Positions 1-64,000 of a DNA stretch of 64,000 nt are shown here, piece after piece; positions within the stretch are counted from its first letter, which is position 1; every line of letters starts with the position of its first letter. The stretch spans positions 1-64,000 of the forward strand of contig JARVJU010000001.1 in the NCBI GenBank assembly GCA_029775965.1, read 5' to 3'. The notes beneath the pieces were generated by a model that searched no databases, was not told where the DNA came from, and saw only the letters and a list, made by a program, of their open reading frames with translations. The position numbers and the translations under genes were made by a program. The DNA comes from Nitrososphaeria archaeon (GTDB lineage: Archaea; Thermoproteota; Nitrososphaeria; Conexivisphaerales; DTJL01).

Positions 1-470
1 TAGCTATGTCGTATTCTCTGATCGCATCTTCATACTTTTTGAGAGCATTGAGTGCATCTCCCTTGTTGTAGTGGTAGGATGGATCTGTAGGATCCAGACT
101 TATAGCTATGTCGTATTCTCTGATCGCCTCTTCATACTTTTTGAGAGCATTGAGTGCTCCCTTGTTGTAGTGGTATGATGGATCTGTAGGATCCAGACTT
201 ATAGCTATGTCGTATTCTCTGATCGCATCTTCATACTTTTTGAGAGCATTGAGTGCATTTCCCTTGTTGTAGTGGTATGATGGATCTGTAGGATCCAGAC
301 TTATAGCTATGTCGTATTCTCTGATCGCATCTTCATACTTTTTGAGAGCATTGAGTGCATTTCCCTTGTTGTAGTGGTATGATGGATCTGTAGGATCCAG
401 ACTTATAGCTATGTCGTATTCTCTGATCGCCTCTTCAAATTCACCTTTGCAATAATGCATTAATCCCTTT
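1..470 (-). repeat. Tandem 102-bp repeats coding near-identical TPR units
   Basis: Four nearly identical direct repeats start at 1, 103, 202 and 304, with a diverged fifth unit from 406. Three units are 102 bp (34 codons, the TPR length). The unit at 103-201 is 99 bp, having lost one codon in frame. The copies differ by only a few bases. The coded unit contains the segments AISLDPTDPSYHYNKG and AIREYD, with TPR spacing. Near-identity at the DNA level means recent duplication or gene conversion. The array may continue to the left of the window. Confidence 0.95.
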
Positions 471-3283
471 TCATAATGGCCTTCTGGCTTGAAGTACCCT
501 ATTTTCTCCAAGACACTGGCCAACGCAGTTATATACATCCTCAGCGGATGAGGAGCATTCATGAAGCTATTGGCCATTTCGGATATGGAGATTGGATTCA
601 CGACTCCTTCCCCGATGAATTGTCTATCTACCCTTTTAGCAAGCTCATCATCAAATAACCTGCTCATGTAAAGAACGCTAAGGGTGTAAAACGGTCTACT
701 AGCAGTGTCTTTTATCTGGATGGCCCCGGCGAGCATTTTGCCGCTAAGATAATCGTTGACGAGGAAGCCAAGGAGACGATTCAAGAAAGTTCTCCCACGA
801 GCTGTCAGCCTTTTCATGTCCACCCTCTCAAAAAGGATATGAAATCCTTCTCTCCCCCCCTCTTTCTGAAGGTTCTGGATTGAAAGATGAACTGTGGCAC
901 CGAGCATCATCAAGTCCGCCATGTCTTCAAGACTTGCGGAAGCTATGTTTCTTTCGAATTCATTGACTGCTTTTATCAGCGGCTTTAAGGGAAATGTTTT
1001 TTGTTGTTCATTCGATTTGTCCAAACTTTTTTCGATATCATCTAGATAAGCTTTCAGTGTTGTATCAAGCCTGAAAGGTAGACGCTCTTCCTCTGCAATT
1101 TCATCAAGAACATCTTGGTACCAAGAATGCAGAAACATTTTTCTGTCCTGTCCCATGACTGCAAACCTCGGCTTCTCGACATTGTAGACTTCTTTGAAGG
1201 CTTTCAGGTACTCTACTGGTAGACCTCTGGTGTGTGATATGAGATAATAAGCGATCTTGATGTCAGCACCATTTATTTTTTCCTCTTCTTCCAGTATTCT
1301 GCTTACCAGCTCTTTAATGCCCTCTGGAAGTTCATCTAGCTCTTCGATGCTGACTTGCCGTTTTTCCTGCTCCCTCTTTTTCTTTTCGATTACCTTTAGA
1401 GCCTCGGAGATGTATATCGGCAGACCCTCGGCTTTGCTCAAAAGGACACTCACTCCTCTCTCAACATCCTGCTCCGCCATACTCTGCTGAAGCCCCCTCC
1501 TTGCGATTTCACTTAGTACACTTTCCCTTAGCTTAACTTCAATGAGCTTTAACCAGTCATTCTGCCTCATGCTTTGTAGCATTTCTTGATCAATATAACC
1601 TGTCCTGACCGAGACTATTACTCTCCCCAATGTATCTACTTCCCTGAGTTCTAAAAGATATTCGAAGAACGTTTCTGTTATGTCTTGATCTGTCAGTTCT
1701 GTGATGGCGTACGAGCCATCCATTTTTTGAAAGAGGACTGGGTCAAACCATTTTACATCATCTATAAAGTACAGCCTAGACCCGCTAGTATTCATAATCT
1801 CTCTGGCAAGGAGAAATAGGAGCGTTGTTTTTCCTGCTCCAGGCTCCCCTGAGAGCACGACCACCTTATTAGAAGCACTATTAATGATGTCCTTCATAAT
1901 CTCCTTCACTTCCTTATCGGCTTCAGAATCTCCGGTGCCAACAAGGGTTTGGGGGCTACTCTTATCCGCCGGGATGTTTAATAGTTCCTGAAGATGGCCT
2001 TCATTTGTGACCTTGACAATTCCCTGACTGTATAACTCTTTATTGATAGCCTTGAAACCTACTTCAAGCGACTGGATTCTCGATTCGTAGTTGTCAATCT
2101 CTTCTTGAATTTTTTCGATTTTTTTCTTTATCTCAGGCATTTCCTCGATTACTGATTTTATTTTGTTAATGTTATCATCGGTGAAGAGCTTTTCGAGTTC
2201 TGAACGAAATGATTCTTTCGGCTTCGAGAGCCATGACGAGAGCCATTCAAAGCTGCTCCATGGAGGTAGCTTGAACTTCATGTCGAGCTTCTCGCAGAGA
2301 AACTTCTGCTTTTGAATCGGTAGCTTATTCCATGCAGCGTGAACACTCACGTACCTGTCGAGTCCTTCATTCTTTCTTCTATTGTGAAAGATCAGAAGTG
2401 AGGGTACGACGAGGAGGATACCGCCAACGACCGGTATCATTGGCACTAAAGGGGCGGCTAGCCTGCTAAAATAGTCCACGTCTTCGGTAGCTATCACTAA
2501 TGTTTCAGCTGTAGAGATACCAAAGATGCCAGCCACAAGCCGCTCGCGCGCTTTTCCAATATCGACCTCATTCTTGAGTTCCTCTTCTCTCTTCCCTTTG
2601 TGCTTTTTCATCATTTCGTAGAGCAGCGATGGACAGAGTTGCCCACCCTCCTCCTTTTTAGGAAGGCCTCCCCAGCTGGCAAGTGAGAGAAAGTAATCCA
2701 TTCTTCTCTTCAGTTCATTTTTATCTTGGCTCTCTATGTCAGAATCCTTTCCCCAGACCTTTTTTGCATAATACTCATACAGTTTCGTGGCATCTTCATA
2801 ACTCAGCTTCGCTTCGACACGTGCAGCAGTCCCGAGAGGACCAGTTGAACTGCTTTCCGCCTCTTTCTCCTTCTTTTTGAAGACCCATAACCATTTATCC
2901 CACCCTTTTTCTTTCCTTTTTTTGATCACTCCTAACCATTTATCCCACTCTTCCTCGCCCTTTTCGTATTTGACTGGCAGGCCGGAAAAGATGTATTCGA
3001 TTTGGTAGCTGCTTCCCTCCAGAATGGTATTATTCTGCTTTGCTCTATCACGGAGCTTTCTAGCTTCTTCCTCCTCGATCTGTCCTTTGGGTACTTCTAT
3101 CCATTCGTATTCTTTGGCTTTGGGAAAATAGCTCTGCACCCTTTTCCATGCCAAGGTCTTGCCTGATTCCATGTCACCGGTAAGGATCAGGGGGGCGCCT
3201 TGCAGTTTTTCTATTGCATCTTTGAGCTTCTTGTCTAGACTCAGCTCAATGCCAAGGTCTTCAGTGTCTTGTATGGTGCTCAT
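1..3283 (-). CDS. Large two-P-loop STAND-like NTPase with C-terminal TPR array (3' end outside window)
   Basis: An open frame of about 1,094 codons runs from the ATG at 3283 off the left edge, so the C-terminus is missing. Seen: a first Walker A (GDMESGKT, residues 36-43); a hydrophobic segment near residues 270-300; a coiled-coil-like stretch; a second P-loop (GEPGAGKTT, about 479-487) followed by a Walker B-like FIDD near 505 and a sensor-like VSVRTG; a long helical region; and TPR units from about residue 930. Both P-loops and the TPRs sit in one frame. An NTPase core followed by TPRs fits the STAND class of signalling ATPases, which includes regulators and anti-phage sensors; which job applies here is not visible. 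The start has a good Shine-Dalgarno (GGAGGTG, 8 nt upstream). It lies in the mobile region, next to a broken cas6. Confidence 0.75.
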   Translation of the reverse strand, partial: MSTIQDTEDLGIELSLDKKLKDAIEKLQGAPLILTGDMESGKTLAWKRVQSYFPKAKEYEWIEVPKGQIEEEEARKLRDRAKQNNTILEGSSYQIEYIFSGLPVKYEKGEEEWDKWLGVIKKRKEKGWDKWLWVFKKKEKEAESSSTGPLGTAARVEAKLSYEDATKLYEYYAKKVWGKDSDIESQDKNELKRRMDYFLSLASWGGLPKKEEGGQLCPSLLYEMMKKHKGKREEELKNEVDIGKARERLVAGIFGISTAETLVIATEDVDYFSRLAAPLVPMIPVVGGILLVVPSLLIFHNRRKNEGLDRYVSVHAAWNKLPIQKQKFLCEKLDMKFKLPPWSSFEWLSSWLSKPKESFRSELEKLFTDDNINKIKSVIEEMPEIKKKIEKIQEEIDNYESRIQSLEVGFKAINKELYSQGIVKVTNEGHLQELLNIPADKSSPQTLVGTGDSEADKEVKEIMKDIINSASNKVVVLSGEPGAGKTTLLFLLAREIMNTSGSRLYFIDDVKWFDPVLFQKMDGSYAITELTDQDITETFFEYLLELREVDTLGRVIVSVRTGYIDQEMLQSMRQNDWLKLIEVKLRESVLSEIARRGLQQSMAEQDVERGVSVLLSKAEGLPIYISEALKVIEKKKREQEKRQVSIEELDELPEGIKELVSRILEEEEKINGADIKIAYYLISHTRGLPVEYLKAFKEVYNVEKPRFAVMGQDRKMFLHSWYQDVLDEIAEEERLPFRLDTTLKAYLDDIEKSLDKSNEQQKTFPLKPLIKAVNEFERNIASASLEDMADLMMLGATVHLSIQNLQKEGGREGFHILFERVDMKRLTARGRTFLNRLLGFLVNDYLSGKMLAGAIQIKDTASRPFYTLSVLYMSRLFDDELAKRVDRQFIGEGVVNPISISEMANSFMNAPHPLRMYITALASVLEKIGYFKPEGHYEKGLMHYCKGEFEEAIREYDIAISLDPTDPSYHYNKGNALNALKKYEDAIREYDIAISLDPTDPSYHYNKGNALNALKKYEDAIREYDIAISLDPTDPSYHYNKGALNALKKYEEAIREYDIAISLDPTDPSYHYNKGDALNALKKYEDAIREYDIA

Positions 3284-3290
3284 GTGACAC

Positions 3291-3360
3291 CTCCGACAGA
3301 ATGCTTACCCACAAGGTAAGACCACTCCCCATCACCCTGGCTGCCTACAAGGGCAGTCGG
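3291..3360 (-). promoter_or_regulatory. Structured 5' leader of the STAND-like gene
   Basis: Two perfect hairpins lie just upstream of the 3283 start: CTTACC/GGTAAG (3304-3309 with 3315-3320) and CTGCC/GGCAG (3341-3345 with 3352-3356). A further pair, CCGAC (3293-3297) and GTCGG (3356-3360), can enclose both. On the minus-strand transcript the inner GTCGG overlaps the Shine-Dalgarno GGAGGTG, so the closed form would hide the ribosome site. A regulatory RNA leader is inference. The hairpins could instead be remnants of a mobile-element end. Confidence 0.4.
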
Positions 3361-3425
3361 TCTGAGCATATTCATTAAAAACTACGTCTTGTTTATTTAC
3401 TTTTTGTTCAGGTTGGAAAACCATG

Positions 3426-4198
3426 CTAGCAAATTATGCTTCCCAACCCCACATCAAGTGCAAACTGAATCATATTGCTATTCACATCAGCTTCAAACCC
3501 AAATTCCCATACAGTCCCAATCACAACCTGGTCAAAGCCCTTCATCGGTACTCTTGTAGAGACATGCTTTTTGAACCTGAATTTCTGGAATAAGAAGGGA
3601 GGCCTTTCCATACCATTAACATTCAGTCCAGCTATATTATCATTACCCAACCCGAAATACTCTGCATATTTCTTTCTCAGGTTGTTTTCGAGCTGCGATA
3701 TGAACAGGTCAATAGGATGATCGCTTCTCCAGTAAACATAATCATACCTGCCTTTTAGCGCTATGCCATAAGCTTTGTACTTTTCTCTCGGGATTCCGAT
3801 GATGATTGGAGTGCCTGTAATAAGAGTAAATGGAGAGTTTCCTGGGAGCCTTACATCCAGTTTGTCACCTAATCAATCTTGAACTTCATACCTCCGATGC
3901 TAATCTCTGCATTTGATTGGCACAACAACATTTCGTTTAGGTGACAGATAAATTCACTGTCAGGGGAAGAAATTATCAATATGCGTGGGTCGTTCTTTAC
4001 AAGATCCCTTGCAGGGAATATATTCGAAAAGCAGAAGAACTTGTACCCCTCCTTATCATGCACATAATCATACTTACTGCCCTTCAGCAGGTTATAGATA
4101 AAACCCTGTAAATGGTAGTGGTATCGCATTTCATACTTGCTGTCTTCCATGCACCTGAGCCTGATAGCAACAGCAAGCCATTTTCCTGCAGTATATCT
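3426..4198 (-). pseudogene. cas6: Frameshifted cas6 (CRISPR RNA endonuclease) remnant
   Basis: The first part (4150-3872) has the Cas6 N-terminal signatures: a HLQGFIYNLL segment, then KFFCFSNIFP. It ends at a TAG at 3869-3871. Translation continues one frame over from about 3871 (LGDKLDVRL onward) to a TAG at 3426, giving the second ferredoxin-fold half and a GLGS near the end. The usual glycine-rich C-terminal tail after GLGS is missing. In-frame strand-like sequence also continues upstream of the 4150 ATG (WLAVAIRLR) without a clear start codon. Cas6 processes CRISPR precursor RNA; here the gene is broken, and no CRISPR repeat array or other cas gene is visible in the window. Family assignment rests on recalled motifs. 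Confidence 0.7.
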
Positions 4199-4684
4199 TA
4201 TGATGGTGCATTATAGGTTTTCTTGCCTGGCTCGAAATCAGAACCAGATTGATACAACATCGCATTGCTACAATACGTCAAGATACAACATGTCAGCAGA
4301 AATTGAAGGCTCCTTATCACACTCTTCCATAACTTTGATAAGTTGAAAAATGAATGCAAAGGCAACAGGATTGAAAGCATGATATGTGATAAACACATAT
4401 GTCAGCTTACATTATCCTAAATGCTATATTACATGATTTTAGGAAGGTCGAAGAGGTGTTGACAGGCAGAGCAAAGTATTCTAAAAGCCATAGCAGACAA
4501 GAAAACAAACTTTGCCATGCACAGCCTTTGAGGCCCGCAATAATTATACCTCATTCTCTGGGAAAATTGCTTGCTGGAGAAGAATAGAGTAGAAGCTATC
4601 ATCTCCACCTGCTGCGTCGCATAATTACTGCAGCTGTATGGAGCAAGGCGCTGAGCCTTTTAAACCATGCCTTCATAGGCTTTT
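4199..4684. other. Gene-poor stretch with a perfect inverted repeat and a possible Lrp-domain fragment
   Basis: No convincing complete gene is seen. A perfect 7-bp inverted repeat (ATATGTG at 4382-4388, CACATAT at 4394-4400) looks like an operator. Just after it, a 62-codon plus-strand frame (4399-4587) begins with residues resembling the start of an Lrp/AsnC ligand-binding domain (AYIILNAILHDFRKVEEVL) and then loses similarity, so it may be a regulator remnant. A TATA-like TTTAAAC near 4658 probably serves the next gene. Confidence 0.35.
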
Positions 4685-5299
4685 ATGAGCTTGATCTGGT
4701 GGCTCAAGGAGAGTAGATGGGAAGCTAAGAATATACCTCTCTTTGGCTTCATCTTTTCATTAAGGCAGTTTGTGATTATATTTGCATTCATGCTTCTTGG
4801 CCTCCTCTCTTCTCTGGCATTTTCATTCATCACATACAAGCTCGGAGTATTTTTTTTCCTTTCTTTAATAGGCGTGCTTCTCGCGAGCATAAAGGTCAGA
4901 ATGATACCATGGGAGCTTCAGCTTATTTATGCCTTGACAAGACCAAAGAGCAGTTCAATAAAGATGGAGGCAAAACCGAAGGCAAAGGTTCATGTTCTCA
5001 AGGAAGAGCCTCCACAGGAAATGTTCTCTGACAGCGAAGTGCCTCTCAGCTTCACAGGGCGTGTTGATGTTGAAGAGCCTGCAAAAGTTATATTGCTTGT
5101 CGATGGGATTGAAGCATCCTCTGCTAATGTTTCGCACAACAACCCGAACTACCGCCTCCTCTTCTACCCTGCCAGCTACTCCATAGGTGTGCATGAATTG
5201 ACAGTCAAGCTAGGAACAAAAGAAGTCGAGAGGGTGAAGATAACCATAAGGCCAAGGCTTGGAGGGAAAAAGGTTGAACTGCTTGAGGGGGCTGCATGA
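4685..5299 (+). CDS. PrgI-like membrane protein of a type IV secretion/conjugation module
   Basis: This 204-residue protein has two adjacent membrane helices (about residues 25-50 and 52-72) near the N-terminus. A linker and a beta-rich, Ig-like C-terminal domain (about 105-195) follow. A short two-helix protein directly before a VirB4-like ATPase is the usual position of PrgI/VirB3-type proteins, which tie the ATPase to the membrane pore; the assignment rests mainly on this context. The start lies about 25 nt after a TATA-like TTTAAAC, which suggests a leaderless message. The gap to the ATPase gene is 35 bp, so the two are likely co-transcribed. The extra C-terminal domain is unusual for PrgI. 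Confidence 0.55.
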   Translation: MSLIWWLKESRWEAKNIPLFGFIFSLRQFVIIFAFMLLGLLSSLAFSFITYKLGVFFFLSLIGVLLASIKVRMIPWELQLIYALTRPKSSSIKMEAKPKAKVHVLKEEPPQEMFSDSEVPLSFTGRVDVEEPAKVILLVDGIEASSANVSHNNPNYRLLFYPASYSIGVHELTVKLGTKEVERVKITIRPRLGGKKVELLEGAA

Positions 5300-5334
5300 G
5301 GGTGAACCATAGCTTTACTATGAAGTGATTATTA

Positions 5335-7230
5335 ATGAAATACAAGTACATGTATGAGCTGAGGTCGATCAACCTCTTCAACCTTTCACAGGAGGAAGCT
5401 GCTGGTGTTCTTGACGACTATGCCGAGCTTTTGAATTCGCTTCTTTCTCCAGTTGAGATAAAAATAGTTGAGGATACAAGGCAGGTTGTTCTTGGTGATG
5501 AAGCATATTATCAGCCCTACAAGCGTTACTTTGTCTCCTGCAATGAACCTCTCGATAATGCGTTGATGAATATGAAGGTGAAGTTTGTCAAGGTCCCTTC
5601 AATACCTTCGCTGAAGATAAAATCTGAGCTGAGGCGGTTCATGATTGATGAGGATGATCGCTTTGTTGAGTGCTGGAATCTGACAGCTCTATCAAATTCA
5701 ATGAACACAGGCTTCCTGACGGATCTTTACCCCTTCACATATGAAATAAGAATGACTGTTTATCCGCTTGAAAAAGGGAAGGAGATAGCAATGTCCCATG
5801 CATTTATGGTAAGGTCAAAGATACAGCTCAGGGAGAAGGGTAATAGAGCTGTTGATCCATCCATGTATCTTGAAGCTGATGGAGCACAAAAAGCTGCAAA
5901 TGCTGTTGCAGCTGGAAGCGAAAGACTGTTTCTGTTAAGAATGATGATAACACTGAGGGCAAAGGAGAATACAGAGCTTGTCGAGAAGGAGCATGCACTT
6001 TTATCACGCCTAAATGGTCTTATCGATTCCCCTATGTTCCTGCAGAGAGCCATGTACGAAGAGAATGGTCCTTCTTACACAACTGGTAGACTTATCTATG
6101 CACCAACCTCAACGCTGCTCGCCTTCTTCCCCTTCGCAGGGCTTGACCTCATCGACCCTTCTGGTGTATTGTTGGGTCAAAACATGCAGACTGGAAATGT
6201 TATACTCTACGATATATTTGATAAAGAAAACTACAACGTAAGCATTTTAGGGCAAACAGGGTCTGGAAAATCAACACTTATCAAATCATGGATATCCCGC
6301 CTTGCTAACCAGGACGATGAAGCATACATATACATATTCGATTCAATAGCAAAGCCAGAATATTCTGTCGGACCAGATAATAGGTATGAGGGCTCATTCG
6401 CTCACATGATAGGTGCAAAGGTCATTGACTTCAAAAAGGAAAAGGAAACATGCCTTGACCCATTTGCCATATTTGAAGGCAGGCAGACTGCTCAGGTTAT
6501 AGAGGAGCTTGCAGGGGTTGAAGAGGCAGAAATGAAGGATGAACTGCGCATTGCAGCTGAAGGAGCTAAAAGTATTGATGATCTGATGAAAAAGATTGCA
6601 GAAAGGAAGTCAGCTGGAGAAAATTCATCCGTATCAAGGCTGGAGAAGAGGCTCAGCTCCGAGCTCAAGCATTATGAGCAATTCTTCCGTGGTGAGATGG
6701 ATATATATGACAGGATGGTCTTTTCTCTCTACGACCTTGACAGGGCAACAAGAGATGTAATTGCTTTCCTTACACTTGGAATGGTGTGGAAGACAATAAA
6801 GTCTCTGCCTACTAAAGCTAGGAAAATTGTTGTAATTGATGAGGGATGGGCCTTTGTGGAAAGCAACCCGAAGACAGGCAAGCCCTACTTCCCAATGGCT
6901 GTGGAGTATATCCCTGAGATAGCAAGGACAGGAAGGCACTACAATACAGCATTCTTTATTGCAACACAGCAGGTTTCAGATATGTTTACTGGGCCAGGAA
7001 GAGCAATGCTCCAGAACAGTGCTACAAAGGTTATACTGAAGCAGGACCCAGCTGCCACTGACATACTTTCTAAGGAAATAGCACTTTCACAGGAGGAGAG
7101 AAGGTTTGTTCTGAATGCGAGAATGGGCCATGCACTTCTTCTCACATCAGAAGGGCACATACCATTTTACAATGTTCTGGCAAAGTCAGAGCTTGCAGCG
7201 TTTACCACAAGGCCGAAGGATATGCTGTGA
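5335..7230 (+). CDS. VirB4/TraC-like conjugation ATPase
   Basis: This 631-residue protein has the VirB4 layout: a variable N-terminal half of about 290 residues, then a RecA-like ATPase with Walker A GQTGSGKST (about 306-314) and Walker B VVIDE (about 499-503). A HerA/VirB4-type segment follows (IPEIARTGRHYNT then ATQQVSD). VirB4 ATPases energise assembly and substrate transport of type IV secretion systems at the cytoplasmic membrane. The flanking PrgI-like and VirB6-like genes support a DNA-transfer module. No relaxase or VirD4 coupling protein was recognised in the window, so the system is partial or split. The frame is intact, with an ATG start. Confidence 0.85.
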   Translation: MKYKYMYELRSINLFNLSQEEAAGVLDDYAELLNSLLSPVEIKIVEDTRQVVLGDEAYYQPYKRYFVSCNEPLDNALMNMKVKFVKVPSIPSLKIKSELRRFMIDEDDRFVECWNLTALSNSMNTGFLTDLYPFTYEIRMTVYPLEKGKEIAMSHAFMVRSKIQLREKGNRAVDPSMYLEADGAQKAANAVAAGSERLFLLRMMITLRAKENTELVEKEHALLSRLNGLIDSPMFLQRAMYEENGPSYTTGRLIYAPTSTLLAFFPFAGLDLIDPSGVLLGQNMQTGNVILYDIFDKENYNVSILGQTGSGKSTLIKSWISRLANQDDEAYIYIFDSIAKPEYSVGPDNRYEGSFAHMIGAKVIDFKKEKETCLDPFAIFEGRQTAQVIEELAGVEEAEMKDELRIAAEGAKSIDDLMKKIAERKSAGENSSVSRLEKRLSSELKHYEQFFRGEMDIYDRMVFSLYDLDRATRDVIAFLTLGMVWKTIKSLPTKARKIVVIDEGWAFVESNPKTGKPYFPMAVEYIPEIARTGRHYNTAFFIATQQVSDMFTGPGRAMLQNSATKVILKQDPAATDILSKEIALSQEERRFVLNARMGHALLLTSEGHIPFYNVLAKSELAAFTTRPKDML

Positions 7231-7260
7231 TACTCACACTCATATTCATACTCATTTGCT

Positions 7261-7473
7261 TCATTCGGGCGAGCTCAACTTAGCCCTATCAGGACGCTTT
7301 TTCCCTATGTAATGCCATCTGACCTTCCTTGTTTGACCATGCAGCCCATCATAATGTGCTACGTACAGATAATGGTAAACCCTGCCTTTTACTGGTATTG
7401 ATTTTATCTGGACTGAGCCAAGCCTGCCACACACAGGGCACTTGATCACTTTGCTAACATGCTGCTCTGGCAT
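7261..7473 (-). CDS. Small zinc-binding protein of unknown function
   Basis: About 70 residues with one CPVC pair near the N-terminus, then a basic segment rich in Tyr, His and Arg. The ATG at 7473 is preferred; an upstream in-frame TTG at 7482 would add three residues. It converges with the VirB4-like gene, ending 30 bp from it. Small zinc-finger proteins of this kind are common in archaeal plasmids and viruses and often bind nucleic acid, but no function can be read from the sequence. Confidence 0.5.
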   Translation of the reverse strand: MPEQHVSKVIKCPVCGRLGSVQIKSIPVKGRVYHYLYVAHYDGLHGQTRKVRWHYIGKKRPDRAKLSSPE

Positions 7474-7525
7474 ATCAACCAACCATCTTATCTTTTCTTA
7501 TCTTATTTCGTTCCATCCCATCCAA

Positions 7526-8116
7526 TCAGTTCTTTATCTTTTCCACTATTAATTTCTCTTCAGAACCTAATGGCTTTCCACACTGGGCACATACAGCGAA
7601 GATCGTCTCTTCTTCTCCTATGTATTCTATATTCGTTCTACTGGTTGGTACCTTTGCCTTTGTTTTTATGCTGGAGATAAAGCTGGTGCTTCCGCAGCTG
7701 GCGCATGAATAATATTTCTTGTTTGGTACTGGATGTTCTGGTGTGAATGCTACATATCCTGCATCCCGCCCGCACGATGAGCATACATAGTGGTGGAAGC
7801 CAGATAATGTAACAAAGCTGTTATCATTTTTATCTTCTGGCATCATAAATTCGCATACTTCATTCTCTATGAATTCCTCATTCCCGCATTTTGCACACCT
7901 GACATACTTTCTTTGTGATGCATAGCTGATCTCTTTTACGCCAAGGATGAACAGCCCGAGTATAAAAAGTGCTACGGGGATTGAAAAAATGAATACAAGA
8001 AATCCTGCACCTCCAGATGATCTAAGCACCCAGAGGTACAAGCTGGCAAGGATGAGGGAAGCAATTACAGTTGCAGTCCCAAAGACGAAACTGAGGATTT
8101 TGCCCATTTTCTTCAC
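7526..8116 (-). CDS. Membrane-anchored double zinc-ribbon protein
   Basis: This 196-residue protein has two hydrophobic helices at the N-terminus (about 10-32 and 38-60) followed by a soluble part with four CxxC pairs (CAKC, CSSC, CASC, CAQC). These would make two zinc ribbons. The called start is GTG at 8116; an ATG lies at 8107. A TATA-like TTTTTATAG sits about 26 nt upstream, which favours a leaderless GTG start. The function is unknown. Its place between the conjugation genes suggests a role in or regulation of that module, by inference only. Confidence 0.6.
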   Translation of the reverse strand: MKKMGKILSFVFGTATVIASLILASLYLWVLRSSGGAGFLVFIFSIPVALFILGLFILGVKEISYASQRKYVRCAKCGNEEFIENEVCEFMMPEDKNDNSFVTLSGFHHYVCSSCGRDAGYVAFTPEHPVPNKKYYSCASCGSTSFISSIKTKAKVPTSRTNIEYIGEEETIFAVCAQCGKPLGSEEKLIVEKIKN

Positions 8117-8202
8117 TGATATTTAGGTAATCATCACTATAAAAACTTTGCCTCCGATAACCATCCTTTTATGTTATCCAGCATAGTTAGGAATGATGCC
8201 AA

Positions 8203-8640
8203 ATGGACGATGACACAAGGAGGTTTGCTGAGGAATATATCGCAGATTATGCAGAACTGTACAGAATTGCTAAGGAGAAGATGCCAGATGGAGCCCCGCC
8301 AGAGGTGATTGTATTTCTGCTACGAGGCATGAAGGCAGCTCTGTACTACAGGGAAAAAGAAGAGAAGAAGAAAGCAGCTCCAACAAACACTGTAGGTGAA
8401 AAGGATCTTCAAACCATCCTGGAGGAGCTTGGATGGAAAAATGCAAGGAATGGTAGACAATGGATATTTGTCACAAACAGGGATGGTAGCATGGTCGAAG
8501 CACTGAAGCCACTTGAAAGCACACTGGAAAAGATCAAGGAGGCAAAAGGCATGCTAGTGATTGGTAAATGGAGGTACAGTATTTCTGATGGTGGCAAATT
8601 CCTCTCCAGATATCCCGTAGAGGGAAGGAGCATACAATAA
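8203..8640 (+). CDS. Hypothetical protein of the conjugation region
   Basis: This is a 145-residue soluble protein, not recognised. The N-terminal half is acidic and helical, with a Lys/Glu-rich linker near residues 60-75. The C-terminal half is mixed alpha/beta with a WRYSIS and GGKFLSRY ending. A TATA-like TTTTATG lies about 30 nt upstream of the ATG. A T-rich terminator follows directly, so it is probably a single-gene transcript. No family is claimed. Confidence 0.55.
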   Translation: MDDDTRRFAEEYIADYAELYRIAKEKMPDGAPPEVIVFLLRGMKAALYYREKEEKKKAAPTNTVGEKDLQTILEELGWKNARNGRQWIFVTNRDGSMVEALKPLESTLEKIKEAKGMLVIGKWRYSISDGGKFLSRYPVEGRSIQ

Positions 8641-8659
8641 AATAAAATACCATACAGCA

Positions 8660-8687
8660 TTTATTTTTTATTTTTTCTTCTTTTTTG
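8660..8687 (+). terminator. T-rich archaeal terminator
   Basis: Immediately after the stop of the preceding plus-strand gene there is a 28-nt stretch that is almost pure T, broken by single A, C and G bases. Oligo-T runs are the usual intrinsic termination signal of archaeal RNA polymerase. Confidence 0.7.
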
Positions 8688-8722
8688 ACTGCTTCAATCT
8701 ACAGCCTTTCCATCAAAAGTGT

Positions 8723-8788
8723 GTGACATTAGCTTAAATGGGGTGCGACATTTGCTCAAATAATGTGACATCTGGTGAAAAATATCAG
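8723..8788. repeat. Short iteron-like direct repeats
   Basis: The core GACAT preceded by GTG(C) recurs three times, with the core at 8725, 8747 and 8767 (spacing 22 and 20 bp). Each is followed by a partly conserved tail (roughly GCT-AAAT). Spacing near two helical turns places the copies on one DNA face, as in iterons or clustered operators. They lie directly left of the cruciform-like structure and about 150 bp before the VirB6-like gene. Confidence 0.5.
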
Positions 8789-8795
8789 AAGGGCG

Positions 8796-8862
8796 TGTCC
8801 CCGTGGCAAATCCCCTGGGATATAGCCATTTGAGCTGATGGCTATCGCAAGCCACAGGGACA
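8796..8862. other. Three-way-junction inverted-repeat structure (candidate ncRNA, oriT or origin element)
   Basis: An outer 12-bp stem pairs 8796-8807 with 8851-8862. It encloses two perfect hairpins: ATCCC/GGGAT (8810-8814 with 8817-8821, loop CT) and ATAGCCAT/ATGGCTAT (8822-8829 with 8838-8845, 8-nt loop). The single C-A mismatch of the outer stem becomes a G-U pair if the minus strand is transcribed, so a minus-strand RNA would be fully paired. No coding frame explains the region. A structured RNA, nicking site or replication element are all possible. Confidence 0.5.
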
Positions 8863-8911
8863 TAATAGCATAACACCACTACCTTAAAAAGAAAACGCTG
8901 CATACTGAGGT

Positions 8912-10600
8912 GTGAAGCTCATACCGTTCAGGCTGGCAAGATTTTACCACGACCTTTCCTATCTATTTTTATTCTCGATTATCATATTTGCCATCGCATC
9001 CCCCGTCTTTGCAACGCCAAAGGCTGCAGGTAGTGTAGCGCTCACGCTTGTTAATACTTCATACGGTTCAATGCGCTCATTACGTGGAGAAATACCTTTA
9101 ACATATTATGTTGAAGGTACAGTAATCATTTCAGGTGATTATGTGTATTACTCTTCAACACCATTCAACACATCAACCAGCCAGAACCTCAATGTAAGGG
9201 CTGGAAACTCCACAGGTAGTGCTGGTGGCACTCTTGTAATAAACGGTACAACATACTATACAGAGCCAGCCCCGATGAACCTTTCAGGCACAGTAACAGC
9301 ATACTATATGGGTAATGTGAACGGACATTCTCAGATGGAGAACATTACGGAGCCAATATCTTTTAACAACCCTTACTATACTGGCCAATCAGCTGGTTTC
9401 ACAACATATTTTGATTCATTACCCAGCTCACCAGAATATTTCCTCATATACGTACAAGCTGTATCTAACAATCAACTCCTTGCTGAAACATCAACAACAA
9501 TAGCACCAGCTGGGACAGTAAACCTCTTCACCACAATAGTTGCTTTACCAGTCTTCAACGACTCCATGCTTGGCGCGAATGTAATAGGCGTAAACTCTGG
9601 TCAACCATCTCTCCCACTGGGAGGTCTCTTCAACCTGATGCTTATCATTTCTCTTATAGTGCTCACCTTTTCAGTTCTATTCATCTTCTTTACCCCGCAG
9701 AGGGGAGAGAGATTATCATTCGGAAGTGCTCTTGCCAAAGTGGCAATAGGAATTATAATAATGCTGCTCTTTCCTCTCATTTATGACCACATAGCTGAGC
9801 TGATCAACCTGCTCAACCAGACAATCATTGCTTATCCAGCCCCTGCACCTGCCTACAATATAGTGCTCCAGAACATTTACAACTCTATCTTGCTTCCAAC
9901 AGGAGGAAACTTTCTATCTATTCTTGAGGCAGGGGTGCTGTTTATAGCAAACGCTGTTGTTGCAATAATAGTGTGGATTATGCTATACCTTGTAGGGACT
10001 GTCAGAATATTTCTTATAGCAGGCATGATCATCATGTTCCCTCTTTCAATAGCACTTCGAGATATTCCTTTTACACAGAAACTTGGAAGGATAATAGAGG
10101 ATACATTCTTCGGCTTGGTTTTGGCAACTGTTCTTTCAGCATCCATGCTCAGTGCAGCTGGTTACCTTCTTCTGAACTGGAATACAGGCACAAACATATT
10201 CATTCAAGCTGGTATACCTTCTGAATGGATGGCATCTGCTGCTATAATTGTAGCTATCCTTGCTCCTACAGTCCTTGCACCTCTGACTTCAACCGTTTAT
10301 CAGACAACTTCACAGGTAGCAATGGCAGCAGGGTCTGTTGCTCTGGCTGTAGCTTCTGGTTTTGGTGCTGGCAGCATAGGAGCTGCAGGACCGCTTGGAG
10401 GTGTTGCAGGAGGAGCTGGTGGTGTTGGTGGAACTGGCAATGTTGCAGCTGCAAACATTCCGAGAAGGTCTGTTGGTCGGTTCTTTGCCTATGGGGCTCT
10501 GGGAGCACTTGAAGCAGGGCTGGAATCCTTTGGAGAGGCTATACGTATGCGACACGGCCCGCTGCATGTGGCACGCAAGATAGGTAAGATAAGGGTGTAA
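8912..10600 (+). CDS. VirB6/TrbL-like polytopic membrane protein with secreted N-terminal domain
   Basis: This 562-residue protein starts with a signal-peptide-like segment (residues 1-35). An extracytoplasmic, Ser/Thr/Asn-rich beta domain (about 36-230) follows. Then come at least five or six membrane helices (about 238-470) and a Gly/Ala-rich region, ending in a basic tail. That layout fits the TrbL/VirB6 class, which forms the inner part of type IV secretion channels; the match is by architecture, not sequence. The start is GTG, with a TATA-like CTTAAAAAG about 27 nt upstream. It lies downstream of the VirB4-like gene, after an insert of small zinc-protein and hypothetical genes. Confidence 0.6.
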   Translation: MKLIPFRLARFYHDLSYLFLFSIIIFAIASPVFATPKAAGSVALTLVNTSYGSMRSLRGEIPLTYYVEGTVIISGDYVYYSSTPFNTSTSQNLNVRAGNSTGSAGGTLVINGTTYYTEPAPMNLSGTVTAYYMGNVNGHSQMENITEPISFNNPYYTGQSAGFTTYFDSLPSSPEYFLIYVQAVSNNQLLAETSTTIAPAGTVNLFTTIVALPVFNDSMLGANVIGVNSGQPSLPLGGLFNLMLIISLIVLTFSVLFIFFTPQRGERLSFGSALAKVAIGIIIMLLFPLIYDHIAELINLLNQTIIAYPAPAPAYNIVLQNIYNSILLPTGGNFLSILEAGVLFIANAVVAIIVWIMLYLVGTVRIFLIAGMIIMFPLSIALRDIPFTQKLGRIIEDTFFGLVLATVLSASMLSAAGYLLLNWNTGTNIFIQAGIPSEWMASAAIIVAILAPTVLAPLTSTVYQTTSQVAMAAGSVALAVASGFGAGSIGAAGPLGGVAGGAGGVGGTGNVAAANIPRRSVGRFFAYGALGALEAGLESFGEAIRMRHGPLHVARKIGKIRV

Positions 10601-10681
10601 AATACCGATAGCTTTAACCACACCAAACAGGTTGTTGCATTTTTTGCATTCCATGCTTGCATGAATAGCACAGGATTTTAC

Positions 10682-10966
10682 CTACCTGCAGAACAATTCG
10701 CAATACCTGAGAAAAGCATCTTTCTGCTCATGAGTCATCGAAAGTGTATATGAGGCTATAATATTCTTCATCCAATCTTCCTTCATCATGATGAGATATC
10801 TTCCATGCCCAAGCCTTTTTACAAGCCCTTCACCTTCAAGCACCTTTGCAGCATAGTAGAACTGCCTAGCAGAGTAGCCGAGCTTCTGGAAGTCATGATA
10901 GCTGCAATATCCCCTCTTCTCCCAGATCAGCTTCAGCAATGCAAGTACAGTACTAGCATTAGCCAT
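10682..10966 (-). CDS. Small winged-helix DNA-binding protein
   Basis: About 94 residues from the ATG at 10966, one base after the stop of the upstream ParB-like gene. A longer open frame reaching 11125 overlaps that gene and is not favoured. A helix-turn-helix (YHDFQKLGYSARQFYYAAKVL) is followed by a wing (LVKRLGHGRYLIM), the pattern of a winged helix. Last gene of a three-gene operon. It is probably a transcriptional regulator or segregation helper of the element. Confidence 0.65.
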   Translation of the reverse strand: MANASTVLALLKLIWEKRGYCSYHDFQKLGYSARQFYYAAKVLEGEGLVKRLGHGRYLIMMKEDWMKNIIASYTLSMTHEQKDAFLRYCELFCR

Positions 10967-10967
10967 G

Positions 10968-11942
10968 TCATCTAACAATAAAAAGCCTGTACCTGCGCCC
11001 GCAGTTCGGGCAGGAAAAGACCTGTCTTTCGTCAGAGCTGATAATAACTGGCAGGCTCTCTTCTTGCTCCTCTTGCTCTTTGTCTTCCTCTGCTGCCCTT
11101 TCTTCTTTTGCAAGCATTGCATCATACTTATCGCTCTGCATTTTACCTTCTTCTTTTATATTCTGCACAGCATCCATAGCAGGTTTCTCCTCGCTTCTAT
11201 CTGATCCAGTTCTTCTCTGTTCTTCCTTTGAAGCCAATGTTGCATTGCTGTATTCAAGCAACACATCAGCTCTCCTTATCCCATTCTTCTGCAGATACTC
11301 TGAAACTTCCTTTGGAAAATCGTTCATGTTATGGGAGAGGACGAATGTGGAGAAGTTTGGAGCATGTATAGCATTTTCTGTAAGGTGATTAACGATTGCT
11401 ACATAAGCTCCAACAACCATCAACCACCTGTCAGATAGGGTTGACAATCCCTTTAACTGACCTAGTGTTAGAGATGAGCAAGCAATCCTTTCCATCTCAA
11501 GCCAATCACGCTTTACCTCCTCAGGCACAGCAGCATCTATATTCATCAGCTCTCTAACAGTCTGCCTACCAAATACTCTGTTTGCTGTTTCCTGAGGTAT
11601 AATCTTCACTGCATGCAATTTGTCCAGCATGCTCAGTGACTTCCTTTCTTCGTTTTCGCTTAATATCTGGTTCCATATCTCAGCATCACTTGCCTTCTGC
11701 ACTATTGTGACATAATACTTATCTGGCCTGCCATAAAGCTCATATGATTTCTGAACAGCAAGCAAACGCCTTATCCCCATATACACCATAACAATGCCTT
11801 TGTCATCCATGTATCCCACACCAGGCTGGAGCTGCCCGTACTTGTTGATGCTCTCCACAAGAGAGTCTATCTTGTAATCTACTCTAAGCATGAAACGTTC
11901 ATCAGCCCTGCATCTTTCAATTGCGATGTATTCTGCCATCAT
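10968..11942 (-). CDS. ParB-like nuclease-fold protein with C-terminal zinc-ribbon-like motif
   Basis: This 324-residue protein has a ParB/Srx-type domain at residues 25-70: SINKYGQLQPG, then a beta hairpin and MGIRRLLAVQK, matching the ParB box where GERR is usual. A helical middle (about 110-230), a long charged coil (about 235-300) and a terminal CPNC motif follow. ParB proteins bind centromere-like sites to segregate plasmids, and archaeal plasmids carry such genes. No ParA ATPase is seen here. The start overlaps the previous gene's stop by ATGA, which indicates translational coupling. Confidence 0.65.
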   Translation of the reverse strand: MMAEYIAIERCRADERFMLRVDYKIDSLVESINKYGQLQPGVGYMDDKGIVMVYMGIRRLLAVQKSYELYGRPDKYYVTIVQKASDAEIWNQILSENEERKSLSMLDKLHAVKIIPQETANRVFGRQTVRELMNIDAAVPEEVKRDWLEMERIACSSLTLGQLKGLSTLSDRWLMVVGAYVAIVNHLTENAIHAPNFSTFVLSHNMNDFPKEVSEYLQKNGIRRADVLLEYSNATLASKEEQRRTGSDRSEEKPAMDAVQNIKEEGKMQSDKYDAMLAKEERAAEEDKEQEEQEESLPVIISSDERQVFSCPNCGRRYRLFIVR

Positions 11943-12622
11943 AACACCTCCTTTATCGGAATCTGTATGCCAGTATCCTTCAATGCAAGCTTCAGAGCCT
12001 TTAGAGCAATTGTCCTCGGGGCAGAACCCACCATCTTCTTTGCTTCCTGCTCTGCATAGCTATGATAAAGCATATTGACTCTGTTGTAGATACCATTGCC
12101 GAAGGAACGCAGCCTCACATCTACAGAGGGGAATTTTGATAAGGGGTATACTTCAGCTGCTGAACGACGATGAAATACAGGGAAAAGTGATCTATTATGA
12201 TTTGCAATGCGAAAGAGTGTATATTCATCCACATCCTTCAGCTTCCCTTCTGCATCTATCGCATGCCCGGCAGCTATAATGGCAGAAGAGGCATAGCTGC
12301 CTTCCACATAAGCTGCTACCAGTGCCTTCAATAGAGGGCTTCCCTTGTTTATTCTCTTTGCTATCTGCATCACTCTGCCCACCCATGAATTGCCTGCATG
12401 GAGCTGCACAGCCAGCCTTTCAACTTCATTATGAATCACTGCATCAGGGTTTGAATGAAGCTTGTCGAATATCTTCTTCTGTATTGGCCCTATCGGATGA
12501 CCAAGAATCCTTGCATAATCATCAGGCGATGCTTCAGCATCAACACCTCTTCCATCGGAATCTGTAATGCTCATGAAAGTTTCATAGCCTGAAGTGCTTA
12601 AAACGCCCAATGTGCGGGTCAT
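11939..12622 (-). CDS. Hypothetical first gene of the ParB-like operon
   Basis: About 227 residues from the ATG at 12622 (MTRTLGVL). A longer frame reaches 12667, but those codons would run through the operator repeats and the TATA box. The TATA box (TTTATATAA on the minus strand, near 12650) is about 25 nt before the 12622 ATG, typical of a leaderless archaeal gene. The protein is mostly helical and no family was recognised. It is coupled to the ParB-like gene by an ATGA overlap, so a role in element maintenance is inferred. Confidence 0.55.
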   Translation of the reverse strand: MTRTLGVLSTSGYETFMSITDSDGRGVDAEASPDDYARILGHPIGPIQKKIFDKLHSNPDAVIHNEVERLAVQLHAGNSWVGRVMQIAKRINKGSPLLKALVAAYVEGSYASSAIIAAGHAIDAEGKLKDVDEYTLFRIANHNRSLFPVFHRRSAAEVYPLSKFPSVDVRLRSFGNGIYNRVNMLYHSYAEQEAKKMVGSAPRTIALKALKLALKDTGIQIPIKEVL

Positions 12623-12627
12623 ATCAT

Positions 12628-12680
12628 ACATATCATATGCTATATTATATAAAGAGATATGATACATATCATAATACTTA
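12628..12680. promoter_or_regulatory. Divergent promoter with operator-like ATATC/GATAT repeats around a shared TATA box
   Basis: An A/T block (TATATTATATAAAG, about 12641-12654) gives a TATA box on both strands. It is flanked by two copies of a 17-bp motif: one containing the direct repeat TATCATACA-TATCATATG (about 12631-12649), the other an inverted repeat ATGATA-CA-TATCAT (about 12659-12672). The minus operon starts 25 nt downstream on one side, the plus gene about 35 nt on the other. Flanked TATA boxes are the standard archaeal repressor layout. The regulator is probably one of the adjacent gene products. Confidence 0.6.
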
Positions 12681-12683
12681 TTA

Positions 12684-13103
12684 ATGCATAACAGCTATAT
12701 TCCTGCCATGTCAGAGAAGAAATGGAAGACAGTTCTGCTGCGCAGCGAGTATGTAGATGGCCTTAAGGCACTCTACGAGAGGAAGAAGCATCCTCTGCTT
12801 GACCAAGGGATAAATTCATTCACAGGCTTTGTCAACGACCTGGTATGGCATGTTATCGAAGCGGACAGGGTACTTTCCAGAAAGGCTCCCTTCCTTTCAG
12901 AAGTTGGCATGACAGAAGATGGTGTCACAATCAGAGATGCAAGGCTGAATCGGATAGTGGATGTGAAGGTCAGGAATGGTGAGCTTGTATGTGAGCTAGA
13001 TAACTCAAACAGCTGTTTGCATGTGGGGTTCGCCTACGCCATACCTGAGGTATACAGGGTTATGAACATGCTCGGCAAGAAGGCATTAATCAAAGAAAAC
13101 TGA
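12684..13103 (+). CDS. Hypothetical protein, possible ribbon-helix-helix-type DNA binder
   Basis: This is a 139-residue protein from the ATG at 12684; an internal ATG at 12708 would remove eight residues. The N-terminus reads WKTVLLRSEYVDGLKAL then a GINSFTGFVNDLV segment, a strand-helix-helix pattern seen in small archaeal regulators. The C-terminal half is beta-rich. It is transcribed divergently from the ParB-like operon across operator-like repeats, so autoregulation is plausible. The family assignment is weak. Confidence 0.5.
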   Translation: MHNSYIPAMSEKKWKTVLLRSEYVDGLKALYERKKHPLLDQGINSFTGFVNDLVWHVIEADRVLSRKAPFLSEVGMTEDGVTIRDARLNRIVDVKVRNGELVCELDNSNSCLHVGFAYAIPEVYRVMNMLGKKALIKEN

Positions 13104-13123
13104 CATAGTTAGTACTCTACTCT

Positions 13124-13160
13124 GTCAACTACTCACGACTGAAGTTCATGGGCTTGCCCC
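13124..13160 (-). ncRNA. IS200/IS605 right-end hairpin (omega-RNA 3' region) of the TnpB remnant
   Basis: Downstream of the minus-strand tnpB remnant lies GTCAACTA followed by an imperfect hairpin (CTCACGAC, loop TGAA, GTTCATGGG) and CTTGCC. Read on the minus strand it ends with GAGTAGTTGAC. Elements of the IS200/IS605 family carry such an end downstream of tnpB, and that region is transcribed as the guide RNA of TnpB. The stem has decayed. The same layout recurs at 26761 and 29305. Confidence 0.55.
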
Positions 13161-13221
13161 TTCCCAGGACTGGTTTATGCACAGCCTCCAGTCCAGGTGC
13201 ATAGGAGCCATTATGCATAAG

Positions 13222-14148
13222 CTAGTTGACAGGGACTCTTCTGGTGTTAATCTGGAACCATTTCTGGTTAGGAATTCTGTTCCGCAACACCAGAGTCTTG
13301 ATAGCTACAGCCAGGCTTGCCTTTCTATCTGCATTTACAACTTATTCTTTGCATCTGAACAGGGAATAGATGCTTCCATCATGTCCATTCCCAACAGCAC
13401 CATAGCAGGAACACCATTTGCTTTTATGGTAAGCATCAACTCTGTTCAGTGTAATCCCATGGTCAAAGCATCTCGCTTCAAGTATTCTTCTGAAGAGAGT
13501 AAATGGTATAGTCATAACCTTCCTGTTGAAGATTCTGCCCTTTGACTTGAACCTCTTTAACTTCTCTATGGAGATGTCAGCACCATATCTTTTAGCTAGA
13601 AGAATTATATCTCTAACCATCTGCCCTATGCCTGTCTTCACATAATTCCTCTGCTTGTGCCTCATCCTCTTCAATCGCTTCAGGTTGTTAAAGTGCTGTA
13701 AGATAGCTCTTCGCTCTTCAAAATGCCTCTTCTTAATCCATATTTGTTGACCTAGATATCCCTGTTTGAGGATCTTCCCCTCTGGTGTCAAGATGGTATA
13801 GGCGAAGTTCTTGGCGTTGATATCTATACCTAGGACATTCATTCTCGATGCCAGTGGTTCGTCTTTCTTCGAGAGATAAGCAACTATATCCAGAGAAGGA
13901 GTTAAACCAAACGTCTTGCATGTCCATCCGTTTCCAAGCAAATCATTGAACCTGTCGAAGTTTTGGTTCTTTCGTATTGGTATGGCAATCCTATGCCTAG
14001 CTAAGGTAGAGCCCCAGTTCGACAAAGAAGAACCCCTGTAGATTGTTTTTTGAATCAGCAACCATGCCCAATCTGGTTGAGCCTATCAAACCATTCGTCT
14101 ATGTCCTTGCATTCTGTGGCAAGAGAAAACGCTTCTTTTAGCGAGGTT
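13222..14148 (-). pseudogene. tnpB: Broken tnpB (IS200/IS605 OrfB) transposon nuclease
   Basis: The main frame (14061-13345) has RuvC motif I GIDIN, motif II IEKLKRF and the first zinc-finger pair CSCYG. A TAA at 13342-13344 replaces the second CxxC. In-frame coding then resumes (VVNADRKASLAVAIK, containing the last RuvC Asp) to a TAG at 13222-13224. An N-terminal fragment in another frame (SLKEAFSLATECKDIDEWFDRL) lies at about 14065-14148. TnpB is an RNA-guided DNA nuclease; this copy lacks an intact zinc finger and N-terminus. It abuts an ABC permease fragment at about 14148. Confidence 0.85.
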
Positions 14149-14545
14149 TGCTGCCGGCACAAACGTAAATTTGATAAGGCATACAAGCGTAATCATCGGC
14201 AACGCTCTTGCCGGGTTGGGGGGAGCATCGCTGGTTATAGGATATCTTGGCAATTATGCGACAGGGGATTCCTTTGTATCTGGCAGGGGCTGGATTGCAA
14301 TCGTGGTGGTTGTGCTTGCCGGCTGGAGCCCATTTATAGCTATACTGGGCAGCTGGGTGTTTGGCCTTGGGTACGCCATAGCTTCGGTATTTATAGGTAC
14401 TGGAGCTGTGACGGCACTGCTCGGCCCTGGCAGCGGGTATTTTATGCTTGCGGTGCCGTACATTTTTGCTATAATCGCAATATTATTATACCGCAAAAGG
14501 ACAAAACCGCCATCGTCTCTTACGATTCCTTATAAGCGTAAATGA
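14149..14545 (+). pseudogene. C-terminal fragment of a sugar/nucleoside ABC transporter permease
   Basis: About 130 codons encode the last third of a BmpC/RbsC-type permease: an AAGTNVNLIR start, NALAGLGGASL, GRGWIAIVVVVLAGWSP, and a hydrophobic end at a stop at 14543-14545. Full-length proteins are about 300 residues, so the N-terminal two thirds are missing. It starts exactly where the tnpB remnant ends. Earlier codons are absent rather than frameshifted. Non-functional unless it has acquired a new role. Confidence 0.65.
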
Positions 14546-14599
14546 ATGTTTAAATTCTAAATTTTTAGAATTATATTCATGCTTTAAATAAAAGGTGAT

Positions 14600-15597
14600 G
14601 CAACAATCTACAGTGACGTCATTGGAGCTATAATTTTGCTCATTGTAATATTTTCAGCGGCAATGGTCCTGTTGCTTGCGGTTGGAAATTTGTTCACAGC
14701 GGTGCAGGACTACCATGACGCCCAAATACTTTCAAGCATGAAGAACAAGTAGAACGTTACGCTAATTTATTCCAAGTCATTGCCCCCTCGTGGTCGCCGG
14801 GTGTGGTGGTAACCAACTATGGCGTCGCTATCAACATTACCTCTTTGATTCAGATCAGCCTAAATGGCGTATCATATACCCCTGAAAGTATCTACCTTCC
14901 AAGCGGCGCGAGCGTACCAATTCTTGAACCCTCTCAGGCAGCTGGCATTACTACTCCATATGGTGGCGTATTCTTTGATAACTACACTACCACGGCGCCC
15001 GGCCTTGTTCCTGTGTCATTTTTTGGAGAGGGGGTTGCGACCAAGCCGCTCTCAGGGCTGTACTATGTCCCCGCTGGGTATTCCCTCTGGTCACCTCAAG
15101 CGGGCCGGCTACATGGATTGTGAACGGCGCTGAGGTTGCAACCGCAGTGTCTTCTTTCACTACAGTTGCGAATAACCCAACCACAATTACAGCCATTGAG
15201 GACTTCTATGTGAGCGTGAGCGCCAACCCTTCAGCTGGCGGTTCTGTATCTCCAAACTCGGGCTGGTATCCAGCTGGCTCTGTGGCTACAGCAAGCGAGA
15301 CGCCAGCCACAGGCTACCACTTCGTGGATTGGACAAATGGAAACACTGGTTCAACATATTCATTCACAATGAATGGCCCCAATTCGATTGGTGCGAACTT
15401 TGGGATTAACACATACACAGTTACATTCCAATCTTCACCAGCCGAAGGCGCCCCAGTTACTATGAATGGAAATAGCGAAACAACACCATATTCAGTTGTC
15501 GTGGACTATGGCGCTACAGTTTCGTATTCATATGGCAGCTCGTTTAGCGGTGGCTCTGGCGTGCGTTATGTTGACCCGTCAACGTCAAGTGGGTCAT
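14600..15597 (+). pseudogene. Frameshifted secreted surface protein with InlB/Flg_new-like repeats
   Basis: Coding passes through three frames. About 14600-14752 encodes a hydrophobic helix like an archaeal pilin/secretion N-terminus (VIGAIILLIVIFSAAMV). About 14742-15110 encodes a beta-rich Ser/Thr/Asn domain. From about 15105 onward there are GGSVSPNSGWYPAGS, then GYHFVDWTNG repeats, typical of bacterial and archaeal surface repeats. Similarity stops at about 15596, where the next unit begins on the other strand. At least two frameshifts plus a truncation show that the gene is dead. Confidence 0.6.
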
Positions 15598-16070
15598 TCA
15601 CCGTCATTCAGCACTGCTTTGAACCGCCGTATTGTGGCTTTTATATACTCGCCTTTGATCTCATTGTACGCTTTCATATTCATATCGGAGTCCAGCCGAA
15701 TGCCATAATGATACCACTTGCTATTGCCTGGGAGCTGATAATTTATCAAGACTTCGAAGACCCTGTGGTGTTTGCCATCCATGCTATTGAATTCCTCCAT
15801 TTTCAAAATCTTGCACTTCGCATTCAAGTTAAAGATTTTTGGGTTTGTGTCAAAATAGCTAGGTATTATCCGGCTAATTTCTTCTGTGCTGAACTCTGTG
15901 GCTGTGAGTTCCTCTCTTCCGTTGGTTATTTCAGCAATTAATCGAAGCTCAATATGCTCCCACCGTTTGTATTGCTTCGTCCATTGTCCTTGTACCATTC
16001 TGTACTTCTGTCCACAGCTGAATGGCTCGGTTGAGTCTATCCCTGAACCAGTCTCTGTGTCTCGCTTCAA
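15594..16070 (-). CDS. Hypothetical protein within the pseudogene block
   Basis: This is a frame of 158 codons. A start at the internal ATG near 15998 (MVQGQWTKQYKRWEH) is likely, because the first codons overlap decayed integrase sequence. The remaining about 134 residues look like a real soluble alpha/beta protein (a WYHYGIRLDSDMNMKAY segment, for example), but no family is recognised. Its stop lies exactly at the truncation point of the surface-protein pseudogene, so it may itself be a cut-down gene. Confidence 0.4.
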   Translation of the reverse strand: MKRDTETGSGIDSTEPFSCGQKYRMVQGQWTKQYKRWEHIELRLIAEITNGREELTATEFSTEEISRIIPSYFDTNPKIFNLNAKCKILKMEEFNSMDGKHHRVFEVLINYQLPGNSKWYHYGIRLDSDMNMKAYNEIKGEYIKATIRRFKAVLNDGE

Positions 16071-16071
16071 G

Positions 16072-16720
16072 CTTTATGTGTCAATGGGTCAGTGATGCTG
16101 GGATGCTCCTCTAACCATCCTCGTAGCGCTGAAGCTGATGAAATCAATCTGAAAATCCTTTCTCCAGTCTTTCCCTTACCCTTATACTTGCTCCTCTCTC
16201 ATCAAACGCTACATCCCCTACATGCATGTTAAGAAGCTCAGAAGCACGCAGACCAGCCTCAAAACCGACTGCAAGCATTGCCTTGTTTCTCGTTGAGCTT
16301 GTTGTTGCCATCATCGTTTCAACTTCACTAGGTGTCAGGAACTCGGCTCCCCCCTCTGGTTTGCCTTGCTTGTCTCCTTCAACCATTTTACTCCATCAGG
16401 AATGGTGTATCTGTATCTACATACTTAACGAATTTGACTAAACGCTTGATTGCTGCAACGAAGTCAAGGAATCTCTTCGCAGTAGTCCCGCTTTCTCAGT
16501 TCGTTCACAAGCCTCTCTATTTCTGCCCTGTCAGGATTGGGCAGCTAGGATATCGTGGCACATGTCTTCAGATGGAATATGTACTTGGCCCTGCGCCTGT
16601 CGCTTACACCCCTTGCCTCCAGATGCGCTGCAAACCTCTCTATGTTAACCCTGTCATCCTATGCTATGTCAGCTTTTTTGAGCAGGTTAGGTTATAGGCC
16701 CGCTCCAGGCTGCGAGCATA
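16072..16720 (-). pseudogene. Frameshifted tyrosine integrase
   Basis: Three frames together spell an archaeal tyrosine recombinase. An N-terminal core-binding part lies at about 16400-16640 (PNPDRAEIERLVNELRKRDY then DFVAAIKR-like and KYVDTDT), with stops. The catalytic-domain start is at 16386-16144 (FLTPSEVETMM, then GFEAGLRASELL with the first catalytic Arg). A third piece in another frame follows (ISSASALRGWLEEHPSITDPLTH, about 16080-16140). The HxxR and Tyr motifs are lost. It sits at the 3' end of the tRNA-Gly gene, the usual place for integrases of elements that insert into tRNA genes, so it marks an attachment site. Confidence 0.75.
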
Positions 16721-16786
16721 AGTATAGCTCATGCTGTTGCATGCCTCCTCAGCTAAAAGGAGCTTATTTTGACTTGCAGTAGAAAG

Positions 16787-16861
16787 TGCGAGGTGCGGGA
16801 TTTGGACCCGCGTCGCCGCCTTGGGAGGGCGACGTCCTAGACCAGGCTAGACGAACCTCGC
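16787..16861 (-). tRNA. tRNA-Gly (CCC anticodon)
   Basis: The minus strand folds as a full tRNA. The acceptor stem GCGAGGT/ACCTCGC is perfect with discriminator A. The D-arm is GTCT...GGAC, the anticodon arm TCGCC-CTCCCAA-GGCGG with anticodon CCC, and the T-arm GCGGG-TCCAAAT-CCCGC. No intron is seen. The 3' end (16787) faces the broken integrase, and the accessory region ends here. The tRNA is therefore intact and likely the insertion target. Confidence 0.93.
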
Positions 16862-17318
16862 ACGTAGCGAGAGATTCATTTGTTAATGATATAATTTTTG
16901 CTCATTCAGGTCTGGATTTAACCTGCACCACACCAATTTCGCTATGCCTAAGCTAGCCAATTGAGTGGGTTAGAAAAGTTATGCAGCAGGCAAGCTGCCA
17001 GAATAATCCAGCAAAACTCTGAAGCAAATCTATCCCTGAAAACTATTGAGCAAACTTATAGTCATTAAACCTGAATTCTACTATACTACTTTGCTTCAAT
17101 GAAGCCTTAATAGACTATCCTTCAGACTGATCGTATTGGAATAAAGACAAGACATAACAGCTACAGGTATTAGCTCGTGAGGTTTGGTATCTTTATCATC
17201 TTTTCTATTCCTCAAACCTCTTGATCAAAGACATGTCACATAATCTGCATTTGCAATGTATTTACCATCTCCTTTATTTTATGGCATTATAAGCCCATAG
17301 TAGGTAGAAGCAAAGTAA
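16862..17318. other. Gene-free junction between accessory and core DNA
   Basis: No gene was found in these 457 bases. The region is A/T-rich. A TATA-like TTTATTTTATGG near 17270 may belong to the next gene. A tRNA-like string near 16905-16960 does not fold into a cloverleaf. Confidence 0.5.
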
Positions 17319-18071
17319 ATGGCCCTGGGCACAAAAGATACCTATCTCAAGCAGACCTTGGACTGGGCTCTGGACAGAATGGCCCAAGCGGGTTATCCTG
17401 TCAAGTCAAAAGTCTCTCTCGTTGTAGATCCATCATTGAAGTTCATGGGATACGCAAAGGAGGTAGGAGATACCCATATCATAGTTATATCGTCCTGGGC
17501 GCTTGACTCTGAGATGCTTGGAGGACTAGTTCTGCATGAGCTTGCTCATGTTTACCACAGTGAAAAAGGTTCACCAACGCATAATCCTGCCATAGTTGAT
17601 AAGATAATACAGGATTTTGCAAGACGAGAAGGATTATCAGAAAGGGAAGTAAGAGCGCTTGTTGATGCTTTTAGCCATCTTCAAAACATAATAGTCGACG
17701 ACATAGTATTCAGATGCCTGACAGAGAAAGAAAGCAGGCTTGCTGCGAAGTTCTTCATGGAATGGATTTCTGAACAGGCTACTGGAGATGCAGTAGTTGA
17801 TACAACCTTGCTTGTAAGAAATGCCTTTGCAATAGCTTCTGTGAGGAGAAGAAACATTACAGAAGCTCTTCACGAGATGGAGCTCAGAAGCAAGAAGTTC
17901 CTGTCATTGCTGGGAGAAGAATGGGAAAGAGATTTTGAGGAGCTGGAATCATTCTTGCAGAACGCCAACCCAGAATGGGACGAAATAGAATTCAGCGAAG
18001 TGCTGGAAGACTATCTTACGAGAATAATAAATCTCATGAGCAGAAGAAGGGGTCTGGAAGACCTAAGATAG
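17319..18071 (+). CDS. HExxH metallopeptidase-like protein
   Basis: This is a 250-residue soluble protein with HELAH at about residues 74-78, inside a helix (GLVLHELAHVYH). That is the zinc-binding HExxH pattern of gluzincin-like proteases. A beta region (KVSLVVDPSLKFMGYA) precedes it, and an acidic helical C-terminus follows, ending in a basic RRRG stretch. Proteins like this are found in archaea as uncharacterised families. A third zinc ligand is not obvious. First gene after the tRNA, with its own probable promoter; proteolytic activity is inferred from the motif only. Confidence 0.6.
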   Translation: MALGTKDTYLKQTLDWALDRMAQAGYPVKSKVSLVVDPSLKFMGYAKEVGDTHIIVISSWALDSEMLGGLVLHELAHVYHSEKGSPTHNPAIVDKIIQDFARREGLSEREVRALVDAFSHLQNIIVDDIVFRCLTEKESRLAAKFFMEWISEQATGDAVVDTTLLVRNAFAIASVRRRNITEALHEMELRSKKFLSLLGEEWERDFEELESFLQNANPEWDEIEFSEVLEDYLTRIINLMSRRRGLEDLR

Positions 18072-18120
18072 TGCTGTTCAAAAATATTGGTTTAAATCAA
18101 CTAATGCTGGAGCTTAACAC

Positions 18121-18675
18121 ATGCCTTTAGTGCATCACCTTTTGAGCGGATTGGTCTCAGGTCCTGGAAGCTTTGTTGCTGCCATAGTTATTTTGATTCT
18201 GGCTCTTGCATTGCTCTTCGCAGGAAAAGTAGTGATTAAAGGTGTAGCCTTCATTGTAGCAGGTCTTGTTGGAGCTACAGCTGGTGCTCTAGCTGGTGCA
18301 ATACTGCTCGGAGTCTTTGGTCTCATATTCGGAGCTCTTGCTGGATTCATCATAATAGGTATCATAGGGTACGCTCTGGTACCTCTGGCAATAGGAATCG
18401 GATTGGGGTATGCAGCATATGAGCTTGTCCTTGCCTATGTAGCCTCGAGGCTTATCGCCATAATTGCAGGTATCGTGTTTGTAGCCATAGGGATAGTAAT
18501 TGCAAATAAATTCCTAGAGATAGCTACAGTTGTACTTGGTGCATTCCTTATTTACACAGTTGGAGTATTTTTTGGCTTACCAACATTATTCTCCATGGCT
18601 TCGGCCCTTGTTCTGGGGGTTATAGGATATCTGGTACAGACAAGAGAGGCACGTATAAGAAGGTATACTGCCTAG
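18121..18675 (+). CDS. Polytopic membrane protein, unknown function
   Basis: These 184 residues are almost wholly hydrophobic, with about five or six Gly/Ala-rich membrane helices and a short basic tail (TREARIRRY). The Gly-zipper style (GATAGALAGA, then GLIFGALAGFIIIG) suggests tightly packed helices. The ATG lies about 26 nt after a TTTAAATC box, consistent with a leaderless message. It resembles uncharacterised archaeal integral membrane proteins; no transport family is recognised. Confidence 0.6.
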   Translation: MPLVHHLLSGLVSGPGSFVAAIVILILALALLFAGKVVIKGVAFIVAGLVGATAGALAGAILLGVFGLIFGALAGFIIIGIIGYALVPLAIGIGLGYAAYELVLAYVASRLIAIIAGIVFVAIGIVIANKFLEIATVVLGAFLIYTVGVFFGLPTLFSMASALVLGVIGYLVQTREARIRRYTA

Positions 18676-18849
18676 CATCACCTTTATCAGAAAAAGGGTA
18701 CTGAAGAATAAGGATCTACAGCCTGTAAAGAGCAATAGTGTGATGCTGACGAAAAGTTTTGCAAAAGGATGGAAGCAGATAATACTATCAACCAGACTAA
18801 ACTGAAGTTTCAATCATTTTTATTAACTCTGAATTATGATATAGCTACA

Positions 18850-19287
18850 ATGGCGCGCATGGTTGATATCTCTGCAAAACCTGTGATCATGAGAGAGGCG
18901 ACAGCGGAAGGTTCCATCATACTGAAGAAGGAAACAATTGATGCCATAAGGGGAAAGAGGATAGAGAAAGGCGATGTGGTTGAGGTATCCAGACTTGCTG
19001 GTATAATGGCTGCAAAGCGAACCTCTGAAATAATACCCCTCTGCCATAACATACCCATAGAGTCTGTAGATGTCGATATATCTGAGACGGATACAGGGAT
19101 GAAGGTTACTTGCCGAGTGGTAGGAGAAGCAAAGACAGGGGTCGAGATGGAGGCTCTAACAGCAACTTCTGCTGCATTATTGTCTATCTGGGATATGGTA
19201 AAGAAGTATGAAAAGGATGCAGATGGTCAGTATCCAAGCACCAAAATAACAGAAATAAGAGTTACAAGGAAGGTAAAGATGCGATGA
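18850..19287 (+). CDS. moaC: Cyclic pyranopterin monophosphate synthase MoaC
   Basis: About 145 residues from the ATG at 18850 (MARMVDIS). An upstream in-frame ATG at 18769 adds 27 residues of unrelated sequence and is rejected. Family motifs are clear: MVDISAK at the start, then GIMAAKRTSEIIPLCHNIP and VEMEALTATSAALL. MoaC converts the MoaA product to cyclic pyranopterin monophosphate in molybdenum cofactor synthesis. The gene is coupled to moaB by an ATGA overlap, so both cofactor enzymes are made together. MoaA is not in the window. Confidence 0.93.
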   Translation: MARMVDISAKPVIMREATAEGSIILKKETIDAIRGKRIEKGDVVEVSRLAGIMAAKRTSEIIPLCHNIPIESVDVDISETDTGMKVTCRVVGEAKTGVEMEALTATSAALLSIWDMVKKYEKDADGQYPSTKITEIRVTRKVKMR

Positions 19288-19808
19288 TGCCTCATGAAGA
19301 ACACAGAAAGAGAGCTCAGAGGACTCTGAAGTGTGCAGTCATTACCATCAGCACATCTAGATATACGAAAAGGGCTGATCAGATTCATGTCAAGGATGAA
19401 TCAGGCGATATAATATGCAGAATGCTGAGAAAGAACGGTCATAAGGTGCTCTACAGGGCAATCGTTCCTGACTCTATGACAGACATAAGGACAAAGTTGC
19501 TCAATGCCTTTCAGCTGGGCATTGATGCTGTAATAACTACAGGAGGAACTGGTATCTCGCCCACTGACGTTACAATAGAATCAGTATCACCCTTGCTGGA
19601 AAGAGAACTACCAGGCTTTGGAGAGCTCTTCAGGCAAAGAAGCTCAGAAAGCATAGGCACAGCTTCAATCATGAGCAGAGCTCTGCTGGGTGTCATGCAT
19701 GGGATGCTGATAGCCTGTCTCCCAGGCTCTCCAGATGGAGTAAAGACTGGTATGGAATTGCTCATGCCAGAGCTACAGCATGCTTCTTCAATCGCCAAAG
19801 GAAGCTAG
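19284..19808 (+). CDS. moaB: Molybdopterin adenylyltransferase, MoaB/MogA family
   Basis: These 174 residues carry the family signature TTGGTGISPTDVTIE (about 91-105) and a LPGSPDGVKTGMELL ending segment. MoaB/MogA proteins adenylate molybdopterin before metal insertion. The gene starts inside the moaC stop (ATGA overlap). Its last 21 bases overlap the convergent cysteine-rich gene on the other strand. Confidence 0.92.
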   Translation: MMPHEEHRKRAQRTLKCAVITISTSRYTKRADQIHVKDESGDIICRMLRKNGHKVLYRAIVPDSMTDIRTKLLNAFQLGIDAVITTGGTGISPTDVTIESVSPLLERELPGFGELFRQRSSESIGTASIMSRALLGVMHGMLIACLPGSPDGVKTGMELLMPELQHASSIAKGS

Positions 19809-20141
19809 AGATCTTCTCCATGCAGCAATATAATCCCGCAGGTCTCTCTTGCTGCACTCCTCGCATATACAGCTTCCCGATTTCTCAATAGAGCAAAAGT
19901 CATGGTATATGCATCCTTGGCAGGAGGTTATCCTGCTGCAGATAAAGCATGGGTAAGAAAATTCTATATCCTGCCTTAGCTCTGACTCAAGCAGGTTTTT
20001 TATTGCCTGCAGGTCAGAACCCTCTCTTATCCTGAAGCCATTCCTGCTTTCGTATTCAACACCAGCTATCATAAGCCTTCTAAAACCTTCACTTCCTAGC
20101 CTGGGAAGTCTGAACCAGTCAGATAAGGGTATAACTATCAC
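19788..20141 (-). CDS. Cysteine-rich small protein
   Basis: This is a 117-residue protein with eight cysteines clustered in about 35 residues (CFICSR, CQGC, C, CICEEC) in its C-terminal half. They could bind zinc or an iron-sulfur cluster. The N-terminal part is a small mixed domain with EYESRNGFRIREGSDL. It is convergent with moaB and overlaps its end by 21 bp. No family is recognised. A real gene is likely, because the frame is long for its composition and the Cys spacing is ordered. Confidence 0.55.
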   Translation of the reverse strand: MIVIPLSDWFRLPRLGSEGFRRLMIAGVEYESRNGFRIREGSDLQAIKNLLESELRQDIEFSYPCFICSRITSCQGCIYHDFCSIEKSGSCICEECSKRDLRDYIAAWRRSLASFGD

Positions 20142-20450
20142 ACATTGCAGTAAATGGATGCGATATATATAGTGTTTTTACAGTATCTTTGAGCAGGAAA
20201 GCCACTGAGCTTGCTATGGAAGGATGCCAGAGAACTGCATTCTGAATGAATGGTCGAGCAGCTACGCTGAAATCATAAACCTATTGCAAGCTGGACTAAT
20301 ATCCTTGCTAGAAGTATTGCCATTAACTTTGCTATAATATCCTGCAGCTTTAAAATGGCATATTGCAACTAATTTCTGGCTCAATTCTGATTCTCCGAAG
20401 CAGTTAAAAATGGGATGTAAGTAGCCTAGGCTGAATCGGAGTAGCATTGT
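20142..20450. other. Intergenic region upstream of the proteasome gene
   Basis: These 309 bases hold no recognisable gene. A TATA-like TTAAAAAT near 20404 probably drives psmA, giving a short untranslated leader. An A/T box near 20165 could serve the minus-strand cysteine-rich gene. Confidence 0.45.
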
Positions 20451-21176
20451 ATGTTCGCACCACAAGCAGGATATGATAGAGCTCTTACCATATTTTCACC
20501 AGATGGTAGACTATATCAGGTTGAGTACGCGATAGAAACTGTAAGACATGGCACATTAGCTATAGGTATTAAATGCAAGGATGGAGTGGTACTTTGCGCG
20601 GAGGAGAGGTTCAGGAAGCTTCAAACAGAGGGTCAAAGTCAAAAACTCTTCCAGGTCGATGACCACATAGGTATTGCAGCAGCAGGCTATGTACCGGATG
20701 CAAGAGTGCTTGTAGATAATGCAAGAGTAGCAGCTCAGAACAACAGGCTGATATACGACGAGCCTATTGAGGTGGAAGGGATTGCGAGACGCCTGGGCGA
20801 TATGGCTCAACAGTATACTCAGTATGCAGGAGTCAGACCATTTGGCGTTTCTCTGATAATAGCGGGAGTTGACGGGAGCACACCAGCTATATATGTTACA
20901 GACCCCAGTGGAACTTACCTTGGTTATAACGCAGTAGCCATAGGAGGCGGCAGTGAGCAGGCCACAGAGCTGCTGGAGCAGAAGTACAAAGAAGATATGT
21001 CTTTGGAAGAAGCAATATCGCTTGCTGTAGAAAGTGTAAAGAAGGCAGGCGAAGAAAAGACAGAACCAAAGCATGTCAAGATAGCTGTCATAGATGTCAA
21101 GACGAGGAAGATGAGGCGTCTGACAGACGAAGAAGTTAATGAGTATGTAAAAAACACTTCCGATAAGCAACAGTAG
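20451..21176 (+). CDS. psmA: Proteasome subunit alpha
   Basis: These 241 residues begin with the alpha-subunit N-terminal helix signature YDRALTIFSPDGRLYQVEYA (residues 8-27), which only alpha subunits keep. The proteasome fold follows, with GVRPFGVSLIIAG and an acidic C-terminal tail. Alpha subunits form the outer gated rings of the archaeal 20S proteasome. The length is normal. It heads a plus-strand gene train that continues into SBDS and the exosome, an arrangement seen in many archaea. Confidence 0.97.
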   Translation: MFAPQAGYDRALTIFSPDGRLYQVEYAIETVRHGTLAIGIKCKDGVVLCAEERFRKLQTEGQSQKLFQVDDHIGIAAAGYVPDARVLVDNARVAAQNNRLIYDEPIEVEGIARRLGDMAQQYTQYAGVRPFGVSLIIAGVDGSTPAIYVTDPSGTYLGYNAVAIGGGSEQATELLEQKYKEDMSLEEAISLAVESVKKAGEEKTEPKHVKIAVIDVKTRKMRRLTDEEVNEYVKNTSDKQQ

Positions 21177-21210
21177 CAAATCAAATTTGCTTTTGGATAG
21201 TTGGTTGTAG

Positions 21211-21942
21211 ATGCATGATGTTAAAAGGGCTAGGGGTTCTAGCTACCTTGCTACTTTGCTAATTCTCCTTGTTTTGGTTGCTGTATATGCTGCACTTGAC
21301 ATAAAATATCAAAACAGTGCCACTCTCTCATACATCTTTTCTATAATAAAGAATGTTACAAGCTGGAGTATAAATGTGGTCGCTGAGCTTGGGGTTGTTG
21401 GTGTATTCGTGCTCATGGCGCTGGAGAGCAGCTCTTTACCTATACCCAGCGAGGTAGTTTTACCCTTTGCCGGTTTTCTTTCAGCTTCGGGTAAATTGGA
21501 TTTTCCATCTGCACTGCTCTGGGCTACTGTTGGTGCAATGATCGGATCCTATATAGACTACTACATAGGAATGTATCTGGGCACGTCTCTGCTTGTTAGA
21601 AAGAATATAATCTCCAAAAAAGCATTAGACGCAGCACATTCATGGTTTACCAAGTATGGTGCAACAGCAGTATTTGCAAGCAGGTTTTTGGCAGGCGCCA
21701 GAACATTGATCAACTTTCCAGCTGGTGCATCAAGGATGAACGTCTTCAAATTTGGGATGTATACTCTTGCAGGCTGCTTGCTTTGGAATGCATCTCTGAT
21801 GTATGCAGGGTATCTGCTTGGGCAAAACTGGGAGGCTGCTGTGGCTGCCTTCAACAGTGTTTATGTCCCTGCTGCAATAGCCTCAATAGTCGTAATAATT
21901 GCTGTACTTGTTATCTACTTCCTGAGAAGGAGAAAGAAATGA
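21211..21942 (+). CDS. DedA-family membrane protein
   Basis: This is a 243-residue membrane protein with about five or six helices and the DedA signature ESSSLPIPSEVVLPFAG (about residues 71-87). The later conserved segment is SRFLAGARTLINFPAGASRM. DedA proteins act at the membrane in lipid translocation and proton-dependent homeostasis. The C-terminus ends with a basic RRRKK. Its stop overlaps an ATG in the SBDS frame, although the real SBDS start is probably further downstream. Confidence 0.85.
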   Translation: MHDVKRARGSSYLATLLILLVLVAVYAALDIKYQNSATLSYIFSIIKNVTSWSINVVAELGVVGVFVLMALESSSLPIPSEVVLPFAGFLSASGKLDFPSALLWATVGAMIGSYIDYYIGMYLGTSLLVRKNIISKKALDAAHSWFTKYGATAVFASRFLAGARTLINFPAGASRMNVFKFGMYTLAGCLLWNASLMYAGYLLGQNWEAAVAAFNSVYVPAAIASIVVIIAVLVIYFLRRRKK

Positions 21943-22025
21943 CACTAGAATTAAATGAAGTCAGTAGAACCGTTTATATGCCCCAGATTAAGACAGCCTG
22001 TAAGAGATATATATTGACGGACAAG

Positions 22026-22703
22026 ATGACCACCGTTCGCCTGACGGTGGGAGGAGAAAGGTTTGAAATACTGGTTAATCCAGATACTGCCTTGGCTTAT
22101 AAGCAGGGAAAGAAGTTTGAAATAAGCCAGGTTTTGGCATCTGATCAGATTTATACAGATTCCTCAAAGGGAGATAGGGCTTCCTCAGATAAGCTGATCA
22201 AAGCTTTTCGCACTGATTCGATTCTTAAGGTGGCAGAAATAATTCTGCAGCGTGGAGAACTTCAGCTTACCACAGAGCAGAGGAGAAAGATGGTTGAAGA
22301 TAAAAGAAGGCAGATAATATCGCTTATAGCTAAGAACTACGTCGACCCAAAGACAAACCTGCCACATCCACCTGTCAGAATAGAGCAGGCCATGAATCAG
22401 ATAAGAGTTTCAATCGATCCTGTTCGACCAGCAGAAGAGCAGGCCAAGAAGATTATAGATGACCTCAGGCTGATATTACCCCTCAAAACAGGTAATCTCA
22501 AGCTCAAGGTGAAAGTCGATGCAGTCTATGCACCTCAGGTAATTGGAGTTCTGAAAGGCTTCGGAAATATACTGAAGGAAGAATGGAGACAGGATGGAGG
22601 TCTTGATGCTGTGATCGAGGTCCCAGTTGCAATGCAGAGGACTCTGCTTGACAGACTTGCTGCTACGACAAAAGGTACAGCTCAGGCCAGCACACTGGAG
22701 TGA
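22026..22703 (+). CDS. Ribosome maturation protein SDO1/SBDS
   Basis: About 225 residues from the ATG at 22026 (MTTVRLTVGGERFEILV), where archaeal homologues begin. The open frame continues upstream to 21939 and beyond, but those codons do not look like the family. SBDS signatures seen: GERFEILVNPD, then a middle helical domain with RRQIISLIAKNYVDP and a C-terminal ferredoxin-like domain. The protein helps release the anti-association factor aIF6 from the 50S subunit. Followed after 6 bp by rrp4. Confidence 0.92.
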   Translation: MTTVRLTVGGERFEILVNPDTALAYKQGKKFEISQVLASDQIYTDSSKGDRASSDKLIKAFRTDSILKVAEIILQRGELQLTTEQRRKMVEDKRRQIISLIAKNYVDPKTNLPHPPVRIEQAMNQIRVSIDPVRPAEEQAKKIIDDLRLILPLKTGNLKLKVKVDAVYAPQVIGVLKGFGNILKEEWRQDGGLDAVIEVPVAMQRTLLDRLAATTKGTAQASTLE

Positions 22704-22709
22704 TAAATC

Positions 22710-23420
22710 TTGTCAAAGATCAGGAGAAAATTTGTTGTGCCAGGAGACCTTATAGTACGCGGAGACTATAAGCCTGTAGCAAACGTATACAGAGAAGGAA
22801 ACAGCATATATTCTTTAAAGGTAGGATTATCCGAAATTGAGGGGCGCAGAGTCAGGGTTATACCTCTTTCAGGCAGGTATGCGCCCAGGGTTAACGATGT
22901 GGTTGTTGGTATAATAACAGATATCAACCCTTATGCATGGACTGTTGACATAAATTCATTTTTTTCTGCATTCCTGCCAGCAACTGATGTATTTGGTAAG
23001 AGATTCTCTCCAGAAAGAGATGACCTGACCTCAAGGCTAAAGCTGAAGGATGTTATACTTGCTCAAATAATCTCATTCGACAGGTCAAAGGACCCTATGC
23101 TGAGTGCTCAGGGTCCAAGACTTGGGCCTATAAGAGGCGGGCATCTGGTCAAAATATCACCTGTCAAGGTGCCAAGGCTGATAGGGAGAAAGGGTTCAAT
23201 GACCAGAATGATAGAGGAAGCAACAGGAACAAGGATAATAATAGGTCAGAATGGATACGTGGTTATTAATGGACCACCAGAAAAGATACCACTAGCCATA
23301 AAATCCATAGAGATGGTGGAGGCAGAAGCGCACCTTGCAGGTCTGACTGAAAATATACAGAACTTTCTGTCCAAAAGTCTTGGTAGAAAGATAGAATCTG
23401 AAAAGTTTGATGGTGAATAG
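22710..23420 (+). CDS. Exosome RNA-binding subunit Rrp4
   Basis: These 236 residues start at a TTG. An N-terminal domain (VVPGDLI) is followed by an S1 domain (about 60-135) and a KH domain with LIGRKGSMTRMIEEATG (about 152-168). Rrp4 caps the archaeal exosome ring and feeds RNA into it. It lies directly before rrp41 and rrp42, the catalytic ring, with 5-bp spacing, the standard archaeal exosome operon order. Confidence 0.95.
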   Translation: MSKIRRKFVVPGDLIVRGDYKPVANVYREGNSIYSLKVGLSEIEGRRVRVIPLSGRYAPRVNDVVVGIITDINPYAWTVDINSFFSAFLPATDVFGKRFSPERDDLTSRLKLKDVILAQIISFDRSKDPMLSAQGPRLGPIRGGHLVKISPVKVPRLIGRKGSMTRMIEEATGTRIIIGQNGYVVINGPPEKIPLAIKSIEMVEAEAHLAGLTENIQNFLSKSLGRKIESEKFDGE

Positions 23421-23425
23421 GTAAA

Positions 23426-24145
23426 TTGACAGAACTTATTGACAAGAATAACCTCAGAGTTGATGGAAGAAAGCTGGACGAACTGAGGCCAATCAAGATG
23501 CAGGTGGGAATCCTCAAGAATGCAGATGGCTCTGCATACATAGAATGGGGGAAGAATAAAATCATAGCAGGTGTCTATGGACCGAAGGAATGTCATCCAA
23601 AGCATATGGCTCTGCCCGACAGAGCATTGCTCAAATGCAGGTACCATATGGCACCATTCTCTGTTGATGAAAGAAAATCCCCTCAGCCATCAAGGAGGGA
23701 GATAGAGCTCTCCAAGATAATAAGGGAAGCACTATCCCCTGCCATCTTGCTGGAGGAATTTCCCCGTACTGCCATAGAGATCTACATAGAAGTACTACAA
23801 TCTGACGGAGGCTCTAGGGTAGCTAGTATAACAGCAGCCTCTGCAGCTCTTGCAGATGCAGGGATCCCAATGAAGGATCTGGTGGTGGGATGTGCAGTAG
23901 GGAAGATAGATGGCAAGATAGTCGCAGACCTGAGTGATATAGAGGATAAAGAGGGCGAGGTGGACCTCCCTGTTGCATGCATGCCAAATCTGAATTCTGT
24001 GACACTGCTTCAGAGTGACGGGCCTTTATCAAAAGAGGAGTTCAAAAAAGCATTCAAACTTGCACTTGATAAATGCAGGTATGTTTATGACATACAGAGA
24101 AAGGCTTTGCTGGAAGGATACCTGGCTAAAACAAAGGAGGCCTGA
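23426..24145 (+). CDS. Exosome catalytic subunit Rrp41
   Basis: This is a 239-residue RNase PH-fold protein starting at TTG. Signatures: RVDGRKLDELRPI at the N-terminus, then YGPKECHPKH, SRREIELSKIIREAL and the catalytic-site region DIEDKEGEVDLPVA. Rrp41 carries the phosphorolytic active site of the archaeal exosome and pairs with Rrp42. The next gene starts two bases after the stop. Confidence 0.95.
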   Translation: MTELIDKNNLRVDGRKLDELRPIKMQVGILKNADGSAYIEWGKNKIIAGVYGPKECHPKHMALPDRALLKCRYHMAPFSVDERKSPQPSRREIELSKIIREALSPAILLEEFPRTAIEIYIEVLQSDGGSRVASITAASAALADAGIPMKDLVVGCAVGKIDGKIVADLSDIEDKEGEVDLPVACMPNLNSVTLLQSDGPLSKEEFKKAFKLALDKCRYVYDIQRKALLEGYLAKTKEA

Positions 24146-24147
24146 GC

Positions 24148-24981
24148 ATGTCAGCAGCTGAAAGAAAGCATGAGTTCGTCGATAGTTTGAGGAGAAGGCA
24201 GATAATAGACGGCCTTTCCCTGGGAAAAAGAACAGATGGAAGAGGCCTGACTGACTACAGAGAGCTGAAGATGGAGATAGGGGCAATAGTAAAGGCTAAC
24301 GGTTCTGCCATGGTGCACCTTGGAAACACAATCGTACTTGTTGGTGTAAAGGTCAACCTTGGCACCCCTTTTCCTGATACACCAGATGAAGGAATACTTA
24401 CAGTGAACGCAGATGTATTGCCCATAGCTTCTCCGTACGAAGAGCCTGGCCCACCTGATGAGGATACAATAGAGCTAGCTAGAGTTGTGGATAGAGGGAT
24501 AAGAGAATCCCATATGATAGATATGTCCAAGCTTGCAATCCAGCCAGGGAAAAAGGTATATTCTGTGTTCATAGATGTTACTGTGCTTGACGTAGATGGT
24601 AACCTTTTCGATGCTGTCTCCTATGCTGCTGTGGCAGCTTTGATGACAACCAGATTCAAGAAGGCTGTTGTCAAAGGGGATGAGGTGATACAGTCCGATA
24701 AAATGATGGAGATGCCTGTAAAAACCATACCTGTATCGATAACAACAGCAAAGATAGGCAGCCATACAATACTTGACCCGGATGGTATTGAGGAGGCTGT
24801 GATGGATGCAAGGCTGACAACAACATTTGATTCAGCTAACAGACTTTGCGCCACACAGAAAGGGGGAGAGGGATGGTTTACTCCGGAAGAAATTCTAAGG
24901 CAGATGGATATAGCAAGAGTTAAAGCAAAGGAGATCAGGTCTGTGATAAAGGAGGCAGTAAAAAATGCCAAAAAGAGCTGA
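24148..24981 (+). CDS. Exosome subunit Rrp42
   Basis: This is a 277-residue RNase PH-fold protein with GKRTDGRGLTDYRELK near residue 27 and the Rrp42 hallmarks GTPFPDTPDEGIL and LARVVDRGIRES. Rrp42 is the structural partner of Rrp41 in the hexameric ring. Its 3' end overlaps the start of the eL43 gene by 17 bp, which indicates coupling. Confidence 0.95.
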   Translation: MSAAERKHEFVDSLRRRQIIDGLSLGKRTDGRGLTDYRELKMEIGAIVKANGSAMVHLGNTIVLVGVKVNLGTPFPDTPDEGILTVNADVLPIASPYEEPGPPDEDTIELARVVDRGIRESHMIDMSKLAIQPGKKVYSVFIDVTVLDVDGNLFDAVSYAAVAALMTTRFKKAVVKGDEVIQSDKMMEMPVKTIPVSITTAKIGSHTILDPDGIEEAVMDARLTTTFDSANRLCATQKGGEGWFTPEEILRQMDIARVKAKEIRSVIKEAVKNAKKS

Positions 24982-25174
24982 CCAGCCTTTGAAGGGCCTC
25001 GGTACAAAGTATGGGGCAACTGTGCGCAAAAGATACAGCAGAGTCTTCAGGGAGCTGAAGGCAAAGAGGGTCTGTCAGCAATGCGGTTCTTCATCATTTA
25101 CCAGAATAGCCATAGGGGTATGGAGGTGCAACAAATGTGGACATACGGCGGCGGGAGGAGCATACACCTTCTGA
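24965..25174 (+). CDS. rpl37ae: Ribosomal protein eL43 (L37Ae)
   Basis: These 69 residues contain a four-cysteine zinc ribbon (CQQC then CNKC), a basic N-terminus (KYGATVRKRYSRVFREL) and the conserved end AAGGAYTF. It is a structural protein of the large ribosomal subunit. The gene overlaps rrp42 at its start and the next gene at its end. In many archaea the small RNA polymerase subunit P gene follows eL43; it is absent here. Confidence 0.95.
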   Translation: MPKRADQPLKGLGTKYGATVRKRYSRVFRELKAKRVCQQCGSSSFTRIAIGVWRCNKCGHTAAGGAYTF

Positions 25175-25397
25175 TTTGTACACAGCATGCATAAAAATAG
25201 CTTTAGACAGCAAAAAAGCATCTGCACTTGCAAAGGCTTTGAACCTTGAGCAATCAGGAAGAATTAAGTATACAGCAGAAAAGGATGGTCTGGCAATAGA
25301 AATGAAAGAATCAAGCCTGTCTGACTTTAGAGCTGTATTAAATTCAAATCTAAGACTTTTAAAGGCAGCATTACAGACTATTGAAGGGTTAGAATGA
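25137..25397 (+). CDS. pcc1: KEOPS complex subunit Pcc1
   Basis: The open frame gives 86 residues from a GTG at 25137, which has a Shine-Dalgarno-like GGAGGTG 8 nt upstream but lies within the eL43 gene (38-bp overlap). A TTG at 25176, one base after the eL43 stop, gives 73 residues and fits the family start better (LYTACIKIAL). The body has the Pcc1 pattern ALAKALNLEQSGRI, then an EMKESSLSDFRAVLNSNLRL segment. Pcc1 dimerises KEOPS, which makes t6A in tRNA. Coupled to prefoldin by ATGA. Confidence 0.8.
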   Translation: MDIRRREEHTPSDLYTACIKIALDSKKASALAKALNLEQSGRIKYTAEKDGLAIEMKESSLSDFRAVLNSNLRLLKAALQTIEGLE

Positions 25398-25756
25398 GCG
25401 ATACATCGATCCCTCCATGGCTGCAGGAGCAGCTTGCAAAATACGAGCAACTTCGCCAGACTCTTCAGTCAGTGCTGGCACAGAAGCAGCAGCTAGATGC
25501 AGAGTTCGCAGATATACAAAGGGCTCTTGAAGAACTCAAAAAAGCAACAGCAGATACACCCATCTATAAGTTCGCAGGTTCCATAATGATAAGGGTTAAC
25601 AAGGAAGACATTGAGAAGGATCTTGAAGAGAAAAAAGAGCTTACAAGCACAAGAATAACAGTTCTTGCCAAACAGGAGGAAAGGCTGAGGGCAAATATGC
25701 AGGAACTGCAGAACAAAGTCACGGAAGCTCTCAAACCGAAGCAACCACCAAGTTGA
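25394..25756 (+). CDS. pfdB: Prefoldin beta subunit
   Basis: These 120 residues form two long coiled-coil helices around a short beta-hairpin (TPIYKFAGSIMIRV, about 55-68), the prefoldin beta layout. Prefoldin is a jellyfish-shaped hexameric chaperone that delivers unfolded proteins to the thermosome. The start overlaps the pcc1 stop by ATGA. The position after pcc1 in an exosome cluster is common in archaea. Confidence 0.93.
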   Translation: MSDTSIPPWLQEQLAKYEQLRQTLQSVLAQKQQLDAEFADIQRALEELKKATADTPIYKFAGSIMIRVNKEDIEKDLEEKKELTSTRITVLAKQEERLRANMQELQNKVTEALKPKQPPS

Positions 25757-25762
25757 AAGATA

Positions 25763-26755
25763 ATGTCTGTATTAAATGGGCTGAGACCCAAAAGAGTATT
25801 GCTAGTATCACATAGAAATGCTGATGTAGATGGTGTATGTTCTGCGCTAGCGCTAAAGTCTCTCGTAAGAAGGATCAATCCCTCAGCGAAGGTGGATCTT
25901 GTCGCACCTCAGGGAATCTCTTCTCAATCGAAGCGCATTCTTTCCCTGCTTGGAGAAAGATTTCAGGATGAGATAACCAGCAATAATTATGACCTTGTTC
26001 TTATTACCGATACAGGGCACAGCTCTTTACTTCTAGAAGAGTTGAATAAGATCCAGGCAATAAAAGGCTACAAGGTTTTGATAGACCATCATCCACTTGA
26101 TACGAGCATGAAGAATACAGTCGATAATTACTTCGTGGATGAATCTGCTTCATCAGCAAGCGAGATGGTTTACAGGCTGTTTATCAATATGCATAAAAGA
26201 ATAGATAAAACTACTGCAATGCTGCTTGCTTTAGGTATTATGGCTGACTCACAGTTCCTGACCATAGCCAAGAATGATACAATAATAGCCTTATCAAGAA
26301 TTATAAAGAAAGGGGTGGATCTTGAGGAAGTAAAAAACATCCTAAGAAGCAGGAAAGAAGTATCGGAACAGATTGCAAGAATAAAGGCTGTGAGAAGGGC
26401 AAGATTCTATAGATGTTCTGATTGGATCATAGGTATAACAAACATAGGTTCATTCCATTCATCTGCAGCCAGAGCACTGCTCGAAGTTGGGTGTGATATT
26501 TCAGCTGCAGCTGGCTCTGTTGATGGGGAGACAAGAATGAGTATAAGAGCATCCCAGATATTTTACACATCAACAAAGATCCATGTTGGTATAGACCTAT
26601 GCAGGTCTCTGGCTGAGAGTGTCAACGGGAATGGTGGAGGGCATCCAACTGCTGGTTCCATGAATGCTAGGGTAGAGGCGGATAAACTGCTGGAGGGTTT
26701 TCTGGAGCGTCTGTCAGATATACTCGAAGAAGGAATCAAGCAGATAAAGGATTAG
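25763..26755 (+). CDS. DHH-family phosphoesterase (RecJ/NrnA-like)
   Basis: This 330-residue protein has the DHH motif set: NADVDG (motif I), DTGHSS (motif II), DHHPLD (motif III) and the DHHA1-type GNGGGHPTAGSMNA near the C-terminus (about 293-306). Such enzymes cleave short RNA or DNA oligomers or nucleotides from the end. Following the exosome genes, a role in finishing RNA decay is plausible but inferred. It ends the cluster; a mobile-element-like hairpin begins 6 bp after its stop. Confidence 0.85.
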   Translation: MSVLNGLRPKRVLLVSHRNADVDGVCSALALKSLVRRINPSAKVDLVAPQGISSQSKRILSLLGERFQDEITSNNYDLVLITDTGHSSLLLEELNKIQAIKGYKVLIDHHPLDTSMKNTVDNYFVDESASSASEMVYRLFINMHKRIDKTTAMLLALGIMADSQFLTIAKNDTIIALSRIIKKGVDLEEVKNILRSRKEVSEQIARIKAVRRARFYRCSDWIIGITNIGSFHSSAARALLEVGCDISAAAGSVDGETRMSIRASQIFYTSTKIHVGIDLCRSLAESVNGNGGGHPTAGSMNARVEADKLLEGFLERLSDILEEGIKQIKD

Positions 26756-26760
26756 CTTCA

Positions 26761-26800
26761 GTGAACTACCCCTCGCTATCGCAAGGGGACTTCCCGCTCG
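26761..26800 (-). ncRNA. Orphan IS200/IS605-type end hairpin, copy 2
   Basis: GTGAACTA is followed by a 20-nt hairpin: CCCCT pairs with AGGGG, then a C-A position, GC with GC, loop TATC. CTTCCCGC comes after it. On the minus strand the C-A position becomes G-U, giving an 8-bp stem that ends in GGGGTAGTTCAC. This matches the end layout of the TnpB remnant at 13124 and the copy at 29305. No tnpB is near it. Confidence 0.5.
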
Positions 26801-26882
26801 CTGTGTTAAATACAAAAAATGTAGTTAATAACAATAAAAAAGTTAATAATTCATATGAACCAGAAAAATACAGGAAGCTGAC

Positions 26883-27728
26883 ATGAGCAGAGCTACTGTA
26901 GAGTTCAGGGATTTCTCCTTTACCTATGCAGGAATGAAAATCCCTGCTGTCAGAGGCATTAACTTCAGCGTAGAAGAGGGGAGCATTGCTCTGCTTGCAG
27001 GTGCAAGTGGGAGTGGCAAGTCAACCATACTAAGAAGTATAAACGGTCTGATACCCCATATCTATCCTGGAGAATATAAGGGTGATGTCTTTGTGGATGG
27101 GCAGAGTGTCATCGAAACAGAGACATTTGAGCTGGCTCGAAAGATAGGTTTTCTCTTTCAAAACCCTGAAAACCAGATATTCATGTTCACAGTTGAAAGA
27201 GATGTTGCCTTCGGGTTGGAAAACCTGGGCTATGAGCCAAAGGAGATAAAAAAGAAGGTGGAATGGGCGTTAAAACTCCTTGGCATATCTGACTTGGCAA
27301 AGAGGTCCCCAAGCGAATTATCAGACGGTCAAAAGCAGAGAGTTGCATTGGCTGGGTCACTCGTCATGGATCCAAAAATAATCGTTCTGGATGAACCCAC
27401 TTCTCTGCTTGATCCGAAGACTGCACAGGAAGTAGTTCATCTTGTAGAAGACCTGAAAAGGACACTTGGCCTTACAGTTATACTGGTTGAGCACAGGCTT
27501 GAGCTAGTTTCAGCAATAGCTGACAAGATAATCATACTGAATAAAGGAGAAGTCTTCGCTGAAGGTAAGCCGGATCAGATATTAGCCAAAGATAACCTTC
27601 ATGAAGCCGGTCTTTCAATCCCTCCGATAATAGAGCTGCAAAAAAGACTTGGCCTTGTGGATTCTGATGCAGTAGCTATGGATGTTGATGACTTTCTGCA
27701 GAGGTTCGTCCAAAAATGGCAGTTATAG
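26883..27728 (+). CDS. ecfA1: ECF transporter ATPase A1
   Basis: This is a 281-residue ABC ATPase with Walker A GASGSGKST (about 40-48), the Q-loop FQNPENQIF typical of energy-coupling factor ATPases, a signature LSDGQKQRV (D replaces the usual second G) and Walker B IIVLDEPTSLLD. It pairs with the next ATPase to power uptake of vitamins or metals by ECF transporters. The start of ecfA2 overlaps its end by 13 bp. The substrate-binding S protein is not encoded here. Confidence 0.9.
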   Translation: MSRATVEFRDFSFTYAGMKIPAVRGINFSVEEGSIALLAGASGSGKSTILRSINGLIPHIYPGEYKGDVFVDGQSVIETETFELARKIGFLFQNPENQIFMFTVERDVAFGLENLGYEPKEIKKKVEWALKLLGISDLAKRSPSELSDGQKQRVALAGSLVMDPKIIVLDEPTSLLDPKTAQEVVHLVEDLKRTLGLTVILVEHRLELVSAIADKIIILNKGEVFAEGKPDQILAKDNLHEAGLSIPPIIELQKRLGLVDSDAVAMDVDDFLQRFVQKWQL

Positions 27729-28522
27729 AGTTCAAGGATGTCAGCCATGTCATGCCAAACGGGATAATGGCTCTGAGCAACGTGAACCTGAAGATAGAAA
27801 GTGGAGAAGTTCTGGCTATAGTAGGTAGCAACGGAGCAGGAAAGACCACACTGCTTAAGCACATGAACGGTCTTTTGAAGCCTTCCAGCGGAAGTGTATT
27901 TGTTTTTGGAAGTGAAACAAAAGGTAAGAGTGTTGCAGAGCTGTCCAGGCATGTAGGTCTTGTCTTTCAGAATTCTGATCATCAAATATTTTCTGAAAGT
28001 GTCTTTGAAGAAATAGCATTTGGTCTCAGGAATTTCGGCTTTGCAGGAGAAGAATTGTATAATAAAATAATCAGCACCCTTAGGTGGTTCGACCTGTACG
28101 ATTTGAAGGATAGGCCGCCGATGACTTTGAGCGGGGGTGAGAAGAAGAGACTTTGTATAGCAACTGTAATTGCATGGAACCCTGAAGTGCTTGTGCTTGA
28201 TGAACCAACAGTGGGTCAGGACTATCCCAACAAGGTAAGGCTTTTTGCACTTATCAAAAGCTTGATCGGCGAAGGCAGAACTGTTGTCATAGTATCTCAT
28301 GACCTTGAATTTCTCTGGCCTCTATCCCCAAGAACCGTAGTAATGGCTAACGGTAGAATATTGACAGAAGGCAGTGCAGAATCAATATTCATGGATGAAG
28401 AGTTGCTGAACTCCGCAGGTCTAAGGCAGCCCCAGCTTGCACAACTGGCGATGAGGCTGAATCTGAGGTCCCCATTTTCAAGCCTTGATGATGCTGTCAC
28501 ATGGTTCAGAGGGAGGATATGA
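27716..28522 (+). CDS. ecfA2: ECF transporter ATPase A2
   Basis: This 268-residue ABC ATPase has Walker A GSNGAGKTT, Q-loop FQNSDHQIF, signature LSGGEKKRL and Walker B VLVLDEPTVGQD. It forms the ATPase heterodimer with the upstream protein. Both Q-loops have the ECF-specific FQN..NQIF or DHQIF form. The T subunit starts one base after its stop. Confidence 0.9.
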   Translation: MAVIEFKDVSHVMPNGIMALSNVNLKIESGEVLAIVGSNGAGKTTLLKHMNGLLKPSSGSVFVFGSETKGKSVAELSRHVGLVFQNSDHQIFSESVFEEIAFGLRNFGFAGEELYNKIISTLRWFDLYDLKDRPPMTLSGGEKKRLCIATVIAWNPEVLVLDEPTVGQDYPNKVRLFALIKSLIGEGRTVVIVSHDLEFLWPLSPRTVVMANGRILTEGSAESIFMDEELLNSAGLRQPQLAQLAMRLNLRSPFSSLDDAVTWFRGRI

Positions 28523-28523
28523 G

Positions 28524-29258
28524 TTGGCACACGTTCTTCTGGAAGGGCTGAAGTTCAGGTACCAGAGAACAATAGTGCACAGGCTTGATCCAAGGGTAAA
28601 GCTTCTTCTTACTCTCACCCTCTTTGTTATAGCGCTGATGAGCTCAAACATTTACGATGAAGCTCTGACCTTTACTGCCATCTTGATACCAGCCAGCTTG
28701 GCTAAATCCATACGAAGGCTGCTCAGGCTGCTGGTATATTCTCTTGCCTTCTCTGCTTTTATATTCATCATCAACTACATATTCACTCATTCGCTATTCT
28801 CCTCATCCATTGTAACTGTAAGGTTTCTTGGAATTGTGGCATCAACCTCCATGTTCTTCATGACTACCTCGCCGGATGAAGTAGAATACGTGCTCAGGTG
28901 GTTTAGATTACCTCGTGACTTTGTCTTCGCCTTTGCAACTTCAATACGTTTTGTGCCAGTTTTGATGATGGACCTGACACAGATCATAGATGCGCAAAAA
29001 TCCAGAGGTCTGGAATTAGATAAGGGAGGACCTATAAAAAGAATCAGGAATCTTGTTCCTGTTTTAATACCTCTTGTGGTCAATGCATTGGTAAGAAGCA
29101 GCGAACTTGCTGAAGCGATGGAAGCAAGGGGTTATGGAGCAACAGAGAAACCAACTTCCATGTATTCACTGAAGATGACAAAGGTTGATTATCTGGCTGT
29201 AGCCATAATACTTACTGCAGCTGCACTGCTTTTATCATTGTTTCTTCATGTTGTTTAA
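28524..29258 (+). CDS. ecfT: ECF transporter transmembrane subunit T
   Basis: About 244 residues from a TTG at 28524, one base after the ecfA2 stop; a longer frame reaching 28485 overlaps ecfA2 and is rejected. It has about five membrane helices and two coupling motifs that dock on the ATPases, QKSRGLEL and AMEARGYG. It transmits ATP-driven motion to an S component that must be encoded elsewhere. The C-terminus ends in a membrane helix. Confidence 0.9.
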   Translation: MAHVLLEGLKFRYQRTIVHRLDPRVKLLLTLTLFVIALMSSNIYDEALTFTAILIPASLAKSIRRLLRLLVYSLAFSAFIFIINYIFTHSLFSSSIVTVRFLGIVASTSMFFMTTSPDEVEYVLRWFRLPRDFVFAFATSIRFVPVLMMDLTQIIDAQKSRGLELDKGGPIKRIRNLVPVLIPLVVNALVRSSELAEAMEARGYGATEKPTSMYSLKMTKVDYLAVAIILTAAALLLSLFLHVV

Positions 29259-29304
29259 CATATCATTTATTTTGCAATGCAATCAATCAAGATGCATGGA
29301 TAAA

Positions 29305-29345
29305 GTGAACTACCCCGCCCTTGAGGACGGGGTCTTCTTGGGAGA
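29305..29345 (-). ncRNA. Orphan IS200/IS605-type end hairpin, copy 3
   Basis: GTGAACTA leads into a 20-nt hairpin: CCCCG with CGGGG, a C-A position, CC with GG, loop TTGA. TCTTCTTGGG follows. It is identical in layout to the copy at 26761 although the stem bases differ. On the minus strand it reads as a continuous 8-bp stem with one G-U pair, ending GGGGTAGTTCAC. No transposase gene is adjacent. Confidence 0.5.
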
Positions 29346-29493
29346 TTAGATAAATGTTTAAGATTGGAGTATGCTATTGTTGCTTCATTCCATCCGTATG
29401 AAGGGTTTCGTGGTTACAGGCTGAAATTCATTTTGAGATCTCTAAGCAAATTCCAATTGTTTTTAAACCTCCAGTGCTGGAGTCTCTGATGGA

Positions 29494-30546
29494 TTGAGGC
29501 CTATAAGCTGGGACGGAGCCACATTAAATGTTATTGACCAACGCATGCTTCCTGCAAAGGTAACATGGATACCTATCTCAGGATGGAAGGATGCATTCTC
29601 AGCCATCAGGGAGATGAAGGTAAGGGGCGCTCCTTTGATAGGAGTAGTGGCAGCTTTCGGGCTGGCCCTCGAGACCAAGAGGATCAAAGGATCATCCATC
29701 AATGCTACAAAAGAAGAGGTGAGAAAGATAGCTTCAATTTTAGAGACTGCAAGACCTACTGCTGTAAACTTAAAGTGGGCGGTTGATAGAGTCATGCAAG
29801 CCATTCAGTCTGAAGACTCTGCTGATGGTGTAAGAAACAGAGCTATCAAAGAGGCTGAATGGATCATGCAATACGAGGAAAATACTGCCAAAAGGCTTGG
29901 AGAAATAGGAGAGAAGCTTATACATGACGGGGATGTAGTGCTGACGCATTGCAATGCTGGTTCGCTCGCAACTGTTGAATACGGCACAGCACTATCACCA
30001 ATAAGGCTCGCAGTAAAGAAGGGGAAGCAGGTCAGAGTAATAGCCACTGAAACGAGGCCTGCACTGCAGGGGGCAAGACTCACTGCCTTCGAACTTATGA
30101 AGGATGGGATAGATACCACACTAATTTCTGATACCATGGTGGGGTACGTAATGTCCAAAGGTATGGTTGATCTTGTAATGCTTGGTGCGGATAGAGTTCT
30201 CAGACAAGGGTATGTGATCAACAAAATAGGGACATATCAGATAGCAGTACTTGCAAAGAGGCACCTGATTCCCTTCTACGCAGTCTTTCCATGGTCATCG
30301 GTCGATATGCTTACAGAGGTTGGGGATGTTGTAATAGAACAAAGAAGCCCAAGAGAAGTTGAGATGATCAGAGGCAGAAGGATAGCTCCCAAAGGCATCA
30401 AGATATTTAACCCAGCATTTGACGTGACAGAGCCCGAACTGGTTACAGCTCTGGTTACAGACAGGGGAATAGTTTATCCCCCCTTTGAAAAAGGATTGGA
30501 AGAGGCGGATAAAAAGCAGTATGTATCTGCTGACATGCATATTTAG
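29494..30546 (+). CDS. MtnA-family isomerase (S-methyl-5-thioribose-1-phosphate isomerase-like)
   Basis: This is a 350-residue protein starting at TTG. The active-site Cys region HCNAGSLATVEYGTAL (about 150-165) and the Asp region LGADRVLRQG (about 229-238) match MtnA, as does RGAPLIGVVAAFGLAL. MtnA isomerises methylthioribose 1-phosphate in methionine salvage. Archaeal relatives also act on ribose 1,5-bisphosphate or are related to eIF2B, so the substrate is not certain. It stands alone, between an orphan hairpin and a repeat-rich gap. Confidence 0.85.
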   Translation: MRPISWDGATLNVIDQRMLPAKVTWIPISGWKDAFSAIREMKVRGAPLIGVVAAFGLALETKRIKGSSINATKEEVRKIASILETARPTAVNLKWAVDRVMQAIQSEDSADGVRNRAIKEAEWIMQYEENTAKRLGEIGEKLIHDGDVVLTHCNAGSLATVEYGTALSPIRLAVKKGKQVRVIATETRPALQGARLTAFELMKDGIDTTLISDTMVGYVMSKGMVDLVMLGADRVLRQGYVINKIGTYQIAVLAKRHLIPFYAVFPWSSVDMLTEVGDVVIEQRSPREVEMIRGRRIAPKGIKIFNPAFDVTEPELVTALVTDRGIVYPPFEKGLEEADKKQYVSADMHI

Positions 30547-30642
30547 CTTGTATTAACACCTGCAAAGCATAAAGAACCAAAAAAGTGCTATGGCAATTTA
30601 CACGAACCACAATGATAGTATGCATGCTGCAAGAAGCTGTTC

Positions 30643-30697
30643 AAGCTAAGTTAAGTTAACCTAACCTAAGCCAAGTCAAGCTAAGCTAATTTAAGTT
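30643..30697. repeat. Degenerate pentanucleotide tandem repeat (AAGYT x 11)
   Basis: Eleven consecutive 5-bp units starting with AA follow one another: AAGCT, AAGTT, AAGTT, AACCT, AACCT, AAGCC, AAGTC, AAGCT, AAGCT, AATTT, AAGTT. They lie in a 338-bp gap between the MtnA-like and citrate synthase genes. The rest of that gap holds only the promoter elements described next. Confidence 0.8.
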
Positions 30698-30777
30698 GGA
30701 TACTTTCCAATGCATTCCCGAGCACACATACAAAATTGCAATCCATAAAAAAGGAGTTGAGCTATCAATATGCAGTT

Positions 30778-30880
30778 TCGACATGTGTCGATATGCTTAA
30801 ATCAAACATATCAGTATTTTAGTGTGGTCTTGGAGTTGATACGCATTTTTATAATCTGTCAACCTTCTGCAGGAGGTTTC
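30778..30880 (+). promoter_or_regulatory. Citrate synthase promoter with inverted repeat and strong ribosome site
   Basis: An inverted repeat TCGACA-TG-TGTCGA lies at 30778-30791, directly upstream of a TATA-like CTTAAATC (about 30796-30803). A regulator there would cover the TFB site. A second A/T box (TTTTTATAATC) lies near 30850. The Shine-Dalgarno GGAGGTT precedes the TTG start, which shows a leadered message. Confidence 0.5.
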
Positions 30881-30884
30881 CGTA

Positions 30885-32162
30885 TTGTCTGAGAAAAATA
30901 CACTGACCATAATTGATAACAGAACAGGTAAGCAGTACGAAATACCTATCCAGAACGGCGCTATAAGAGCTATAGACCTGAGGCAGATAAAACTGTCACA
31001 GGATGATTTTGGACTTTTGTCCTATGATCCAGGCTTCGAAAATACAGCATCGTGCAAAAGTTCTATCACTTTTATTGATGGAGAAAAAGGGATCTTAAGA
31101 TACAGAGGTTATCCGATTGAAGAGCTGGCGCAGAAGTCCACTTATCTTGAAGTGGCATACCTGCTGATCTACGGTGAAATGCCAAGCAAGGCACAGCTTC
31201 AAGAATGGATAAGAAACATAACTTTGCATACCATGGTTCATGAAAATATAAAGAAGTTCATGGATGGATTTCATCACGACGCTCATCCTATGGGTATGCT
31301 TGTGGGTACACTTGGTGCTCTTTCAACATTTTATCCAGATGCTAAGGATATATTTGACATGCAGTCCAGAACTAAACAGATCTACAGGCTGCTCGGTAAG
31401 ATGCCCACCATGGCTGCGTTAGCCTACAGGCATTCTCTAGGCATGCCATATATATATCCTGATAATGATCTATCCTATACAGAGAATTTTCTTAACATGT
31501 TATTCAAGCCCTCTCCTTCTACAAAATACGACCCTGACCCTGTACTCTCAAAGGCGCTTGATGTTCTATTCATACTGCATGCTGACCATGAGCAGAATTG
31601 CAGCACAAATGCCATGAGAAGCGTAGGCAGCTCGTATGCTGATCCATACAGCTGTGCAGCAGCAGCTGCAGCTGCTCTCTACGGGCCATTGCATGGAGGT
31701 GCAAATGAAGCGGTAGTACGGATGCTCAAGGAAATAGGCAGTGTAGATAGGATCTCTGAATATTTAGAGCAGGTCCATGCCCATAAAAAGCTGCTTTACG
31801 GTTTTGGTCACAGAATATACAAGAATTACGACCCGAGGGCGCGAATCATAAAGGAGCTTGCCTATAAGGTCTTTGAGGTAACGGGCAAGAATCCATTGCT
31901 CGATATTGCGTTGGAACTGGAAAGAATAGCCCTTTCTGATGAATATTTTCTCAGCAGAAAATTATATCCCAACGTAGACTTTTATTCAGGGCTTATATAT
32001 CAGGCCATGGGCTTTCCTGCTTCCATGTTTACCGTGCTGTTCAGCGTTGCCAGAATGGCTGGCTGGCTGGCCCAGTGGCAGGAAGAAATACTGGACAAAG
32101 AGCAAGGCATAGCAAGGCCTCGTCAAATATACATAGGCCCAGCCACCAGAAGTCTCCAGTGA
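30885..32162 (+). CDS. gltA: Citrate synthase
   Basis: These 425 residues start at TTG after a GGAGG site. Citrate synthase hallmarks: RYRGYPIEELA, the HADHEQNCSTNAMR region, GPLHGGANEAV and GFGHRIYKNYDPRA. The catalytic His pair and Asp region are present. The enzyme condenses oxaloacetate with acetyl-CoA at the entry of the TCA cycle. The N-terminal 40 residues are the extra part found in type I/II long forms. Confidence 0.96.
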   Translation: MSEKNTLTIIDNRTGKQYEIPIQNGAIRAIDLRQIKLSQDDFGLLSYDPGFENTASCKSSITFIDGEKGILRYRGYPIEELAQKSTYLEVAYLLIYGEMPSKAQLQEWIRNITLHTMVHENIKKFMDGFHHDAHPMGMLVGTLGALSTFYPDAKDIFDMQSRTKQIYRLLGKMPTMAALAYRHSLGMPYIYPDNDLSYTENFLNMLFKPSPSTKYDPDPVLSKALDVLFILHADHEQNCSTNAMRSVGSSYADPYSCAAAAAAALYGPLHGGANEAVVRMLKEIGSVDRISEYLEQVHAHKKLLYGFGHRIYKNYDPRARIIKELAYKVFEVTGKNPLLDIALELERIALSDEYFLSRKLYPNVDFYSGLIYQAMGFPASMFTVLFSVARMAGWLAQWQEEILDKEQGIARPRQIYIGPATRSLQ

Positions 32163-32214
32163 GACTATCATTCTCTTTTAACTTTTAAATCATACCTATC
32201 AATGATTATACACA

Positions 32215-32604
32215 TTGCCAGACAAGCTTCCCGGTTTCAAGTATATCAGCCTGGAAACATTTAGGAAGAATGGAACAGGTGTCAGGACACCTGTCTGGTT
32301 TGTAGAGAAGGACAATGCTATCTATGTGAGAACGTTAGAAGATTCATGGAAGATAAAGAGAATAAAAGCAACTCGAAGGGCAAGAGTGGCACCCTGTGAT
32401 TTTAATGGAAGAGAGCTGGGTGAATGGTTTGAGGTGAATGCAGAGATTATTCCTTTTGATCTCAACAGACAAATTGCACCTTTGTTCAGAGCGAAGTATG
32501 GCATAAGCGCTGTGATGACTTCGCTCCTTGCTACTTTGCGAAGAAAAAGATACGTCTATTTAAGGCTGGAAGCAAAGGGTTCTGCCAACACATCTTTGAC
32601 TTAA
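32215..32604 (+). CDS. PPOX-class flavin/F420-binding protein
   Basis: These 129 residues start at TTG. The split-barrel pattern reads RTPVWFVEKDNAIYVRT, then KRIKATRRARVAPCDFNG, typical of PPOX-class F420-dependent reductases found in archaea and actinobacteria. The substrate is unknown. It follows citrate synthase by 52 bp. Confidence 0.75.
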   Translation: MPDKLPGFKYISLETFRKNGTGVRTPVWFVEKDNAIYVRTLEDSWKIKRIKATRRARVAPCDFNGRELGEWFEVNAEIIPFDLNRQIAPLFRAKYGISAVMTSLLATLRRKRYVYLRLEAKGSANTSLT

Positions 32605-32723
32605 CCTTGCATGGACCCTTGCCTGATCAAATATTCAGCTTATCTGCAAAGGATTCAGAATGATTGCAATCCAACCTGATTCCATCCATTCATTTTTATA
32701 ATGTAAATGATAATGGATGCAAC

Positions 32724-33920
32724 ATGAAGAATGACGCTGTAATAGTGGCAGCCACCAGAACGCCCATAGGCAAATATGCCGGGATATTGAAAACTGTCAG
32801 GCCAGATGACCTGGCTTCGCACGTCATGAAGGCCTTAATTTCACAGGCAGCAATAGAGCCATCACTCATAGAAGATGTTTACTTTGGATGTTCCAACCAG
32901 GCAGGAGAAGATAACAGGAATATAGCCAGAATGGCTGCACTGCTCAGTGGACTTCCCTATACTGTGCCAGGAGCAACTGTAAACAGGTTGTGTGGTTCTG
33001 GTCTAGAAGCCATAAACGATGCTGCAAGGGTGATATGGTCAGGAGAAGCGCAAGCAGTGATAGCTGGAGGAGTAGAAAGTATGACAAGGGCTCCCCTCGT
33101 GGCCCTGAAACCAGACATAGCATACAAGAGAGGAGGGATGAAGCTTGTAGATACAACCATAGGATGGAGATTTGTAAACCCCAGCTGGCCCAAAGAGTAT
33201 CCCCCCTATGAAATGGGAGAAACGGCGGAGAATCTTGCTGAGAAGTATAAGATAAAAAGGTCTGAGCAGGATGAATTTTCCTTATCAAGCCATAAAAAGG
33301 CGATAAAAGCCATAGATTCAGGAAGGTTTGCAGAAGAGATAACTGCTGTACCAACACAGGAGCATCCAGAAGGTGTGAATGTTGACGAGGGACCTCGCAG
33401 AGATACCTCGCTTGAAAAGCTCTCCTTGCTAAAACCTGCATTCAGGGAAGGGGGTACGGTAACTGCAGGAAACTCTTCTCAGATAAGTGATGGTGCAGCT
33501 GCTGTTCTTATTCTTTCTGAGAAAAAAGCAGAGGAATTATCCATCAAGCCTATTGCAAAGGTGCTGGGTAGTGCTGTGGCAGGTGTGCACCCCAGCTATA
33601 TGGGATTGGGGCCAGTACCTGCTACACGGAAGCTGATGCAAAGACTTGGTATGCAGTTGCAGGAATTTGATGTGGTTGAGCTGAATGAGGCCTTTGCCTC
33701 TCAGGTGATTGCATGCTTCGAAGAGATGCCAGAGCTCATGGAGGTGAACCTGAATCCCAATGGAGGAGCAATAGCACTGGGCCATCCAATAGGCTGCAGT
33801 GGCGCAAGGATAGCTGTCACACTTCTGCATGAGATGAAAAGAAAAAACTCAAGGTACGGTCTTGCAACAATGTGTATAGGGGTTGGGCAGGGAATAGCCA
33901 CTGCCTTTGAGTTGCTATAG
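32724..33920 (+). CDS. Acetyl-CoA acetyltransferase (thiolase) 1
   Basis: About 398 residues from the ATG at 32724 ([20 protein letters not shown]). The frame is open 20 codons further upstream, without family similarity. Active-site Cys lies in [10 protein letters not shown], and His and Cys in [11 protein letters not shown] and [16 protein letters not shown] is also present. All thiolase catalytic residues are kept. It could make acetoacetyl-CoA for isoprenoid synthesis or take part in acyl-CoA breakdown. Its end overlaps the end of hisS on the other strand by 6 bp. Confidence 0.92.
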
Positions 33921-35165
33921 AATCTCTTTTGAAAGCGACTTTAATTCCACCCTGCTTTCTGTCTTGTCTTTCATATTCTTGATTATAACCAATTCCCTTG
34001 ATATCTCCTCAGGCGCCACTATAACTACCTTCTCATAACCTGATCTCGAAGCTATTTCAAGCTGCTTGGAAAGGCTGCGCCTCTGAAGGTCTACCATCAC
34101 TTCTTTACCCATCCTCCTGAGCAATGAAGAAATAGATATTGCTTCCTTAATTTTACCCCCTGTATATGCAACGTATATTCTCTGACCTTTTTCTAGAGCC
34201 TTTCTATCTCCTATTGCTAGCATGAGTCTTTCGACTCCTCCCGCAACACCTGTAGCAGGCAGGTCATCCCTTCCGAACAGCTTTGGAAGAGAATCATATC
34301 TGCCTCCCCCAGCTAAAGAACCTATCCCTTGCTCATTTGCATCAAACGCTTCGAACACCACAGAGGTGTAGTAGTCTATACCCCTTACCACGCTGAGACA
34401 TATATCAAAATTCGTTCCTGTGCCTTTGAGCAGATCTGCCAATTCCATCATCCTCTGTGTTGAAACACCCTCTTCTTTCATCATCGATTCCACTTCTTCA
34501 GCTCTGCCTTCTATCCTCCCTAGCTCCAGCACCTTTCTCACTTCATATTCACCAAAACCCTTTGCAGTATATTCCTCCATCAATTCCCTATTCGTCTTTT
34601 TGTCCACCTTGTCAAGAGCCCTCATCAATTCTATTGCCTGTTCGCCTCTCCTGCCAAGTCTTTTGACTATGTATTCCTCCACAACCCCTCTATCGCCTAT
34701 CTTTATTATGTAGTCCTTTATGCCCACTTTGCTCAGAAGGCTACCAGTAAAGTCTATCATCTCTGCATCAGATTCAAGATGTGCTGAGCCATATGTTTCT
34801 ATATCCCACTGATAGAACCATCTGTAACGCCCCTTCTGCGGTTCATCATATCTGAAGACATCCGCAAAACTGGCAAGTTTGATCGGAAGTTGTGCTCCTC
34901 TATCTTCACATGCGTACCTTGTTATCCCTACAGTAAGGTCAAATCTTAACCCTAATTCTCTTCCTCCCTTATCCATGAAAAAATAAATTTCATTTCTTAT
35001 CCCTGGCCCGCTCTTTGCCTCCAGCGTTTCCAGGGCCTCCATGGGAGATGGCTCCATAAGTCTGAAAGAATACAGTCTTGCCAGATCTGTGAAGGATTGT
35101 CTGATAAACTCAAACTTCTCAGTTTCATCCGGTGTATAATCTCTCAGGCCTCTTATCCCGCTCAA
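33915..35165 (-). CDS. hisS: Histidyl-tRNA synthetase
   Basis: This is a 416-residue class II synthetase starting at TTG (SGIRGLRDYTPDE). Motif 2 is present as YRWFYQWDIETYG, and the His-specific motifs appear as GIDYYTSVVFEAF and AGGGRYDSL. It charges tRNA-His. The start overlaps the rfcS stop (TTGA), which shows coupling. Confidence 0.95.
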   Translation of the reverse strand: MSGIRGLRDYTPDETEKFEFIRQSFTDLARLYSFRLMEPSPMEALETLEAKSGPGIRNEIYFFMDKGGRELGLRFDLTVGITRYACEDRGAQLPIKLASFADVFRYDEPQKGRYRWFYQWDIETYGSAHLESDAEMIDFTGSLLSKVGIKDYIIKIGDRGVVEEYIVKRLGRRGEQAIELMRALDKVDKKTNRELMEEYTAKGFGEYEVRKVLELGRIEGRAEEVESMMKEEGVSTQRMMELADLLKGTGTNFDICLSVVRGIDYYTSVVFEAFDANEQGIGSLAGGGRYDSLPKLFGRDDLPATGVAGGVERLMLAIGDRKALEKGQRIYVAYTGGKIKEAISISSLLRRMGKEVMVDLQRRSLSKQLEIASRSGYEKVVIVAPEEISRELVIIKNMKDKTESRVELKSLSKEIL

Positions 35166-36133
35166 CTTTTTTGACCATCCCTATTCATCGCTGCGAGTTC
35201 TGCCAAAAGTGCGCTCAACTGTATTTCAGGATGTGCTCCTTCTATCAGCCTGTAATCGTATTCAGCAATCAACTTTGCCAGATTAGCATGATCTATTCCT
35301 TTGATGCTATAGGTATCTTCGTTGATGTACTTGAGAATGTCCACCTCTGATATTCCATAAACGAACATGAGCTCCAAAAGGATTTCTCTTGCCTTTGAAA
35401 ATTCTCCTTTTACAGCTAGCTCCACCATCCTTTTCACATCGCTTCTTTTTGATGTTGCAAATACTCTTTTTACGCTCTGCTCGTCCACAGCCCCCAGTGA
35501 GCTGAGCGCCTGCAGCTGATTGATTGCAAGTCGAAGGTCACCAGAGCTCAGCTCATAAAGTGTAGCCAGTGCTTCTTTTTCGTACTTTACCTTTTCTTTC
35601 CTGCATATTCCTTCCAGATAGTTTGTAACATCTTCTTTCGAGAATCTTATGAACCTGAATATAGCGCATCTACTCTGAATAGGTTCTATTATATTGCTGG
35701 AGTAATTTGCTGTAAGTATGAACCTTGTTCCAGACGAAAATTCCTCCATTATTCTTCTAAGCGCTGTCTGAGCATCTGCAGTCATACTATCTGCTTCATC
35801 CAAAAGCACAATTCTAAAGGGTACACCTGCCCTCTTATCTGTATGACTGGCAAAGATCTTTATCCTCTCTCTGATCGTATCAATTCCTCTTTCATCAGAA
35901 GCATTGAGCTCCAGCGAAAAATCCTTCCAGTAGTCTCCAAGTATTTCTTTTATCACAACCAATGCTGTAGTTGTCTTACCCGAGCCAGGCGGACCTGTAA
36001 AAAGAAGGTGAGGTATGTCCTCTGGTTTTTTCAGCAGCGCCTGAAGTCTGATTAATGCTTCTTTTTGGTTTACCATATCAGCCAGGCTTTTCGGTCTGTA
36101 CTTTTCAACCCACATGAGTGGCTGTGCTGACAT
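35162..36133 (-). CDS. rfcS: Replication factor C small subunit
   Basis: This 323-residue clamp loader ATPase has Walker A GPPGSGKTT, Walker B VLLDEADS and the SRC arginine-finger motif in IQSRCAIFRF. RfcS forms four of the five positions in the archaeal loader that puts PCNA on DNA; the large subunit gene is at 47596-48792. It is divergent from the GINS-MCM operon across about 110 bp, which probably contains both promoters. Confidence 0.96.
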   Translation of the reverse strand: MSAQPLMWVEKYRPKSLADMVNQKEALIRLQALLKKPEDIPHLLFTGPPGSGKTTTALVVIKEILGDYWKDFSLELNASDERGIDTIRERIKIFASHTDKRAGVPFRIVLLDEADSMTADAQTALRRIMEEFSSGTRFILTANYSSNIIEPIQSRCAIFRFIRFSKEDVTNYLEGICRKEKVKYEKEALATLYELSSGDLRLAINQLQALSSLGAVDEQSVKRVFATSKRSDVKRMVELAVKGEFSKAREILLELMFVYGISEVDILKYINEDTYSIKGIDHANLAKLIAEYDYRLIEGAHPEIQLSALLAELAAMNRDGQKS

Positions 36134-36242
36134 AGCTTTATCACGCTCTGAAATACAACAGGGGATATAAAATCGTACTTATGAATAGTGCTGCAGGTAA
36201 TAATTAATTAACCCCATGTCTTTAAGTGGTTAGTCTGCAGAC

Positions 36243-36791
36243 TTGTCCAAAGAAACGTTGAGTCAATTCATGACTTACCTCAAGAATAGAGAGAGGTCAT
36301 TCTTAATGACCCCGGTAAAGGTAACTGCAAGAAAGGATATACCAGAGGCCAGACTTACTACCTTCACCCTTCCTGAACTGAAGGAAGGCAGCAGTATAGA
36401 GGTGCCTAGATGGGTTGCAGAAACGCTGGAGGAGAACGGCTTTGCAACAAGGGAAGAAGAAAGTGTAGAATCAGAACTGAACAGGGCACTTCAAAGGGAA
36501 AGGCTCCAGGGTTCTACACAGCTTTCTCCTATCAAGAGTGATTTCTACCTGAGGCTGAAGAGGTACCTTGTATTGATGAGGAAAAGAGGAAAGGCTGATC
36601 CGTATTACAACAAGCTCCTGTCCACAGCTTCTAGTCTGATAACTCTCAGACTTAGCAAGATGGTTGTCCTTGTCGGGCTAACATCTCAGCCAGAGCCTTA
36701 TTCTCTTCTCTCGCCTGAGGAGCTTGCTCTCTTCAGGGAGATCAAGGAGTTGGTTCTGCTTTGGAGAAATATGACACTGGAAGGTGATTAG
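36243..36791 (+). CDS. GINS complex subunit (Gins15/51-like)
   Basis: This is a 182-residue protein starting at TTG. A helical A-domain (LKRYLVLMRKRGKADPYYNKLLSTASSL) and a small beta B-domain with LTTFTLPELKEGSSIEVPRWVAETLEENG are visible. GINS holds MCM and the Cdc45/GAN homologue together in the archaeal replicative helicase. The gene sits immediately before mcm, the classic archaeal arrangement. Identification rests on context as well as sequence. Confidence 0.8.
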   Translation: MSKETLSQFMTYLKNRERSFLMTPVKVTARKDIPEARLTTFTLPELKEGSSIEVPRWVAETLEENGFATREEESVESELNRALQRERLQGSTQLSPIKSDFYLRLKRYLVLMRKRGKADPYYNKLLSTASSLITLRLSKMVVLVGLTSQPEPYSLLSPEELALFREIKELVLLWRNMTLEGD

Positions 36792-36792
36792 C

Positions 36793-39700
36793 ATGGCAGG
36801 GCAATCTGCTGGTAGTATTACAGAGCAACTTGACCTATTTCTAAGAAGTTTCAGGTCCTCTGATGGTTCCATCAAATACATTTCAAGAATAGACAGGATG
36901 ATTGCTGATGGCGGTTCTTCCGTAATAATAGATTATGAAGACCTACTTTCCTTTGATGCTGAACTTGCAACAGTACTTATAGAGAACCCTGACAACATTC
37001 TGAGATATTTCAGAGATGCAGCCATTCAGGTTGTAAGAACGGAGAATCTCTCCTATGCTGAGAGGGTAGAAGATCAGCTGCAGGTCAGGATATCCGGCCT
37101 CATAGACAGATTGCCTCTAAGGGGGGTCTCAGCCAAGTACCTTGACAGGCTTGTTTCAATAAGCGGCATGGTTGTCAGAACATCCGAAGTCAAGCCAAGG
37201 GCAGTTGTAGCAGCATTTAGAGACCCTCAGGACCATGTGACCCTTGTTGCTCAAACTGGAAACCTGCTCAGGAAGCCTGAAAAGTGCGCTGCATGTGATG
37301 AAACAAGAAACTTCGAACTTGATACTAGGCTCTCAAAATTTACTGATTATCAAATAATACGTCTGCAGGAGCTGCCAGAGGAGCTACCTCCCGGTCAGCT
37401 GCCTCAGTCAATAGATGCAGAATTGCTTGGCGACATAGTAAACAGGGCTAGACCTGGAGACAGGATAATAATAACAGGTATTGTGAGAGCAGATCCTGAG
37501 AGTTCCATAGGTGCTGGTAAGCAGACAGTATTCCGAACAAGACTGGAGACAAACCATGTCGATGTAAGGGGGAAGGAGATGGAGCAGATAACAATAACAC
37601 CTGAAGATGAAGCTGCAATAAAGAAGATAGCTGAATCTCCCACAGCATACGAAGACCTTGTCAGGTCTGTCTGTCCAACCATATTTGGTTTTGAGACTCA
37701 GAAAGAAGCCGCACTGCTCGTACTTGTAGGAGCACCCCAAAGGGCTCTACCCGACCAAACGACGATCAGGGGAGACCTGAACCTCCTCCTTGTTGGTGAT
37801 CCTGGATGCCTTGTGTATGATGAGAGGGTTGTCTTATCTGATGGTGCAATAGTCAAGATAGGGGAGCTGGGTAATGAGCATTTACAGAAGATAGATGTAA
37901 AGCTGTTATCAGATGCATCAGGCAGGAGTGATGATGCAACAACATTTCATGTTTACAAAGGGCAAAAGGTCATGGAGGTGATAACGGAAACAGGTAAAAG
38001 TATCAAGGGCACATACAATCACCCTCTGCTAACAGTAGCATATGTGAACGGATTGAAAAGGTATGAATGGAGAAGACTGGATGAGCTCAGAATAGGAGAC
38101 AGAGTAGTTACAGTCAGCAGACTGCCATGCAGAATAAAGAACTATATTTCCTCATCTTTCGTGCAATATTCTGATAATGAATCCATCCGTCTGCCTGATA
38201 CTGTAACACCATTGCTCGGCTCATTCCTTGGATACATGACTGGCAAGGGTTATGTAAATGAGCATAATTTCACCTTTGGAGTAATATCAACAGATACAAA
38301 GTATGATGATGGATTTGTAAGTTTGACAAGGAAGATCTTCGGCCTTGAACCTGTTAAGCATGGAAGAATTATAGAGTTCTCCAGCAAAAATGTATCTGCT
38401 AACATAAGGTTCCTAATCCAGAAGCGTGTTCCTGAGCTTATCTTAAGGTCAGGAAACAAAGTTGTATCCAGCTATCTCCTCTGGCTTTACAGAGCTGCAG
38501 GAAGAATCTCTGGCAATAGTGATCATAAGGCAATCCTCCTCCATTCCGAGAATACAGAGCTGCTAAGGGATGTACAGCTTCTTCTTTTAAGGTTCGGAAT
38601 CAGGTCAAAAATATCAGGCTGTGAGCTTATGATAACAGACCTGGCTTCAGCTAAGAAATTCTCTCGTAATATTGGTCTTTTATCCAAGAGGGAGCTGAAG
38701 GGTTTCTGCGAAGAGTCATTCCTGCCTGATTCTGAAAGAATAGAAAAGGTGATCAAAGATGTTGAATATGCTGATGTCTACGATGTAGAAGTACCAGCTA
38801 CCCATATGTTTATAGCTAATGGTATAATATCACATAATACTGCTAAAAGCGAACTTCTCAAGTATATAGCAAGATTAGCTCCCAGAGGTCTTTATACCAC
38901 TGGAAGAGGAAGCACAGCAGCTGGTCTGTGCGTCAGTGGTGACACATTGCTTGTTACCTCAAACGGCATAAAAGCTATCAAGGATGTTGTGGAAGAGCAG
39001 CTGCATGGCAAGGAATTAAAAAAGACAGATGGAATAACAGTTTGCGATAATCCTGGCACTGTTGGTTTGGTAATACCATCCCTTGCAGAGCAATTCAGAT
39101 ATCTTGAGCTGGATCGTTCTTTGGTTGCTCTGAAGACACTTTCCCTGGAATCATTCAAGGCTGGCAAGGCAACACAGTTTTACAGGATCAAGGCTCAAAA
39201 GGTAATAAGGATAAAGACAGAGCTGGGCAAATCTTTAGCCTTAACAGCAGAAACACAAATTATGTGTTATGACATATCTAATGGTACCTGCTTCTGGAAA
39301 CGTGCTGACGAAATTAGAGCTGGAGATCATCTGATCTTTTCGACCAAGCTTCCTGAACTTGCAAGCAATATGTTCAAACCTGTTGAATTTATTGATGACT
39401 CTGATTTCATAGTCATGCAGAAGAGTAAAATTGAACAACTGCTTGCATCTGTCAAAATAAGCTCTGAAGAATCAGGAAGTGCTAATTGTATTCAAGGGTA
39501 CAGGCAATACAGCAGGAGAAAGGATCTATTGCTTGTAAGGCTGAAGGATATTAAACTGGCCTGTAAAAGATTTGGTCTGAATCTGGAGGAGATGCTCGGG
39601 TCAAAGATTCTTGTAGTATCTTGCATTGGCAATCGCAAACAGGTAGAGTGGAGTATTCCAAGCGAAGCTGATGGTATAATGGAATTCCTGGGATACTTTT

Positions 39701-42700
39701 ACTCTCGCGGCTCTTTGAGTCTGGACAAAAAGAAGGGAGAATTTGTCACATTTTCAAGCAGAAAGTATGCTGATTGCAGAAAATTTGCAAAGGAAGCTGC
39801 AAGGCTCTTTAATGTTAAAGCAATAATAAAGCAAAATGCAGGGCACTTTACAGCAGTATTGCACAACAGAACAATCGCCTTGATTCTAGCACATTATGGC
39901 CTATCTCAAGAATATGATTCATCTTTCATAAACAATGCACTAACTGCTGCTCCAAACAGATTATTATCTGCCTTCCTGCGCGGATTCTTTTCTGGCAGTA
40001 AATGCATCTTTGGTAGAGGGTTCATCTCTTTAAATGTAAATGGTGAGGCAGCAAGACAGGTGGACCTATTGCTTCAGAGGTTCGGTATCATATCAAGTCT
40101 TCATGAAAGAAATTGTAAGAATAAAGATAAGCCTGGCAGAACAGAAGAACTTTACGAAATCAGAATATCTGATAGAGAATCTCTCAATTTGTTTGCATCC
40201 AGTATTGGCTTCTCAGCTAAGAAGAGAAATACTGCATTACAAAGGTCTATCAGCAGGAAGAATGACTCTGAATCTCATACCAGTTTTGTTAGGGCTGGAG
40301 AGAGCAGCATAGCTTTGCCCGTGCTTGAGATAAATGCAGAGCAGGCTGATACAGTTTATGACATAACTGTGGAAGAATCCCATGCATTCCTGGCAAATGG
40401 ATTCGTTGTGCATAACACTGCTGCTGTGGTCAAGGAGAAAAATGGCTTGATGATGCTCGAAGCTGGAGCAGTTGTACTTGCTGACCTGGGTGTTGCATGC
40501 CTATTGCCTGAGACACCTATAGTGTACAATGACAAAATAGTAAAGATAGAGGATATAGCAAAATACGCATCTTTCGAACCAGCAATATCAAAGGGAGAAA
40601 AGGTGGAGGTAGGCTTAGCAACTGGACTGGTATATTCTTTTGATGCAGATGATAAATTCACCAAAGAAACGATAGCCACTGTGATCAGGAGAAAATGGTA
40701 CAATGGTGAAATTATATCCTTTAAGCTGAAGACAGGAGACATATTGAGAGTTACACCTGATCATATGCTGCTGGAGGGTAGCAAGATAGCATGGAGACAG
40801 GCATCTGAATTCAAAGTAGGTGAATCCATAATCTCTCCTCTTACTTTACCTGCTACGGAGCAGAAGACGTGGATATGGGATCTGCTACCAGATGATTTCC
40901 TGGTAAACCTTACAGAAGATGGAAAGATCAACCTTGCTACAGTACTTGGCAGACCGCCTGAGACAATACAATCTTCGATTCTTCTTAAAGAGCTCAAAAC
41001 TCTGATCCGCCAAGCGGGGATGGAGGAGATATGGAGGCAAAGAATAAACACATACTGCACGACCGGGCTCATAGAACCATTCCTAACTCCAGAAGTATCC
41101 TATGAAGTCGGTTACCAAGGCTCGATTCAGGATCCTAACCATCAATCTGCAGATAATAGTCTGCGCAGCAAGACTGTTAAGAGTATAGCTGATAAGATGT
41201 TTTCAAATTCCATGTCATACCTTCTCTCCTTAAACACGGATAACCTTTCATCCTTCTTTGCTGGACTGATGGATGCATCTGGTTTCGACCCAGACTCCAG
41301 TATTCTTTACAGGAGTAAAGATAAAATGTCATGTACCAACATTGCACTTGTATCAAGAAGGCTGGGTATACTTGCAACAGTAGAAGATGGCGATGAGAAT
41401 GTGGTCAAGATAGATACAATAATAGATCATAGCCTGTTTGGTAAAGTAGAAGGAAAGCTAAGAAGACTGAAGATATTCCATGGCGATAGATATTCAGCCC
41501 TTTTCGTTAACGAAGCATCCTCTTCACAGCAGAATGCTTCCCTGACTGCACTCGAGGGTTACTTTCTTAATTCCATAGTATCTATTTCAAAGGAGAAGTA
41601 TGAAGGCTATGTATATGACCTTCACGTTCCACAATTTCATAATTATATAGCAAGTGGAGTGGTTGTAGAGAACTGTATAGATGAATTCGATAAGATGAGA
41701 CCTGAAGACAGGGGAGTACTGCATGAAGTTATGGAGCAGCAGTCTTACCATCCATCTACAGAGATTGAGCTTGCATCAGGGAGAAGAGTGAGAATAGGGG
41801 AGTATGTTGAGAATATCTTTGCCTCCATGAAGGGAGAAGTGATTCATGGATTGAACTGTGAGATTATACCATTAAAATCTGGTGAAGCCATATACTCATA
41901 TGACTTTGAATCGATGCATCCTAGATTAACCAGAATAAGCAGGGTGAGCAGGCATTTTGCCCCAGATACCTTTGTGAAGATAGAATTTTCAAACGGCAGA
42001 AGCATAATAGTCACACCGGAGCATCCCATATTCATTTATCAAAATGAAAGGATAGAAATTGTAAGGGCGGATGAAGTGAGGGAATTTTCGTTGATTCCAG
42101 CTCTGCTTCAGCTTAATGTTGAAGGAAGTTACACATATGCTAGGGAAAGTCTGGAAAGAATAACCATAGTAAGAAAGGAAATTGTACAAAACAAAGGTGT
42201 ATATGCTACAGACTGGGTCTATGATGTTACAGTAGAACCATTCCACAATTTCATAGCTGATGGTATTATACTGCATAATACAGTTTCTGTAGCAAAAGGT
42301 GGAATAGTAGCAACTCTCAACGCAAGAACATCCATAGTGGCTGCTGCAAACCCTTTGCTCGGCAGGTATGATCCGTACAAGAATATATACGAGAATGTCA
42401 ATCTTCCCATACCTCTTCTCTCTGTAGGTCCTGATGAAGAAATAGTTGTCAGAAAGGATGGTAAAACAATGCTATTACCAATAGCAAAACTGGTGGATGG
42501 CTTCTACAATGGTAAGGATGAAGGTTTCCCAGTAAGTGTTAGAGGCTTGCAAATAGCATGCATGGATGAGAATCTAAATGTTGTCTGGGGTGATCTTGCA
42601 TATGTCTTCAGGCACAGGGCAGAGGGAAGACACTTCAGGGTCTTCTATGGCAAAAAAGACCTGATTCTTACAGCCGGGCATTGTGTCTACACAGTTCATG

Positions 42701-43623
42701 AAGGAAGAATAATTCTGAAGCAAACTTCACAGCTGAAGGTTGGAGACCTCCTTCTGGTCAGCGATAAATCATTTGAAACAGATAGCATGGAAAATGTTGC
42801 AGAAGGAAACAATCAGATTGCTGTCATGGCACAAAAGATCTCCGGTCTGCATTATGAGCCTATAAAGAAGATTCAAGAGCTTGCTGAGGATGAGAATCCT
42901 GAATTTGTGTACGACCTTTCCGTTCCTGGGCTGGAGAATTTCCTGGCCGATGGTGTCGTCTGTCACAACACAAGGTTTGATACCATATTTATTGTGAGGG
43001 ACAACCCTGATAGAGCAATTGATGAAAAGCTTGCTACTCATATACTCGAAACACACAGGAGCAGGCAGTTCGTCTCCCCGCCTCCAATAGATTTTGAATT
43101 GCTGAGAAAATACATTGTATATGCAAAGAAGATAGAGCCTGTACTGACACCTGAAGCAGAGAAAAGATTGCTGGAATTTTACCTGGAAATGAGGTCGCTA
43201 GGTGCACAGGAAAATATGATCACAGTGACACCAAGACAGCTGGAAACACTGATAAGGCTCAGCACAGCAAGAGCCAGAGTTCTGCTGAGGGATAAGGTGA
43301 CTGAAGAAGATGCTCAGCAGGCCATCTTGCTGATGAGAAAGATGCTGAGTACGGTCGGAATAGATGTGAAGACTGGGAAGATAGACATAGGGGTAATACA
43401 GGGCAGGCCCGCCAGTGAGAGGACATTGATTGACTTAGCGCTTGAAGTATTCAAAGGACTGCAGGGTCCTGAAAGGACGCCTGTGCATGTGAAGACTTTT
43501 GTCGATGCCCTGGAGAAGACAGGAAAATTTAACAGGGAAGAGGCAAGAAAGATGATAAATACATTATACAAGCTGGGCCAGATATATGAAATAAAAACAG
43601 ACTATTACAGCAGAATAGCTTAG
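36793..43623 (+). CDS. mcm: Replicative helicase MCM interrupted by five inteins
   Basis: The frame codes about 2,276 residues from the ATG at 36793; a GTG at 36784 is also in frame. Removing five inteins leaves a normal MCM of about 682 residues. It has an N-terminal domain with a single CAAC pair, an AAA+ core with Walker A GDPG-TAKS, Walker B ACIDEFDKM and the arginine-finger RFD, and a C-terminal winged helix. MCM unwinds DNA at the fork. Insertions lie in Walker A, after STAAGL, in Walker B, after EQQ and in LL-TRFD. All five must splice for activity. Downstream hel308 follows after 28 bp. Confidence 0.96.
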   Translation: MAGQSAGSITEQLDLFLRSFRSSDGSIKYISRIDRMIADGGSSVIIDYEDLLSFDAELATVLIENPDNILRYFRDAAIQVVRTENLSYAERVEDQLQVRISGLIDRLPLRGVSAKYLDRLVSISGMVVRTSEVKPRAVVAAFRDPQDHVTLVAQTGNLLRKPEKCAACDETRNFELDTRLSKFTDYQIIRLQELPEELPPGQLPQSIDAELLGDIVNRARPGDRIIITGIVRADPESSIGAGKQTVFRTRLETNHVDVRGKEMEQITITPEDEAAIKKIAESPTAYEDLVRSVCPTIFGFETQKEAALLVLVGAPQRALPDQTTIRGDLNLLLVGDPGCLVYDERVVLSDGAIVKIGELGNEHLQKIDVKLLSDASGRSDDATTFHVYKGQKVMEVITETGKSIKGTYNHPLLTVAYVNGLKRYEWRRLDELRIGDRVVTVSRLPCRIKNYISSSFVQYSDNESIRLPDTVTPLLGSFLGYMTGKGYVNEHNFTFGVISTDTKYDDGFVSLTRKIFGLEPVKHGRIIEFSSKNVSANIRFLIQKRVPELILRSGNKVVSSYLLWLYRAAGRISGNSDHKAILLHSENTELLRDVQLLLLRFGIRSKISGCELMITDLASAKKFSRNIGLLSKRELKGFCEESFLPDSERIEKVIKDVEYADVYDVEVPATHMFIANGIISHNTAKSELLKYIARLAPRGLYTTGRGSTAAGLCVSGDTLLVTSNGIKAIKDVVEEQLHGKELKKTDGITVCDNPGTVGLVIPSLAEQFRYLELDRSLVALKTLSLESFKAGKATQFYRIKAQKVIRIKTELGKSLALTAETQIMCYDISNGTCFWKRADEIRAGDHLIFSTKLPELASNMFKPVEFIDDSDFIVMQKSKIEQLLASVKISSEESGSANCIQGYRQYSRRKDLLLVRLKDIKLACKRFGLNLEEMLGSKILVVSCIGNRKQVEWSIPSEADGIMEFLGYFYSRGSLSLDKKKGEFVTFSSRKYADCRKFAKEAARLFNVKAIIKQNAGHFTAVLHNRTIALILAHYGLSQEYDSSFINNALTAAPNRLLSAFLRGFFSGSKCIFGRGFISLNVNGEAARQVDLLLQRFGIISSLHERNCKNKDKPGRTEELYEIRISDRESLNLFASSIGFSAKKRNTALQRSISRKNDSESHTSFVRAGESSIALPVLEINAEQADTVYDITVEESHAFLANGFVVHNTAAVVKEKNGLMMLEAGAVVLADLGVACLLPETPIVYNDKIVKIEDIAKYASFEPAISKGEKVEVGLATGLVYSFDADDKFTKETIATVIRRKWYNGEIISFKLKTGDILRVTPDHMLLEGSKIAWRQASEFKVGESIISPLTLPATEQKTWIWDLLPDDFLVNLTEDGKINLATVLGRPPETIQSSILLKELKTLIRQAGMEEIWRQRINTYCTTGLIEPFLTPEVSYEVGYQGSIQDPNHQSADNSLRSKTVKSIADKMFSNSMSYLLSLNTDNLSSFFAGLMDASGFDPDSSILYRSKDKMSCTNIALVSRRLGILATVEDGDENVVKIDTIIDHSLFGKVEGKLRRLKIFHGDRYSALFVNEASSSQQNASLTALEGYFLNSIVSISKEKYEGYVYDLHVPQFHNYIASGVVVENCIDEFDKMRPEDRGVLHEVMEQQSYHPSTEIELASGRRVRIGEYVENIFASMKGEVIHGLNCEIIPLKSGEAIYSYDFESMHPRLTRISRVSRHFAPDTFVKIEFSNGRSIIVTPEHPIFIYQNERIEIVRADEVREFSLIPALLQLNVEGSYTYARESLERITIVRKEIVQNKGVYATDWVYDVTVEPFHNFIADGIILHNTVSVAKGGIVATLNARTSIVAAANPLLGRYDPYKNIYENVNLPIPLLSVGPDEEIVVRKDGKTMLLPIAKLVDGFYNGKDEGFPVSVRGLQIACMDENLNVVWGDLAYVFRHRAEGRHFRVFYGKKDLILTAGHCVYTVHEGRIILKQTSQLKVGDLLLVSDKSFETDSMENVAEGNNQIAVMAQKISGLHYEPIKKIQELAEDENPEFVYDLSVPGLENFLADGVVCHNTRFDTIFIVRDNPDRAIDEKLATHILETHRSRQFVSPPPIDFELLRKYIVYAKKIEPVLTPEAEKRLLEFYLEMRSLGAQENMITVTPRQLETLIRLSTARARVLLRDKVTEEDAQQAILLMRKMLSTVGIDVKTGKIDIGVIQGRPASERTLIDLALEVFKGLQGPERTPVHVKTFVDALEKTGKFNREEARKMINTLYKLGQIYEIKTDYYSRIA
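37807..38838 (+). other. MCM intein 1 (Walker A site, 344 aa)
   Basis: Starts with Cys (CLVYDERVVLSDG), ends with SHN and is followed by Thr, splitting GDPG and TAKS. The block B motif is TYNHPLLTV; block F is VYDVEVPATHMFIANG. Two LAGLIDADG-like helices are present (LGSFLGYMTGKGYV and SSYLLWLYRAAGRI), but the catalytic acidic residues appear as K and A. The homing endonuclease is therefore probably inactive while splicing residues are complete. Confidence 0.93.
38929..40416 (+). other. MCM intein 2 (STAAGL/TAAVV site, 496 aa)
   Basis: Starts with CVSGDTLLVTSNGIK, ends VHN and is followed by Thr. Block F reads VYDITVEESHAFLANG. The block B region is LTAETQIMC, where the usual TxxH His is replaced by Gln, a notable change for N-terminal splicing. 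LAGLIDADG helices are degenerate (FLGYFYSRGSLSLD, SAFLRGFFSGSKCI). It is the longest intein of the five and contains an extra insert before the endonuclease part. Confidence 0.92.
40498..41673 (+). other. MCM intein 3 (Walker B site, 392 aa)
   Basis: Starts with CLLPETPIVYNDK, ends VVEN and is followed by extein Cys, splitting DLGVA and CIDEFDKM. Block B is VTPDHMLLE; block F is VYDLHVPQFHNYIASG. The penultimate residue is Glu rather than the usual His. One LAGLIDADG-like helix remains (FFAGLMDASGFD, with Ser where the second Asp is expected). Confidence 0.93.
41743..42279 (+). other. MCM intein 4 (Ser1 mini-intein, 179 aa)
   Basis: Inserted between MEQQ and TVSVAKGG. The first residue is Ser (SYHPSTEIELASGRR), block B is VTPEHPIFIY, block F is VYDVTVEPFHNFIADG, and it ends LHN before Thr. 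There is no room for a homing endonuclease. Ser at position 1 is a rarer nucleophile than Cys. Confidence 0.92.
42421..42969 (+). other. MCM intein 5 (Ser1 mini-intein at the arginine finger, 183 aa)
   Basis: Inserted between IPLL and TRFDTIF. The first residue is Ser (SVGPDEEIVVRKDG). Block B is LTAGHCVYT. Block F is VYDLSVPGLENFLADG, with Glu where His is usual, and it ends CHN before Thr. No endonuclease is present. The boundary is inferred from the conserved LPIPLL-(S/T)RFD motif of MCM. Confidence 0.9.
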
Positions 43624-43651
43624 CTTTATTAGATAAGTGTTAATCTGACAA

Positions 43652-45820
43652 ATGAGAAAGACAATGCTGATAGACCACCTGCCTGTCTCACAGGAGCTTA
43701 AAGAGATATTACAGTCCTTGGGCTACAGGGAGCTGTATCCAACTCAATCAGAAGCCGTAGAGGCAGGTCTCCTAGATGGCAACAATCTTCTTCTGTCCAC
43801 ACCCACAGCATCAGGAAAGACACTTGTTGCTATGATAGCTGCAGGAAAGACACTATCCGAGACAGGGGGTAAGGTTGCTTACATGACGCCGCTGAGGGCT
43901 CTAGCATACGAGAAGTATGAGGAGTTTCTTGCTTTGAGAGAGCTTTCGAAGCCTGATGGCAGAAGGGTAAATGTCATGGTTTCTACCGGGGATTACGATT
44001 CATCAGGCGAAGAACTCAGAAAAGCTGATGTACTTATAATGACAAATGAAAAATTTGATTCATTAACAAGGCAGAGACCGACATGGATTAAGAGTTTCTC
44101 AGTATTTATCTTCGATGAAGTTCACCTTCTGGGTGATGGTGATAGGGGTGCCACTTTAGAAATAGCAATATCAAAGGTGAGAACAATGAATCCATCGGCA
44201 CAGCTCATCTCTCTTTCTGCAACTGTTTCCAATGGTGGGCAGATAGCTGAATGGTTAGATGCAAAGCACGTTGACCTGAACTGGAGGCCTGTTCCCCTCA
44301 AAGAAGGTGTGGCATACGAAGGCAAAATATTCTTTTCCGATGGAACAGTCAATGAATATACTGCAAGCTCTCCTATGGCTGTGATAGATCTCGCAGTGGA
44401 TGCAGTGGATAATGGTGGCCAGGCGCTTGTATTTACTGAAACAAGAAGAAGGGCTATCAGTCTTGCAATAAAGGCTGCTCCAATAATAGCGAAACATCTT
44501 TCTTTCGATGAGTCGGCAAGATTGAGGCCGATTAAGAGCCAAATTCTTGACGCAGCAGAAGAAACAGAGTTAACAAGAATTATGGTAGATGTTGTTGCAA
44601 AGGGTGTTGCATTTCATCACGCAGGACTTGCAGCAGCACACAGAAGAATTGTTGAAAAGGCCTTCAAGGAAGGTCTGATAAAGGTCCTGTTTGCAACCCC
44701 AACCCTGGCTGCGGGTGTGAACACACCAGCCAGACGTGTAATACTTGCAAGTTTATCCAGATATGATTCTTCAGAAGGAATGAACAAGCCCATAAGTGTG
44801 ATGGATTACAAGCAGATGTCTGGTAGAGCAGGGAGACCGAAATACGACCCTTATGGAGAGGCAATATTACTAGCAAGCAATTATGAGGATATACAACCAC
44901 TCATAGACATATACATCAAAGGAAGGCCAGAAATGATAAGATCCCAGCTTGCTTCAGCCAATGTCTTCAGGAAGCATACACTTGGTATTATAGCTGGTAA
45001 TAATAAAATTAATCAGCAAGACCTGATGCACTTCTTTGCAAACACATTGCTGGCAAAGCAGTACGGTGAGCATAAGGCTATGGGGCAGCTTGAAAGCTCA
45101 CTATCTTACCTTGAAGAGAATGCACTTATAACAAGGAGCAGGAATGCATATCTGCCCACTAGACTGGGCAAAAGGATAGCCACTTTATACATAGACCCTG
45201 AAACAGGTCTGGAGTTTGTGAAAATCCTGAGAAGGATTGGTGATACTGAAGAAGACCTCACAGCGGGCTTTCTCGAAGTTATTGTATCAACCCCCGATTT
45301 TGAGCCGAAGATGCAGCTCAGGGCAAAAGATTATGGCCAAGCAGAAGTATTTGAGGAAGTGCATGGTAGCAGGATGCTCCTGCCTGCAGATGAAGAATGG
45401 TTCAGAAGCGTAATGGTGCTCTATTCATGGTTAAATGAGAGTACCGATCAGAGGATAATGGAGCTGTATGGTGTTGAGCCTGGTGACTTGCACAGATGTG
45501 TCGAGATGGCTGAATGGCTGGCCTACAGCTTCAGAGAACTGGCAAGGCTGATAGGTTACAATAAGACAGGAAGAACTCTTGACAAGCTGAGAATAAGAAT
45601 CTCTGCAGGGATTAAGGAGGAGCTGATACCTCTTGTTCTGCTGGAGGGTATAGGAAGAGTCAGGGCAAGGAGTCTCTTTGATAATGGTTACAGAAGTATA
45701 GAGAGGATAGCCTCAGCAGACATTGCACAGTTGAGCAGAGTGCCAAAGGTAGGAGATGCCATTGCCAGAAGAATAAAGAAGCAGGCAGTAGAACTTGTTG
45801 CACGAGGCAGTAATGCATGA
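43652..45820 (+). CDS. hel308: ATP-dependent DNA helicase Hel308
   Basis: This is a 722-residue SF2 helicase. It has a Q-motif-like YPTQSEA, Walker A STPTASGKT, DEVH box IFDEVHLLGD, motif III SLSATV, motif VI QMSGRAGRP, a winged helix, the ratchet helical domain and a C-terminal helix-hairpin-helix (VLLEGIGRVRARSLFDNGY). Hel308 works at stalled forks, removing lagging strands. Co-located with mcm and followed by an ATGA-coupled gene. Confidence 0.95.
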   Translation: MRKTMLIDHLPVSQELKEILQSLGYRELYPTQSEAVEAGLLDGNNLLLSTPTASGKTLVAMIAAGKTLSETGGKVAYMTPLRALAYEKYEEFLALRELSKPDGRRVNVMVSTGDYDSSGEELRKADVLIMTNEKFDSLTRQRPTWIKSFSVFIFDEVHLLGDGDRGATLEIAISKVRTMNPSAQLISLSATVSNGGQIAEWLDAKHVDLNWRPVPLKEGVAYEGKIFFSDGTVNEYTASSPMAVIDLAVDAVDNGGQALVFTETRRRAISLAIKAAPIIAKHLSFDESARLRPIKSQILDAAEETELTRIMVDVVAKGVAFHHAGLAAAHRRIVEKAFKEGLIKVLFATPTLAAGVNTPARRVILASLSRYDSSEGMNKPISVMDYKQMSGRAGRPKYDPYGEAILLASNYEDIQPLIDIYIKGRPEMIRSQLASANVFRKHTLGIIAGNNKINQQDLMHFFANTLLAKQYGEHKAMGQLESSLSYLEENALITRSRNAYLPTRLGKRIATLYIDPETGLEFVKILRRIGDTEEDLTAGFLEVIVSTPDFEPKMQLRAKDYGQAEVFEEVHGSRMLLPADEEWFRSVMVLYSWLNESTDQRIMELYGVEPGDLHRCVEMAEWLAYSFRELARLIGYNKTGRTLDKLRIRISAGIKEELIPLVLLEGIGRVRARSLFDNGYRSIERIASADIAQLSRVPKVGDAIARRIKKQAVELVARGSNA

Positions 45821-46932
45821 CATGCAGGGTTGAGTTCATATATTCATCCATTGACAATTTTAAAGCTGCAGAGCAATGCACTATCATCTATGATGCCAAC
45901 AATGAACTTGATGATCTGCCTTCTGATCTTCAGACAGCTGTTAAGGATCTTGAACAACTCGGAGAATTTGCTTTCATGGGCAGATCAGGAGATAAATATT
46001 TTATAGGGACTGATTATTCCGCATCCAGACCAGTATACTATCTAGCTAGTGATTATCGCATAATTGCAAGCACAAGACTTGCACTGCTGCCAGATGGCTA
46101 CGTAAAAGTCCTTCCTCCATCATCATTGCTTATGTCAGACGGTAGCATAGAAGAATATACAACAGCTAATTATGCTAAAGCTGATGCTTCTGCATCCTTT
46201 CTTCTAAATCTCCTTCGCGCATCCCTGGTAAAAAGAATAGGAAAAAGAAAGACAATAGCCATAGCCTTCTCTGGAGGATTGGATAGCTCTCTTCTAGCAT
46301 GGATCTGCAAGGATATAGCTAGGGTTGAGCTATTCAGCGTCTCTGTTGATGATGCAAATGACACAGCCAAAGCTTTAGAGGCTGCAGGGCAGCTGATGCT
46401 GCCATTAATACAGGTAAGCTTGGATAAACATAAGGTATCTGAGATAATAGATACTATGAACTGCAAGAGGATCTGCAATTCAAACATGGACTATGCTCTT
46501 GCAACAGGTTTCATTGCAGTTGCAAGGGAAGCATCAAGAAGGGGCCATGACATGCTTATCAGCGGGCAAGGAGCAGATGAGCTCTTTGGAGGGTACAAGA
46601 AGTACACCACAGGAGATAAAGCACTGGCTCAGAGTATGATGAATGAAGACTTAAAACATCTGTACACTGGCCTTGGCAGGGATTCTGCTGCCATATTCGA
46701 AGGTGGGTGCAGACCATCTTTTCCTTACCTGGATAGAAGTATAGTTGAATTTGCTAAAAGGACACCATATGAACTGAAGATTCGTCATAACGAGAGAAAG
46801 GTAATTCTCAGGATGGCTGCTTCATTGGCTGGTCTACCAGAGAGCATTGTCAAAAGGGAGAAAAAAGCGTTTCAGTACAGCAGCGGTCTGAGCAGGTTGA
46901 TCAAAAAGATGAATCATATCAAGTTCGTCTGA
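45817..46932 (+). CDS. Asparagine-synthase-like PP-loop protein with shortened N-terminal domain
   Basis: This 371-residue protein has the ATP-binding PP-loop FSGGLDSSLLAW (about 152-163) and the synthase segment ISGQGADELFGGYKKY. The N-terminal part is only about 130 residues and lacks a full glutaminase; Cys is at position 3 rather than 2. It may therefore use free ammonia or make another amide. The start overlaps the hel308 stop by ATGA, so it is cotranscribed with replication and repair genes. Its end overlaps the convergent XPF gene by 19 bp. Confidence 0.75.
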   Translation: MTCRVEFIYSSIDNFKAAEQCTIIYDANNELDDLPSDLQTAVKDLEQLGEFAFMGRSGDKYFIGTDYSASRPVYYLASDYRIIASTRLALLPDGYVKVLPPSSLLMSDGSIEEYTTANYAKADASASFLLNLLRASLVKRIGKRKTIAIAFSGGLDSSLLAWICKDIARVELFSVSVDDANDTAKALEAAGQLMLPLIQVSLDKHKVSEIIDTMNCKRICNSNMDYALATGFIAVAREASRRGHDMLISGQGADELFGGYKKYTTGDKALAQSMMNEDLKHLYTGLGRDSAAIFEGGCRPSFPYLDRSIVEFAKRTPYELKIRHNERKVILRMAASLAGLPESIVKREKKAFQYSSGLSRLIKKMNHIKFV

Positions 46933-47606
46933 TTATCCTTTACTTCTTGCTCATATTCAGCCATGAGCAACTTAACTATCCTTCCAGCCTTTGAGGGTCC
47001 TATACCAGGCACAGAAGATAGCTGCGGCTGGGATGCTGTGAAGATCCCTCTGACAGACCCAAAAGCCTGAAGAAGTCTCTTTGCCAGATTGGGGCCTATT
47101 CCTGGTAAAGATGACACAACAGCTACCTGCTGCTGGTGCAGAGAAGTTCCTTTATGAATCGAGGTATACATGGTTGTCCATTTCTCACCTCTTACTTTTG
47201 TCAGTCTTCTGGCCATGGCTTCCAGAGCCATGGCTGTATGCTCAGGTGAGGCTGTAAATACTGTAGTCATTCCCATGTCAAGTGCAAGTGCTGATAACGC
47301 ACCATAGTAACTCTTTGGATTGTATGCTATATTTGAAATTTCAGCCGGGTCTCCTTCGACAAGAAGAATGTGATATGCATACACCTTTCTGAGCTCAACA
47401 GCCTGTTTGAACAGTCTACCATCATAAAGTGAAGATACAAAGTCCCTGACGCTCTTTCTTTCTACTGCAGCATTAGAAGACAGTATATAATCTCCCAGCG
47501 GCAACTGAGCAAACCTTACTATAACACCCAACCGCACAAGCTCCTGAGGTACACCGCTTGCTCTCTCTCTTTCGTCGCAGACGATCATAACCTTGTCATC
47601 GTTCAA
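46914..47606 (-). CDS. xpf: XPF/ERCC4-type structure-specific endonuclease (short form)
   Basis: These 230 residues hold an ERCC4 nuclease domain with active-site DERE (about 10-13) and VERKSVRDF (about 48-56), followed by a double helix-hairpin-helix (LPGIGPNLAKRLLQAFG, VPGIGPSKAGRIV). No helicase domain is present, so this is the crenarchaeal/thaumarchaeal short type rather than euryarchaeal Hef. It cuts flaps and forks, usually with PCNA. The C-terminus lacks a clear PIP box. It overlaps rfcL by 11 bp. Confidence 0.92.
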   Translation of the reverse strand: MNDDKVMIVCDERERASGVPQELVRLGVIVRFAQLPLGDYILSSNAAVERKSVRDFVSSLYDGRLFKQAVELRKVYAYHILLVEGDPAEISNIAYNPKSYYGALSALALDMGMTTVFTASPEHTAMALEAMARRLTKVRGEKWTTMYTSIHKGTSLHQQQVAVVSSLPGIGPNLAKRLLQAFGSVRGIFTASQPQLSSVPGIGPSKAGRIVKLLMAEYEQEVKDNQTNLI

Positions 47607-48792
47607 TCCTTGGTATCACCATCTTTACCTCTCTATCCAGTGCATTGAAAGCTGCACCAAGCATATTTCTTGCTGCGCACCATGATTCAATGCCATTGCC
47701 ACTCTTTGAGATTATCAACAGTGCTGCAGACAGGTTGTTGAGTGCAAATTCCGAAGCAGATGTTCTTAGCTCCGAAGCAACAATCGAACAAAATCTTTTC
47801 AGAAATCTAGAATCATTCCAGACCCTCTGCCTTACGGACCAAGGCAATGGCTCCTCAGCATATGCAATTCTTTTCATATAGAGTGAGGTTGCAAGCATTC
47901 TATCAAAGTATCTGAGCTGCCTCCATTGCTGTGTAGACCTGATCCTTTTCAGCAGAAGACTTGCCTCTGCCAGCAGCTTAAGGGAGTCTCTTAGAGAAGG
48001 TCTATCAAGGCTACTGTTTACAAGGCTGCTGTAGCAGGCCATCAACTTCTGGTCAGGGTCTGCATCAACCTGGCGTAAGTACTCAGCTGCCTTTTGAAGT
48101 TCTTCTGCAGATGATGCTGCAGATATAGCATCTTTTAGGCTGAGTGTCTTCCTCAAGACCTGGAATTGATCCTCTCCTGCAGCAGCAAGCTGTGCGTTGT
48201 TTATAGCAGCTCTTATGTCACCATCTGCAGCCTTGACCAAGCTTTGCAATTTATCGCCTTCCATGGAAAAACCTTCTCGTGCAAGGAGATTTTTAATGAG
48301 CATTTCTATAAGTCTCGAGGGAACCCTCTGCATTCTTACCAGCTTTGCATGCTTTGAAAGCTTTTTCACCTGCTCTGCATCTGGATCGTTTGCTGCCATT
48401 ATCACAGGTAAGGGAATCTGTTCTATTGTTTCTGTTAAGTATTCTGCACCCCCGTAATCAGCCTTACCATAGAGCCCGTCCACTTCATCAAGAAACAGTA
48501 TTCTCTTCTCCTCCGTAAGGCTGGATGAATACGATGCGTTTATGACTTTGCTCAGTTGCTTTTCAGTTCTGAAATCACTTGCGTTCAGCTCTATTACTTC
48601 ATATCCAAGCTGCATTGCTGCAGCATATGCCATTGTGGTCTTTCCCACTCCTGGAGGACCCACGAGGAGAATGGGCTTCATTCCTCTTTTCCAGTTAAGC
48701 AGCCAATCGAAGAGGAGTACTCTTGCTCTTTCATTACCCACCATCTCTTCAAGCCTCCTGGGCCTGTATCTTTCTGTCCACAAACTGATCAC
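47596..48792 (-). CDS. rfcL: Replication factor C large subunit
   Basis: This 398-residue protein has Walker A GPPGVGKTT, Walker B LFLDEVDG and a long helical C-terminus. RfcL is the fifth subunit of the clamp loader built with RfcS (35162-36133). The C-terminus is shorter than in many euryarchaeal forms. It starts within the end of the UbiA gene (4-bp overlap) and is coupled to xpf, which places PCNA loading next to a PCNA-linked nuclease. Confidence 0.93.
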   Translation of the reverse strand: MISLWTERYRPRRLEEMVGNERARVLLFDWLLNWKRGMKPILLVGPPGVGKTTMAYAAAMQLGYEVIELNASDFRTEKQLSKVINASYSSSLTEEKRILFLDEVDGLYGKADYGGAEYLTETIEQIPLPVIMAANDPDAEQVKKLSKHAKLVRMQRVPSRLIEMLIKNLLAREGFSMEGDKLQSLVKAADGDIRAAINNAQLAAAGEDQFQVLRKTLSLKDAISAASSAEELQKAAEYLRQVDADPDQKLMACYSSLVNSSLDRPSLRDSLKLLAEASLLLKRIRSTQQWRQLRYFDRMLATSLYMKRIAYAEEPLPWSVRQRVWNDSRFLKRFCSIVASELRTSASEFALNNLSAALLIISKSGNGIESWCAARNMLGAAFNALDREVKMVIPRIER

Positions 48793-49643
48793 ACACCAAG
48801 TCCTTGCAGTATATATCCTATCAGGCCCAACAGCATACCCATAAGAGCCATCCTCTTTACTCTTGCAGCGCTGGAGCTATGTCCAATTATCCTTATCGAT
48901 AAATAAATGAATAGCATGTCAGTAATTCCTATTATAACATAGTAGGGAAGCTCTGCAAGACCTTCTACTATAGGGATAAGACTGGCCAGAACAGCAAGAA
49001 GAAAGAATGCTGCCCCTACTTTTGCTGCGAAGTTAGCACCCATAACTCTTGCTATACTCTTCACATTCCTTATTGCATCGCCCTGCACATCTGATATGCC
49101 CTTGATAACCTCTCTGCCTACACCTGATAGAAACGCAGTTGCAGCCATGGAAAGCAGTAAAAGTTCGAACGGCCTGCCTGCAAGTAGACCTCCGTAAAGA
49201 AAGGGTATTGTCATGGATAGAGCCACAGATATATTTCCTGGCAGTCCACTCTCTTTTAGCTTCCAGTTGTAGAATGTGGCAAGTAGAGCAAAGAGTGCTG
49301 CTATTATGAATGTGTAAAGACCTGTTGCTATGGAACAGAGCAGACCAGCAAAAAGCAGAGCGATAGAATAATAAACAGCAGAGCCAGACTTTACTTTACC
49401 TGTTGCAATAGGCCTATCAAGCTGATTGGCTCTATCAACTTCAGCGTCAAAAACATCGTTTATAACCATAGAAAAAGATGTTACAAAGAAACCGGTCAAA
49501 AAGCCAAAGGCTGTAGATGATGATAACGCAATAGTTTTTGATGCTACAGCTTCTCCAACTAGTACAGCAAAGCCTATCATGATGGAGTTGGCTGGCCTTA
49601 TCAGCTTGGCGTAGGGAAGCAGGTTCAATTTATATTCTTTCAA
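48789..49643 (-). CDS. UbiA-family prenyltransferase (digeranylgeranylglyceryl phosphate synthase-like)
   Basis: This 284-residue protein has about eight or nine membrane helices. The first Asp-rich motif is NDVFDAEVDRANQLDRPIATG (positions about 62-82) and the second is GISDVQGDAIRN. In archaea this family adds the second geranylgeranyl chain in membrane lipid synthesis. Other UbiA enzymes cannot be excluded. It overlaps endA by 14 bp and rfcL by 4 bp, so the whole set reads as one operon. Confidence 0.82.
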   Translation of the reverse strand: MKEYKLNLLPYAKLIRPANSIMIGFAVLVGEAVASKTIALSSSTAFGFLTGFFVTSFSMVINDVFDAEVDRANQLDRPIATGKVKSGSAVYYSIALLFAGLLCSIATGLYTFIIAALFALLATFYNWKLKESGLPGNISVALSMTIPFLYGGLLAGRPFELLLLSMAATAFLSGVGREVIKGISDVQGDAIRNVKSIARVMGANFAAKVGAAFFLLAVLASLIPIVEGLAELPYYVIIGITDMLFIYLSIRIIGHSSSAARVKRMALMGMLLGLIGYILQGLGV

Positions 49644-50196
49644 AGACCATCTTTGAGGCTCTGTAATATATTATTTCGCCTCTTCTTTCGACCACAGCTA
49701 CAAGGGGTTCCTTGCCCATTCTGTAGACTGTTTCTATTATCTGCTTGAGTGTCGAAAGTCCAACCTTTTCTCCTTCATTCAGAGGTATTACTACAAATTT
49801 CGCAGCCGAAACACCATAATCTCCCCTTTCGTAGACCCTCAGGTCAGACCTGATGCCATATCCTTCTCTGACTACGTATCCTCTGGTTCTAAGGTCCCTG
49901 TAGACCAGGAATTTTGTCCAGCCTCTTCTATCTTCTCTGAGGCAGATGTTTACCAGTTCAGAGAACTCAACTGCTTTGTCTCCAGAATTTATAGCAAGTA
50001 AGCCCAATCTATACAGATGCATTGCCTCATATATCCTGAGTAAAAGCTTCCCATCCTCCTTATCACCGTAACCCCTTTTTGCAAGCTCCTCTACATTATC
50101 ATCTTTTACTCTGATCATAGCCCTCTCAAGCTCACCTATGAATTTTTGTTCTATCCCCTTGTGTTCAGGGATAGCTTCGCTGGGTGCTTCTGCCAT
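49630..50196 (-). CDS. endA: tRNA-splicing endonuclease EndA family subunit
   Basis: About 188 residues from the ATG at 50196 (MAEAPSEA). A GTG at 50253 overlaps the rtcB end and is the alternative. The C-terminal endonuclease fold is clear: DLRTRGYVVREGYGI, LRVYERG, then GKEPLVAVVERRGEIIYY. The Tyr of LRVYERG and a Lys in GKEPL match the catalytic triad. The expected His about ten residues after the Tyr reads Ala/Ser (GVSAAKF). It could be the structural partner of a heteromeric enzyme. It directly follows rtcB. Confidence 0.8.
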   Translation of the reverse strand: MAEAPSEAIPEHKGIEQKFIGELERAMIRVKDDNVEELAKRGYGDKEDGKLLLRIYEAMHLYRLGLLAINSGDKAVEFSELVNICLREDRRGWTKFLVYRDLRTRGYVVREGYGIRSDLRVYERGDYGVSAAKFVVIPLNEGEKVGLSTLKQIIETVYRMGKEPLVAVVERRGEIIYYRASKMVFERI

Positions 50197-50236
50197 GTCT
50201 CTGCTTAAAGGGTTATTTCTATGCTTATTTTTGTAT

Positions 50237-51685
50237 TTATCCTTTAACCACACCTATGGGTGTCATTCTCACAGCCTTAAGAGCAAGGCCCAAATTATGC
50301 GTTACCTCTACCACATTGTCTACATTCTTGTATGCATCAGGTGCCTCTTCAACCACAGTCTCCCTGCTGGCAGCTCTTACAATGATACCCTTATCGCCCA
50401 GCTCGCCCATAAGGGTTGAATATTCATGCTTCCTTTTTGCTGCTCCTCTGCTCAGGAATCTTCCAGCACCGTGAGCCGCGCTGCCAAATGTCAGTTCCAT
50501 ACTCTTCTTGGCACCCTTCAGCACCCAGGATGATGTACCCATGCTACCAGGTATCAGCACAGGCTGGCCAAAGGGTCTGTACTCTGCAGGTATGAATTCA
50601 GATCCAGCAGGGAATGCTCTTGTTGCTCCTTTTCTGTGCACATAAACTGTCCTGCTTACACCATCTATACTATGTACTTCGCGTTTCACTATGTTATGTG
50701 CCACATCATAGATAAGATGCATATCAAGTTTTTCTGCATCTGTTTTAAGAACCTTTGAGAAAGCCTGCCTTACCCAGTGAGTTATCATCTGTCTGTTTGC
50801 CCACGCAAAATTTGCAGCACTTGCCATAGCACCAAGGTAATCTTCCGTTTCTTTAGCACTTATGGGGCCTGATGCAAGCTCTCTGTCAGGCAGAACAAGC
50901 GATGTCCTCCTCATCACCTGTTCCATAACTCTCAGATAATCACTGCATACCTGATGACCGAACCCTCTACTTCCAGTATGTACAAGAATTAAAATTTGTC
51001 CTTGAGTAAATATACCCATTGCCTTGGCGAATTCAGCATCAAAGATCTGATTGACAACTTCTACCTCGAGGAAATGATTTCCACTCCCCAGAGTACCCAG
51101 CTGGGGGGCTCCCCTCTTTCTTGCTGTAACAGAGACCTTCTCCGGCTTAGCCCAGTCAAGCTTCCCTTTCTCCTCTGCATGCTCAAAATCCTTGCTCCAG
51201 CCATATCCCTTTTCTACAGCCCATTGAGCCCCTGCTGCAGCTACATTGTCAATTTCTGAAGAAGTAACCCTGATCTGTCCTTCGCTGCCCACACCGCTGG
51301 GAATACCTCTGTAAAGCTCTTCGAGAAGTTGCTGCAGCTTTGGTCTTATGTCTTTTTCTGCCAGGTTTGTCCTTATCAGTCTGACACCACAGTTAATATC
51401 ATACCCAACGCCTCCTGGTGATATCACTCCTTCATTCGAATCAACAGCTGCAACACCTCCTATAGGGAAGCCATAACCTTCATGGGCATCTGGTAATGCA
51501 ATAGAATACTTGTACAGCCCTGGTAGTGATGCAACGTTTGAAGCCTGGATAAGTGTTCTGTCTTCCTTCATCTTTGCCAGTAATGATTCATCAGCAAAGA
51601 TCCTTGCTGGAACGCGCATGTAAGGTTTGAAACCTTTCGGTATCTCCCATATGTTCTCATCCACCCTCTCTACGGTCAATGACAA
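50237..51685 (-). CDS. rtcB: RNA-splicing ligase RtcB
   Basis: About 482 residues from a TTG at 51685 (SLTVERVDENIWEIPKG), matching family starts; the open frame reaches 51739. Manganese- and GMP-site motifs are intact: YDINCGVRLIRT, GTLGSGNHFLEV, HTGSRGFG, AHNIVKREVH, and the guanylylated-His segment HGAGRFLSRG. RtcB joins tRNA exon halves after EndA cutting. Adjacent to endA, with no intein. Confidence 0.95.
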   Translation of the reverse strand: MSLTVERVDENIWEIPKGFKPYMRVPARIFADESLLAKMKEDRTLIQASNVASLPGLYKYSIALPDAHEGYGFPIGGVAAVDSNEGVISPGGVGYDINCGVRLIRTNLAEKDIRPKLQQLLEELYRGIPSGVGSEGQIRVTSSEIDNVAAAGAQWAVEKGYGWSKDFEHAEEKGKLDWAKPEKVSVTARKRGAPQLGTLGSGNHFLEVEVVNQIFDAEFAKAMGIFTQGQILILVHTGSRGFGHQVCSDYLRVMEQVMRRTSLVLPDRELASGPISAKETEDYLGAMASAANFAWANRQMITHWVRQAFSKVLKTDAEKLDMHLIYDVAHNIVKREVHSIDGVSRTVYVHRKGATRAFPAGSEFIPAEYRPFGQPVLIPGSMGTSSWVLKGAKKSMELTFGSAAHGAGRFLSRGAAKRKHEYSTLMGELGDKGIIVRAASRETVVEEAPDAYKNVDNVVEVTHNLGLALKAVRMTPIGVVKG

Positions 51686-51808
51686 TTCGCACACCTCTTT
51701 CAGGCCGCCATTTTGGGCTCTGGCCAGGAGATGCCTCACGAGAGGGTGCTAAGTTGAACTTATCTTTACTTATCTTTACAGCTTTTCTTATCAGTATATA
51801 AGTCTATT

Positions 51809-52609
51809 CTACCTGCCTTGAAATACAGGTTCTCTTTTTTCAAAGAAAGCAGACACACCTTCTCTGTGATCATGTGTTTCTGCAGCTTCCTGTTGTAGCC
51901 TAGCTTCATAATCAAGCATGGATTGCAGGTCAGAATACAATGCTTTGTTCAGCGCCATCTTTGTCAATCCCAGTGCCTTTGTAGGTCCCCTTGCAATTTT
52001 ATCAGCTATCCTTTGCACCTCATCCAGAAAGGTCTGATCCGGGAAGACCCAATTAACCAGCCCTGTATCTAGAGCAGTCCTGGCATCCAGCGGATCAGCC
52101 AAGAAAAGATATTCTGTAGCCTTCGTCAATCCAACAATCTTTACAAGCCAGTAAGCTGTTCCAGAATCAGGAGCAAGTGCTACTTTGATAAACGCTGTAT
52201 GAAATGAAGATTTGTCAGAAGCGACTCTTAGGTCACAGGCTAGAGCTATTCCCAAGCCTGCTCCAGCTACAACACCATTTATAGCAGCGATAACAGGTTT
52301 GGGCAGATTCCTTATTCCTGATATTATAGGGTTGTACTTCTCCTTCAGAGTCCTTTCCAGGTTCAGTCTTTCACCACTTTCATACTGCCTTCTATTTGTA
52401 GCAAGGTCTTCCCCCACAGAAAATGCTCTTCCACTGCCTGTCAGTACCACAGCTCTGACCATGTCGTTTGTTCCAGCTTCGGATAACGTATTTTGCAGAG
52501 CTCTCCCCATGGATTCATCAAAGGCATTCAACACACGTGGCCTGTTAAGTGTAATCCATAGCACTGACCCCTTTAGCCTTGCTATCACAGTTTCTTCTGT
52601 GCCAGACAA
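51809..52609 (-). CDS. Crotonase-fold protein, PaaG-like isomerase
   Basis: This is a 266-residue crotonase-fold protein. The oxyanion-hole segments are GRAFSVGEDLA and GVVAGAGLGIALACDL. The first hydratase Glu is missing: the region reads VALAPDSG, where true hydratases have PEI.LG.PGAGG. That pattern matches PaaG-type epoxyphenylacetyl-CoA or enoyl-CoA isomerases. It lies 4 bp after another crotonase gene. The substrate is not determined. Confidence 0.75.
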   Translation of the reverse strand: MSGTEETVIARLKGSVLWITLNRPRVLNAFDESMGRALQNTLSEAGTNDMVRAVVLTGSGRAFSVGEDLATNRRQYESGERLNLERTLKEKYNPIISGIRNLPKPVIAAINGVVAGAGLGIALACDLRVASDKSSFHTAFIKVALAPDSGTAYWLVKIVGLTKATEYLFLADPLDARTALDTGLVNWVFPDQTFLDEVQRIADKIARGPTKALGLTKMALNKALYSDLQSMLDYEARLQQEAAETHDHREGVSAFFEKREPVFQGR

Positions 52610-52613
52610 AGCT

Positions 52614-53390
52614 TCATCTACCCTTGAATTCTGGTTTTCTCTTCTGAAGAAATGCGTTCATACCTTCTTTTTTATCCTCAGATGAGAATAGAAGAAAGAA
52701 ATTCTTTCTTTCAAAACTCAGCCCTTCCTGCAAGCTGATTTCAAAGGCTCTGTTTACTGCTTCTTTAGCTAGCTTCAAGGCCAGAGGTGATTTTGACGAA
52801 ATCTCAAGTGCAACTTTTTTTGCCTCATCAAGATATGAATTCGCAGGCACAACCCTGCTCACCAGACCAAGTCTTAGAGCTTCTTCCGCTGTGATCATAC
52901 TTCCTGTCAGTATCATCTCCATAGCTTTGTACTTACCTACTGCTCTTGTAAGCCTCTGTGTGCCTCCACCACCCGGGATAACACCTATGTTTATTTCTGG
53001 CTGTCCCAGTTTTGTATTTTCTGAGGCTACGAGCACATCACAGCTCATGGCAAGCTCCAAACCACCTCCAAGCACATAGCCACTTAGGGCTGCAACTATC
53101 GGCTTGCTGTAATTGCCCACTTTGTTCCACAGAGGGAGGAAGTGGCCTGTCCTGATAAGGTCCACCGAACTCAGGTTTATCATTTCTTTTATGTCTGCTC
53201 CAGCAGAAAAAGCCTTATCATTACCTGTCAGTACAATACACCTTACACCCTCATCTTCCTCCAGCTTGTCAAGTGCATCAACTATTTCATGCACCATCTG
53301 CATGTTCAATGCGTTATATGCTTCAGGTCGATTCAGTCTGATTATGGCTATTGGTATTTCCCTTGATAAAACTATTGTACCATATTCCAT
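52614..53390 (-). CDS. Enoyl-CoA hydratase / 3-hydroxyacyl-CoA dehydratase
   Basis: This 258-residue crotonase has both catalytic Glu regions: GQPEINIGVIPGGGGTQRL and YKAMEMILTG. The oxyanion segments are KAFSAGADIKEM and GYVLGGGLELAMSCD. It hydrates 2-enoyl-CoA. In thaumarchaea a related enzyme serves crotonyl-CoA and 3-hydroxypropionyl-CoA in carbon fixation, so either beta-oxidation or that cycle is possible. Confidence 0.85.
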   Translation of the reverse strand: MEYGTIVLSREIPIAIIRLNRPEAYNALNMQMVHEIVDALDKLEEDEGVRCIVLTGNDKAFSAGADIKEMINLSSVDLIRTGHFLPLWNKVGNYSKPIVAALSGYVLGGGLELAMSCDVLVASENTKLGQPEINIGVIPGGGGTQRLTRAVGKYKAMEMILTGSMITAEEALRLGLVSRVVPANSYLDEAKKVALEISSKSPLALKLAKEAVNRAFEISLQEGLSFERKNFFLLFSSEDKKEGMNAFLQKRKPEFKGR

Positions 53391-53509
53391 AATACAGGTT
53401 CAGAACATACTCATGTAAAAATATATCTTTTGAGCAGCAAAAAAAGGCGATAAAGCACTACAGCATGTTATTGCATAATAAAATATCTTTTGACTGTATT
53501 ATACGTGAG

Positions 53510-54343
53510 CTATAATTCAAACAGTATCATATCTTCAGGGCTATGATATTCAGCCATGTCAAGAAATCTGTGCGCATATGGTAAAAACATGTAGCATAGA
53601 GATACACCCTGTGAGAAGAAGTGCCTTGTCAGTATTCTGGCCAGCTTGATTGCAAAACCATAATCTCCCGCTATAAACGAGATCTGTCCAAATTTCTCGC
53701 TTCCAAATGAATCCATGCTTGCTACAGCAATGGAGTATGCATTCCCATCTTTAAGGTAGAAGACTCTGCCTTCATCAACAAGCTTCTTAAAACCGTACTC
53801 CTGCATAGACCTCATAGCCCATCTGTCTCCGAAAAAACCCTTCATCGCTTGGTATTCTCTTGTATGTTTGATCAAATTTTCTGCCTGTCTTGAGTCTTCT
53901 ATTCTGGCTGCAGTTTCTACAGATTCTACATCTTGTTCGCACCGCAGTATTGAAAAACGACAGACTTCTTTCATCCCCATCCTCATAATCTGCCTGTGTG
54001 CAACAATATTCTTTACCGCACTGATGAGCCTGAACTTTGTAGCTCCGAGTCTTTTTCCATACTGCATAGCATGCTCTCCAAGAGCTGTAGCAACACCTCT
54101 CCCCCTGAAATCGGGGTGTACCCTGACACCCTCCAGCCATCCCACACCTTCTTCAAGATATCTGATATGATTCATTCCTACAGGTAATCCGTTGAATTCT
54201 GCAACAAATATCCTTCCATTCCTATCCCTGTACCATTCATCCCATACATCTGGTATGTAATCTCCCCAGCTCCATGTTTTTGATACAAACTGCATAATAG
54301 CAGGTTTATCGTTGAGATTTGCCTCCCGTACAATTATGTTCAA
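53510..54343 (-). CDS. GNAT-family N-acetyltransferase
   Basis: This 277-residue protein has the acetyl-CoA-binding motif VHPDFRGRGVATALGEHAM (about 76-94) in its N-terminal GNAT domain. A second, less conserved domain with beta strands follows (about 165-277). The two-part size is larger than simple GNATs and suggests a duplicated or fused fold. The target is unknown. It is divergent from the diiron protein gene, with promoters likely in the 87-bp gap. Confidence 0.75.
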   Translation of the reverse strand: MNIIVREANLNDKPAIMQFVSKTWSWGDYIPDVWDEWYRDRNGRIFVAEFNGLPVGMNHIRYLEEGVGWLEGVRVHPDFRGRGVATALGEHAMQYGKRLGATKFRLISAVKNIVAHRQIMRMGMKEVCRFSILRCEQDVESVETAARIEDSRQAENLIKHTREYQAMKGFFGDRWAMRSMQEYGFKKLVDEGRVFYLKDGNAYSIAVASMDSFGSEKFGQISFIAGDYGFAIKLARILTRHFFSQGVSLCYMFLPYAHRFLDMAEYHSPEDMILFEL

Positions 54344-54430
54344 CCTGCATCCTCCTGCATTTACTTTAATGATAGCTATCTGGAATACAGCTATACTTAT
54401 AAGACATACTGCTTTTATCCAGTGTAAATT

Positions 54431-55411
54431 ATGTCTGATACTCCAAACATCTTTCCTGGCAACTGGGATGTTATAACCCCTATCATCTTAAAGACGTATG
54501 AACATTGGTTCAGCCAAAACTGGAGCCCCGTAGAGCTTCCGTGGGACGAGCTTGATTCTAAAAACTTTGACTCCAAGGAGGGACTAGCCCAAGCATACTG
54601 GATGTCCAAGCTTGCATTATTTGAAAAGTCTGGTATAGGTGCTTTCGGGCTTGCTGCCTTGCAGGCTGGGAGGTATAATATGGAGGACCCAGCCAAGAAG
54701 TTTCTGGCGGCAGTAACATATGACGAATGCAGACATGATGAGATATGCAGGAGGGCATGCAGCAGGCTTTGCCCGGCATTTCCCTACAGGTTCAAACCAA
54801 AGACCAGGCTGGAGGAAAAGGCACTTTCCAACATAAATGCACTCTATGAAAATGGAAAGAGATACTGGAAGGCATTTGAACAGGCATGGGAAAAATATCC
54901 TCTTGAACTTATATTTTCAAGCTTCTTCTTCGCAGAGATAGGTGCACAGTTGATATTCAGGGAGGTTGCAGATAGGTCAAAGCTTCGTGTATACAGTAAC
55001 GCCTTTACCAATATCACGAAGGATGAAAGCAGGCATTTAACAGGCACATTAGGGATGCTCGAGAGATTGGCCACCACAATGAACGATCAGCAGAAGCTTA
55101 CCATAACAAGACAGATGAAGCATGGATTCATATATCTATCTCCTTTGCTGTTCAGACCTGTGGGAACCTTTTGGAGACTCCCCAAGGACTTCTTACAGTA
55201 CGATGAAGAGCTCGAACATATTGCTGCAGATTCAGGTCTTGGTATACCCTCACTTCAAGATAGAGCTAAGGACTGGCTGCAAGCGATAGAGAGATACAGG
55301 TCAAAGCTGGAAAATATGGGTATAGCGCTTCCTCAGATTGAGGATATAGGATTACAGGGTGTTCAGGTGGATGTTAAGAAAGGAGATGACATAATAGCTG
55401 CACCTCTGTAG
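54431..55411 (+). CDS. Ferritin-like diiron carboxylate protein (RNR-R2/monooxygenase-like)
   Basis: This 326-residue helical protein has two ExxH motifs (ECRH in TYDECRHDE at about 97-105; ESRH in TKDESRHLTG at about 195-204) and additional Glu residues in FEKSGIG and FFAEIGAQ. Together these make the four-helix diiron site of R2-like and monooxygenase-like ferritin folds. The function could be radical generation, oxygenation or oxygen scavenging. Other ribonucleotide reductase subunits are not nearby. Confidence 0.65.
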   Translation: MSDTPNIFPGNWDVITPIILKTYEHWFSQNWSPVELPWDELDSKNFDSKEGLAQAYWMSKLALFEKSGIGAFGLAALQAGRYNMEDPAKKFLAAVTYDECRHDEICRRACSRLCPAFPYRFKPKTRLEEKALSNINALYENGKRYWKAFEQAWEKYPLELIFSSFFFAEIGAQLIFREVADRSKLRVYSNAFTNITKDESRHLTGTLGMLERLATTMNDQQKLTITRQMKHGFIYLSPLLFRPVGTFWRLPKDFLQYDEELEHIAADSGLGIPSLQDRAKDWLQAIERYRSKLENMGIALPQIEDIGLQGVQVDVKKGDDIIAAPL

Positions 55412-55431
55412 TTGCTTTTTTTGCTTGAATA

Positions 55432-55641
55432 TCATGTATGTTTAAGCTTGCACACTTCGCATTCTATTATAGCAGGGATGAAGAATCTTCCTCCAAAATA
55501 AGGTGATGGAGATTCATAGCCTGGCGTAGCAAGTCTGTGCTTGGTCTCCCTCTGACATCTGGGACACCATACCTCCTGGTCAAAATAGGGTACAGGAGTC
55601 TCTTTATCCTGACGCATCCATGGTTTTTCCTTTTCCTTCAC
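55432..55641 (-). CDS. Small zinc-ribbon protein
   Basis: About 69 residues (or about 61 from an internal ATG, MRQDKETPVPYFD) with two CxxC pairs (CPRC and CEVC) separated by about 40 residues that contain a FGGRFFIPAI segment. It converges with the diiron protein gene, and a T7 run between the two genes may end both. It resembles short archaeal zinc proteins of unknown role. Confidence 0.55.
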   Translation of the reverse strand: MKEKEKPWMRQDKETPVPYFDQEVWCPRCQRETKHRLATPGYESPSPYFGGRFFIPAIIECEVCKLKHT

Positions 55642-55738
55642 ACTACACGTTGCTAACTCCCTTCTTTTAAATCTTTGACATCCCTGCAGCTAGTGAAGAT
55701 TAGACAAGCATATTTACCTGAAGCACTAAATAAAAAGT

Positions 55739-56908
55739 ATGGAAGCGTTCATAGTTTCTGCTGTTAGAACACCAATAGGGAAATATGGTAGGTCATTTGC
55801 AAACATCCCTGCTCAGCAGCTCGGCAGTCTTGTTGTAAAAGAAGCGGTAAAGCGTGCCGGAATAGAATTCAAGGATGTAGATGAGGTGATAATGGGGAAT
55901 GTGATTCAGGCTGGTCTTGGTCAGAATCCAGCTCGCCAGGCAGCGCTTATGGCTGGTATGTCCACAGGCATAGCAGCCTTCACTGTTAACAAGGTCTGTG
56001 GTTCAGGTCTCAAGGCGGTTATGCTAGCCGCTCAGGCGATCAAAGCAGAAGACTCTGATATTATCCTTGCTGGGGGGATGGAGAGTATGAGCGGCGCCCC
56101 GTACCTTTTGAAGGGGGCAAGGTTCGGTCTGAAGTATAATAATGCAGTAATGTATGATGCTATGCTTCTGGATGGTCTTCTTGATGCTTACAACGATGTT
56201 CATATGATAAAGACAGGGGAGATAGTGGCAGAAAGGCATAAACTGACAAGAGAAGAAATAGATGAATTTGCCTATAAGAGTCATATGAAGGCTGAAGAAG
56301 CGCGGAGAAGCAAATTATTCCTGCGGGAGATAGTTGAGGTGCCCACTCAATCTGGTTCTGTCTATGATGATGAATGCATAAGAGCGGATACAACGCTTGA
56401 TAAGCTTGCATCGCTGAAGCCTGTCCTGCCTGATGGAAAATATGTAACAGCAGGGAATGCTTCTCAGCTCAGTGATGGAGCATCAGCTTTAGTTATAGCA
56501 AGCAGAAGAAAGCTGAAAGAAATGCATCTTGAACCTATCGCCAAGATAATAGCATACAACACAGTAGGTGTTGACCCTCTGCTTGTTATGGAGGCTCCTA
56601 TACCTGGTGTAAGGTCTCTTCTGAGCATGGTAAAAATGAAGATTGATGACATAGATATAGTGGAGCATAATGAAGCCTATGCATCTGCTAGCGTTGTGGT
56701 CAGGCGTGAACTTGGCATACCAGAAGATAGATTCAACATCCATGGAGGGGCAGTAGCCTTAGGACATCCTCTTGGCGCCAGCGGGGCAAGGATTCTGACA
56801 ACACTGCTCTACAATCTTATAGAGCGTAGAGGAAGATATGGTATTGCCACTCTATGCTTGGGTGGAGGTAATGCAGTCTCCATGCTGGTGGAAAACCTGA
56901 GGAGATGA
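55739..56908 (+). CDS. Acetyl-CoA acetyltransferase (thiolase) 2
   Basis: This 389-residue thiolase has the nucleophilic Cys in NKVCGSGLKAV, a NEAYASA motif, GGAVALGHPLGASGARI and a final Cys in ATLCLGGGN. It catalyses acetoacetyl-CoA formation or cleavage. It is directly followed (8 bp) by a 3-hydroxyacyl-CoA dehydrogenase, so this copy probably works in a four-carbon acyl-CoA pathway, unlike the stand-alone thiolase at 32724. Confidence 0.93.
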   Translation: MEAFIVSAVRTPIGKYGRSFANIPAQQLGSLVVKEAVKRAGIEFKDVDEVIMGNVIQAGLGQNPARQAALMAGMSTGIAAFTVNKVCGSGLKAVMLAAQAIKAEDSDIILAGGMESMSGAPYLLKGARFGLKYNNAVMYDAMLLDGLLDAYNDVHMIKTGEIVAERHKLTREEIDEFAYKSHMKAEEARRSKLFLREIVEVPTQSGSVYDDECIRADTTLDKLASLKPVLPDGKYVTAGNASQLSDGASALVIASRRKLKEMHLEPIAKIIAYNTVGVDPLLVMEAPIPGVRSLLSMVKMKIDDIDIVEHNEAYASASVVVRRELGIPEDRFNIHGGAVALGHPLGASGARILTTLLYNLIERRGRYGIATLCLGGGNAVSMLVENLRR

Positions 56909-56916
56909 GATAAGAA

Positions 56917-57759
56917 TTGAAGGTGTGTGTATTTGGATCAGGTACAATGGGATCAGGTATAGCACAGCTTTTTGCAACCTATGGGCATGAAGTGATGCTA
57001 GTAGACCTGACAGATGACCTGCTGAACAAAGCATTGAAGAATATAAAATCAAGCATAGTCAGACTAAAAGAAAGGGGAGTAATCAAAGAGGACGAAATGG
57101 CAATTATGTCAAGGATAAAGGTATCCACAGACACTAATACAGTAGCAGACTCATCTATGGCAATAGAAGCCATATATGAGAACTACAGCGCAAAGGCTGA
57201 TCTGTTCAAACAGATAGACAAGCTGCTAGCAAAGGATTCCATACTAGCAAGCAATACATCATCCATATCAATCACCAGACTGGCATCCAACACAAGCAGA
57301 CCGGAGAAGGTCATAGGAATGCACTTTTTCAACCCAGTACCGGTTATGAGACTTGTTGAAGTTGTAAAAGGATTAAGAACTGACAAACTAACAACAGACT
57401 TCGCTCTAAACCTGTCAAAGGAATTGCAAAAGATTCCTGTGCTTGTAGAAGATTCTCCAGGCTTTGTGTCTAACAGAATACTTATGCCGTTTATAAACGA
57501 AGCAATCTTCTGCCTGTCAGAAGGGATAGCAAGCAAAGAAGGAATCGATGACATAGCTAAACTGGGGTTTAATCATCCAATGGGCCCTCTGCAGCTGGCA
57601 GATATGATAGGGCTTGATGTCTGTCTTGACATAATGAATGTCCTTTATGCTGATACAGGTGATCCCAAGTACAGACCAGCGCCTTTACTCAAGAAGATGG
57701 TTGCTGCAGGGAAGCTGGGGAAGAAGGTTGGAGAAGGTTTCTATTCATACAAAGCCTGA
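56917..57759 (+). CDS. 3-hydroxyacyl-CoA (3-hydroxybutyryl-CoA) dehydrogenase
   Basis: These 280 residues start at TTG. The NAD-binding site is [13 protein letters not shown] at the N-terminus, followed by the catalytic His/Glu region [16 protein letters not shown] and the C-terminal domain with [18 protein letters not shown]. It oxidises 3-hydroxybutyryl-CoA to acetoacetyl-CoA, or the reverse. Forms a pair with thiolase 2, and with the crotonases at 51.8-53.4 kb would complete acetoacetyl-CoA to crotonyl-CoA chemistry. Confidence 0.93.
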
Positions 57760-57873
57760 GAACATTTGTTGTGTAACTCATGCTTAACATCATCAGAAGA
57801 AATAAATACTGAATCATAAGTCAATTATTGTCTTTTATCTGCGGAATAGGTGCTGAGCTGGAAATTGTTGATA

Positions 57874-57910
57874 GAAATGGGATCATTTCCATATTCTATA
57901 GTAAGACTAT
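57874..57910. promoter_or_regulatory. Tandem hairpins upstream of EF-2
   Basis: Two perfect short inverted repeats lie 8 bp apart: GAAATG/CATTTC (57874-57879 with 57884-57889, loop GGAT) and ATAGT/ACTAT (57898-57902 with 57906-57910, loop AAG). They lie in the 253-bp gap before the EF-2 gene. Whether they act as operators, terminators of the upstream operon or nothing is not decidable here. Confidence 0.3.
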
Positions 57911-58012
57911 TTCTTCTATAATCATGAATAAAGCGAATATGCAATAAGAACCAAAACACTGACAAATGCTTAAATGCACCGCAAAGAGGCCTTTGCCTAA
58001 CAAGAAATTAGG

Positions 58013-61000
58013 GTGGATGCTTATTTGCCGCGGTATAAGACTACAAGTGAAGCGTTAAGGATAATCACAAATCAAGAGCAGATAAGAAACTTTGGCGTTA
58101 TAGCTCATGTCGACCATGGAAAGTGTGTGAGTGGTGATTCACTCATAACTCTTGCTGACGGGCGCATTGTGGAGATAGAAAAAATCTACAGTTCAACAAA
58201 TTCTGATTCAGAAACTGTCAGGTTGGAGCAGCCTGTAACTCTTGACTCCATGGACCCTCTTAATCTTATCATTCAGGATATGCAATCAACCGCCATCTGG
58301 AGATTGAAGTCTGACAGACTGATAGAAGTGACACTTTCTGATGGTAAGAGTGTCAAGGTCACACCTGAGCATCCATTTTACATACTGAGTCAATCAGGAA
58401 TGTTGAAGTCTTGCAAGGCAGAAGATATCAGGATCGGAGACAGAGTTGCAACTCCTGCTGTATTAAAGAGTGTAGGATGCCAGCTTGAGCAATTAAAGTC
58501 TGAAATCCTGAAGCTTGTAGGCAGAGATAGCAACTGGTATGTCTTACCAGACAAGTCTATCCTTGATAGGCTTGGGATGCAAGATGATGGCTTGCCTGTA
58601 AAGCTGAGCCATATTTTGGATGCTGCTAAACTGAACAGAATAACGCAACTGGAGATCTACCAGAATATTAAACAATTACAATACAACGATAAAGAGCTGC
58701 TTGAACCCATAAATCTGCCACAGGACTCTGTTCAATTTGAAGAGCTATTTTACGAAGCAGGGTTAGTATATGCATTGAATGTCAGGGATAATAGGCTGAG
58801 AAATAAGGTGTTCGAGGATCTTTCTTGCATACAAGAAAGAGATATTGGTCAGAGGTCTTCGCTATACCACCTTCTTGTATCTTTGTACAGTGAAGAACAG
58901 CAGGGTCTGGAACTCTTTGGCATGGCGGAAAATAGGTATCTTGCATCATTTCTCGGAGGACTGTACGATGCCCTTGCAGAAGTCAGATCAGGAGAGATAA
59001 TTCTTCGATCAGAGTCGAAGAAATTATCAACAATTCTGGCACTCTTCCTTTTGCGATTTGGAATAGCAGCAAGGGTTGTTGATGTGAACGGTTCCCATTG
59101 TTTAGTTATCCCTCGCAGCCATGTGCCTGTGTTCAATGATAATATAGGTTTTAGCCGCAGACATATATCAGAGGAAGCAGCAGGGCAGGAGAAAATACAC
59201 CTTTCCCCTCTGGAAATAAAGAGCATAAGAATTTCTCTTGCACTGGATGCTGATGACATATCGCCTGAATATGGCTATATAGAAGAGGGGAAAATTGACA
59301 TTAATTCCTCTAATCTGCAAAAGATAGCATCTCTATTCGAACAAGAATTACTTGATCCAGAAAAAATAAGAGAAAGGGTACAAAAAAGAATACGTTTGCT
59401 AAAAGAGCCAGAATCATCTGCAGAGCTTTCTGAGCTTATTAAAGACGGAATTCTCGGCAATGATTCGAAGTTAACTGCATACGGAAGACAGATATTGCTT
59501 GCATGGAATAGCATCCTCAGCTCAGATAAAACACTTGAATCAATCAGCTACATTTTGAGACAGTGGAAACTTCTGGCAAAAGGAGAAATAAAGTTCGAAG
59601 AAGTGATAAAAAAGAGTGCACTAAAAGGTTCTTTTACTGTGTATGATTTAACAGTTCCAAGCACTCATACCTACGTAGCAAATGGTATAGTTGTTCATAA
59701 TACCACAACCTCCGACTCCCTGCTTGCTGCATGTGGTATGTTAAGCCCCAGTGTAGCAGGTCAGGCGCTGGCGCTGGACTATATGGAGCTGGAGCAGCAG
59801 AGGCAGATGACAATCAAAGCTGCAAACGTCACCCTTTACTATGAGCATGAGGGAAAGCCGTATGTCTTTAACATGATAGACACACCAGGTCACATAGACT
59901 TTACAGGTAAAGTTACGAGGAGCTTAAGAGCTATAGACGGTGCTGTTGTCGTTGTTGACTCTGTAGAGGGGGTTATGACGCAGACAGAAACAGTGACAAG
60001 GCAGGCGCTTGAGGAGAGAGTAAGACCAGTACTTTACATAAACAAGATAGACAGACTTGTGAAAGAGTTAAGACTCACACCTGACAAGATGCAGTCCTGG
60101 CTAGCTAATATTATAAATGACTTCAACAATCTGATAAACATATATGCTGAGCCAGAATTCAGAGACAAGTGGAAGGTAAGCATACAGGATAACAGCGTAG
60201 CATTTGGCAGTTCCAAGGATAAATGGGGCTTCAACCTAGCAATTGCAAAGAAGAGTGGAATAAGCTTTAAGGATGTATATGATGCCTACACTGCTGGAGA
60301 CCCTTCCAGCCTGCAGGAAAAGGCGCCGCTGCATGAAGCAATATTGACCATGGTTATAAATCATCACCCTCCTCCTCATGTAGCGCAATCATACAGAATT
60401 CCAAAGATATGGAAGGGGGACATAAACAGTGAAGTTGGCCAATCTTTACTGAAGTGTGATCCGAACGGTCCTATAGTGATGATGGTAACCAATGTAATAG
60501 TGGACCCACAGGCAGGGATAGTGGCCACAGGCAGGCTCTTCAGCGGCACAATCAGAGATGGTGATTCTGTGTATCTCATAGGAGCAAAAAGGGAGGGAAG
60601 AGTGCAGAGTGTGAACATGTACATGGGGAACGTCAGGGAAATGGTAGGAATTCTTCCCGCAGGCAATATACCAGCACTTCTTGGACTGGAGTATGCAAGA
60701 TCGGGAGAGACACTTTCTTCAATAAGAGAAATAGTGCCTTTCGAAGGTATCAGGTATGTTTCGGAACCTGTTGTCACCATAGCTATAGAGTCCAAGAATC
60801 CCAGAGACCTTCCAAAACTTGTAGATGCTCTTCAAAGGATGCATATTGAAGACCCCAATCTTATAGTTAGAATTAACGAGGAATCTGGAGAGACACTGCT
60901 TTCAGGTATGGGTGTTCTGCACCTTGAAATAGCCACTACAATGCTACAGCAGCAGGGACTTGAAATAATCACAAGTCCACCACTGATCAATTACAGAGAA

Positions 61001-61795
61001 ACAATTCTGGGCAAGGCAGGGCCGATCATGGCAAAAAGCCCCAACAGGCATAACAAGATATACATTCGTGTTGAGCCTTTATCAGAAGAGATAGTAGGCA
61101 AGATCAGGTCAGGAGAAATCAGCGAAACAACAGATAGAAAGGGGATAGCAAAGATACTGAGAGATATGGGGTGGGATTCTGATGAAGCAAGAAGTGTAGT
61201 TGCAGTTGATGAAAAAGGAAATATGCTGCTTGACCAGACAAAGGGTGTTCAATTCATGCAGGAATCGATGGATTCATTGAGGGCTGGGTTCGAAGATGTA
61301 ATGAACAACGGTCCATTAGCATATGAATACTGCAGAGGGGTAAAAGTGATAATACATCACTTTGTACCGCACGAGGACCCAGCTCACAGAACTTATGCAC
61401 AGCTGATGCCTGCAGCGAGGAGGGCGATCCTTGGAGCTATGCTGAGCGCTCAGCCTACGTTGCTCGAACCGATACAAGGGATTGAGGTAAAGTGTGGAGT
61501 GGATCAGATAGGAGCAGTAGCAAGCGTTCTGTCCAGCAAAAGAGGGAAGCTTCTTAACATGGAGCAGAAAGAAGTACTTGCTATAGTAGAAGGAGAAATA
61601 CCCGCTGCGGAGACCTTTGATTTGAGCGAGGTAATGAGAGGAGCAACTGCTGGCAAAGCTATGTGGAATATTCATTTCAAGTCCTGGCAAGCTGTTCCTG
61701 CATCTCTGCAGAAACAGATAATAACGCAGATAAGGAAGAGAAAGGGATTGCCAGAAGAGGTTCCGCCTGCAAGTGATTTCATAGATACAGAGTAA
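58013..61795 (+). CDS. Elongation factor 2 (EF-2) interrupted by an intein
   Basis: These 1,260 residues start at GTG. Removing a 526-residue intein leaves an EF-2 of about 734 residues, the normal length. It contains G1 AHVDHGK-TTTSD, G3 DTPGHIDF, G4 NKID, the domain IV end with the conserved His region, and a C-terminal WNIHFKSWQAVPASLQ. EF-2 moves tRNA and mRNA on the ribosome. The intein splits the phosphate-binding loop, so no GTPase activity exists before splicing. Confidence 0.96.
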   Translation: MDAYLPRYKTTSEALRIITNQEQIRNFGVIAHVDHGKCVSGDSLITLADGRIVEIEKIYSSTNSDSETVRLEQPVTLDSMDPLNLIIQDMQSTAIWRLKSDRLIEVTLSDGKSVKVTPEHPFYILSQSGMLKSCKAEDIRIGDRVATPAVLKSVGCQLEQLKSEILKLVGRDSNWYVLPDKSILDRLGMQDDGLPVKLSHILDAAKLNRITQLEIYQNIKQLQYNDKELLEPINLPQDSVQFEELFYEAGLVYALNVRDNRLRNKVFEDLSCIQERDIGQRSSLYHLLVSLYSEEQQGLELFGMAENRYLASFLGGLYDALAEVRSGEIILRSESKKLSTILALFLLRFGIAARVVDVNGSHCLVIPRSHVPVFNDNIGFSRRHISEEAAGQEKIHLSPLEIKSIRISLALDADDISPEYGYIEEGKIDINSSNLQKIASLFEQELLDPEKIRERVQKRIRLLKEPESSAELSELIKDGILGNDSKLTAYGRQILLAWNSILSSDKTLESISYILRQWKLLAKGEIKFEEVIKKSALKGSFTVYDLTVPSTHTYVANGIVVHNTTTSDSLLAACGMLSPSVAGQALALDYMELEQQRQMTIKAANVTLYYEHEGKPYVFNMIDTPGHIDFTGKVTRSLRAIDGAVVVVDSVEGVMTQTETVTRQALEERVRPVLYINKIDRLVKELRLTPDKMQSWLANIINDFNNLINIYAEPEFRDKWKVSIQDNSVAFGSSKDKWGFNLAIAKKSGISFKDVYDAYTAGDPSSLQEKAPLHEAILTMVINHHPPPHVAQSYRIPKIWKGDINSEVGQSLLKCDPNGPIVMMVTNVIVDPQAGIVATGRLFSGTIRDGDSVYLIGAKREGRVQSVNMYMGNVREMVGILPAGNIPALLGLEYARSGETLSSIREIVPFEGIRYVSEPVVTIAIESKNPRDLPKLVDALQRMHIEDPNLIVRINEESGETLLSGMGVLHLEIATTMLQQQGLEIITSPPLINYRETILGKAGPIMAKSPNRHNKIYIRVEPLSEEIVGKIRSGEISETTDRKGIAKILRDMGWDSDEARSVVAVDEKGNMLLDQTKGVQFMQESMDSLRAGFEDVMNNGPLAYEYCRGVKVIIHHFVPHEDPAHRTYAQLMPAARRAILGAMLSAQPTLLEPIQGIEVKCGVDQIGAVASVLSSKRGKLLNMEQKEVLAIVEGEIPAAETFDLSEVMRGATAGKAMWNIHFKSWQAVPASLQKQIITQIRKRKGLPEEVPPASDFIDTE
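58124..59701 (+). other. EF-2 intein in the GTPase P-loop (526 aa)
   Basis: Starts with CVSGDSLITLADGRIVEI. Block B is VTPEHPFYI, block F is VYDLTVPSTHTYVANG, and it ends VHN before Thr. A central region has one LAGLIDADG-like helix (FLGGLYDALAEVRSG) in which the closing DG is lost, and a weaker second (FYEAGLVYALNVRD). The endonuclease is likely decayed. Splicing residues are complete. Confidence 0.92.
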
Positions 61796-61839
61796 TAATC
61801 TAATAAGGTTTAAAGTCAGGGAATATCCAAAGTGGAAGG

Positions 61840-62598
61840 ATGAAGTGTCATTTCTGCGGCGTAGATGATCCGTTCCCTTTCAAGTGTAACTACTGCGGCG
61901 AATACTTCTGTTCTGAGCACAGACTGCCTGAGAACCATTTCTGCCCCATGTATGCAACAGCGCGCAGGCCTAACTATGTACCATTATCTGGCAGCATATC
62001 CTATACTCCCACTTTCAGACCAGGCAGGGTAGGAAAAAGAGAAGCATTAGCTCTTTTGGTTGGAGCTTTACTTGTTTGGATTGTTGGTTCATCATTATTC
62101 GGTTTTTCAATATTTTCTCCTGCTGGTTCTTACTATGTAATAGCAATAAACAGCGCCATATTTGTAGCTTCATTTGCTGTGCATGAATATGCTCATAAAT
62201 ACGCTGCAAATTTAAACGGTTTCTGGGCAGAGTTCAAGCTGAGCATGTTTGGTGTGCTTATAACTGCGATATCTATCTTTTCCCCTTTCAAGTTTATATC
62301 GCCAGGAGCCACTGTAGTGTTCGGTGCACCGGATAAAAACACCATGGGCAGGATAGCCATGTGGGGACCTATGGTGAATATAATAATTTCCTTGGTTCTT
62401 TTCCCTGTAGTTCTGCTGATTCCAGGGGGAGAATTGCTTGCCCCAGCCTATCTCATAAACGGCTGGATAGCAGCTTTTAACCTGATACCTTTTGCTATGC
62501 TAGATGGTAAAAAGATCTTTGACTGGAATAAAAGAATATGGCTGGCCATGATGGTCTATTCCATCGCTATAACTGCATTTGCGTTTATTGTCCTGTAG
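61840..62598 (+). CDS. AN1-type zinc finger fused to site-2-protease-like M50 metalloprotease
   Basis: These 252 residues start with an AN1-like zinc finger (CHFCG, CNYCG, FCSEHRLPENHFC, about 3-38). A membrane domain follows with HEYAH (about 110-114) and the second M50 zinc motif NLIPFAMLDGKKIFDWN (about 217-233). Site-2 proteases cut within membranes, and the finger may bind ubiquitin-like or other proteins in the cytoplasm. The fusion is known in archaea; the substrate is unknown. The stop overlaps the convergent next gene by 14 bp. Confidence 0.88.
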   Translation: MKCHFCGVDDPFPFKCNYCGEYFCSEHRLPENHFCPMYATARRPNYVPLSGSISYTPTFRPGRVGKREALALLVGALLVWIVGSSLFGFSIFSPAGSYYVIAINSAIFVASFAVHEYAHKYAANLNGFWAEFKLSMFGVLITAISIFSPFKFISPGATVVFGAPDKNTMGRIAMWGPMVNIIISLVLFPVVLLIPGGELLAPAYLINGWIAAFNLIPFAMLDGKKIFDWNKRIWLAMMVYSIAITAFAFIVL

Positions 62599-63241
62599 CA
62601 AAAGGAATACCTATATCCTTCACAACTATTATCCCTGAAGCGTCAGGCCTCATAGACAACCCTGGCTTTGACGCATGAAGTGTAACAGTGATATCTGCCC
62701 TGACGAAAAGGCCATTATCTTCTCCAGTATCCGGGTCGATTCCTGAGGGAATATCTACAGAAATTACTGAAGCTGTAGATGAGTTGATCAGCTTTATGAT
62801 ACTGGCATAAGGCTCTTTTATCTCCCCTTTTATCCCTGTACCAAATATACCATCTATTATTATGTCAGCATCTTCAAACATCTTGCGAACCGTATCAGGT
62901 ATATTTGTGTCTAAAACTTCTATGATTTTCATTTTTCTGCAAAGATTCTTTGCTATCCTCCACTGTGTCCTTGCCTCTTCTGTCTTTACAGCATCTACAG
63001 TGGTGCCCAAGCATATGGCAGACACATCAGCTTTGGCACAAAGGTGTCTTGCTGCAGAAATACAGTCGCCTCCGTTATTGCCCGGACCGCATACAGCAAG
63101 AATCCCTGGATTGAAAGAAGGTTCATAAATTTCTGATATTAGATCCCCTATTGCCTTCCCTGCATTCTCCATCATCAATAGCCTATTCAATCCTCCTTCT
63201 TCTGCCATTTCTTCAATCTTTTTCATTTCTTGAGATTTCAT
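62585..63241 (-). CDS. nnrE: NAD(P)H-hydrate epimerase (YjeF N-terminal domain)
   Basis: This 218-residue protein has the NnrE signatures GPGNNGGDCISAARHL (about 51-66), FGTGIKGEI and VDIPSGIDPDTG. It interconverts damaged R and S forms of hydrated NAD(P)H. Many archaea fuse this domain with the ADP-dependent dehydratase; here it stands alone, so the dehydratase must be elsewhere. It lies 16 bp after the Nif3-like gene, likely in one operon. Confidence 0.9.
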   Translation of the reverse strand: MKSQEMKKIEEMAEEGGLNRLLMMENAGKAIGDLISEIYEPSFNPGILAVCGPGNNGGDCISAARHLCAKADVSAICLGTTVDAVKTEEARTQWRIAKNLCRKMKIIEVLDTNIPDTVRKMFEDADIIIDGIFGTGIKGEIKEPYASIIKLINSSTASVISVDIPSGIDPDTGEDNGLFVRADITVTLHASKPGLSMRPDASGIIVVKDIGIPFATGQ

Positions 63242-63257
63242 GAAGCTAACCCCTCTG

Positions 63258-64000
63258 TCACCTCAGTATACCGATTGTAACAGGTTTTATCCCATGCCTT
63301 TCTATCTCATCCAGATACGCATTTATCCCTACTGAATCTCCAGGTTCATGTCCTAGAAGCAATAGATTCTTTCCATTCAAAGATTTATCCTCTCTTATCT
63401 TCTTTAGCTCCTCAAAATCTATATGCATGTAGACAAGCGTGTCGATTCCAGCCTGGAAGTATTTCTTTGCTATTTCGTATCCCCCGTTTGTTCCAGCTGC
63501 CATAGCTAGAAATGTTTTGCCTCTCTTTGCATCATGATCGCCAAGCACAACGATCGGATTGACCTTGGATAAGGTGAACTCCTTAAGAGTAGATAATGAC
63601 TTTATGACATCTGCAACTCTTGGCCCAGATTCATCTATCTTTTCCTGTATAATCTTCCTCCCAACTTCATCAAGAGGTAGATGAATATTCATAAGCGGCA
63701 TTCTCAGGTGTAGTGCAGATTCAACCACCTGGCTATATATTGAGGTATGAGCGCTCAGCATACTTTTTTCTGCCAAAAGCCGAACCTGCTGCTCGAAGTC
63801 ACTTGCCCCGACATGGGATAAAAATTCCGAATGTCTTGATATCACACTGTGGAAGTTTAGATGACTTATTCCTAAAGGGTGATGCGCTATGACACCATCG
63901 CATCCCAGCTCTCTGGCAAGCAGTATTTCTCCAACTCCTACATTAATAGCTACCAATGGCCTTTCACTATCCCCTGCAACATGAACCATGCTGTCTTCAG
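63258..64000 (-). CDS. Nif3-like family protein (5' end outside window)
   Basis: The frame is open through the right edge; reading codons beyond the 63989 ATG gives EDS-MVHVAGD with no stop, so the true start lies outside. The metal-site segment GVIAHHPLGISH (about 34-45 of the visible part) and the C-terminal LLLLGHEPGDSVG fit the NIF3/YbgI family of dinuclear-metal proteins, of unknown biochemical role. It is followed by the NAD(P)HX epimerase. Confidence 0.7.
   Translation of the reverse strand, partial: EDSMVHVAGDSERPLVAINVGVGEILLARELGCDGVIAHHPLGISHLNFHSVISRHSEFLSHVGASDFEQQVRLLAEKSMLSAHTSIYSQVVESALHLRMPLMNIHLPLDEVGRKIIQEKIDESGPRVADVIKSLSTLKEFTLSKVNPIVVLGDHDAKRGKTFLAMAAGTNGGYEIAKKYFQAGIDTLVYMHIDFEELKKIREDKSLNGKNLLLLGHEPGDSVGINAYLDEIERHGIKPVTIGILR

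Follow-up and report, generated by a model that had tools for sequence, protein, structure and literature searches.

The window analysed here, a stretch of 64,000 nucleotides from a Nitrososphaeria archaeon, carries just upstream of a virB6-like gene a non-coding site made of three direct repeats and a long, structured stem. Taken together, repeats and stem are probably a real functional site, judging from the matching changes that the stem has undergone in a related element. The reading tentatively favoured (probability about 0.4) is that of a cis-acting transfer or replication site of an integrative conjugative element (ICE), be it a transfer origin, a replication origin or a lagging-strand start. 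There is one repeat-plus-stem site per element, lying within the transfer genes, and in this respect it looks like a transfer or replication origin. On the plus strand, the elements of the region follow each other in this order:

8203–8640, plus strand: upstream gene, 145 aa, whose position upstream of the site is kept in the relative G014 (47% identity)
8661–8687, plus strand: T-rich tract after that gene, probably an archaeal terminator
8721–8729, plus strand: iteron 1, core GTGTGACAT, from the sequence
8743–8751, plus strand: iteron 2, core GTGCGACAT, 22 bp after iteron 1
8763–8771, plus strand: iteron 3, core ATGTGACAT, 20 bp after iteron 2
8796–8807: 5′ arm of the outer stem, from folding
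8810–8813/8818–8821: hairpin 1 (ATCC/GGAT), 4 bp, from folding
8822–8829/8838–8845: hairpin 2, 8 bp, from folding, without counterpart in G014
8851–8862: 3′ arm of the outer stem and its right-hand base, from folding
8883–8890: near-palindromic TATA-like box CTTAAAAA, from the sequence
8912–10600, plus strand: VirB6-like membrane protein, 562 aa, named by synteny and by the first-pass annotation

That annotation had set the fold between a T-rich terminator, direct repeats and the VirB6-like gene, in a stretch free of coding. Tract and repeats are indeed present, and a coding function of the intergenic site was rejected because no ORF running across it has an evident counterpart in G014. Since the tract at 8661–8687 is a probable terminator, transcription from upstream should not continue into the stem; in G014 the corresponding position holds a hairpin plus a T-run.

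Folding bears out the 12-bp outer stem enclosing two hairpins that had been proposed for the 67 nt at 8796–8862. Eleven of the 12 outer pairs are formed, and the exception is, as claimed, a C.A mismatch on the plus strand that becomes a U.G pair on the minus strand. The minimum free energy is −33.8 kcal/mol on the minus strand and −32.1 on the plus strand (z of −4.26 and −4.28, respectively), with none of 200 shuffles equally stable. When 67-nt stretches were scanned in 4-nt steps on both strands of the whole 64-kb window, this fold ranked first in stability among 15,984 positions, with tRNA below it. A 12-bp stem nevertheless arises in 13 of 300 shuffles of the 271-nt intergenic region and is not rare alone, so that the outer stem by itself is modest evidence.

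The repeats are harder to obtain by chance. Their core is GTGNGACAT, copy 3 having A in place of the first G, and the three copies (cores at 8721, 8743 and 8763) lie directly upstream of the stem. Such a triple repeat was reached in 1 of 2000 shuffles of the 271-nt intergenic region, and the 64-kb window has no other triple direct repeat of this type. Hairpin 2 also holds an inverted copy of iteron 1, matching at 13 of 15 positions, a score reached in none of 300 shuffles. Allowing two mismatches, the 1.73-Mb genome still has no second copy of the repeat pair; in its longer pattern the pair is present in 2 of 400 genomes of the class, and it was met in 1 of 398 genomes drawn from the phylum, a draw that did not include G014. 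The combination of triple repeats and stem is found nowhere else in the 64-kb window or in 20 kb of G014.

Of 200 related genomes, 33 contained a relative of the VirB6-like protein; the named ones are Nitrososphaerota/Thaumarchaeota MAGs, and the host order is probably Conexivisphaerales. The closest one whose upstream region is present is the syntenic G014 (JAJYTP010000001, archaeon DX2.bin21), where the 12684-type, 11939-type, parB, virB6, 8203-type and virB4 genes are all there (for the window genes see below). The site occupies the equal position in G014, between the same two genes: an intergenic region of about 208 nt contains three repeats at 22-bp spacing, a 53-nt stem-loop, a fully palindromic TATA region (CCTTCCTTAAAAGGAAGG) and then virB6. 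The outer stem has 13 bp, with a z of −4.9 on the minus strand. Hairpin 2 has no counterpart there, the interior has competing folds, and hairpin 1 is possible as an alternative ATCG/CGAT pairing outside the RNA minimum-energy fold. As G014 lacks the second hairpin, what is conserved is the repeats plus the stem, and the three-way junction put forward as the feature is not. The direct repeats, for their part, had been taken for neighbours of the fold; they are present, and the comparison makes them part of the same conserved site.

Aligned at the junction, window and G014 show standard pairs in 23 of 23 countable cells on the minus strand. Three outer pairs differ at both positions and two at a single position; each of the latter, one per element, is G-C in one sequence against a minus-strand G.U (plus-strand A.C) in the other. 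Pairing falls to 33–57% when the partner is shifted by 1 to 3 columns. For these two sequences, the chance of keeping all 12 shared pairs is 0.05 when an equal number of transitions is placed at random and 0.0003 when any substitution is admitted. With two sequences, and with column shuffles matching the covariation score in 67 of 500 cases, the support from compensatory change is weak. Conservation of the site concerns the window and G014. In another relative, G019 (69% in VirB6), the contig begins inside virB6 and the position of the site falls outside its sequence. No comparable site was found upstream of virB6 in G004 (two copies), G010, G006, G001, G095, G198 and others, and since it is absent from these more distant elements, it is not a general feature of such ICEs. 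A match in locus L053 was rejected as low-complexity sequence.

The element itself fits the archaeal conjugative context suggested by the first-pass annotation, with an archaeal host and VirB4, VirB6-like and ParB-like genes. Besides the virB6-like gene, it includes:

5335–7230, plus strand: VirB4-like conjugation ATPase, above the cut-off in Pfam and below it for NCBIfam VirB4
10968–11942, minus strand: ParB-like protein (PHROGs, 1.6e-07; TIGR00180, 3.7e-05, below its cut-off)
11939–12667, minus strand: gene overlapping parB, in a position that fits the TFIIB-like gene of thaumarchaeal ICEs
12684–13103, plus strand: protein with an RHH-like N-terminus and a C-x7-C-x-H motif, by sequence pattern

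The VirB6-like protein matches nothing in Pfam or NCBIfam, and its identity comes from its relatives in Nitrososphaeria loci where VirB4 is present as well. For the 11939–12667 gene, no profile or PDB sequence match to TFIIB was obtained. The 12684–13103 protein is the best conserved among the element genes (76% to G014) and is a candidate DNA-binding partner of the site. It may be called RHH-like on the strength of its sequence pattern, of a weak DUF6290 match in 3 of 8 members of its family and of the CopG-like proteins reported in Nitrosocaldus ICEs; its AlphaFold model has a mean pLDDT of 41, too poor to serve in a fold search. The divergent promoter that it shares with parB carries two dyads, CATATCATACATATCATATG at 12620–12639 and TATGATACATATCATA at 12658–12673, likely an autoregulatory operator. 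In the neighbourhood of the site no relaxase, nuclease or replication initiator came to light, the HUH families not having been searched singly, and none of the element proteins scanned was recognised as a relaxase.

A tyrosine-integrase-like fragment at 16144–16386 (by eye) lies near tRNA-Gly (16786–16861), which suggests that the element integrated there; a second copy of the tRNA-Gly end was not found in the assembly. Window position 1 lies at or close to the beginning of the contig, and the element in the window is partial. It also looks partly decayed, given the integrase fragment and a TnpB-like remnant of an IS200/IS605-type element, recognised by sequence at 13342–14061 (minus strand). 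At the left end of the window are a large, defence-like STAND-NTPase plus TPR protein (2–3283, minus strand) and a Cas6 N-terminal fragment (3869–4150, minus strand).

How might such a site work as an origin? An element-encoded DNA-binding protein, the 12684–13103 protein being the best candidate and ParB another, would bind the repeats. Once the DNA turned single-stranded, the stem would form and mark the point of action for a nuclease, a helicase or a primase, after which one strand would be passed to the VirB4/VirB6 channel or copied. Because its interior is long and asymmetric, the stem is expected in single-stranded DNA rather than as a cruciform in the duplex. A narrower version, itself somewhat unlikely, makes the site the origin of transfer in an archaeal conjugative element that works without a relaxase, with an RHH-type protein on the repeats and the stem setting the strand start for an unrelated archaeal nuclease or helicase.

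The comparison with bacterial oriT shows likeness as well as difference. Repeats of the kind bound by accessory proteins stand beside an inverted repeat in a single non-coding site, in one copy, inside the transfer region. Here, however, no relaxase was found among the element proteins scanned, no nick site is known, the host is an archaeon, and the stem is longer and has a structured interior. Iteron-type plasmid origins also come to mind, with three repeats at about 22-bp spacing and, in the window, an adjoining A+T-rich tract; in the present case, though, the neighbourhood has no recognised initiator gene, that tract probably serves as a terminator, and the stem is on the other side. Parvovirus and AAV terminal hairpins likewise consist of a long stem around two small hairpins, with nearby repeat sites and a copy of the repeat in one arm. 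The site described here is internal and not at a terminus, and its second hairpin is not conserved; the resemblance is a structural analogy, without evidence of homology. Thaumarchaeal ICEs (Krupovic et al., 2019, PMC6563490) recall the window in their VirB4, VirB6-like and ParB-like genes, in having parB within an overlapping two-gene operon and in the adjoining tRNA; the available part of their description mentions no cis-acting transfer site.

The first-pass annotation offered a structured RNA, an oriT or a replication element; the structure, the non-coding character and the conservation in G014 support this in part, while the three-way junction is not borne out, and the sequence cannot pick among the three. 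The DNA reading is ranked slightly above the RNA one, since the repeats, the component least likely to arise by chance, are retained by both elements. It does not account for the strand polarity (G.U on the minus strand), and the position of the stem, a short way before the virB6 promoter, fits a role in transcription just as well.

A minus-strand small RNA is the first alternative, possible if somewhat unlikely. The TATA box would fire both ways, rightward into virB6 and leftward into a short RNA of about 85–95 nt that would start at the stem base, fold into the stem and end at a T-run. The spacing fits: the TATA centre is separated from the stem base by 24.5 nt and from the virB6 start by 25.5 nt, both distances being 24.5 nt in G014, and the distance to the stem is within the TATA-to-start spacing of several leaderless-looking window genes (by eye). 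The minus strand has a T5 run near 8780 after the stem and a T6 run in G014, and the one imperfect outer pair of each element reads A.C on the plus but G.U on the minus strand. Symmetric prokaryotic promoters are known to fire often in both directions (PMC10268837). However, virB6 needs a TATA box anyway, the stem-to-virB6 distance could be inherited, and chance would often give two sequences the same G.U polarity (1 in 2 with one strand fixed). The RNA would also leave the repeats unexplained, the interior of its stem is not conserved, and Rfam covariance models gave nothing at or near the gathering threshold for the site.

An operator or a centromere, the repeats being bound by an element regulator of the virB6 operon or by ParB/RHH partition proteins and the stem being secondary, is likewise possible if somewhat unlikely. 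Its appeal lies in the two-turn spacing of the repeats upstream of a promoter, in the ParB-like and RHH-like genes near the site, in the CopG-type RHH proteins common to Nitrosocaldus ICEs (PMC5797428) and in the ParB-TFIIB coupling reported in thaumarchaeal ICEs (PMC6563490). It leaves the compensatory stem changes unexplained, though; the repeat cluster occurs nowhere else in the element, and the RHH/parB divergent promoter has a different dyad, TATGATACATATCATA. Finally, a solo transposon end or MITE is highly improbable: GTGNGACAT-type repeats may look like the terminal repeats found in certain DDE transposons, and similar repeat pairs exist in unrelated viral contigs, but the site is single-copy in the genome, which led to the rejection of a dispersed repeat or MITE, and sits in the same place in two diverged elements, in an interval without transposase and with no inverted second end seen.

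Searches further afield brought only short chance matches to plasmid and phage DNA, which were rejected, as were the viral contigs with similar repeat pairs, where no convincing homologue with a stem was seen. VirB4 or VirB6 relatives were not found in viral contigs, nor were proteins of the window element in L083, the one viral contig checked. Several TGTGACATTTTGTCACA-type repeats lie there inside a replication-type gene (5170–5305), a possible phage origin. In G004, contig C1 (614–637 kb and 966–1051 kb; L041, L042, L073, L075–L077) carries a 20-bp near-perfect palindrome, CCCCCRTAANNTTRYGGGGG, at about 30 sites with at most two mismatches, all but one within two virB6-bearing regions. Its subtypes, ATAA versus GTAA, mostly differ by region, and a weak ParB-like match lies near the edge of each; these palindromes look like element-specific binding sites. 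No dispersed palindromes of this kind recur in the window element or in G014. In G095 (L046), three tRNA 3′-end-like fragments of GGTTCAAATCCCGGCGACCGCA type lie near virB6 (7440–7490, 8770–8795 and 8825–8845) and are possible repeated attachment sites.

Archaeal conjugative elements possess a VirB4/VirB6 machinery. No relaxase has been found in archaeal conjugative plasmids (PMC9905601; PMC12857230) or in thaumarchaeal ICEs (PMC6563490), and our literature search found no reported transfer origin for thaumarchaeal ICEs or archaeal conjugative elements. A conserved, single, structured cis-site beside virB6 provides a defined DNA target for nick mapping, binding and deletion experiments. Should it be an RNA instead, it would be the first member of a new family of small RNAs associated with transfer genes in archaea.

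Follow-up and report, generated by a model that had tools for sequence, protein, structure and literature searches.

The question raised by the first 64,000 nucleotides of contig JARVJU010000001.1 (Nitrososphaeria archaeon, assembly GCA_029775965.1), a stretch referred to here as the window, is how five inteins came to lie in a single mcm gene and why they are still there. The gene was recognised by open reading frame calling, by Pfam and by an intein-free homologue (L053/L062) that is 84% identical and aligns without gaps. Two start codons come into consideration, GTG at 36784 and possibly ATG at 36793, and the frame is free of stops up to 43623 (6.8 kb). The gene, its parts and its neighbours are the following (a slash marks the point of insertion):

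36243..36791, + strand: GINS-like subunit gene (Sld5/PSF2-like), directly upstream of mcm, overlapping its GTG start by 8 bases; same order in L062
36784..43623, + strand: mcm gene, 2279-amino acid precursor
36784..37806, + strand: extein 1, 341 amino acids, N-terminal domain, OB fold and AAA+ start up to GDPG
37807..38838, + strand: intein 1, 344 amino acids, site 341 (GDPG/TAKS, inside Walker A); Cys1, HN end, +1 Thr
38839..38928, + strand: extein 2, 30 amino acids (TAKS...STAAGL)
38929..40416, + strand: intein 2, 496 amino acids, site 371 (AAGL/T); Cys1, HN end, +1 Thr; block B TAET without His
40417..40497, + strand: extein 3, 27 amino acids
40498..41673, + strand: intein 3, 392 amino acids, site 398 (GVA/[8 protein letters not shown], Walker B start); Cys1, EN end, +1 Cys
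41674..41742, + strand: extein 4, 23 amino acids ([23 protein letters not shown])
41743..42279, + strand: intein 4, 179-amino acid mini-intein, site 421 (EQQ/T); Ser1, HN end, +1 Thr; endonuclease absent
42280..42420, + strand: extein 5, 47 amino acids
42421..42969, + strand: intein 5, 183-amino acid mini-intein, site 468 (LL/TRFD, arginine finger); Ser1, HN end, +1 Thr; endonuclease absent
42970..43623, + strand: extein 6, 217 amino acids and stop, arginine finger, AAA lid and C-terminal domain
43652..45820, + strand: Hel308-type helicase gene, directly downstream, a marker of conserved synteny

Each site takes the number of the host residue that immediately precedes the intein, and all five lie within 127 host residues. 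Excision of the five segments in silico yields an in-frame MCM of 685 amino acids (about 76 kDa counted from the ATG) with the junction string GDPG/[51 protein letters not shown]. The boundaries are exactly those drawn in the initial annotation, and its estimate that about 70% of the precursor is intein agrees with the computed 69.9% (1594 of 2279 residues). Pfam found Intein_splicing five times in the precursor (4.5e-79) together with MCM_N, MCM_OB, MCM and MCM_lid, and the host protein has what is expected of an archaeal MCM, namely MCM_N, OB fold, P-loop AAA+ domain and lid, Walker A, Walker B and arginine finger, with a GINS gene adjacent. The same gene is found empty in a genome of the same genus (G001; JAKAPW010000003, isolate YF1.bin89), where an intein-free MCM of 688 amino acids runs without gaps across all five sites and reaches 98% identity to the window protein over residues 331-480. 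Both genomes share the gene order HisS, RFC small subunit, GINS-like gene, mcm and Hel308-type helicase. This syntenic empty allele settles where the junctions lie and which host gene is interrupted.

All five inserts carry the splicing domains of class-1 inteins. Position 1 is Cys in inteins 1 to 3 and Ser in inteins 4 and 5, the +1 residue is Thr except for Cys after intein 3, and the terminal Asn is present in all five; the inserts are in frame, and their removal gives a normal host protein matching intein-free MCM without gaps. The profile for the intein C-terminus (TIGR01443) matches every one of them and that for the N-terminus (TIGR01445) four, intein 5 being the one missed. For intein 5, AlphaFold predicted a Hint fold (pLDDT 88.3, pTM 0.82), and the best PDB matches of this model in Foldseek were all mini-inteins, among them PhoCDC21-1. 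The Hint motifs previously noted in all five inserts have therefore been recovered by profiles and, for intein 5, also by predicted structure.

Two further residues, the block B TxxH and the penultimate His, are usual in inteins and not strictly required. Both are present in inteins 1, 4 and 5. In intein 2 the block B His is missing, and in intein 3 the Asn is preceded by Glu. Both traits are common to inteins at the same sites: the block B His is absent from all six aligned site-371 inteins, and the penultimate Glu at site 398 is shared by intein 3 and the intein of L101. Similarly, all three site-468 inteins carry Glu in place of the block F His. Judged from these alignments, the departures from conserved splicing residues are inherited traits of the site families, one of which is known to splice. 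In the orthologue family of Tko CDC21-1, the block B His is naturally missing and position -1 is Leu, and a compensatory mechanism has been described for these inteins (PMC6333167). Intein 2 has the same two features, which together with its site suggest that it belongs to this family. Since same-site inteins share them and natural inteins without the His are known (PMC6333167), the missing block B and penultimate His residues are not disqualifying. The EN end of intein 3 could slow C-terminal cleavage as compared with HN, and from sequence and structural models all five inteins look fit for self-splicing.

The explanation preferred here, and considered highly probable, is that five separately derived, site-specific parasitic inteins were acquired by homing, that their endonucleases decayed and that the inteins are now trapped in an essential mcm gene. 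Each would have entered independently as a selfish element, its homing endonuclease cleaving one particular site of a still empty mcm allele, and after fixation the endonucleases would have decayed, being dead in inteins 1 to 3 and lost from inteins 4 and 5. The precursor is predicted to be translated as a whole, upon which each Hint domain would excise itself and the six exteins would be ligated to a normal 685-amino acid MCM. Splicing would presumably follow the class-1 route, with an acyl shift at Cys1 or Ser1, transfer to the +1 Thr or Cys and cyclisation of the Asn. Persistence would be explained by the lethality of any imprecise deletion in an essential gene, while precise loss may occur. 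A second mcm was not found in the source genome (93% complete; one mcm only), and replication therefore presumably depends on all five splicing events.

Taken together, the five insertion points lie at better conserved positions than randomly drawn ones (p=0.0002 for the whole protein and p=0.005 within the AAA+ region only), with the signal coming mainly from sites 341, 371 and 468 and more weakly from 398 and 421. It had been claimed that every site lies in a conserved ATPase motif. This holds for Walker A, the Walker B start and the arginine finger, whereas AAGL/T and EQQ/T are conserved blocks and not named motifs. The initial annotation suggested that the five splicing events could act as a control point, a reading in which slow or environment-sensitive splicing of at least one intein would gate MCM activity and hence replication. 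With sites in Walker A, Walker B and the arginine finger, the unspliced precursor is presumably inactive, the splicing domains have been retained although homing looks dead, and conditional splicing has been reported for mycobacterial DnaB inteins (PMC6195587, PMC7360933). Nevertheless, this explanation finds no support here and is very unlikely. Within one family, the mcm gene carries none (G001), two (G003; sites 341 and 371), three (G002, Centralia_MAG_53; sites 341, 371 and 421) or five inteins (window), and the lack of any in the same-genus G001 argues against a conserved control function. Retention is explained equally well by the difficulty of precise deletion, and the patchy pattern across archaea is what is expected of selfish elements. 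A lineage-specific control role may exist. A related proposal, that the five orthogonal splicing domains splice in a fixed order which sets the rate of helicase maturation and are kept by selection for a slow or conditional start-up of replication, is regarded as distinctly unlikely.

G001 is not an intein-free organism, as inteins are present in several of its other genes. Its mcm may have lost its inteins or may never have been invaded; loss is favoured by the clades that join the window with G002 and G003 at sites 371 and 421. Replacement of the G001 core by an outgroup allele was considered and rejected: the core shares 98% protein but 76% DNA identity with the window and does not look like an outgroup allele, so that no donor can be named. 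With counts of 0, 2, 3 and 5 in the mcm of one family, gain, decay and precise loss become directly testable.

The state of the endonucleases bears on whether the inteins can still move. In intein 1, the LAGLIDADG motifs read FLGYMTGKG (38224-38250) and LWLYRAAGR (38479-38505), and in intein 2 FLGYFYSRG (39685-39711) and LRGFFSGSK (39976-40002), the catalytic acids being gone from all four. In intein 3, the first motif is disrupted and the second reads FAGLMDASG, with D changed to S (41257-41283). Relatives at the same sites have kept these acids (FMGFLTGDG in L058 at site 341, FAGLVAGDG in L086 at site 371, VIGFLFGDG and VAGLMDSDG in L101 at site 398). Inteins 4 and 5 lack the endonuclease region of more than 300 amino acids that is present in L056, L071 and L101. 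Thus, a LAGLIDADG motif with catalytic acids, as expected of a mobile intein, was found in none of the five, and with dead motifs in inteins 1 to 3 and no domain in inteins 4 and 5, all of them look immobile. It could be argued that at least one intein still homes by a divergent active endonuclease, or that gene conversion carries the whole array along as one unit. Inteins 1 to 3 do retain 150-300 amino acids of endonuclease-derived sequence, and the structure predicted for intein 3 (pLDDT 83.2, pTM 0.83), in which a Hint domain is combined with a reduced endonuclease part, has inteins for all its best PDB matches, the closest being a full intein endonuclease. However, the catalytic acids of all recognisable motifs are replaced or lost, which makes ongoing mobility highly unlikely.

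How exceptional the gene is was assessed in a survey of about 830 archaeal genomes in five groups, which were samples in that contig-truncated genes were missed, only some long open reading frames were opened and Halobacteria were covered by papers alone. A full AAA+ query listed mostly intein-free genes; suspect genomes were therefore searched again, and from then on the query was the uninterrupted C-terminal region, combined with the length of the open reading frame. No other MCM with five inteins was found in the genomes sampled, the maximum elsewhere being four. In the class Nitrososphaeria, MCMs mostly have no intein, apart from scattered genes with one or two, and the contig-truncated mcm of L101 has four inteins (366, 398, 421 and 468). 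Four is also the maximum in Thermococcales (344, 371, 398 and 421; 115 genomes) and in Asgard archaea (129 genomes), and three in the class of the Desulfurococcales genome L089 (98 genomes) and in the phylum containing Micrarchaeota (87 genomes). Four inserts in L091 and a second one in L197 turned out to be alignment artefacts at weak junctions. A Micrarchaeota-phylum gene (L196) has an intein at host position 407 (DKME/SEDR), which is probably the haloarchaeal MCM-d site.

Published work gives a similar picture. Haloarchaeal MCM has at most four inteins (Haloferax positions 335, 362, 401 and 415; PMC3972481), and four are attributed to the ribonucleotide reductase of Trichodesmium erythraeum (Liu et al. 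2003, as cited in PMC1635734). No gene with more than one intein is listed in a survey of 18 Thaumarchaeota genomes (PMC10643990), and the published mentions of 'five inteins' or 'six inteins' that were examined refer to separate genes or assays and never to one gene. Five is therefore the highest intein count found for any single gene in the survey and the literature examined, which bears out the earlier view of this gene as extreme.

A look at other genomes for the same insertion sites, the check suggested in the initial annotation, showed diverged inteins at each of the five: 341 and 371 in L054 and L055, 421 in L054 and L056, 398 in L061, L071, L073 and L101, and 468 in L071 and L101. Site 341 is also used in the Micrarchaeota-phylum genome L197 (GDPG/T) and is not confined to Nitrososphaeria; site 468 was seen in three Nitrososphaeria only. 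This bears on the concern that the gene might be an assembly artefact or a decayed pseudogene, as the source is a metagenome-assembled genome of 55 contigs. Given the occupation of every site in other, independently assembled genomes, a stop-free frame of 6.8 kb, intact host residues and conserved synteny, such an origin is hardly credible.

To follow the ancestry of the inteins, a tree was built from the splicing regions only of 72 MCM inteins, which represent seven sites. Each of the sites 341, 371, 398, 421 and 468 corresponds to a single well-supported clade, and the site labels need six changes on the tree, which is the minimum for seven sites (mean of 43.9 when shuffled). In BLAST, each window intein is likewise closest to the inteins that occupy its own site elsewhere among archaea and not to its neighbours in the gene. 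The clades of sites 371, 398 and 421 each cover several phyla. As shown by these site-specific clades, the five inteins have separate ancestries, that is, separate invasions and not duplications, and from the known spread of such inteins, homing is the probable route of arrival. That one intein was duplicated into neighbouring sites, as a common Hint fold and the spacing within 127 host residues might suggest, is ruled out by this tree, in which each window intein is joined with strong support to inteins from its own site in other archaea, usually members of different phyla; matches between the window inteins are short and weak.

Within the tree, the 341 clade is nested in a larger clade with most 344 inteins (support 97/95), and a single lineage has apparently inserted at two positions that differ by three residues. 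The site-344 intein of L089 (a Desulfurococcales metagenome-assembled genome) starts with Ser and lies on a long branch apart from the other 344 inteins; a second invasion of the Walker A site is possible. Another intein (L101:724-2184) is inserted at GKGS/TAAGL (host 366), five residues upstream of site 371, and is sister to the site-468 inteins.

In comparison with known systems, the haloarchaeal MCM/CDC21 inteins (sites a-d) occupy the same host gene and catalytic domain, with up to four as against five here (PMC3972481). By the alignment offset taken from that paper, window sites 371 and 421 would correspond to Haloferax 362 and 415, and sites 341, 398 and 468 fall outside the haloarchaeal four when these are read as host 344, 371, 407 and 421. 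Thermococcales share sites 371, 398 and 421 with the window, whereas their Walker A intein sits three residues later (AK/S instead of GDPG/T), many of their inteins retain LAGLIDADG catalytic acids, and no arginine-finger intein was present in the genes opened from 115 genomes. Nitrososphaerales archaeon JOPF037 (L101), of the same class, shares sites 398, 421 and 468 and the penultimate Glu at 398. Its four inteins are large, however, with LAGLIDADG acids intact in the recognisable motifs, and there is one at 366 (GKGS/T) and none at 341 or 371; the gene is cut off by the contig edge before host residue 126. The Trichodesmium ribonucleotide reductase is also a multi-intein array in an essential gene, in another host protein and with four inteins plus group II introns. 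The mcm gene of the window has more inteins than any other gene found, and two of its sites, 341 and 468, lie outside the published haloarchaeal set and the opened Thermococcales genes. Archaeal MCM insertion sites now number at least eight, 341 and 344 apparently used by one lineage. The locus is of interest chiefly as an extreme case of known multi-intein genes; five immobile-looking inteins bear on why dead inteins persist, and five divergent splicing domains in one polypeptide are a natural source of orthogonal inteins.

The source genome (G000) is rich in inteins, with 14 in 10 genes (contigs C2, C3, C6, C44, C51 and C55; L001, L003, L008-L010, L013, L015 and L016). The hosts include IF-2, eIF2 gamma, RadA, PolB and an Rpb1-type RNA polymerase subunit, as well as A-ATPase A, an Mrp/NUBPL ATPase and a type II/IV secretion ATPase. 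In the window itself, the EF-2 gene (58013-61795) has one intein of 526 amino acids (58124-59701) at IAHVDHGK/TTTSD, the LAGLIDADG-like motif of which (LGGLYDALA) also looks dead.
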